NCBI GenBank assembly: GCA_910890315.1
Contig: CAJVGD010000039.1
Location: forward strand, 1-31,397
DNA: 31,397 bases
Direction: 5' to 3'
Source of the DNA: Serendipita indica DSM 11827
Taxonomy: Eukaryota > Basidiomycota > Agaricomycetes > Sebacinales > Serendipitaceae
The notes under the pieces were generated by a model. That model was not told the origin of the DNA. It did not search any database and saw only the letters and a program-made list of their open reading frames with translations. This document shows positions 1-31,397 of this stretch, piece after piece; position 1 is the first letter of the stretch; each line of letters begins with the position of its first letter. Position numbers and translations under genes: made by a program.

Positions 1-1115
1 GGTATGTCTCTCCGCTCTGACTACTATACAGGTAGACCAAGGAGTAAATGATTAGCAAAGGATTACATCTGTTCTTCGACAGTTCGGACAAACTAGGACT
101 TACTGAAGGAAGCTCCATGCTGTACTATATATGGACTTTGACTATGACTATTTAGCAGAGTACATTGAGCCGTTTGTGTTTCTTGGTCCTTGTCCACGAA
201 GAATGCCGTTCACGGTTTGGGAACAAGTTTGGTGATACGCAGAGACCACTCTGTGCTCAGTAGGCGACCTTGGCCTATGCACCAAACGGTCTCTGAATAG
301 TGCAGGGTACATTGTATCAAGGGAGACAGCATAATCCACGCGTCGCTGAACTGGGCTACCATGTCTAGGAGACATCTGAAAGAGGGACTTATGCTGCACA
401 TAATCCTCATCTTCCTCAATCTTGATGGCAATCTTCTCGTCATCCTCTCCAATTTCGTCTTTTGTAATTGGATCATTATCCCACACCACTTGGAAACCAC
501 TTGGCTTGGGTGAAGTGTGACCCCAAGGGCGACTGAGCTCGTCTAAGCTGTCAGAATACCTGTTCTATCGTCTCAGGTGCTCCTGAGTACTCATTGGTTC
601 ATATGTGCGAGAATTGTGTCCTAGAAGACTAGTTGATTGGGCAATGCGCGATCTACTAGTTGATCCAAAGACATCATCTCTTCGAGTAAACTTGTCTACA
701 GGACGAGGTCTGTACATGTAGAATTTGCTGGTATTTGTTGGTATTTATTGGATATGAAATTTGCAGTTGAGTGTGTTGTCTGATCGTTTATGTCGACCTG
801 AAGGCTTTTACTGAGTACTTACTGAGTAGATCTTGATCGCCGTGAGTTCTAACTATCTAGTGGCGTTCTAGTAGTCTCAGTCTGGCTGCTGAGTGTGAAC
901 TGATTCAGAGATACTGTTGATCTGGTACAGAGAATAATCGTAAAAATAACCTTGTTCGTCCAGGACAGTTTCCAAAGGTCTTATATACCTATTCAAAGAG
1001 GCGGTGTTACTGCCCCCGCAGTTCCGCAGCCTACAAGTCATGGACTGTGCCCGCAGTTAGAGTACTGCAAGCGCAGCTACATTACTACGTTAAAGTGAGA
1101 TCATATGTAGTGCTT
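1..1115 (-). mobile_element. LTR-retroelement-like fossil, copy 1 (gag-like remnant plus LTR-like leader)
   Basis: The minus strand carries a remnant of an acidic protein (about 148-489) that shares its D/E-rich stretch and the following region with two better copies at 7156-7704 and 30514-30951. Upstream of it (about 720-1115, minus strand) is a leader that matches the leaders of the other copies: a TATATAAG box near 975, then shared blocks before the coding part. The repeated promoter-leader-acidic protein arrangement resembles an LTR R/U5 followed by the start of gag. No reverse transcriptase or integrase is visible. The copy is broken, with several breaks, is the most diverged of the three and probably old. 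The family assignment (Ty3 or Ty1) is not settled; a dispersed non-LTR gene family is an alternative. Confidence 0.45.
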
Positions 1116-1505
1116 ACTGAGCATAATGAAGCATATATGGTGACTAGGCTGCCGCAGCACAATTCTTACCTAGCCACCTTGAAGAGGGTGTCAATCATGA
1201 AGCATAGAGGGTGATGGGAGCAAGGGGAATGGAGGCGGGTCTAAAGAATAGTCAAAGTATCCATTCGTGTATCATTTGGACTCAGCCAAAACCTCTACGG
1301 CCAATCGAATTGGACTGGAGAGAGGTTTCTGGAGAGAGGTTTCTGGACATTATTCAGGCATAGCGGTGTTTATTTTGGCATAATTGACCATCTTCCAGTG
1401 TAATTATTCATTGAAATCCAAAAGCTTATGAAACGTATTGCTTTATGGCTTGAACAGATTCGCGTAACAAGAGACATTACAATATAGGGGAGAGAGAACA
1501 AGAGG
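1116..1505. other. intergenic stretch with a short tandem duplication
   Basis: No convincing gene is seen. A 14-bp unit (GGAGAGAGGTTTCT) is repeated twice in direct tandem at 1317-1330 and 1331-1344. The stretch lies just beyond the 3' end of the membrane-protein gene on the minus strand, so it should hold that gene's 3' UTR and polyadenylation signals, but no clear motif is recognised. Confidence 0.4.
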
Positions 1506-2954
1506 CTAGATGTGGGGAAAGAAGTCTGACCACTCGACGTCTCGATATGCCTCGAGTGGGAGCGTGGCAAGCGTCACTAATGCCAGGACAATCGTTATTC
1601 CTCGTCCAGCAAGGTATAAGAGCGGTAATAAAAAAAGGGAGTACCAGATCAAATCACCCATGGTTTTGGACAGCACGTTGCGAATGAGTTGCGCAAAGAC
1701 GAGGACTACGATTGCTGCAGGCGGGGCTGCAGTCATGACAATCGTCGCGAATCGCCAGAGAAATTGCATATGATGGGATGGCATGGGTGATGACCATGCA
1801 AGAAAGTGGACAGTACCAAACACCATCCCAACAATGATCGTGGTCAACATACCGGAAGTATCGCTGAAAGTCCAGAGATCACTGATGTAACCAGAGTGAA
1901 ACATTGGAATTCGTTTCATACTCCGCAGATCAGTGAGCTCTCCCTGGGTGCCCGTGACATACGCAAACGCCAAACCCCAGAAGTCGGCGATTTCCATATC
2001 CGTCTTCAGCTCCTCTTGCTCATTTGTACGTGGTGGGAGTGCTTGATATACACGTATAGGGAACTTCACTCGGTATGGCTTGTCCCACCATGCAATGTAC
2101 ATTGCCACAGTGAGTAGAGTATATCCAAGCGTAATGACCTCGAGCTCTGTGAGTGGTAGTTCACTGGCTTTTCGCGCAATACACTGAGAGATGAACCAGA
2201 GTGTTTGGGCAATGACAAGAAACTTGGCCAATCCATCGCTCTTGCACTTGTCGTCCAGCTCGGCCGGAGTAGGTAGGACGAGTTTGCCAACCTCAATGAG
2301 ACGACAGACATCAAATTCATCCAGAGGATGAATAGGTTTGCCGAACGCTTCAACTCGATTGGCCCCTGTTGTACTCCAGGCAACTTCTGCTTCTATACCT
2401 GATTTATTGGGCAATAGGCGAGCCATCTCACTGTTCCTCTCACCCATTTCATTTGTAGGCAAGGTAGGGTCTCGTTCAAAGAGGTGGAAGCCGCCCATTA
2501 GGATGAAGAAGCCGTGCTGACGAGTGACCTCTAAACAAGTAGGTTAGTATCAAACACAAGAATCTTTCTATATCTTACCAGTCTTCTCATCCTGCAGCTT
2601 ACGAATACTTTTGGCTAGTTTAGTGGCTTTGGTGAACTGGAGAACGGCTATTCCCAGCACCCATTCGGGGAACACCAGCGTCACGAACATGGGGACCACG
2701 GTGCATCTCACAAATGATTTTATCCAGATCTTGAACCGGGCTATGTAACTCAAACCTCTGGTGTCTACGGGCTCGGGGACGTTGAGATGAAGGGCCACCC
2801 AAATGCATAAGAAGATCGTGGTGAGACAGCTCAAGACGATCCCAGGCAGACTTCTGTACTGATTAGCGCATGATGGCAGACATTCTGTCGTATTTGATGC
2901 GAGATTTTGAGCGGCGCGGCTTGAGAGCGTGTAAACGGCGACTGCAAGAGCCAT
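1506..2954 (-). CDS. multi-pass membrane protein of an Agaricomycete family of unknown function, two exons
   Basis: Exon 1 is 2954-2579 and exon 2 is 2530-1506, separated by a 48-nt intron (2531-2578) with donor GTAAGA, a CTAAC branch site and a TTTAG acceptor. Splicing keeps the frame and gives 466 residues. The join restores a conserved block (H-G-F-F-I-L-M-G-G-F) found at this place in the family, which supports the model. Hydrophobic segments lie near residues 34-60 and 80-108 and at five or more places in the last 280 residues; the protein ends with W-S-D-F-F-P-H-I, a usual family ending. Other recognisable blocks are LDEFDVCRLIEVGKLVLPTP and YIAWWDKPYRV. The family has many paralogues in Agaricomycete genomes and no established role; plasma or internal membrane location is inferred from the helices. 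The start at 2954 is the first ATG of the open frame; a short upstream exon ending at the TTGCAG just inside it cannot be excluded. No damage is seen. Confidence 0.82.
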
Positions 2955-3019
2955 GACAAGAATGAGGGACCCAGCTTCTCCAGGGTACTCTACATATATT
3001 TGTAAAATTCGTATCTAAC

Positions 3020-3210
3020 CGAAATCTGTAAGCTGGCATGCACGTGCCTGCTGGCCCGTAGAGTGGCCGGTTAACAACGAATCAAAAACAACATTATGGT
3101 AGCCTTTATATAACTTCAAAATTATTATCAACTCGAAATCTGTAAGCTGGCATGCCCGTGTCTACTGGCCCCTAAAGCTACCACATCAGTGGCTGGTCAA
3201 CAACGAATCA
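3020..3210. repeat. direct duplication upstream of the membrane-protein gene
   Basis: Two imperfect direct copies, 3020-3084 and 3134-3210, both begin CGAAATCTGTAAGCTGGCAT and both end AACAACGAATCA; the second carries a short internal insertion. They lie 66-256 bp upstream of the predicted ATG at 2954 and bracket a TATA-like sequence. They may be a duplicated promoter segment or the trace of a small repeat. Confidence 0.75.
3105..3113 (-). promoter_or_regulatory. candidate TATA box for the membrane-protein gene
   Basis: Read on the minus strand this is TTATATAAA, about 150 bp upstream of the ATG at 2954 and between the two copies of the direct duplication. Position and sequence fit a core promoter, but no transcript evidence is available and an upstream noncoding exon would shift the picture. 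Confidence 0.3.
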
Positions 3211-3599
3211 ATTTGTACTCCTGATGACGACCGCGACAGGGATCGCAGTAGACCCTGACGGACAAGTACCGTCAGATACAAAGCTGTACCTGCGAGCTAG
3301 TCCGCTCGCTACATGTGGAATACAAGCCCTAGCCATGGGTATTTGAGAAAAACTGTATTTAGTAGATGTTGTAGTACTCGCCATGTCCGTCCCGCCTGTG
3401 CTGTACTACATATAAAGAACGGTACCCCCATGAACAGTAGGTCGCACCGTGAGCTGCCCTCTAAAATCTCAGAAATAATCCCAAGATGTAATATAACCTT
3501 TAGTTGAACAATAAGCACCTCTGCGGCACTCTCTGTGGCCGCCAAGGGTTCAAAACTATACACAGGCTACCGTCGTCTTGAGCACGGGACAGGTCCGAG
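3211..3599. other. stretch without recognisable gene
   Basis: Short open frames exist on both strands (for example 3309-3563, minus) but none shows a recognisable domain, a convincing intron or a match to other parts of the window. Nothing else is seen. Confidence 0.4.
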
Positions 3600-3906
3600 A
3601 GCTACGTAGATTTTGTGTACTACATCCATCTCAGTCCCACGTGTCATGCAGGGCTATGCCGCAAAGCACCAAAAGCTACGTAGACTTTGTGTACTACATC
3701 CATCCAAGTCCCACGCGTCGTGCAGGGCTACGTGTGGGACTATGCCGCAAAGCGCCGAAAGCTACGTAGATTTCCTGTACTACATCATCCTAGGTCCCAC
3801 ACGTCATACAGGGTGATGCCATGAAGCGCCGAAAGCTACGTAGGTTTCCTGTACTACACCCACAGAGCTCACACGCGCTGTACACCATTGTATGTGCCAA
3901 GTGCCG
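3600..3906. repeat. tandem array of about 74-bp units (four copies)
   Basis: Units begin with GCTACGTAG followed by a T-rich step and GTACTACA, at 3601, 3675, 3761 and 3835. Spacings are 74, 86 and 74 bp; the 86-bp unit contains a small internal insertion. Shared inner blocks are TCCCAC(A/G)(C/T)GT and a GCCGCAAAGC(A/G)CC-like end. The copies differ by several substitutions, so the array is not freshly expanded. A fifth related start (CTACGTAGATTG) occurs at 4126, inside the downstream duplication. No coding function is apparent. Confidence 0.75.
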
Positions 3907-4340
3907 TGCAGGGCTTCGTTGCTTGATGACTAACCTAGAAAGGATATTCAGGAGAAACCAAAGCGAAAATACGCGATTGGGTACCCTTATACACAGCAAA
4001 AAGGATAGAAACAACACCGAGTAGTGCTGCGTCGGATAGATCAGACTATAGGCATAGGCATTGGCAAAGCCATCTGGCGAGAATCCGAGGGCGTGGACCA
4101 AGCGTTCGCAGCCCTCCAATGAGACCTACGTAGATTGTTTGTACTACATCTATCTAGGTCCCACATGTCATATGCCGCCCCATGTCCCACGTGCTGTGAG
4201 GGCTTCGTCGCTTAGCGATTAGCCTAGTAAGGATACTCAGGGGAACCTGAAGCGAAATGCGTGAATATATGCTCTTATGCACGTCGAAAAGAATGTAGAC
4301 AATATTGATGAGCAGTCCTGCGTCAGACAGGTAGGACTGG
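3840..4340. repeat. segmental duplication: 3840-4050 and 4126-4340
   Basis: The two segments align in order. Each starts with the CTACGTAG unit, then GGGCTTCGT(T/C)GCTT, then CCTAG(A/T)AAGGATA-like and CAGG(A/G)GAA blocks, a (C/A)GCGAAA block, and a TGCGTC(G/A)GA-like end. Divergence is clearly visible, roughly a quarter of positions. The second copy ends next to the point where the KDZ transposase homology begins, so this duplicated material may mark the breakpoint that removed the front of that element. Confidence 0.6.
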
Positions 4341-4354
4341 GATATATTCACTTA

Positions 4355-5526
4355 ATTGTGCAAGAGGGGTCGGTCGGACAGATGGCGAAGGAATCGAGCG
4401 GCTATGGAGTGGGCATAATCATCTCTCAGGAAGTACGTCAAAGATGACTTACGGAAACCGGCTCGATACTCTCAACCATCACCTACTTGACTGGAACATG
4501 CGCAAGATTCGCCGTATGGGTAAGATGGAGAATTTAGCACGCAAATGCTCATACGCGGTCTAGGTCCTGATCTCCATCAACGACTTATGAAAGCACGAAA
4601 TCAAGTACGGCTGCATTCATCCAACTATGACAAGTTTGCAGATGCATTAGATCCGGTATAAGTTCAGGTATGGACTTATCTAAGTCATAGCTATATAGTT
4701 CTAACTATCTAGAGGCATGGGTTGATCTTGAAGAGAACTATATTCCCTCCGTTGGCCAACAAAGCGTCTACAAGGCGGCTGCTGGAAAAGGTAGGCCCTA
4801 TTGTAATCCAAAGTCAGCTTAAACTAATCGAGCTATTAGAGGCAACCAGAGAAGACATTATTGCGACCATCACTCACAGTGAGATGGGGGACAGTGCCCA
4901 GCCACCACTGCCAAACTTGTCTATCCATGTTCTGTGGATGAACAAAGGACTAGATATTCAGCGGGAACAGTAAGCGCCACATACCACTTTGATGATACTT
5001 GATGCTCGAATGTAGGCGGCGATTACAACTGCGAAGCCAAAAGATCAACAGTGGGGCCATGGAAATAGATCACGACAGGTTGCGGAATTCACGCCAAGCT
5101 CTCTGGATGCGAATAAATGCATGGCGCACACAGGCTCCCGAAGAGGTCCCACAGGTTGACGAAGAAGCTGACTTCGCCCATTGCGACAGCAATCCGGAGG
5201 ATGAAGAACTCATTCTTCCGTCTTCACTCGAAATAGAGTGCAGACCCAAGGATTTCACAAGCGTAGAGATCGAGCTTCGAAAAGGACAGGCCAACCAATC
5301 CCTCCAAACTCTTCGGCGGCTACTCTCCCAACAGCTCGTCCTGCGTCGAGAGGTACGAGTAAGCATTCGGGGACAGCACGCGGCAACTCGTGCAAATGGG
5401 CTCTTCGACAGAATTGGATCTCAGATAAAGGAATCGGCTAATCTTTATCGCTGCGCTCTTTCGGCCATGCATACGCTTGGCATGGATTCCAGATTGCTCG
5501 ACCTTTACCGTGTTAGTTTACACTAG
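4355..5526 (+). pseudogene. 5'-truncated KDZ (Kyakuja-Dileera-Zisupton-type) DNA transposase, C-terminal part
   Basis: Homology begins around 4355 with T-D-G-E-G-I-E-R-L-W-S, a hallmark near the C-terminal third of fungal KDZ transposases, followed by T-Y-G-N-R-L-D-T-L-N-H-H-L-L-D-W-N. A 44-nt intron-like segment (4520-4563, GTAAGA...TCTAG) splices in frame, and another is clear at 4970-5015 (GTAAGC...TGTAG), joining G-L-D-I-Q-R-E-Q to R-R-L-Q-L-R-S. A possible one near 4656-4695 does not keep frame with my model, so a 1-nt shift or a different junction is likely there; a further candidate is 4792-4843. The last exon (5016-5526) holds the family's E-I-E-L-R-K-G-Q-A-N block and a G-Q-x-A-x-T-R-A-N block, then stops. 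The N-terminal two thirds, including the first catalytic carboxylates, are absent, so it cannot be active. No terminal inverted repeats were identified. Confidence 0.7.
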
Positions 5527-6149
5527 TGTACATTGGATATTGTCTGTACATTTCACCCGTAACGTAGCTGTCCAGATTGGACGATGCGTCGCTGGTGGCA
5601 GTGGTCCCTCACTTGATTAATCTACGACCGTTGTGGGGTGAGACCACCGACTCTTTCATACGACCGTTTCTGACGCCCTACGCTAGTTAATCAGACGTTG
5701 TCTATTAGGTAGTGTATTGATTCGGTTAATCTACGACCGTTGTGGGTTAATCAGACGTTGTCTATTAGGTGGCGAATAATACTTAGCTGGGGCGAGCGTG
5801 TTCACCAGTCTAAACCCGCTTATTGACGGAGGGTATCGACGTGGGAGGGTACAGGAATGTCTCTGCTAGTTAAGGCATGTACATAGAGTCTTATATAGCA
5901 AGGGTCAACATTGGAACGAGGAAAGAGCGATGGGAAACGAAGCATGTGCTAAGGCCGTCGCTATGAGGGTATATGCAATAGAGGCTATGAAGAGAAGGGT
6001 GAAGAATGTGATGTGGAAGGGGCAACGAGTGTCACGGGTGCGGTTATGATGTGTGTGACAAGGAGAAATCCTCGAAACCTTACAGGAAACAATGACAAGT
6101 GCGTTCAGAATGGGGACGGAATAGGATACAAAGTTGTAGGAGGGATGTA
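5527..6149. repeat. noncoding stretch with two interleaved direct repeats
   Basis: TTAATCTACGACCGTTGTGG occurs at about 5617 and again at about 5727, and GTTAATCAGACGTTGTCTAT(TAGGT) at 5686-5710 and 5746-5770. The second occurrence of the pair is compact, so an original pair seems to have been duplicated and then shortened. The rest, to 6149, holds no convincing gene; an open frame on the minus strand (5905-6237) looks like chance. It could contain the 3' end of the KDZ element. Confidence 0.6.
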
Positions 6150-6520
6150 AAATGATAATTCTATGTGATTCGCGTCGTTTTCTCCGACTGGACGAGATCT
6201 CCCCGGCGATTCCTGAGCGAGAGCGAACTCTGGACAATTAGTGATCTCCAGAGCGACCTACTGCGTCAGCGATGTGAAGAGCAAGCTGTACAGCTGCGAA
6301 GGCAAGTTTACTTTGCAAAACTGAGGCAAAAGGCTAAAAGCCACCGACGTGGTTTACTGGGAAAAAGGTTTTTTTCCATGGCTGGCGACCAATTAGTCAC
6401 ATAGCACTATGTAAATGTGGTAGAAAAAATGGTGAAAGATATCAGATGTGCGAAGGTATGAGAAATACCCTTATAAAACTACTAGTGGTGCACCGCCTCC
6501 TTTGCCAGTTTGCGCGTCAC
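6150..6520 (+). repeat. dispersed repeat, copy A (coding-like)
   Basis: From about 6150 to 6520 the plus strand matches the minus strand of 20395-20740 over most of its length, starting at TAATTCT near the shared TTTTCTC and ending at ACTACTAGTGGT(G/A)CACCGCC. One frame encodes a basic helix-like stretch in both copies (S-D-L-Q-S-D-L-L-R, then A-V-Q-L-R-R and S-H-R-R). Another frame in copy B gives a cysteine-bearing segment (C-T-C-G-R...C-K-K-Y). Neither copy is a continuous gene. The unit is not recognised; it may be part of a transposase or of a decayed host gene family. Confidence 0.6.
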
Positions 6521-6887
6521 ATTTGCCTCGTCTCTAGTTGCCTTGCTGATACACAATCGGGCTTCTTTGAATAGCCTAGTATGCAAATTCGATTTTACTT
6601 CGAATTATGAACATCATTTTAGACTCGCCTCAATTTCCTTAGAATTCCTCTAGATTTCACCTGTATATTCCACCTCAGCTGGAGATGACTAGGAAGAATA
6701 TGCTTGTCAGCAGTCCTAGTCACTCACTATGACTCAGTTTGGTTGATAGTTATGACTAGGAGCCGGGCCTGAGTCAGAGGTGAACTGAGCCAGGTTGGCT
6801 GGATGACAGACCAGAGTCTATAGAATCGAGTCAGTAGCTTCATAAGACTCTGAATCGATGACTAGGAAGCACGGTCACATCTGAAAG
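6521..6887. other. AT-rich stretch without gene
   Basis: No coding region is recognised. From about 6690 the sequence has repeated GACTAGGA and GAGTC-type words and leads into the TATA-bearing leader of the next element, so it may be the U3-like part of that copy; this part is not shared with the other two copies. Confidence 0.3.
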
Positions 6888-7704
6888 GTATAAAAGGCGC
6901 TGTAGATAGTCTCCCCTTTGAACAAGATTATTTTTAGAATTATTCCCTCTGTAAGATCGGCAGTATCTCTACCTAAGTTCACACTCAGCAGTCAAACTGA
7001 GACTACTAGTACGCCAACTAGATAGTTTAAACTGACCTAGCGATCAGAATCTTCATAGTGAGTACTCAGAATAGTCTTCTAGCTGACCGCGTTGTGCACC
7101 CTTAGTTACCAAGTATTATACTTGCGTAAATTCATTATTAAATACGTAAATCAGTATGAGCTCTCTCAGATCACGGAAACACCCTTGGGAAAAGGAGAAT
7201 CGCTCCAAGAGTCATAGTAGAATTAATCTGGGAAGTTCTTCGATGTATGCAGGTCGCTCTTATGAGCCTCTTAGTGATCCTGAACGCACTAAGCCTTGGG
7301 ATAAATATGCATCTGACCTAGATGCATTTATTCATGATCCTAATGAGCCTCCTCGCGCTTCACCTCTCAGGATTAAGTTTGACAGTACATTATATGAGGA
7401 TGAGGACGATTATGAAGAGGATTATGACTCTACAGCCATCAAAATAGAAGAGGCTGAGGAGCCTGACACTTTGGCTCGTTTCAGGTCCTTCTCAAGGTCT
7501 CATGGTTCACCTCATGAGCTTGACCCTCAAGCCAAACAAGTGTATCCCAGTTTATCTAAATATACATTTATTCAGAGACCAAGTTCACCTAAGGCTCTAC
7601 AATCTGTATCTGATAACACGGATAGTCATGTCAGCTATAAGGCGTGCCAAGTCGGGGCAAAGAGCCTTTCTAAAGTGACTTTCGTCCCCAACCAGCTCGT
7701 TTGA
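6888..7704 (+). mobile_element. LTR-retroelement-like fossil, copy 2 (leader plus gag-like acidic protein)
   Basis: A TATAAAAGG box near 6888 is followed by a leader of about 260 bp that matches copies 1 and 3 (shared GAACAAGATTATTTT, CTACTAGTACGCCAACTAGAT and GCGATCAGAATCTTCAT blocks), then an open frame from 7156 of 182 residues. The protein starts M-S-S-L-R-S-R-K, has a basic N-terminus, a shared N-L-G-S-S-S-M-(Y/H)-A-G-R-S-Y-E-P-L-S-D-P block, and a strongly acidic D/E-rich middle. Copy 3 matches it closely at residue level. No pol domains follow. This is the best preserved of the three, but incomplete as an element. Gag is my preferred reading; an uncharacterised repeat-encoded protein is possible. 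Confidence 0.45.
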
Positions 7705-7987
7705 GCAGAATCAAGGTCTCTTCACTGTATCATCCCCTTGTTACAGTGGCAAACCAAGCCGCATTGTATCTGAGATACAGTGGGCTCCAAAACTGTTCCA
7801 ATGTTGGTCACAGGTGGCTTGTCGGCCCGATTACTCAATAAGGGCCTATACTAAACTCATGAAATCTTTATGATAGATAGATTAGCTTCTTATCCCATAT
7901 CTCCATGATCTCTGAATCATATTCTCAGGCACTCCGCAGGAGCGGCAAGACTAATCAGATTTTATTGTCCCCACTGGGCAATAATAC
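7705..7987. other. stretch between gag-like copy 2 and the solo LTR
   Basis: No gene is recognised. The sequence may continue the element of copy 2, since the coding-like composition fades gradually, but no domain could be read from it. Confidence 0.3.
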
Positions 7988-8253
7988 CATTTTGTTGGAA
8001 GTGCAAGCACGGCTGACACGAAGAGTCAGCGGAGCCAGGCTCTCCGCAGGCTAATCACTATAGCCTCATAGTTTATCCTAGTTAGTCATCATCAGCTCGA
8101 GCATGTATATAAGGAGCTATGAGCTGCGTCTCGATCTAATATATAGAACTTATCTCGCCACTCTCATTCGTCTACCAGGACTCACCGCCTGAAGAGTCTC
8201 TGCGTATATATTCGCTCTACATAATCTGTACACACATAGTATTCTACACATTT
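7988..8253 (+). mobile_element. solo LTR with target duplication (7993-8248)
   Basis: The LTR starts TGTTGGAAG at 7993 and ends TCTACA at 8248 (256 bp, TG...CA). It is flanked by the same 5 bp, CATTT, at 7988-7992 and 8249-8253, the usual integrase target duplication. A TATATAAGG box at about 8106 gives the plus orientation. The short length and TGTTGG start favour the Ty1/copia superfamily. No internal region remains, as expected after recombination between two LTRs. The perfect duplication suggests moderate to young age. It sits just beyond the 3' end of the NLR pseudogene. Confidence 0.75.
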
Positions 8254-8282
8254 ATATCCTAGTCTGATACATTTACTCATAA

Positions 8283-11200
8283 CTATGAGCTTGTTCGAAC
8301 TTTGGTCCACATTGTCCCACACTGGAAATTAGTGAAATCGAGTTTGGTTGCTCTAAGGTGACTTGAAGTGGGTATAGTCAGAACAAGGCATGGGTGCTTC
8401 AGTCCATAACGATTATTAGGTGGTACCCAGAAGAGGTATTGACCAGAAGACTGCACCCATCCATCAGGCAGCAAAGAACAATCACCAAATCCAGGTATAA
8501 CGAGAACTGGATCAGTGGAAAGAGACTTGATATGGCCAGAGAGACGTGTTCTATTTTGTAGATTACCTACATTTAGCATACGGTCAGTCGCCATAACAAA
8601 CTGATGCTACAAACCAAAGAGACATTCAGAATCAACTCACCGTTGTCCAAGCTCGAGATTTGAATTGTCCTACCAATGGAGCCAGAGACAACTTGTGTGC
8701 CATCTGGTGAGAATGCGAGAGCATTGACTGAGCCTTCATGACCTCGGAGGGGCTCTCCTATTGGCTGGCCAGTCTCTGCATCCCACTGTTGAATTGTCTT
8801 GTCCCAAGAGCCAGAAACGATTCGCGTGCCATCTGGAGAGCACGCAACAGCGTTGACTGAGGATTCATGACCTCGGAGGGGCTCTCCCACTGGCTGGCCA
8901 GTCTCTGCATCCCACTGTCGAATTGTCCTGTCCCAAGAGCCAGAGACGATTCGCGTGCCATCTGGTGAGAATGCGACAGCGTTGACTGAGGATTCATGAC
9001 CTCGGAGGGGCTCTCCCATTGGCTGGCCAGTCTCTGCGTCCCACTGTTGAATTGTCTTGTCCCAAGAGCCAGAGACGATTCGCGTGCCATCTGGAGAGCA
9101 TGCAACAGCGCTGACTGAGTCTTCATGACCTCGGAGGGGCTCTCCCACTGGCTGGCCAGTCTCTGCATCCCACTGTCGAATTGTCTTATCGTCAGAGCCA
9201 GAGACGATTCGCGTGCCATCTGGTGAGAATGCGACAGCGTTGACTGAGCCTTCATGACCTCGGAGGGGCTCTCCCACTGGCTGGCCAGTCTCTGCATCCC
9301 ACTGTCGAATTGTCTTGTCGTCAGAGCCAGAGATGATTCGCGTGCCATCTGGTGAGAATGCGACAGCGTTGACTGAGGATTCATGACCTCGGAGGGGCTC
9401 TCCCATTGGCTGGCCAGTCTCTGCGTCCCACTGTTGAATTGTCTTGTCCCCAGAGCCAGACACGATTCTCATGCCATCTGGAGAGAATGCAACCGCTGTG
9501 ACACCATTCTGATGACCTAACAGCGTTCTGGGAAGCCCAGGAAATGTTTCTTCAACCCCTCTGGTCACTATTAATGAGTTCATGTGCTCGTTTAAACCCT
9601 CCGTACGTAGTAACGACTTCAGTGGAGTGAATGGGAGCGCTGTGATGTAGATATGCGGCGCGCTGTCTTGGATTGGCACAGCAAATGCCATCAAGAACCG
9701 TCTGATGTCATTCATCCGGTCTCTAACCTCTTCCTCGAGCTATTCATTGCTTTAGCAATCGGACGGTTTCAGATAGACCACTCACACTCTTATGTTGCCA
9801 CGCAGCTCGCAGTCCAGATACTGCCTGCATCACTCCTCCAGTCACGCTCAAGATCTCCATCCAATAGAGAGCGAATGGACTCTTGACTATATGCGCCAGC
9901 TCATTCCTTAGCTTGCGTACCCAGTCACTGTCCATTGCGGCCACATGGAACGACCAATGCAAACTAGCATAGCGAAGCCTCCGCGAAATGAATTTCGCCA
10001 CCCGGGCGTCAAGGTCTGTAATCTGCCTATTCAGATAGAAGGATGACTCGATTTGGCAAATATTAAACTTGAGCCCCTCCTTGCGCGATTTGAGAGTGTG
10101 AAGACACCATGATGCTGCTTGGCCATGTGCACGGGCAGTATCAATAGCTATTCCATTGCCGCTTTCTTTATTTCCGGTGATGCAACATCGCCGAAGGTAT
10201 TCGACAAAGGTGGGATGGCGAAACTGGACCAAGTGCGCGATTGGGTCCTCCTTGAGTACACTTCCTAGAACTCGTACCAGCGCATTGGCACTCCCTCGTC
10301 CTTTGGTATGCTTGATAAGATCGTCCAAGTCGTCGCTAGTAAGCGGCTCGCGTGCAGAAAGCAGTATACCGAGCATTTCAACGATGACTGGTTGGGACTC
10401 TTGCTCAATCCGCTCGAAAATCACGTCGTATAGACCGTCGATGGCACCAGGCTCATCGATGGACATCAGGCGATCATATATGACCTCGGTATTGATCACC
10501 GATAACTTGTTGTCGAGCATCCGGCACGCAGTGCTTGCCCAAATAAATAGCCCGTCGGCCTTATTGACCAGTCGCTGCCTCTTATCATAGGCTAGCAGAC
10601 TGCCGAGCGATCGATGGACATAAGTCCCAATGTCATCGATATTATCACGATGGATTGTATCGTGGAGGCGGTCTGTCAACTTGGATTTGATCGAAAGAGG
10701 TTGTAACACTGTTTCGATGACAGGGTCTGGCCGGCTTGTGATGAATATCCGAAGATTCTTACTCTCAGAAGCGGCAGAAGCGAGAGTCTCAACCACTTCC
10801 CTTCTCTGTGGTCCTGACTTTCATTCGTCGAGTGCGTCTAAGACGAGAACTACTCGCATCTGTAGATGCTAGAGGGGACCGGTGATGAGCATTCGGAACT
10901 GCTGATCAAACGAAGCTCGCAGGAGAGCGGAATTCCGTTTTATGACCTCGGCAATCGATGTCCCAAGCTCAGGAATATGTTGAGCGAGTTCCCTCGCTAT
11001 GGTCGAGCAAAACCTTTCGGTGTTTGAGGCTTCGCTGCTTGCCATGGAGAAGAAGAATCCGCCACCTAAGATTCCCTGCTTCTTCCACTTTTCCATCACA
11101 GTCATCGCGACGGTCGATTTTCCAGAGCCAGCTATATCACATAGCCAGAATATCGGTTTTTCTGATGAATCGCCATCGGCCCATTGCGAGATTGTCTCGA

Positions 11201-12687
11201 GGACAACCTGGCGAGTTCCTTGTAGACAGGTGGTATGGACCGAAGATGGGGCGAAGGCGACTATTGGCATCTGAGATATGAAAACCGCATCGTCTTGAAA
11301 ATATGAGTAAACCTTCGTGTACACGAGGTAGTTCATACCTGGTTGAGGGATGGTTCCTCCCTTCACGACGGCTACTCGTGGGTCAGGAATGAATCAGCGA
11401 TGAGTATGTTACGAACTGCGCAAGCTATTCTCCATAAACCATTTTTTGTGCACAGCATCGGGGGCGTTCTCAGCGCACTCCGTGAGATAGTAAGCAACTG
11501 CTTGGTAATCTTCGCTCTCTTCCGTCTGGAATCTGACAAGGTTCTGGTGATCGCTATGGAGTACGATCGCAATAGCGTTTTGATCGCCAGCGATCACCGC
11601 CGAGTGATACGGAACATTCTATAATCCAGTTAACACCCATCCATCAGACGATTCAGTGCACCTACCAGATGTATCTGCTGTTCTTCGGCTCCGGTGCTGT
11701 ATTCCTCGCAGAAGAAGACGCTGTTTATCTTTTTACTCGCGGTGAGATACAAGCTCTGGATGTTTTCGAGTTCATCCGAGTGAGCGTGAAGGTTCTTGGC
11801 AATGACTTCTGTCGATTCCATACATGGTGCTGCCAGGCGAACGATCTTCTTAAGGAGCGTTTCTTCTACGCCGGAATGCGGGGTTCCAAAGAAGAGGATG
11901 GAATGGGTGGATACCACGATATTTCGTAGGCCGTCTTTTGATTCCAGGTCCTCATTGTTGCATATGACAAGCGCCTATGAGACCGTCAGGGTCAAAATGT
12001 AGTGGACATCCTCGGACGAACCCATTTGAGAATGATGCCTCCCAAATCGTGAGCAACAAAGATGATGGGGCGCTAGGGTGATTAGGGAAGAAGGCACCGG
12101 TTTACGGATGCCACTCACTCGAGGAGCATCTTTACGCTTCCGTAAATAGAGCCAGACCGACGGCGTGGCGGCGCATAGTCTGGGTCGATACGCACTCCGT
12201 ACTGTGAGTGTCGGCGTCGTAGCCATAGGTCAGGATACGGGCACGAGGCAATGAGGACGGCAAGAATTGGCGTAGCCAAAGAACGCCATCGTCTGTCATC
12301 CAAGTCTTTTCTCTGTGACCATTCAAGCCGTGGATTGCTATGATACTGGAGTGGGGAGGTCAGCACGAAGCGACTACAGCGCCCCGAATGTGCTTACTCG
12401 ACGGTGGGATCCTCTGGGCATACCAATTCCAGGAATCCAAGGTCTTCCTTCTTGGGTTTGGATGTAGAGGATTTCAATGTTCTAGGATGTTCACTTGCAG
12501 CAGTCCGATCGTTCACTCGTTGCCAAAGTCGGGCAACATAATTTAGGCCTCGTGGAAATGGCCGTGCTTTGCCTTGCTCTTGTGACATTGTGCGCTCTTG
12601 AGTTGTTCGAAGAGTCGATAGTATTGTCTGAACGGGCCTTAGGACGCGCTGTAGGGGTCTTACGGTCCTAGAGGTGTCGGGGAGCAA
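8283..12687 (-). pseudogene. NLR 1: alpha/beta-hydrolase - NACHT - WD40 receptor, inactivated
   Basis: Order on the minus strand: start 12687; hydrolase-like domain (12345 to about 11417; [25 protein letters not shown]); NACHT with Walker A G-S-G-K-S-T, Walker B L-V-L-D-A-L-D-E and F-I-T-S-R-P; seven WD40 repeats; C-terminal exon 8566-8283 with W-V-P-P-N-N-R-Y-G. Introns: 12346-12397, 12073-12118, 11975-12021, 11619-11665, 11372-11416 and 8567-8640; the first five match positions in the second NLR (24552-30032). Damage: a frameshift near 12150, in-frame stops TAG (10869-10871) and TGA (10821-10823, where the Cys after D-E is expected), and a shift near 9716-9746. Cytosolic non-self recognition and regulated cell death is the known role of such NLRs; this copy should not make a full protein unless these are sequence errors. 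The nucleophile position reads A-H-D-L-G-G (Asp codon 12046-12048) instead of Ser. Confidence 0.8.
8645..9535 (-). repeat. seven-unit WD40 array of NLR 1 (129-bp units)
   Basis: Seven consecutive 43-residue units run G-H-E...V-A-F-S-P-D-G-T-R-I-V-S-G-S...T-I-(R/Q)-Q-W-D-A-E-T-G-Q-P-(M/V/I)-G-E-P-L-R. Seven is the number needed for one closed beta-propeller. Units are nearly identical; differences cluster at the residues after G-H (Q-N-G, E-S-S, E-G-S, E-D-S), at A-F/A-C, at G-S-G/S-D/S-W, and at K-T/R-T. The array itself has no stop or frameshift although the rest of the gene is broken, which suggests recent inactivation or homogenisation by gene conversion. Confidence 0.85.
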
Positions 12688-13596
12688 GCCTCATTGCTTC
12701 CAGACGAACCAGCCGGATGACCGGTCAGTAGACTGATATGAATCGTCCAATCGCAGTTCGATTCGATAGACGCGAGAGTCTGATTGGTGTGTGACTTTGT
12801 ATTCGGATAAGATGGCATCCCAGAATAGCGGTACTAAACACGTCCACCAGCATGTGAGTACTCGCTGGGATTTGGCAATATATGGCCAAAACGAGTTGAC
12901 CTTTGTTTGACCGAGTGTTCGTGCCGACCGCGACTCTGTAGTCTGCGGTTCTCGTCCATTGCGCTGCGAGTTGTACCAAATATGTACAAGAAACTCTAGT
13001 ATAATACAGGTTGATTCCTTTTCTACCGCAACGGTGCCCTGGGAAGCGTCCTTGGTGACTCTTCTACGGCTAGCTGCTCACGATGCGACTCTTTCGCCTT
13101 GAAAGTATCAACGGTCGAGGCCTCAGCTCACCTCAAATCGACTCTCACTTCTTTGGCGTCGATCTGTTCCAACGTTGGAGATTTGAGCCCGTCATCTAGC
13201 AGCCGCAGTCTAGCTCTATTCGACTCGGAGCGACCTTGGTATCGCTCGTTCAATCATCATGAGTGCGTAGTCTCATTCTACTCGACGCTCGACGTCTCCA
13301 CGCGTTTTCTGGACTTGCTGGCTAACATATTCGAGGTCGAATATATCGTTTGAGCCAGAGATGAGCTTTATTTAGTACCAAACGTGTATTCTCTAGTCAA
13401 GCAGCGCCTTTCGGGGTCAGTCGTTATGCTTGAGAGCGTCCTGGACAAGAATCATGGTCACGATGGGTGGGAAAAGGACGTCAGTTGAACGCTCCAGTAG
13501 ACATGCGCCTGCAGAGATATGTTTCGCGATAGCCATTGGATCCAGTGCGAACGTCGACGCGCTACTGCGCGCAGTGTCAAGATTCGCAGCGCGGCG
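12688..13596. other. upstream region of NLR 1 and left flank of the LINE
   Basis: No recognisable gene lies in 12688-13416; short open frames at 12725-12979 (minus) and 13099-13353 (plus) show no domain. It should hold the former promoter of NLR 1. From 13596 back to 13417 the minus strand is open and protein-like up to a stop at 13417, cut at its upstream side by the LINE (listed separately). Confidence 0.4.
13417..13596 (-). pseudogene. C-terminal piece of an unrecognised reading frame interrupted by the LINE
   Basis: The minus strand encodes a protein-like segment (T-A-R-S-S-A-S-T-F-A-L-D-P-M-A-I-A-K-H-I, then L-F-P-P-I-V-T-M-I-L-V-Q-D) ending at 13417. The target duplication at 13597-13607 and 19651-19661 shows that before insertion this ran directly into the sequence now at 19651-19760, which stays open in the same frame for about 30 codons on the minus strand. 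No family is recognised. It may be a host gene split by the LINE or a chance open frame. Confidence 0.35.
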
Positions 13597-13607
13597 GATG
13601 CACATCT
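13597..13607. repeat. LINE target-site duplication, left copy
   Basis: GATGCACATC(T) here equals 19651-19661. The final T cannot be assigned, because it merges with the poly(T)/poly(A) tract that follows directly. Confidence 0.85.
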
Positions 13608-13876
13608 TTTTTTTTTTTTTTTTTTTTTTTTGTGTTAAGTATTATTGTGCAGTGGCACCGCCAATATAGCACATTGTCTAACTGGAGCCCACTTACTGGG
13701 TTACCCTCGGTTTCATTGGCGCGTGCATCTCCTTGAAGGCAGGCAGTTGTCGCTCTCCTCGCCGAGATCTCCCTCTGGGTGTGGCTCTGCTACGCTACTT
13801 TTGCTTGCTTTCAATCGCCTTGACTGTCTGTGAAGTTGGTTTGGTTTCGATACGCGTTGTCTCTCTGGTGAGTTGG

Positions 13877-16800
13877 TTACTCTCTTTCCCTTCCGTTTGT
13901 ATCCTCCCATCCCATCTTCAACCTCCCCGTCCTCCTGATAAACTTCAACATCTCCTTGATTCCCTCCTTTGTCCCTAGTATCTCCGCTGGTTCTCTTGTC
14001 TTCTCACGCAATGCTCCTTCCCATTCGGCTCGCGCTGCATTGTACGCTGGGCAGATGTGGAGGAGATGAGTTATGTTTTCTGCATTTCCCTCTCCACAGT
14101 GTGGGCACCACAGTGCATCCGCTCTGTTGATGCGGTTCAGATGCTTGTTCAGTCCGATATGTCCTGTATGTAGCTGAATAAGTGCCGCTGCTTCTGCTCT
14201 TGTTAGCTCGTCTGTGATTTGGAGATATTTGTTGGATGGCATTGTCTCGTCGATGGGCCTGGTCCTGTTGTACCATGCTGAAGATTTCCACTTGTCGTGT
14301 GCTGACTTCCTTGCTGCAAGTTTGAGTTCCTGTCTGAGTGCCGAGATATTCTGCGGGAGGGTGTCCTTTGTCCATGGTGGGAGTGTTGCTGCTGTGGATG
14401 ATCCATCTGTGATGGCCTTCTTGGCCTCCTCGTCCGCTGCTTCGTTACCCTCGATCCCTTCATGACCTGGGACCCACGTGAGAGTGATCTGAGTCGATCG
14501 ATTGATCCTCGTCTCGTCATCGCTCGCCTCTACGAGTTCTTGTCTACGCTTTTGATCGTTGCGCAGTTCGTCTATTGCTCTGTGGATCTTGTGGATGATG
14601 TGTTGGCCGGCTTTGGCACTGACGTTCTCCATTCCTTGTATTGCTGCCTGGTTGTCGAGGCTGATCTTGATACGTGGTATGATGATCCTTTCCATCTTGG
14701 CTAGCTGGACTCCGAGTGCAATTCCAACGAGTTCTCCTTCGTGTACCGTGTGCTCCGTGTCTTCTCCAAGCAGGAATCTTGCTGACCTTATCCGTACTCC
14801 GTCTCTGTAGAGTACTGCACCTGCTCCTATCATGCCTTCCATTCCTGAGCCATCCGTATAAACTACTACCCGCTCGTTGTTGCCGTTGCTGTTGTTGTCC
14901 GCCTCTTTCGCTAACATCCTCGACTCCTCTATTGAGATAGTGAATGGGTTAGTGGCATTGGGGTTGCGTGATGCTGGGGTGATGGTTTCAAGGTCGTCTA
15001 CTTTGGAGTCGATGGAGTGGAAGATGCGATGTAGGGGGGCGTTGTGCCTCTGGAAGAGTCCTCTTGATGCTCGTTTCACGAATTTGGAGAGAGGATGGGT
15101 AGCGGGCAGGCTTGCCAGCCGGGCCGCCGCCTTCTGGCATGTGAGGCGTAGAGTTTCTTTGATTGGTAGCATATTGAGGTGCGCATCAAGGGTATCTCCT
15201 GCTGTTGTGCGGATAGCGCCTGTGATACCGATGGCGGCTCTACGTTGGACGGCTTGCAGCTTCTTGGTGATGGCTACGGATCCCATCCGGCGTGCGGAGT
15301 CTGGCTTGGTGTACAGTGGGGTGTACCAGATGTCTGCGGCGTATGTGATGCGAGGAATGGCAATGGAGTTGAAGAGTTGGCGGCCTGAGCGGATTGGGAG
15401 GCCATGGAATGCCCTGTGTATACGCGAGAATAGTGAGGTCCACTTTACTGCCCTTGTGTGCACGAGCTCCTGGTGCTTGTTCCACCGCAGTGACTGGTCG
15501 ATCACCACTCCAAGTAACTTGCAACTGTCGGTGGGTTGAATCGTTACTGTTGACGTTCTGCCATTGCTGTCCTTTGCCTCGAGGACCAGGGGATGTGAGC
15601 CTTTGCGCTTTTCGGATGACATGGTGAAGTCGACAAGCCCGAGTTTGTTGTTCTCGAGTGGTGAGTGGTGCGAACGTGACCAGTCTAGTACGCCTCCTTC
15701 ACGTTCCATCATGTCCTTCAGTCCGAGGTGCGTGTCGTGGAAGTTCTGGCCAATGGCGATCAGGGTAGAGTCGTCCACAAACCCGAGGGTGAGCTGGTCC
15801 TTGCCGTTTGCGATCTCCAGTAGTGGGGCAATGTAGAATAGGTAGAGGATCATCGAGAGTGGGCATCCTTGGCTGTTCCCGTTGGTGATAGCGCGGGGTG
15901 CGGAGTGCACCTCGTCGAATTTGAGGCGCGTGGATCTGCCTGTCAGCATGTTCTCGAGAGTCTGCACATACTCCTCTGGGATCCCTTTTGCTCTCATGTT
16001 CTGCATGAGGACTGGCTTGACAACATTGGGGAATGCTGCTTGGATGTCGAGAAACAGTGCGCTGGCCACCTTTGACTCCCTCCATGCCTTCTTGATTGTG
16101 CTTGTGAGAAGGTGAAGGGCGTCCGTTGTTGTCCTTCCTGGTCGACCACCGAACTGAGAGTGTGGGAGCAGTGCATAGTGCTTGGACATGTAGGTGAGGT
16201 CCTCCACCATGAGTGCCGAGAGAAGCTTTCCGAGGGTGTTGAGGAGCGCGATCGGTCGGTACGCTTTGGCTATATTGTACGCTGGCTTCCCTGGCTTTCG
16301 TAGGACCACTGTAGTTGATTCCTTCCACTGCTTTGGAATGTGCCGGAGTCGAATGGCCGCATTGAATACATTCTTGAGGATGGGACTGATAGCTGGGAGT
16401 GCTTCCTGAATTGCTGCATTTGGGATACCGTCCGGGCCTGGTGCCTTGTCGCGCTTGAGACGTCCAACTGCCTTGCTCACCCTCTTTATCGAGTATGGTG
16501 TCCACTGAGGAAGTGCAGTTTGAGGTGCCGGCCTTGGTCTGGGGAGTGCAAGTGCAGGTGGAGGTGGAAAGAATGCGTCGCATAGTAGCTCTGCTTTCTC
16601 CTCATTACTTTGCATTAGTGTGCCGTTTGGCTTTTTGAGTGGGGGGATTCTCTCACTACTTCCATCGTTGGCGCCTCGCTTGATGAAGCGGTTGATGTTC
16701 CATAGGTCGGTGTCGGATGCCTCGTCGATCCACTTCCACCAGAATGCCTCCTTTCTCCTTTGTACCATCTCCTTCATCTCTTGGCACAGTGCCTTGTAAA

Positions 16801-17860
16801 ACTGATGACTTGGGTGGGCTGGGGATGCTTGCCAGTACCGCAACTCTGTGTATGCTTGGCATTTGCATTTGTGAAGATCCTGACATTGCTTGTTCCACCA
16901 CGGCTTGCGGAATGTTGGGTCCTTGCTGAGCGGGGTCGTGTCCTTGAGCTTTGTCTGCATGTAACCTGTGAGTAGCTCGACAAGCTGCTCCAGCTCCTCG
17001 GGGCGCGTTGGTTCGATTGCCAGTCTTGGGTCGTTCTTGACTGCATCTTCCATGCCTTCCCGGAATTTCTCCCAGTTTGTCCTTCTGTAGTTTGGCCTTG
17101 GCGTGATGGCCACTTTCGCAACTGAGAGGTCGATGATGGAGGCGATTGGGATGTGGTCCGTTGTTGTTGGACGAAGGTCTGGCCATGTATTGCACTCTAC
17201 AAGTCGGTGGACAATATCGTCTGATGCCCACACGTTGTCTGGCCTAGTTTGACTCCCGTTCTCCTCTCGTGTGGGTATTCCGGCTGGTAGGAGTTGCTGC
17301 ATGCCGTGTTCGATGATCAGGTTGAGTAGCGGAGTGATGGCATCGGTCGAACTGCGTAGGTGACGGTTGTTGTCCCCCTCCCAGGTGTGGTGGTGCCTGT
17401 TGAAGTCCCTGAGCCATACTTCGAGCCGGTTGGCCCATGTTGACGTATTGCGCGTTTCGAGGTGTTGGGTGAGCTGGTCCAATGTATCGTTGCTGGTGCC
17501 TTTGTTGTAGATGTTGTAGATGGTGCAGAGGCCCGATGCGGTACCCACTCTTATTCCTACAATGTCGCTTGAATCGACGTCTATCTGCATGCACGCACCG
17601 ACGCGTGTGCTGACTAGCGTTACAGCACGTATTCTGCCGTGGCCTTCGTGAGCCTTGGTGGATGGGTAAAACGACTGCCATTTCCTGTTAGCCCGAGTGT
17701 TGCCGAGGGAGTTGAGTGCTGGTTCTTGGATTGCGATAACGTCCCAGTCGTCCGGTGAGGCTGTGTTGATGAATTCGTCGTGGGCGTCAAAGGATTTTCT
17801 GAGGTTGATCTGTATGATTCTTAGATAACTGCTTGTTGTGAGTGGGGTGCCGTTGTTCAT
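13877..17860 (-). CDS. LINE ORF2: endonuclease - reverse transcriptase - RNase H polyprotein (1327 residues)
   Basis: The frame is open from ATG 17860 to the stop at 13877. Domains in order: AP-like endonuclease (residues about 10-260; Q-I-N-L-R-K, A-I-Q-E-P, D-F-N-R-H-H, T-D-H-I-P-I); reverse transcriptase (about 450-740; G-P-D-G-I-P, F-L-D-I-Q-A-A-F, G-C-P-L-S, catalytic F-V-D-D); RNase H (about 1000-1150; Y-T-D-G-S-G, H-E-G-E-L, S-L-D-N-Q-A-A, W-V-P-G-H-E-G-I-E-G-N-E-A-A-D); C-terminal C-P-H-C-G...H-L-L-H-I-C-P knuckle. All catalytic acids are present. One oddity: the usual Gly before the endonuclease D-F-N is Arg. The protein nicks target DNA, primes reverse transcription on the nick and removes the RNA strand; it should act as a nucleoprotein with the ORF1 product. 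It is probably translated from the same transcript as ORF1, about 190 nt downstream of the ORF1 stop. Confidence 0.92.
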   Translation of the reverse strand: MNNGTPLTTSSYLRIIQINLRKSFDAHDEFINTASPDDWDVIAIQEPALNSLGNTRANRKWQSFYPSTKAHEGHGRIRAVTLVSTRVGACMQIDVDSSDIVGIRVGTASGLCTIYNIYNKGTSNDTLDQLTQHLETRNTSTWANRLEVWLRDFNRHHHTWEGDNNRHLRSSTDAITPLLNLIIEHGMQQLLPAGIPTREENGSQTRPDNVWASDDIVHRLVECNTWPDLRPTTTDHIPIASIIDLSVAKVAITPRPNYRRTNWEKFREGMEDAVKNDPRLAIEPTRPEELEQLVELLTGYMQTKLKDTTPLSKDPTFRKPWWNKQCQDLHKCKCQAYTELRYWQASPAHPSHQFYKALCQEMKEMVQRRKEAFWWKWIDEASDTDLWNINRFIKRGANDGSSERIPPLKKPNGTLMQSNEEKAELLCDAFFPPPPALALPRPRPAPQTALPQWTPYSIKRVSKAVGRLKRDKAPGPDGIPNAAIQEALPAISPILKNVFNAAIRLRHIPKQWKESTTVVLRKPGKPAYNIAKAYRPIALLNTLGKLLSALMVEDLTYMSKHYALLPHSQFGGRPGRTTTDALHLLTSTIKKAWRESKVASALFLDIQAAFPNVVKPVLMQNMRAKGIPEEYVQTLENMLTGRSTRLKFDEVHSAPRAITNGNSQGCPLSMILYLFYIAPLLEIANGKDQLTLGFVDDSTLIAIGQNFHDTHLGLKDMMEREGGVLDWSRSHHSPLENNKLGLVDFTMSSEKRKGSHPLVLEAKDSNGRTSTVTIQPTDSCKLLGVVIDQSLRWNKHQELVHTRAVKWTSLFSRIHRAFHGLPIRSGRQLFNSIAIPRITYAADIWYTPLYTKPDSARRMGSVAITKKLQAVQRRAAIGITGAIRTTAGDTLDAHLNMLPIKETLRLTCQKAAARLASLPATHPLSKFVKRASRGLFQRHNAPLHRIFHSIDSKVDDLETITPASRNPNATNPFTISIEESRMLAKEADNNSNGNNERVVVYTDGSGMEGMIGAGAVLYRDGVRIRSARFLLGEDTEHTVHEGELVGIALGVQLAKMERIIIPRIKISLDNQAAIQGMENVSAKAGQHIIHKIHRAIDELRNDQKRRQELVEASDDETRINRSTQITLTWVPGHEGIEGNEAADEEAKKAITDGSSTAATLPPWTKDTLPQNISALRQELKLAARKSAHDKWKSSAWYNRTRPIDETMPSNKYLQITDELTRAEAAALIQLHTGHIGLNKHLNRINRADALWCPHCGEGNAENITHLLHICPAYNAARAEWEGALREKTREPAEILGTKEGIKEMLKFIRRTGRLKMGWEDTNGRERE

Positions 17861-18052
17861 GCAGAGGGGTCGGTTGGCCGGGCATTACTGGTCGCGATGG
17901 ATGGCTGGGTTTGAGCAGGGGGGCAGTGAGGATGGTGAAGAGGTCGTTTCTTGCAATGAATCAGGGGTGGTTTGGGTCTTGGGAGTTGGCCCGGGGTGCT
18001 GGACACTTCGTGCGGCTTGCATTGGGATGCCGTATTGGGCAAGTGTTATCTG

Positions 18053-19527
18053 TCAGTTTTTCGTCTGGTTGATCTTTCTGGACTTGTTGGTGACTCCCTG
18101 TGAGGCGTTGGCAGCCGCCGTTGTGAGCTGCTTGCCTGCTTGTTCTTGCGAGGTCTCAGTCTCGATCTCTGGGCACAGGTATCCCGAGTTCCATGGGGCA
18201 TTGATTGACTTGTTATACGTCCATCGGTCCTTGGTGAAGAAGAATTTGGATCTTGTTTCTGGCGCATGTTCCGCTTGCCTGTCCTGTCTGGACTTGCTTT
18301 CTATGCACCTTTCGTCCCCGGAGGAGTGTTGGCTGGACCCGCATGGGGTGCATTTGGTCTGCATTTTGTCCGGACAGTCCCAAGAGCTGTGCTCTTGCGC
18401 GCAGAATCGGCAGGTGAACCTCTCCGCCGATGTTCTTTTTGCACCTTGACGGAGTGGTTACCAATTCTTGTGGGGCCGAGGATCATGCGGTTGGCTACTT
18501 TGGGTGAGGCGCAGTTGATTTTGACATTGGCATATCCTTGTCCTTCGTACCTCCTTGACGGGTCCTTGATCCAGGATGCGGAGATGATTGAGTGTGGTGG
18601 TAGGCCGTTCTCCAATTCCACCGAGTGCAGGCTTTCCTCTTCGTGGGGGTCGAAGTCCACAGGGACGAAGCGTACCATCAGCTCGTGCACGCAAGGGATG
18701 ACTTTCGTTTCTTCTTCTCTCGAGGTGTAAGCCTCCTTTACCATCTCTGCGCACCTGTTATTCTCCTTTAGCCACTTAGCGGATTTTGCAGAGTCCAGCT
18801 CCAGGAGCGTCCCGGTGCGTATAATGCGCAAGCCTACTATCCGCTTCTTGCTTGCTCCATCCGTGAGTTTCTCTAGCGCTACGTTGAGTGTGTCCTTGTA
18901 AGCGTTGATGTCGTCCCTAGTGTACATTCCTCGTTCCTTTGCGACGGCGCTTGGAGTGTTGAATAGGACTAGTCGTTCCCTAGCGTTGACTATGTTGATT
19001 GCTTTGGCGTCGTCGAGGATGAGGGATTGGCTGAGCTTGGTGCATGCATTGCTTGCTAGTGCTTGGCTGTACAGTCGATGAACTGGTGCCGCCTTGAGAG
19101 CCGTGACCGCTTTGGAAGCTGAGATGGTGAGTTCGCTGTACTTCAAGCTGACGGTGTCCAGGTGCTTGGTGGTTGACTCGATGGTTTGGCTGAGCTTCAG
19201 CTTTGTTGCGTCGACTAGGCTATCGAGTTTTGCAGTAGCTGTCTTGTTGAAGCTTTCGAGGAGAGGGTCCACCGCTGCAGTCTCGAGCACAAAAGAGAAG
19301 GCTTTCAGCATGTGTTTCGCTTCTTGACTCACTCCCGCTTTTTCCGCTGCCTGCCGACAGATGTCCGCCATGAGCACAGTTGTGATGGTCGTGTCGTCCT
19401 CCAACCATCCTCGCTTCTTCATGTATTTGATCGCTGAATCCCTATCGTGTACTATCTCTTTATCTATTCCTGTCATCTCCGACCTCATTTGGCTTCTTCT
19501 CGCTGCTGCGCTCCCTGTCGCTGCCAT
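18053..19527 (-). pseudogene. LINE ORF1 (RNA-binding gag-like protein), one frameshift
   Basis: The first frame runs from ATG 19527 (M-A-A-T-G-S-A-A-A-R-R) to a stop at 18301 (408 residues); the second continues to 18053. The switch is near 18425: just before it the first frame reads V-K-V-Q-K; just after it, the other frame reads F-T-C-R-F-C-A-Q-E-H-S-S-W-D-C, a CCHC knuckle, then C-T-P-C-G...H...C, a second knuckle. Loss of 1 nt explains this. The N-terminal part is helical, with long Ala/Lys/Leu-rich stretches likely to form coiled coils (residues about 85-160). ORF1 proteins of Tad-type elements coat the element RNA; without the knuckles the truncated form would bind it poorly. A sequencing error is the alternative. 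Confidence 0.8.
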
Positions 19528-19650
19528 GCCGGTTGGCCTCCTACTCGAATTGCTCTACTACGTTTGGTATATGCTGGTTCGACCCCTTCGTGTCGTATGA
19601 TCTAGTTTGGTCGCTGACGCCGCGCAGGTGGTTAGGTCCAGGTCTTTCCC

Positions 19651-19661
19651 GATGCACATCT
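19651..19661. repeat. LINE target-site duplication, right copy
   Basis: GATGCACATCT matches 13597-13607 and marks the 5' end of the minus-strand LINE at 19650. Confidence 0.85.
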
Positions 19662-19771
19662 CCTCTTGTATGCAGTGGTACGTGTCTGTTCCACTCGTCC
19701 AACACAAATGCATGCGCCATCCCCATCCGTAATCTCCTACGCGGTGTTAACGAGGATACATCCCAGGTAGA

Positions 19772-20430
19772 TTGGCGATGGGAGATCTACAAGGCACTCG
19801 TTCTGCATTGGCCAGAGTCTTGTTTCCCTCGTCTTCATTCAACCACCCATCATCACCCTGCTGGCACACAGTCTCGGCCCTCGCTCTGCGCTATCGTCCT
19901 CCTCCTCTCCATGGTTATACCCATGCACCCAGTCACCACCAGCACGCATACTCCATGTCAGTTGGTTACAACGTCGACGTGCTTCCTCACTATGCTACCC
20001 CGTATCCACCAGCCCACCCTCCTAGGTCGAACTCGATGAGCGAGGCGGGTCAATACCAGGCGCCATGCCATACATACGACTATTCTCCTCGATCACCGCT
20101 ATCTCATTATCCAAACTACTATCCACCGCCCGGAGAACCGCACCCATCTCTTACTATCGCCCGCTCTCAATCGTACAATGGCTCTCCCCAAACGCCTATC
20201 AATACCATCCTCCACCTGCGCATCATCCTCCCTATTACCGTGAACCCGCCATCACCCAGTCCGACAGTCCCTCGGAAATGCACATGACGCGTTAAATGCA
20301 TACCACTTGCCGCACCGCAGGCATACGACCATCCATTTGTATACCAGCTACCGACTCTCACTCCAGCGCCCGCCGATGCAGCGGCAACTCAACAGTCAAA
20401 AGGCGGTGTACCACTAGTAGTTGTATAGGG
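19772..20430 (+). pseudogene. Pro/Tyr/His-rich coding-like remnant
   Basis: The plus strand reads as low-complexity protein rich in P, Y, H and S: S-M-S-V-G-Y-N-V-D-V-L-P-H-Y, then Y-P-P-A-H-P-P-R-S-N-S-M, then Y-D-Y-S-P-R-S-P-L-S-H-Y-P in one frame to about 20185, Y-Q-Y-H-P-P-P-A-H-H-P-P-Y-Y in a second to about 20290, and P-F-V-Y-Q-L-P-T-L-T-P-A-P-A in a third to a stop at about 20430. Same-style composition across frame changes suggests a once continuous gene with indels. Such tails are common in fungal transcription factors, but no DNA-binding domain is visible. The end overlaps dispersed repeat copy B. Confidence 0.4.
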
Positions 20431-20740
20431 GTATTGTTCATATTTTTTGCACGTCTGATATTTTGCACTTCTACCACATGTACATAGTGCTGTGTGACTA
20501 ATTGGTCGCCAGCCATGGAATCTTACCTTTTTCCCTGTAAACAACGTCGGTGGCTTTGAGCCCTTTGCCTCAGTTTTGTAAAGTAAACTCGCCTTCGCAG
20601 CTGTACAGCTTTCTCTTTGTATCACGGACGCAGTAGGTCGCTCTGGAGATTGCTAATCGTCCAGACTCCACTCTCGCTCAGGAATCGCTGGGGAGGTCTC
20701 GTCCACTCAGAGAAAATGACGTGAATCCCAAAGAATTAAC
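20395..20740 (-). repeat. dispersed repeat, copy B (coding-like)
   Basis: This is the minus-strand counterpart of 6150-6520; both end at the CTACTAGTGGT(A/G)CACCGCC block, here at about 20397. In copy B the frame from 20625 to 20389 stays open for 78 residues and includes F-H-G-W-R-P-I-S-H-T-A-L-C-T-C-G-R and C-K-K-Y-E-Q-Y-P-Y, a possible C-x-C...C metal-binding arrangement. Its source family is unknown. Confidence 0.6.
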
Positions 20741-20758
20741 ATCTGACATCTGGCACCC

Positions 20759-21205
20759 TTAGTAAGTAGAAATGTCGAAAGACACCGATAGAACCCAGAA
20801 TTGTAAAGCGAAGGGTAGGCAAGCTTGAACTTTCCCTTCGGCATCGGTACTGAAGTCAAGAAACCGGGGTGAGTAAGCCAAGAAGTTGCAGTCAGCCTGT
20901 ACAATAAGCTGACAAAGCTCACGGATATGCATTGGGAGCGCAAAGTCAGAGGGGAGGCCAGTGAGCTCGAGCCAGGGAGACAAAGGCTTAGGACAAAAGC
21001 TCGACTGGGGCTTTTCTAGTGACCGCCGCAATTTGACGAGGAGCCAAATAGTCGTTGGAAATTGTGCAGACATTTCAACTACTGTGCCTGGTGAAGGCTT
21101 GTAAGACCGTTCGCTCCACTTCGTTACGGTCAGGGGATCTACCTTTGGGCAACTCGCCACGCGCAAGCTGGGAAACGACGTTGAATTCATTCGGGCTACA
21201 CACAT
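20759..21205 (-). CDS. hypothetical open frame of 148 residues
   Basis: An uninterrupted minus-strand frame begins M-C-V-A-R-M-N-S-T-S and ends S-V-S-F-D-I-S-T-Y. The middle (L-T-G-L-P-S-D-F-A-L-P-M-H-I-R-E-L) looks protein-like, but no domain, signal peptide or membrane helix is recognised. Another minus-strand frame overlaps it from 21075 to 21590. It could be an exon of a decayed gene or chance. Confidence 0.25.
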   Translation of the reverse strand: MCVARMNSTSFPSLRVASCPKVDPLTVTKWSERSYKPSPGTVVEMSAQFPTTIWLLVKLRRSLEKPQSSFCPKPLSPWLELTGLPSDFALPMHIRELCQLIVQADCNFLAYSPRFLDFSTDAEGKVQACLPFALQFWVLSVSFDISTY

Positions 21206-21478
21206 TTCGACTGCAGTTAGGGTTATTCTGAAAAAAAAAGTTCGAGTGTTTCCCCGTCAATTGACCAGATTTCAAAGATTTACTTTTTCCCTCAGAGACT
21301 CGTGGCGAGCCTAGAAAGGTGTCCATGGCGTCGCTATCGGCTGTAGTCGTTGTCGCAAATTGGGGCACGTCGAGTAAACAGCAGCGTAGCCACTGCCCAC
21401 GTAGTTGGTCCGTGTTGATCCTGGCGCTGCGGGAGCCGCCGGTAGTCGAGGATTGTCGAGATCGGTCGTAGAGCGCAG

Positions 21479-21542
21479 ATGAGCGGTCGTCGTGCGTCAC
21501 CATCGTAGGGATGAGCGGTCGTCGTGCGTCACCATCGTAGGT
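21479..21542. repeat. perfect-length 32-bp tandem duplication
   Basis: ATGAGCGGTCGTCGTGCGTC... runs 21479-21510 and again 21511-21542, differing only at the last base. It is a recent local duplication with no clear coding meaning. Confidence 0.85.
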
Positions 21543-21840
21543 ATGAGCGAGCCGTGGGGGGATACAAGCGTCGTCTACAGGTCGAATCAATAACGCCGAC
21601 CGTCGAAAAAGGGGTGCTTACGGTTTCGACGGTCCGGGATCGTGTTGCGTCGGCCAGCGTGTACTACCTCCAGAGGCAATCGAGAAGAGCCGTTCGAGGT
21701 TGCTTTGACGCAGCTGCGGGGCCTAAATAAGCGTCTGTTGGACGTCACCACTGTACGCTACAAAGACGGTCAGCAGCCCGTCTAAAATCAACAATGAGAC
21801 GTACTCTTCATTGTATGTGATCTTCCATGCGCTCTAGGTG

Positions 21841-22244
21841 CTAGCAGCTCTCGCGTCGTCCGTCCAAAACGACAACATTCGGTAGGGATGCGTAGATGCG
21901 GCGGGTGCCGTCGTGTATGATTGAATTGAGTAACGAGGGTCCGTTTCCTTGAATTCGTGTTGCCGGAAGGCGTGGTTTGGCGAGCACCTTGACGATCCTC
22001 TGAAGGCCGGCGGGTGAGGGAGCAGTCAACCACAATGACCCTGGATCTGATTCCTAACAGGCCAGTTAGTACGATGAAACATCTGTGTGGTCTTTTGGGC
22101 ATACCTTGTACTAAACGTGTTGGTGCTGGGTAACGGGATGTAGGATAAACGAGGGTGATGATAGAGCTGGGAGGAATCGACAAGATGGGTGTTGTTGATA
22201 AGAGACTGGCGTCCCTTGAGCGTGTCCTTGCATGATGCCATCAT
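21841..22244 (-). CDS. hypothetical gene fragment with a canonical intron
   Basis: On the minus strand 22054-22104 is a textbook fungal intron: donor GTATGC, branch site TACTAAC, acceptor TGTTAG, 51 nt. Downstream, one frame is open and protein-like to a stop at 21841 (S-L-W-L-T-A-P-S-P-A-G-L-Q-R-I-V-K-V-L-A, then L-L-N-S-I-I-H-D-G-T-R-R-I-Y-A). Which upstream frame joins it is unclear: the frame that splices without a stop on both sides reads a different, longer product ending at 21788. No family is recognised. The intron argues that at least part of a real host gene lies here. Confidence 0.35.
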
Positions 22245-22582
22245 GCTCCTCGCGTCAGGCGGGACCAGACCACCTCCGAGGAAAACGTCTCCCGCTTTTG
22301 CTCAAAGATCTGCCCTGGTTTTGTATCGTCGTCGCTTTTGCCACTAGATGAGTTTAAAAAAACCACATATTAGCTCTATTTGTCCGCATGAACGCTCTCC
22401 AAAGTACGTACCTCACTGTGGCTTCCTCGTGCGCTCTGGATGACTTTGGATCGATGACTAGACGGGCCAAAATTTGAACGCTGTCCGACTTTTGGTTGCT
22501 CCCTTGGCTCTCGAGGCTGCAGACTGTCATCGATGGTTCATATCACACCGAAGGCGCCTATCCGTAGCCCCTCCTTCCGTGT

Positions 22583-22595
22583 GGGGGGGGGGGGG
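22583..22595 (+). repeat. G13 homopolymer
   Basis: Thirteen consecutive G on the plus strand, preceded by GTGT and followed by CACGGG. It is long for otherwise balanced sequence and a likely place for length error or slippage. Confidence 0.9.
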
Positions 22596-22792
22596 CACGG
22601 GATTGGTCGGAAAATGGTACGAGTATCGTTGCTGTTCCATTGGCTTGCGCGTGTGCTCGCGCTTTATACATTGGGCGTCGATAATTGCGCCAATGCGTGC
22701 AATCTACCGCGATTCGAATGAGCCTGGATTAAGAAGAAAAGAATTGTTAGCGAGCTGAAGCCGTCCAAACGCTCGCAACACGCACTCGACAT

Positions 22793-23760
22793 GTGCGCCC
22801 TGTCCTCAAAACCAAAGGCTGTGCGTCACGTCAAGGAAGAGTGGTCGAAGCGCGTCTGGGATGCATTCTTTGTGGTTGTGGTGATGCTCGGTGGCAAAAA
22901 GATGCAGCGTGGTCGTGGGCGGGGCCAGGTGTTGCAGTTCTACTGGCGTTTGGTTTATCGTCCGTTATGACGGTAAGATCTTTGGTGTGGGTTACAAGTA
23001 GTGCTTGCGGAAATGCCTTGAACTTTGCCTCAAGGAGTGTTAAAAGGACCTTTCGGACATGGTCGAATAGCGCGTCGATAGCCTTTCCGTCGTTTTTGGA
23101 TATTATTTTTGTGCATTCGCATGACTAACAGGATTAAAAAAATTGCATAACATTGGCTCCACGAGCCCCGTATAGCTTCGCTGCTCCGCTCCCGGGCTCA
23201 AACATCCTACGCAGTCGTCGCTGGGTCCAAGTCGGTCACCTGGAAAGTCGCCTTGGATATTCGAGCTCTGTATTGATGCCATTGAATCGTGGATGGCGTG
23301 ATAAGATTGCCAAATCGGATCCAAGGTCAGCGCGCTGGACATGGTCGAGCCCAAAGTTTGCGAGGTGCCGCTTGGACTCGACGCCCACGTTGACGAGCGC
23401 GTAATGCCAGCCATGGGCTCGCCAAAGAAGACTATAGACCACCTACGTCTTTCCTGTGGAACCCCTGTCGACAGATTCGCTTCCAGATGTATCCATCAAA
23501 ATCTATTCTTGCTCGTCGAGAATCCGATCATAATGACAGATGAGTTTGTGACGTTTTCAGTAAACAAGTTCCGCCTGCAAAGGCTCGGCTGATCTGTAAA
23601 CAACTCGAACAGACCCGCTCTGCGCTTTTCAACAAAATCTCCGTGGGGGCTGTGGCGACACGGTCGCTAATAGTCGACGTATAAATTGGTGGCATCACAC
23701 TGCTTCTTTCGCTCACTCTGACACGAGTGAACCCAATGAAGAGAACGGCTGCGTGCATTC
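22793..23760 (-). other. minus-strand stretch with coding-like exons, not recognised
   Basis: After a possible acceptor (TTTTAATCCTGTTAG, ending at 23125) the minus strand is open from 23124 to about 22800 and reads S-C-E-C-T-K-I-I-S-K-N-D-G-K-A-I-D-A-L-F followed by D-H-V-R-K-V-L-L-T-L-L-E-A-K-F-K. Upstream, two overlapping frames (23103-23414 and 23236-23442) and 23528-23758 look partly coding, but I could not join them into one supported model. No domain is recognised. It may belong to the same gene as 21841-22244. Confidence 0.25.
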
Positions 23761-24500
23761 AGCCGAGTGGCGGAGGTGAATGGTACAGACAAGAATCCGA
23801 TTAATTAGCAGGTCTTGTGGTGCGAATCAAGGGGTTGTCATTGCATTACTAGTACGTGCCAGTATCTCTCGAAAGGGGTCACCGAATTGTCAACCTGCTA
23901 ATATGTATGCCATTGTGAAATATATGCTTCAACAGGTTCATTTATTTGCTATTTCTGAACGTCTCCTTTGCCGAGTTTTAGCCTCTTTAGGCGAGAAAGA
24001 GTGGCGGCCCATACCAAAGCAGCGTCTCCTTGGTTCGAGCAGAACCAACGAGGGACCAAGGAGTGCAATTCGATGAAATTTAATTGCTTGGAGTATGCAG
24101 AAATGCGTCCACGATGACCATCTTCAAAGGAGACGTCTGTCCTCTACTAGTATTCTGAGTCTTGAATACCGCTGGGCGCCCGAGGTGAGGCGGCGTGGAT
24201 GTCGGATGCGCATAGTATTCCACGTTGAACAGCGAAGCGAAGGCTCGACTATTCGAGGACGACTCTCCAGGTGAACCAGAGACGCGGTCGCATTGTCGTC
24301 GCAACTCCGTGAGGAAGGTCTCGATCAGTTGGCTTAACCAGCAAAAGATGCGTGTTGTACACACCCATCATGCAGACCAGAAACCCAATTGGGCGATCCT
24401 TATCGTAGGGGTCGCTGCAAAAGGAAGTCATGGAGACGCTGGCTCGGATTGCCACTCTCCGGCCCTGTCGCCAGCTCTAGACGCCAAACTGTTCGGCGGT
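23761..24500. other. upstream region of NLR 2
   Basis: No gene is firmly supported. The minus strand of 24080-24455 has two overlapping open frames with some protein-like stretches (F-K-T-Q-N-T-S-R-G-Q-T-S-P-L-K-M-V-I-V-D), possibly a broken gene, family unknown. The promoter of NLR 2 should lie at the right end. Confidence 0.3.
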
Positions 24501-24501
24501 A

Positions 24502-24510
24502 CTATATAAT
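24502..24510 (+). promoter_or_regulatory. candidate TATA box of NLR 2
   Basis: CTATATAAT lies about 42-50 bp upstream of the ATG at 24552. A transcript starting about 30 bp downstream of it would skip the in-frame ATG at 24519, which is why the start at 24552 was chosen. Confidence 0.4.
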
Positions 24511-24551
24511 GCTCGTCAATGACCACTGGCGCTCACTGGAACATTTTCCAG

Positions 24552-27500
24552 ATGGCCACCGAACAATCAACTTCTGCAATGGCATCCCTGTGGGAATGGT
24601 ATAACTCTATGGATGAGGGCAAATCAAAGATCGATGATCTTGGATTTCGCGAGTTATTCTCAGAAGATAATCCTGTTGTCGAGTACGCAGTCCGCCCGTC
24701 ATTACAACTTAACCGCTGACGTCGCCGCATCAGCATTGTCGCCATCCACGGCTTGAACGGCCACAGAGAAAAAACGTGGACGTCAGAAGATGGAAAAATG
24801 TGGCTGCGCGACTTCCTGCAAGACGACTTGCCTCGTGTTCGGGTCCTCTCTTACGGATATGACGCCGATACGCACAGTCGAGAATGTGTATCAACCGAGA
24901 CCATACATCGGCACGGTGATAAACTAGTCATGGCTCTTTCACGCGAGCGTAAAGACGCTTCTCGAGTGAGCGAATCTTGCTAGTTTGATGGTGTCTGATG
25001 AACCATCATTAGCGGCCAATCATTTTCCTCGCGCACGATGTGGGAGGTATTATCCTCAAATGGGTTCGTATGAACAAGGCTCGATACAAATGGAGCACTG
25101 ACGTCCTTGTAGGCACTCGTAATCTGCAACAATAAGGACCAGGATTCAGATGGAAATCTCCGAGATATTCTGGTATCTACATACTCCATCCTGTTCTTCG
25201 GGACACCCCATTTTGGCGTAGAAGATCCTCTCCCCGGGACAACTGATCGCCTTCTATCAATACCCATGTATACGACAAATGTCATTCTCAAAGTCCTTCA
25301 GCCATACTCACCCGAGCTCGAAAACATACAGAAGCTTTATCTCGAGGTGAGCAAGAAAGTAAAAAACGTATTCTTCTACGCGGAATACGAGGCTCTTGTC
25401 GGAAATCGTCGAAGGAGGCTGGTCAGTATCAAAAGTCTGGAGAACGTGTTGGGCTAAATAGACCACAGAACGTTCGAGCTCACTCGGCAGTCATCCCGGG
25501 TGACCGCAGTGCCGTATGGGAGGTACTACACAGTGACCATCAAACCTTAGTCAAATTCTCTTCTCGAGATAGTGACAACTACAAGACGGTGCTTTTCTAT
25601 CTCAAGGAACATTTCGCAAAAGCTTCACGTGCAGTAGACGACAAGTGGCTCGGTTTGTAACCGCTTAACACTCGAAACGTTTTCTGATCTCACAGGTAGA
25701 TGCCATGAGACAGGACCCCCTCAAAGCAGTTTCTGAGATTTCTCATCTATTCTTTGAGGAAACCATGGTACGGCATGCTTGATGTCACTACGAAGTTTCA
25801 ATCTGATTATGCCGTAGACTATAAACGAGAAGACTAAAGAGTACAAAGTACTCAGGGATAGTCTTGAAGCACATATATCCATCTTGGATGAAGGATATCT
25901 CCAGACAGTCAAGGATGGACATATGGACCAAATGCCTGACGCGCTCAAGGAGTTCAACGATGCATGGAAACATTACATTGTGTACGGTCATGAGTCGAGC
26001 TTTTGAATGTTTGGCTGATATTGTGTAGCACTCTAAGAAACATACTCGCCAGAATGGATGGGTTGAAGCGCAGTAGAGATCAAGGCGTCAAAGGATCTAT
26101 CGAAAAGATCAAGGGCGCCAAATTTGACACAGGAGATATTGCAGACTACAAACAGGAAATCTTACAAGCGACACGCATATGCAAGGTACGAGTACCCGGT
26201 GAAGCCAGGTTTGTATTGAGCTATTTGCAATAGGATGCGGCCAATTTCTGTCAAAATCAGCTGCAAGCGGAAGGTTAGTTTGATTACATCAATCTCCGAC
26301 TCATAGTGATTCTCGACAGTGTGGAAAGTAGCCCGACTCGAGCCCGAAAAGCCTCGTCCAATGGGCACTCAGCACAAGACGTGTCTACCAGGTACACGTA
26401 TAGCGATTCTGCGGGAAATTCGGCAATGGCGTCTGGACCCCAATGCAGACAAGTGCATCTTTTGGCTCTGTGACGTTGGTGGGTCTGGAAAGTCTACAGT
26501 CGCGTTGACAATGTGCGAGGAATGGGATAATACCGAAGGTGTTCTGGTTGGTCGGTTCTTCTTTTCGAAGAACGCTCGTCAGACGTCGGAGACAGATGAC
26601 TTTTGTCCTGTCATCGCAGATGATATCAGTGGTCAAAACAAGATGATCCTGAAGCAAATAAAGACGATCAAAGAAGAAGATCCCAATCTTCCCCGGCGAG
26701 GGCTACGCCATCAGTTCTCTAAGCTGATCGAAGAACCATTGCAGCTTGCAGGGACATATATTGTCCTTGTGATCGACGCAATGGATGAGTGCAAGGAGGA
26801 GATGCGGGGAGAATTGATCAAACTACTGGTTGAGAAGCTTTCATCAATGCCTAAACTCAAACTCTTTATAACGAGCCGGCCAGAGCCAGACATCACGGCG
26901 ATACTCCAGGGTAGAGCGATTGTACGCGGAATGCATTTCAAGATGCACGGCAAAGAGCAGCAGTCCAACTTGGATGATATTAGGTCCTACGTCGACGTAC
27001 ATCTTGTCAAACTGCTTACCGCGCCTCAGCGCCAGCAGATTGTGGAACGCTCAAATGGACTTTTTATTTGGATCACGACAGCACATCTCGAGCTACGAGG
27101 GGCTCATGGTCCGGATGCACTTGGTGCAACTCTCAGATCCCTCTTGACGCGAGGCAAGGGTGGAGATATTAACCAGGTTTATACAAGCATCCTTCGTCGG
27201 CTACGACGAGAGACGTCCAGTGGCACTATACACAAGATTATGGGCACTCTCCTAACCTTGTTCGAACCAGTGTCGACAGAGGCTCTTGGGGAGATGACTG
27301 GGATCGCAGACTCTGAGCTAGAGCCGATCTTAGAGTCGATGCAGAGTGTATTTCGGGTGGATACTGTGGTAGAGTTTCTGCATCCAACGTTCCAAGAATA
27401 CCTTCTCGGTCCACACAATGTGGATATGCCATTCAAGTCGACAGCAATGCAATCAGACTTGGCCGTATCTATCCTCAAAGTGCTTCAGGAGGATCTGAAG

Positions 27501-30032
27501 GAGGACATTTGCGGCATTTCCCTGCCAAACAAACCTTATCCAAAGACTGCAGACATCGTGGATCTGGATGAACGTCTAGAACAATTATGGGCTAGGTCTC
27601 CGGCACTACCTTATGCGGCAAAGTACTGGGGCTATCATGTGAGCACCGTTGTAACGGATGGACATGTTGCCCAGATGCTGCGAAGGTTTTTAGCAAGTCA
27701 AATTTTGTACCTCGTGGAGCTGTTAAGCTTGATGGATCATGTACATCTTATTCGAAATTTCGAGGAGATTCGGCGAAGTTGTGAATACCGAGGGTTGGGT
27801 GATGAGTCCGAGGTGAGCTAGTGCTACATATAATAAGTGTATTGACCGCAGTGACAATAGGTATGCCATGATACAGTTAGACTTGTCCAGAGGCATCAAG
27901 AAACACTAGAGAAGAGTGCGCTGGATATCTACTCTTCAGGGCTACTATTCCTCCCTCGAAAGTCACAACTGTGGACGATATACAAGAGCAAGTTTTCAGA
28001 TCGACTACCAAGAATCATTGGAGGACCATCAGTGCATTGGCCCTCACACCAGACTTTGACTGGACATACCGATTCTGTCCAGTGTCTGGCCTTCTCGCCA
28101 GATGGGCGCCGTCTTGCGTCTGGATCTGGGGATGGCACTGTACGCCTGTGGGATGGGACCACCGGTGCAAGCCTTGGGACGCTTGAGGGACATACCGGTC
28201 CTGTCCAATGTCTGGCCTTCTCGCCAGATGGGCGCCGTCTTGCATCTGGATCTGGGATGGCACTGTACGCCTGTGGGATGGGACCACCGGTGCAAGCCTT
28301 GGGACGCTTGAGGGACATACCGGTTGGGTCCAATGTCTGGCCTTCTCGCCAGATGGGCGCCGTCTTGCATCTGGATCTGGGATGGCACTGTACGCCTGTG
28401 GGATGGGACCACCGGTGCAAGCCTTGGGACGCTTGAGGGACATACCGGAGAGGTCTCGTGTCTGGCCTTCTCGCCAGATGGGCGCCGTCTTGCATCTGGA
28501 TCTGGGATGGCACTGTACGCCTGTGGGATGGGACCACCGGTGCAAGCCTTGGGACGCTTGAGGGACATACCGATTGGGTCCAGTGTCTGGCCTTCTCGCC
28601 AGATGGGCGCCGTCTTGCATCTGGATCTTGGATGGCACTGTACGCCTGTGGGATGGGACCACCGGTGCAAGCCTTGGGACGCTTGAGGGACATACCAATT
28701 GGGTCCAGTGTCTGGCCTTCTCGCCAGATGGGCGCCGTCTTGCATCTGGATCTGGGGATCGCACTGTACGCCTGTGGGATGGGACCACCGGTGCAAGCCT
28801 TGGGACGCTTGAGGGACATACCGGAGAGGTCTCGTGTCTGGCCTTCTCGCCAGATGGGCGCCGTCTTGCATCTGGATCTCAGGATCGCACTGTACGCCTG
28901 TGGGATGGGACCACCGGTGCAAGCCTTGGGACGCTTGAGGGACATACCGGAGGGTCTCGTGTCTGGCCTTCTCGCCAGATGGGCGCCGTCTTGCATCTGG
29001 ATCTGGGATGGCACTGTACGCCTGTGGGATGGGACCACCGGTGCAAGCCTTGGGACGCTTGAGGGACATACCAGTGAGGTCTCGTGTCTGGCCTTCTCGC
29101 CAGATGGGCGCCGTCTTGCATCTGGATCTGGGGATCGCACTGTACGCCTGTGGGATGGGACCACCGGTGCAAGCCTTGGGACGCTTGAGGGACATACCAG
29201 TCCTGTCCAGTGTCTGGCCTTCTCGCCAGATGGGCGCCGTCTTGCATCTGGATCTGGGGATGGCACTGTACGCCTGTGGGATGGGACCACCGGTGCAAGC
29301 CTTGGGACGCTTGAGGGACATACCAGGGTCCAGTGTCTGGCCTTCTCGCCAGATGGGCGCCGTCTTGCATCTGGATCTTGGGATGGCACTGTACGCCTGT
29401 GGGATGGGACCACCGGTGCAAGCCTTGGGACGCTTGAGGGACATACCAGTCCTGTCCAGTGTCTGGCCTTCTCGCCAGATGGGCGCCATCTTGCATCTGG
29501 ATCTGGGGATGGCACTGTACGCCTGTGGGATGGGACCACCGGTGCAAGCCTTGGGACGCTTGAGGGACATACCAGTTGGGTCCAGTGTCTGGCCTTCTCG
29601 CCAGATGGGCACCGTCTTGCATCTGGATCTCGGGATCGCACTGTACGCCTGTGGGATATCACCACCCCACCCAGTTTGGAACCTCCTTATGCACTCAATC
29701 ATGCTCCCAGGCATTTATATTTCTTCCAAGGTGGACATTTCTTACATGTGGACAATGGACCAGTACTCAATGTCTCCCACAATCGCCTTCAGTCACTCTC
29801 ATCTCCATGTCCAAGTGTCACGCCCAGCCATGAGCATTCCACAGTAGCTGTTGACTACACCAGTCAGGAGCTGTGGTCTGTTTGTTGTCCATACCGTAGA
29901 TATCGGATCCCTGATGAGTTTCGGCTGAGGTGCTCCACCAAATCCCAAGATAAAATCGCCCTAGGTCTGCAGAATGGACAGGTCATGGTCATTGATTTTG
30001 CAAAATTTTCTGACCCACATACCCAATTGTAA
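24552..30032 (+). CDS. NLR 2: alpha/beta-hydrolase - NACHT - WD40 receptor, 11-exon model, WD40 array frameshifted
   Basis: Exons: 24552-24682, 24734-24965, 25013-25063, 25113-25421, 25469-25652, 25700-25767, 25818-25981, 26029-26185, 26234-26273, 26320-27812, 27861 onward. All ten introns are 46-51 nt and every junction keeps frame. Residues about 44-300 are hydrolase-like ([14 protein letters not shown] with Asp, codon 25037-25039, for the usual Ser, F-F-G-T-P-H-F-G-V); about 302-445 a helical linker absent from NLR 1; 499-505 Walker A G-G-S-G-K-S-T; Walker [10 protein letters not shown] near 26770; [16 protein letters not shown]. Then 13 WD40 units and a C-terminal tail to 30032. As written, the first 1-nt loss in unit 2 leads to a stop at 28434-28436, giving 1134 residues with about 2.6 repeats; total loss over units 2-8 is 6 nt, so units 9-13 return to the first frame. 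Such NLRs are cytosolic non-self sensors that trigger cell death. No disrupted splice site or NACHT residue is seen. Confidence 0.85.
28062..29672 (+). repeat. 13-unit WD40 array of NLR 2 (126-bp units with recurrent indels)
   Basis: Units start with GGACATACC at 28062, 28188, 28313, 28438, 28563, 28688, 28814, 28940, 29064, 29190, 29316, 29439 and 29565. Lengths are 126, 125, 125, 125, 125, 126, 126, 124, 126, 126, 123, 126 bp, the last unit diverging at its end. The 125-bp units lack one G in a G-run (GGATCTGGGATGG against GGATCTGGGGATGG); the 124-bp unit lacks a second base near its start; the 123-bp unit loses one codon. Elsewhere units are almost identical. Variation sits in codons right after G-H-T (D-S, G-P, G-W, G-E, D-W, N-W, S-E, S-P, S-W) and in the S-G-(S)-x-D-(G/R)-T turn (G, W, Q, R). 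Confidence 0.9.
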
Positions 30033-30373
30033 CCAATTCACAATGTGTTCCAAATCACAAACCTTGAATGCAAATCCATCTGAACTCCAGATGATAACTA
30101 AATGTTATCCAATTTTTAGACTGTCTATGTGGTAGTGGTCAGGGTAATAATTGCAGCAGTCTGCCTCAGCATGATAGTCCTGGTTCAACCAGCTAAATAA
30201 CCCACACTGTACCAACCCGGCCCCCCTATTTCCCCCCAAGGGAGAACAGAGGCCTTATATACCTGTTGATTATTAATGTTGGAATGTTCTAGAATATTCT
30301 CAAGAATACTAGTTAGAAAGGCCTGACTAATCTCTGCGGCTCTGCTTACAAATGGCAGCTGCATGTGATTACA
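30028..30373 (-). mobile_element. solo LTR at the 3' end of NLR 2
   Basis: The segment begins TGTAACC and ends GATTACA on the plus strand, giving matched TGTAA/TTACA termini, and is flanked by CCAAT (30023-30027) and ACAAT (30374-30378), a 5-bp duplication with one difference. Orientation is minus, from a GGTATATAAGG box at about 30252-30263. Length is 346 bp. The imperfect duplication suggests an older insertion than the LTR at 7993-8248. No internal part is present between these boundaries; superfamily uncertain. Confidence 0.6.
30282..30306 (-). promoter_or_regulatory. heat-shock-element-like motif in the solo LTR
   Basis: GAATGTTCTAGAATATTC (30282-30299) is four alternating GAA/TTC units with exact 2-nt spacing, followed by a further GAA at 30304. 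This is the consensus bound by trimeric heat-shock factor. It lies about 20 bp upstream, in minus orientation, of the TATATAAGG box, a normal U3 enhancer-promoter layout. Confidence 0.6.
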
Positions 30374-30378
30374 ACAAT

Positions 30379-31397
30379 GACTCATCTGTGCATCATTTGG
30401 CTAGAAATATTACCACCAAAGCCACAATTGTGCTCACATTGTGATCTAATGTATAGCAAGGATTTGTTGATACAAGGATGTGTGAGTTGTTATCAGATAC
30501 AAATTGTAGAGCCTTAGGCAAACTTAGTCTCTGAATAAAATGTATCTTTAGATAAGCTGGGATACACTCTTTTGGCTTGAGGGTCAAGCTCTTGAGGTAA
30601 ACTACAAGGTCTTGAGAAGGACCTGAGGCATGCTAGAGGGTCAGGCTCTTCAGCTTCTTCCATCTTGATGGCTGTAGAGTCATACTCCTCTTCATATTCA
30701 TCCTCATCTTCATATAATGTATTGTCAAACTTGATCCTGAAAGGAGAAGTATGAGGAGGCTCATTAGAATCCTGAATAAATTCATCTAGGTCAGATGCGT
30801 ATTGATCCCAACGCCTAGTGCATTCAGGATCACTAAGAGGCTCATAAGAGCGACCTGCATGCATTGAAGAACTTCCTAGATTAATTCTGTTATAATTCTC
30901 TGAGCAATTCTCCTTTCCCCAAGTGGGCCTCCGTGCTCTGATAGAGCTCATATTGCGATATATTGATCCAAGTATTTAATTACACAAGTATATTACTTGG
31001 GAAAATTCGTGTGCACACAGTGCTGTCAGTAAGAAGACTATCTTAAGTACTCACTATGAAGATTCTGATCGCTAGGTAAGTTCAAACTATCTAGTTGGCG
31101 TACTAGTAGTCTCAGTCTGGCTGCTGAGTGTGAACTTAGGTAGAGATACTAATGATCTGACACAGGGAATAATTGTAAAATAAATCTTGTTCGTACTAGA
31201 CATGTTTCTACAGGCCTTATATACCTATTCTAAGTGGCAGTGAGACTGTGCCCACAGTTACACAGTGTACTGTGCACACAGTTCGCAGTACCTTGTCTAG
31301 ACTGTGCCCACAGCTGGAGCACTGTGAGCCCAGTTACATTACTAAGCTTGACATGAGATGAGATTGAAGGATGACAAGTGTATTTGGGCATGAGTTC
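30379..31397 (-). mobile_element. LTR-retroelement-like fossil, copy 3 (gag-like protein plus leader, runs off the window)
   Basis: A minus-strand frame from ATG 30951 (M-S-S-I-R-A-R-R) matches copy 2 closely through the N-L-G-S-S-S-M-H-A-G-R-S-Y-E-P-L-S-D-P block and the acidic middle; coding-like sequence continues to about 30393. The leader (30952 to about 31225) has a TATATAAGG box near 31217-31225 and the same blocks as the other copies. Beyond it, to the window end, the upstream part resembles copy 1 with repeated CTGTG(C/G)(C/G)CACAG-like words, but not copy 2. The copy is broken, with few breaks, and looks younger than copy 1. No pol region is present inside the window. Confidence 0.45.

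Follow-up and report, generated by a model that had tools for sequence, protein, structure and literature searches.

A fungal NLR gene of Serendipita indica with a diversified near-identical WD40 array and deposited frameshifts that fall in its variable codons

Introduction

Fungal immune receptors (NLRs) with a sensor built from near-identical repeats are an already known gene type, and the gene described here is a further member of it. The closest described systems are HET-E, HET-D, HET-R and the NWD proteins of Podospora anserina, in which a NACHT domain is followed by near-identical WD40 units that undergo concerted evolution. According to the sections of PMC12222747 used here (presumably Ament-Velasquez et al. 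2025), the variable WD40 positions of Podospora are 10, 11, 12, 14, 30, 32 and 39, which show high dN/dS, and short-read assemblies fail to recover such arrays reliably. The same sections describe a het-d repeat that lacks one base in a small homopolymer run, a deletion judged a likely misassembly, and another het-d allele with two stops that are supported by reads. A second group, the SesB-like (alpha/beta-hydrolase) fungal NLRs covered in the consulted part of PMC4986451 (which we take to be Dyrka et al. 2014), carries a predicted lipase/esterase domain before the NOD. For WD40 proteins in general, the excerpt of PMC3419727 (in all likelihood Wu et al. 2012) locates the hot spots of the top face at R1-2, R1 and D-1 by the rule (V,L,I)-R1-R2-(V,L,I).

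Here we describe a gene in a window of 31,397 nucleotides, the whole stretch of DNA analysed, which is contig C38 of the S. indica DSM 11827 assembly. Like the Podospora receptors, it combines NACHT with near-identical WD40 units showing concerted evolution, and the spacing of its variable codons 4, 5, 7, 23 and 25 fits positions 11, 12, 14, 30 and 32. Unlike in Podospora, codons 3 and 32, corresponding to positions 10 and 39 in a register inferred from this spacing, barely vary; the N-terminus is DUF676-like, the deposited array is out of frame, and many near-identical paralogues lie near contig ends. The gene shares the predicted lipase/esterase domain before the NOD with the SesB-like NLRs in the consulted part of PMC4986451, but has AHDVGG, with Asp in place of the Ser of the GHSxGG-like motif, and WD40 repeats instead of the TPR of the exemplar given there. 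A similar WD40 consensus was also found in highly repetitive bacterial WD40 proteins, with 52-65% identity in the best segment (best 80 of 582 confirmed loci, these 80 all being bacterial).

Architecture of the gene

The gene is a fungal-type NLR of the order DUF676, NPHP3_N/NACHT and WD40 on the plus strand, with short introns and with the repeat array as its 3' part. Its N-terminal exons (24552-25767; segments 24552-24682, 24734-24965, 25013-25063, 25113-25421, 25469-25633 and 25696-25767, splice sites placed by eye) encode, in the spliced translation, a DUF676 domain of the alpha/beta-hydrolase, SesB-like kind (Pfam PF05057, E 5.7e-5). This was the sole Pfam match of the N-terminus at E up to 0.01, and no HET domain was found there. 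The initial annotation had compared the locus with NLRs of the HET-E/HET-D type; its assignment to the fungal NLRs (NPHP3_N/NACHT plus WD40) holds, whereas the DUF676-like N-terminus without HET makes the gene NWD-like rather than a HET-E/HET-D gene itself.

The NACHT exon (26319-27818) is one open frame of 500 aa with matches to NPHP3_N (PF24883, E 2.4e-22) and NACHT (PF05729, E 1.2e-7), i.e., the nucleotide-binding domain that a fungal NLR (STAND NTPase) requires is present. This exon is open and constrained, as the paralogous exons on contigs C7, C14 and C4 align to it gap-free with pN/pS values of 0.16-0.32 among the four copies. It is followed by the linker to the array (27869-28061), which is gap-free against the other 14 family loci described below, the alignment for C15, C1 and C29 spanning 191 of the 193 bases only. 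Downstream of the array, the C-terminal tail (29652-30032) is open up to the stop codon at 30030-30032, is gap-free in seven of the other 14 family loci and could conceivably hold cryptic blades. Single-sequence AlphaFold2 modelling of units 9-13 plus tail gave five models, the best of which shows five four-stranded blades with a 10-residue mean pLDDT of 84-94 across residues 1-170 and below 50 in the tail; the other four models were poor (mean pLDDT 31-41).

Esterases usually have a Ser nucleophile in a GxSxG-type motif, where the DUF676-like domain carries Asp in AHDVGG (exon 25013-25063). The same AHDVGG is found in the paralogues on C35 and C7, the Ser motif being absent from all three copies, and the C39 copy was matched by neither pattern. 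With Asp at the expected nucleophile, the domain is possibly no active esterase and may be a non-catalytic signalling domain. Across the genome, the DUF676-like domain gave 192 exon-level matches.

Elsewhere in the window, a second NACHT-WD40 gene lies on the minus strand (8573-11366), with seven WD40 stretches of 129-nt units in one open frame; its NACHT match crosses two stops (TGA and TAG), so that it is either spliced there or broken. A LINE-type retrotransposon, likewise on the minus strand (13877-19527), has an open frame of 1327 codons that encodes an endonuclease, a reverse transcriptase and an RNase H, a 408-codon frame upstream, and 25 T at 13607-13631 as a poly-A tail would give; its open frames suggest a recent insertion. 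In addition, two similar predicted proteins in opposite orientation, MSSLRSRKHPWEKEN... (7156-7704, plus) and MSSIRARRPTWGKEN... (30514-30951, minus), gave no match in a Pfam search.

Paralogues in the genome

Searching the genome (24.7 Mb, 55 contigs) at the DNA level with one unit and with the upstream gene yielded 14 more loci whose unit, linker and tail are the same (C35, C39, C7, C14, C4, C15, C21, C27, C1, C29, C16, C34, C10 and C13), giving at least 15 paralogues in one genome when C38 is included. Besides these, a distant relative is located on C40 (70% identical) and a partial copy without array on C51. Among the retrieved family loci, the N-terminal part of C38 was matched over its full length only in C35, C39 and C7, and a different short N-terminal sequence is common to C14, C4, C21, C27, C15, C1, C29 and C16 (frames judged by eye). 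Thus, the family has at least two kinds of N-terminus, which indicates that N-termini have been exchanged among the paralogues.

On nine contigs known to measure at least 480 kb, all six family loci are no more than 25 kb away from a contig end, compared with two of 47 other NACHT loci (drawn from 91 scored of 218 candidates). Furthermore, the gene is oriented toward the nearby contig end in all 12 family contigs longer than 50 kb. That the family is subtelomeric stays a guess, since three consecutive copies of the telomere repeat TTAGGG are found nowhere in the assembly.

The WD40 array in the deposited sequence

Tandem Repeats Finder (TRF) reported a single array at 28062-29657 (period 126, 12.7 copies, 94% match, score 2772), and cutting it at GGACATACC gave 13 units, the first starting at 28062 and the 13th fused to the C-terminal tail. 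The 13 near-identical WD40 units of the initial annotation were thereby recovered. The array covers 28062-29680 on the plus strand, with units of about 126 nt, each in-frame unit being one 42-residue WD40 repeat with variable codons 4, 5, 7, 23 and 25. Mean protein identity among the six full-length units is 0.917 (lowest pair 0.857) and mean DNA identity 0.948. In the consulted part of PMC4986451, a repeat domain of high internal conservation is one that is over 85% identical across at least 100 aa, and the C38 array belongs to this class, with five contiguous in-frame units at 29064-29651.

A continuous open frame across the 13 units, as implied by the initial annotation, is absent from the deposited sequence. 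Units 1-12 measure 126, 125, 125, 125, 125, 126, 126, 124, 126, 126, 123 and 126 nt, and five of them (2, 3, 4, 5 and 8) are off-frame. Units 2-5 (28188-28687) have 125 nt each with a gap at codon 23, and unit 8 (28940-29063; 124 nt) has two gaps, both inside variable codons. The frame entering from the NACHT/linker side (ORF 28032-28436) is lost in unit 2 and terminates at the stop codon 28434-28436. The WD40 frame is resumed over units 9-13 (29064-29651), of which unit 11 lacks three bases, and runs through the tail to 30032. Near-identical repeats are hard to assemble, and the frame break is therefore most likely assembly-related. In its deposited form, the C38 array cannot be used for counting or comparing units.

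The stop at 28436 can also be taken at face value. The locus would then be a true pseudogene: real frameshifts would have originated in a single unit or a small number of units, unequal crossing-over or conversion would have spread them, and the product would be a NACHT protein truncated after about two blades. Consistent with spreading, units 2, 3, 4 and 8 have the same shortened codon-23 segment, and units 2-4 are adjacent as if copied. Against decay of this gene stands its NACHT exon, which is constrained and gap-free relative to C7, C14 and C4. We consider a true pseudogene unlikely, albeit an alternative that carries real weight.

Variation among the units

Differences between units concentrate in codons 4, 5, 7, 23 and 25, counted from the G-H-T, and are otherwise scattered over partly silent sites. 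The initial annotation had named three variable codons; the concentration in few codons was right, while their number is five and the scattered, partly silent sites have to be added. Reading the sequence rule onto V6-Q7-C8-L9 and D24 identifies codons 5, 7 and 23 as R1-2, R1 and D-1, i.e., as top-face positions. In the C38 array (six in-frame internal units), the five codons have a piN/piS of 3.43 and the remaining ones of 0.39, and across the family (103 units) the values are 1.51 and 0.35; by array, the variable-codon value ranges from 0.81 (C27) and 1.12 (C34) up to 26.9 (C4). These are simple counts, and since the five codons were picked for varying, the contrasts are inflated and descriptive rather than a selection test (C15 and C39 unit 11, which has an in-frame stop, were omitted). 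The excess of replacement changes at variable surface codons that the initial annotation had anticipated is thus seen in C38 and in the family as a whole, with C27 as an exception.

Moreover, units within an array are more alike than units of different arrays, as expected under concerted evolution. Framework differences per site amount to 0.0345 within and 0.0536 between arrays, and variable-codon differences to 0.388 and 0.482, respectively, with none of 2000 permutations giving as large a contrast in either case. Among the ten closest arrays, the framework gap is small (0.0162 within vs 0.0192 between; 1 of 2000 permutations). The five variable residues occur in 91 distinct combinations among 104 family units. 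Overall, the interpretation of the initial annotation, concerted evolution with diversification, is well supported.

Placement of the frameshifts

Over the 15 arrays, 36 of 156 internal units are off-frame, spread across eleven arrays (counted without the final unit of each array and without the distant array on C40). After merging neighbouring gaps, we counted 49 frame-shifting events, comprising 46 deletions and three insertions (doubled units of C39, 230 nt, and C15, 264 nt, were left out of the alignment, and the end gaps of C21 unit 10 and of three C39 units were left unplaced). Forty-four of the 49 fall in codons 4-7 or 23-25, that is, in 21 of the 126 columns (binomial P 5e-29), and such an event is present in all but one of the eleven affected arrays. 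All six frame-shifting gaps of the C38 array lie inside variable codons and hence belong to the same pattern as the codon variation. The concentration is complete in the seven arrays that are gap-free in linker and tail (C38, C14, C4, C21, C27, C10 and C13): all 36 placed events are in codons 4-7 or 23-25 (19.7 per kb), and neither the remainder of the unit nor the 4,018 bases of linker and tail contain any. 'Gap-free' refers here to linker and tail alone, as C21, C27 and C13 have gaps in the NACHT exon.

This placement is what consensus errors would produce, because read conflicts arise only at codons that differ, and real decay would not pick the variable codons. We therefore favour consensus errors, a reading that the gap-free, constrained NACHT exons of C38, C7, C14 and C4 also support and for which the likely misassembled het-d repeat of Podospora offers a precedent. 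Neutral decay is expected to hit the whole unit, in contrast to the 36 of 36 events confined to 21 columns. An in-frame stop by substitution occurs in just one of 105 full-length units, C39 unit 11, which is what a pseudogene would show, yet it is a single case. Framework piN/piS is 0.00-0.39 in nine of the eleven arrays with off-frame units (higher in C7, 0.70, and C1, 0.71), compared with 0.59 and 0.49 in C29 and C34, where every internal unit is in frame; this speaks against decay.

Several observations weigh on the other side. Nine paralogues (C39, C29, C1, C35, C21, C15, C27, C16 and C13) have frame-shifting gaps in the NACHT exon, as true pseudogenes would, and several family tails carry gaps too. 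In the NACHT-exon alignment, 11 of 18 deletions adjoin polymorphic columns against a background of about 42%, which is no clear excess. Furthermore, for 9 of 41 shortened segments no full-length allele in the same array gives a match. The NACHT-exon gaps, the tail gaps and these nine segments count against consensus errors, and genuine decay may have affected some paralogues, or assembly quality may be low more generally. Because three of the seven key loci (C21, C27 and C13) have NACHT-exon gaps, the pseudogene was weighted slightly up and consensus error slightly down.

In favour of consensus errors, sixteen of 32 traceable shortened segments are a common subsequence of at least two alleles of the same array, compared with 27% under random deletion confined to the same codons (P 0.002; C15 omitted). 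Matching with compressed homopolymers accounted for 31 of 41 segments and was not separated from chance (P 0.07). For the codon-23 stretch, 46 units have TCTGGGGAT and 11 have TCTGGGAT. Plain homopolymer error as the sole cause is ruled out by four constant GGG runs (majority context), which show no contraction in 154 units. Array homogeneity correlates with brokenness (Spearman 0.60, P 0.023; 14 arrays, without C15).

Consensus errors could also stem from a collapsed dikaryon or heterokaryon, a version that overlaps with the favoured reading: two nuclei with different arrays would have been merged, and the consensus would have lost the differing bases. Both the concentration of events in variable codons and the preponderance of deletions (46 vs three insertions) fit such a collapse, but mixing among units or paralogues yields the same picture, and we regard this particular version as improbable, a little more so than a true pseudogene. 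If it holds, the deletions would be a footprint of allelic diversity within the isolate.

Alternatively, the indels might be real and aimed in vivo at the variable codons, e.g., by repair of mismatched heteroduplexes during conversion between units, leaving a reservoir of broken arrays. The same codons take indels and substitutions in 10 of 11 affected arrays, and the family lies near contig ends, as such a process would allow; consensus conflict, though, accounts for the same placement without new biology, and we give this process very little credence. An extension would make the contig-end, perhaps subtelomeric, family of broken receptors a donor store, in which recombination mutates or deletes target-contacting codons and conversion continually re-makes intact arrays, comparable to the use of broken VSG copies by trypanosomes; we hold this to be highly improbable too. 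The account of Podospora long-read alleles in the sections of PMC12222747 used here, which names two disrupted het-d alleles, offers no precedent for aimed indels.

In the C39 array, units 5-8 (contig positions about 5147-5740) have many small deletions, constant codons included, and the NACHT, N-terminal and tail exons of this contig have gaps as well, so that it resembles a poorly polished one. In control arrays of another WD40 family with 129-nt units (C2, C37, two on C1, and window positions 8573-9715), six of 64 units are not 129 nt long, and five of these six are off-frame; their gaps lie partly in variable columns and are too few for a placement test.

Discussion

Taken together, we consider it likely, if short of certain, that the C38 array, with its diversified top face, serves a fungal NLR as ligand sensor, and that the deposited frameshifts are consensus errors. 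Consensus error, with haplotype collapse as one version, carries the most weight, followed by a true pseudogene and, last, by an aimed in vivo process. From the gap pattern alone we infer the error mechanism, and the binding role and the downstream signal likewise from sequence and analogy. The receptor would consist of the DUF676-like N-terminal domain, the NACHT ATPase switch and WD40 blades that form one or two propellers. Recombination would homogenise the units while the top-face codons are diversified, and, judging by HET-E and HET-D of Podospora, the order and content of the units would determine the target of the receptor. For an assembler or polisher, reads would conflict solely at sites that differ between units, paralogues or nuclear haplotypes, and bases would be dropped there. 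If the deposited frameshifts are consensus errors, the real gene is probably open and functional. A HET-E-like sensor that is live seems plausible, with allorecognition or pathogen sensing, as suggested in the initial annotation, as candidate roles.

A live receptor would add to the known NLRs a large family near contig ends that has swapped its N-terminal domains and diversified its top face at nearly the codons of Podospora. Should the frameshifts be consensus errors, such errors strike precisely the codons that matter for function; annotation pipelines would in that case label these sensors as pseudogenes, and population surveys would mistake error for diversity. An accumulation of gaps in variable codons offers a simple diagnostic that can be applied to other assemblies.
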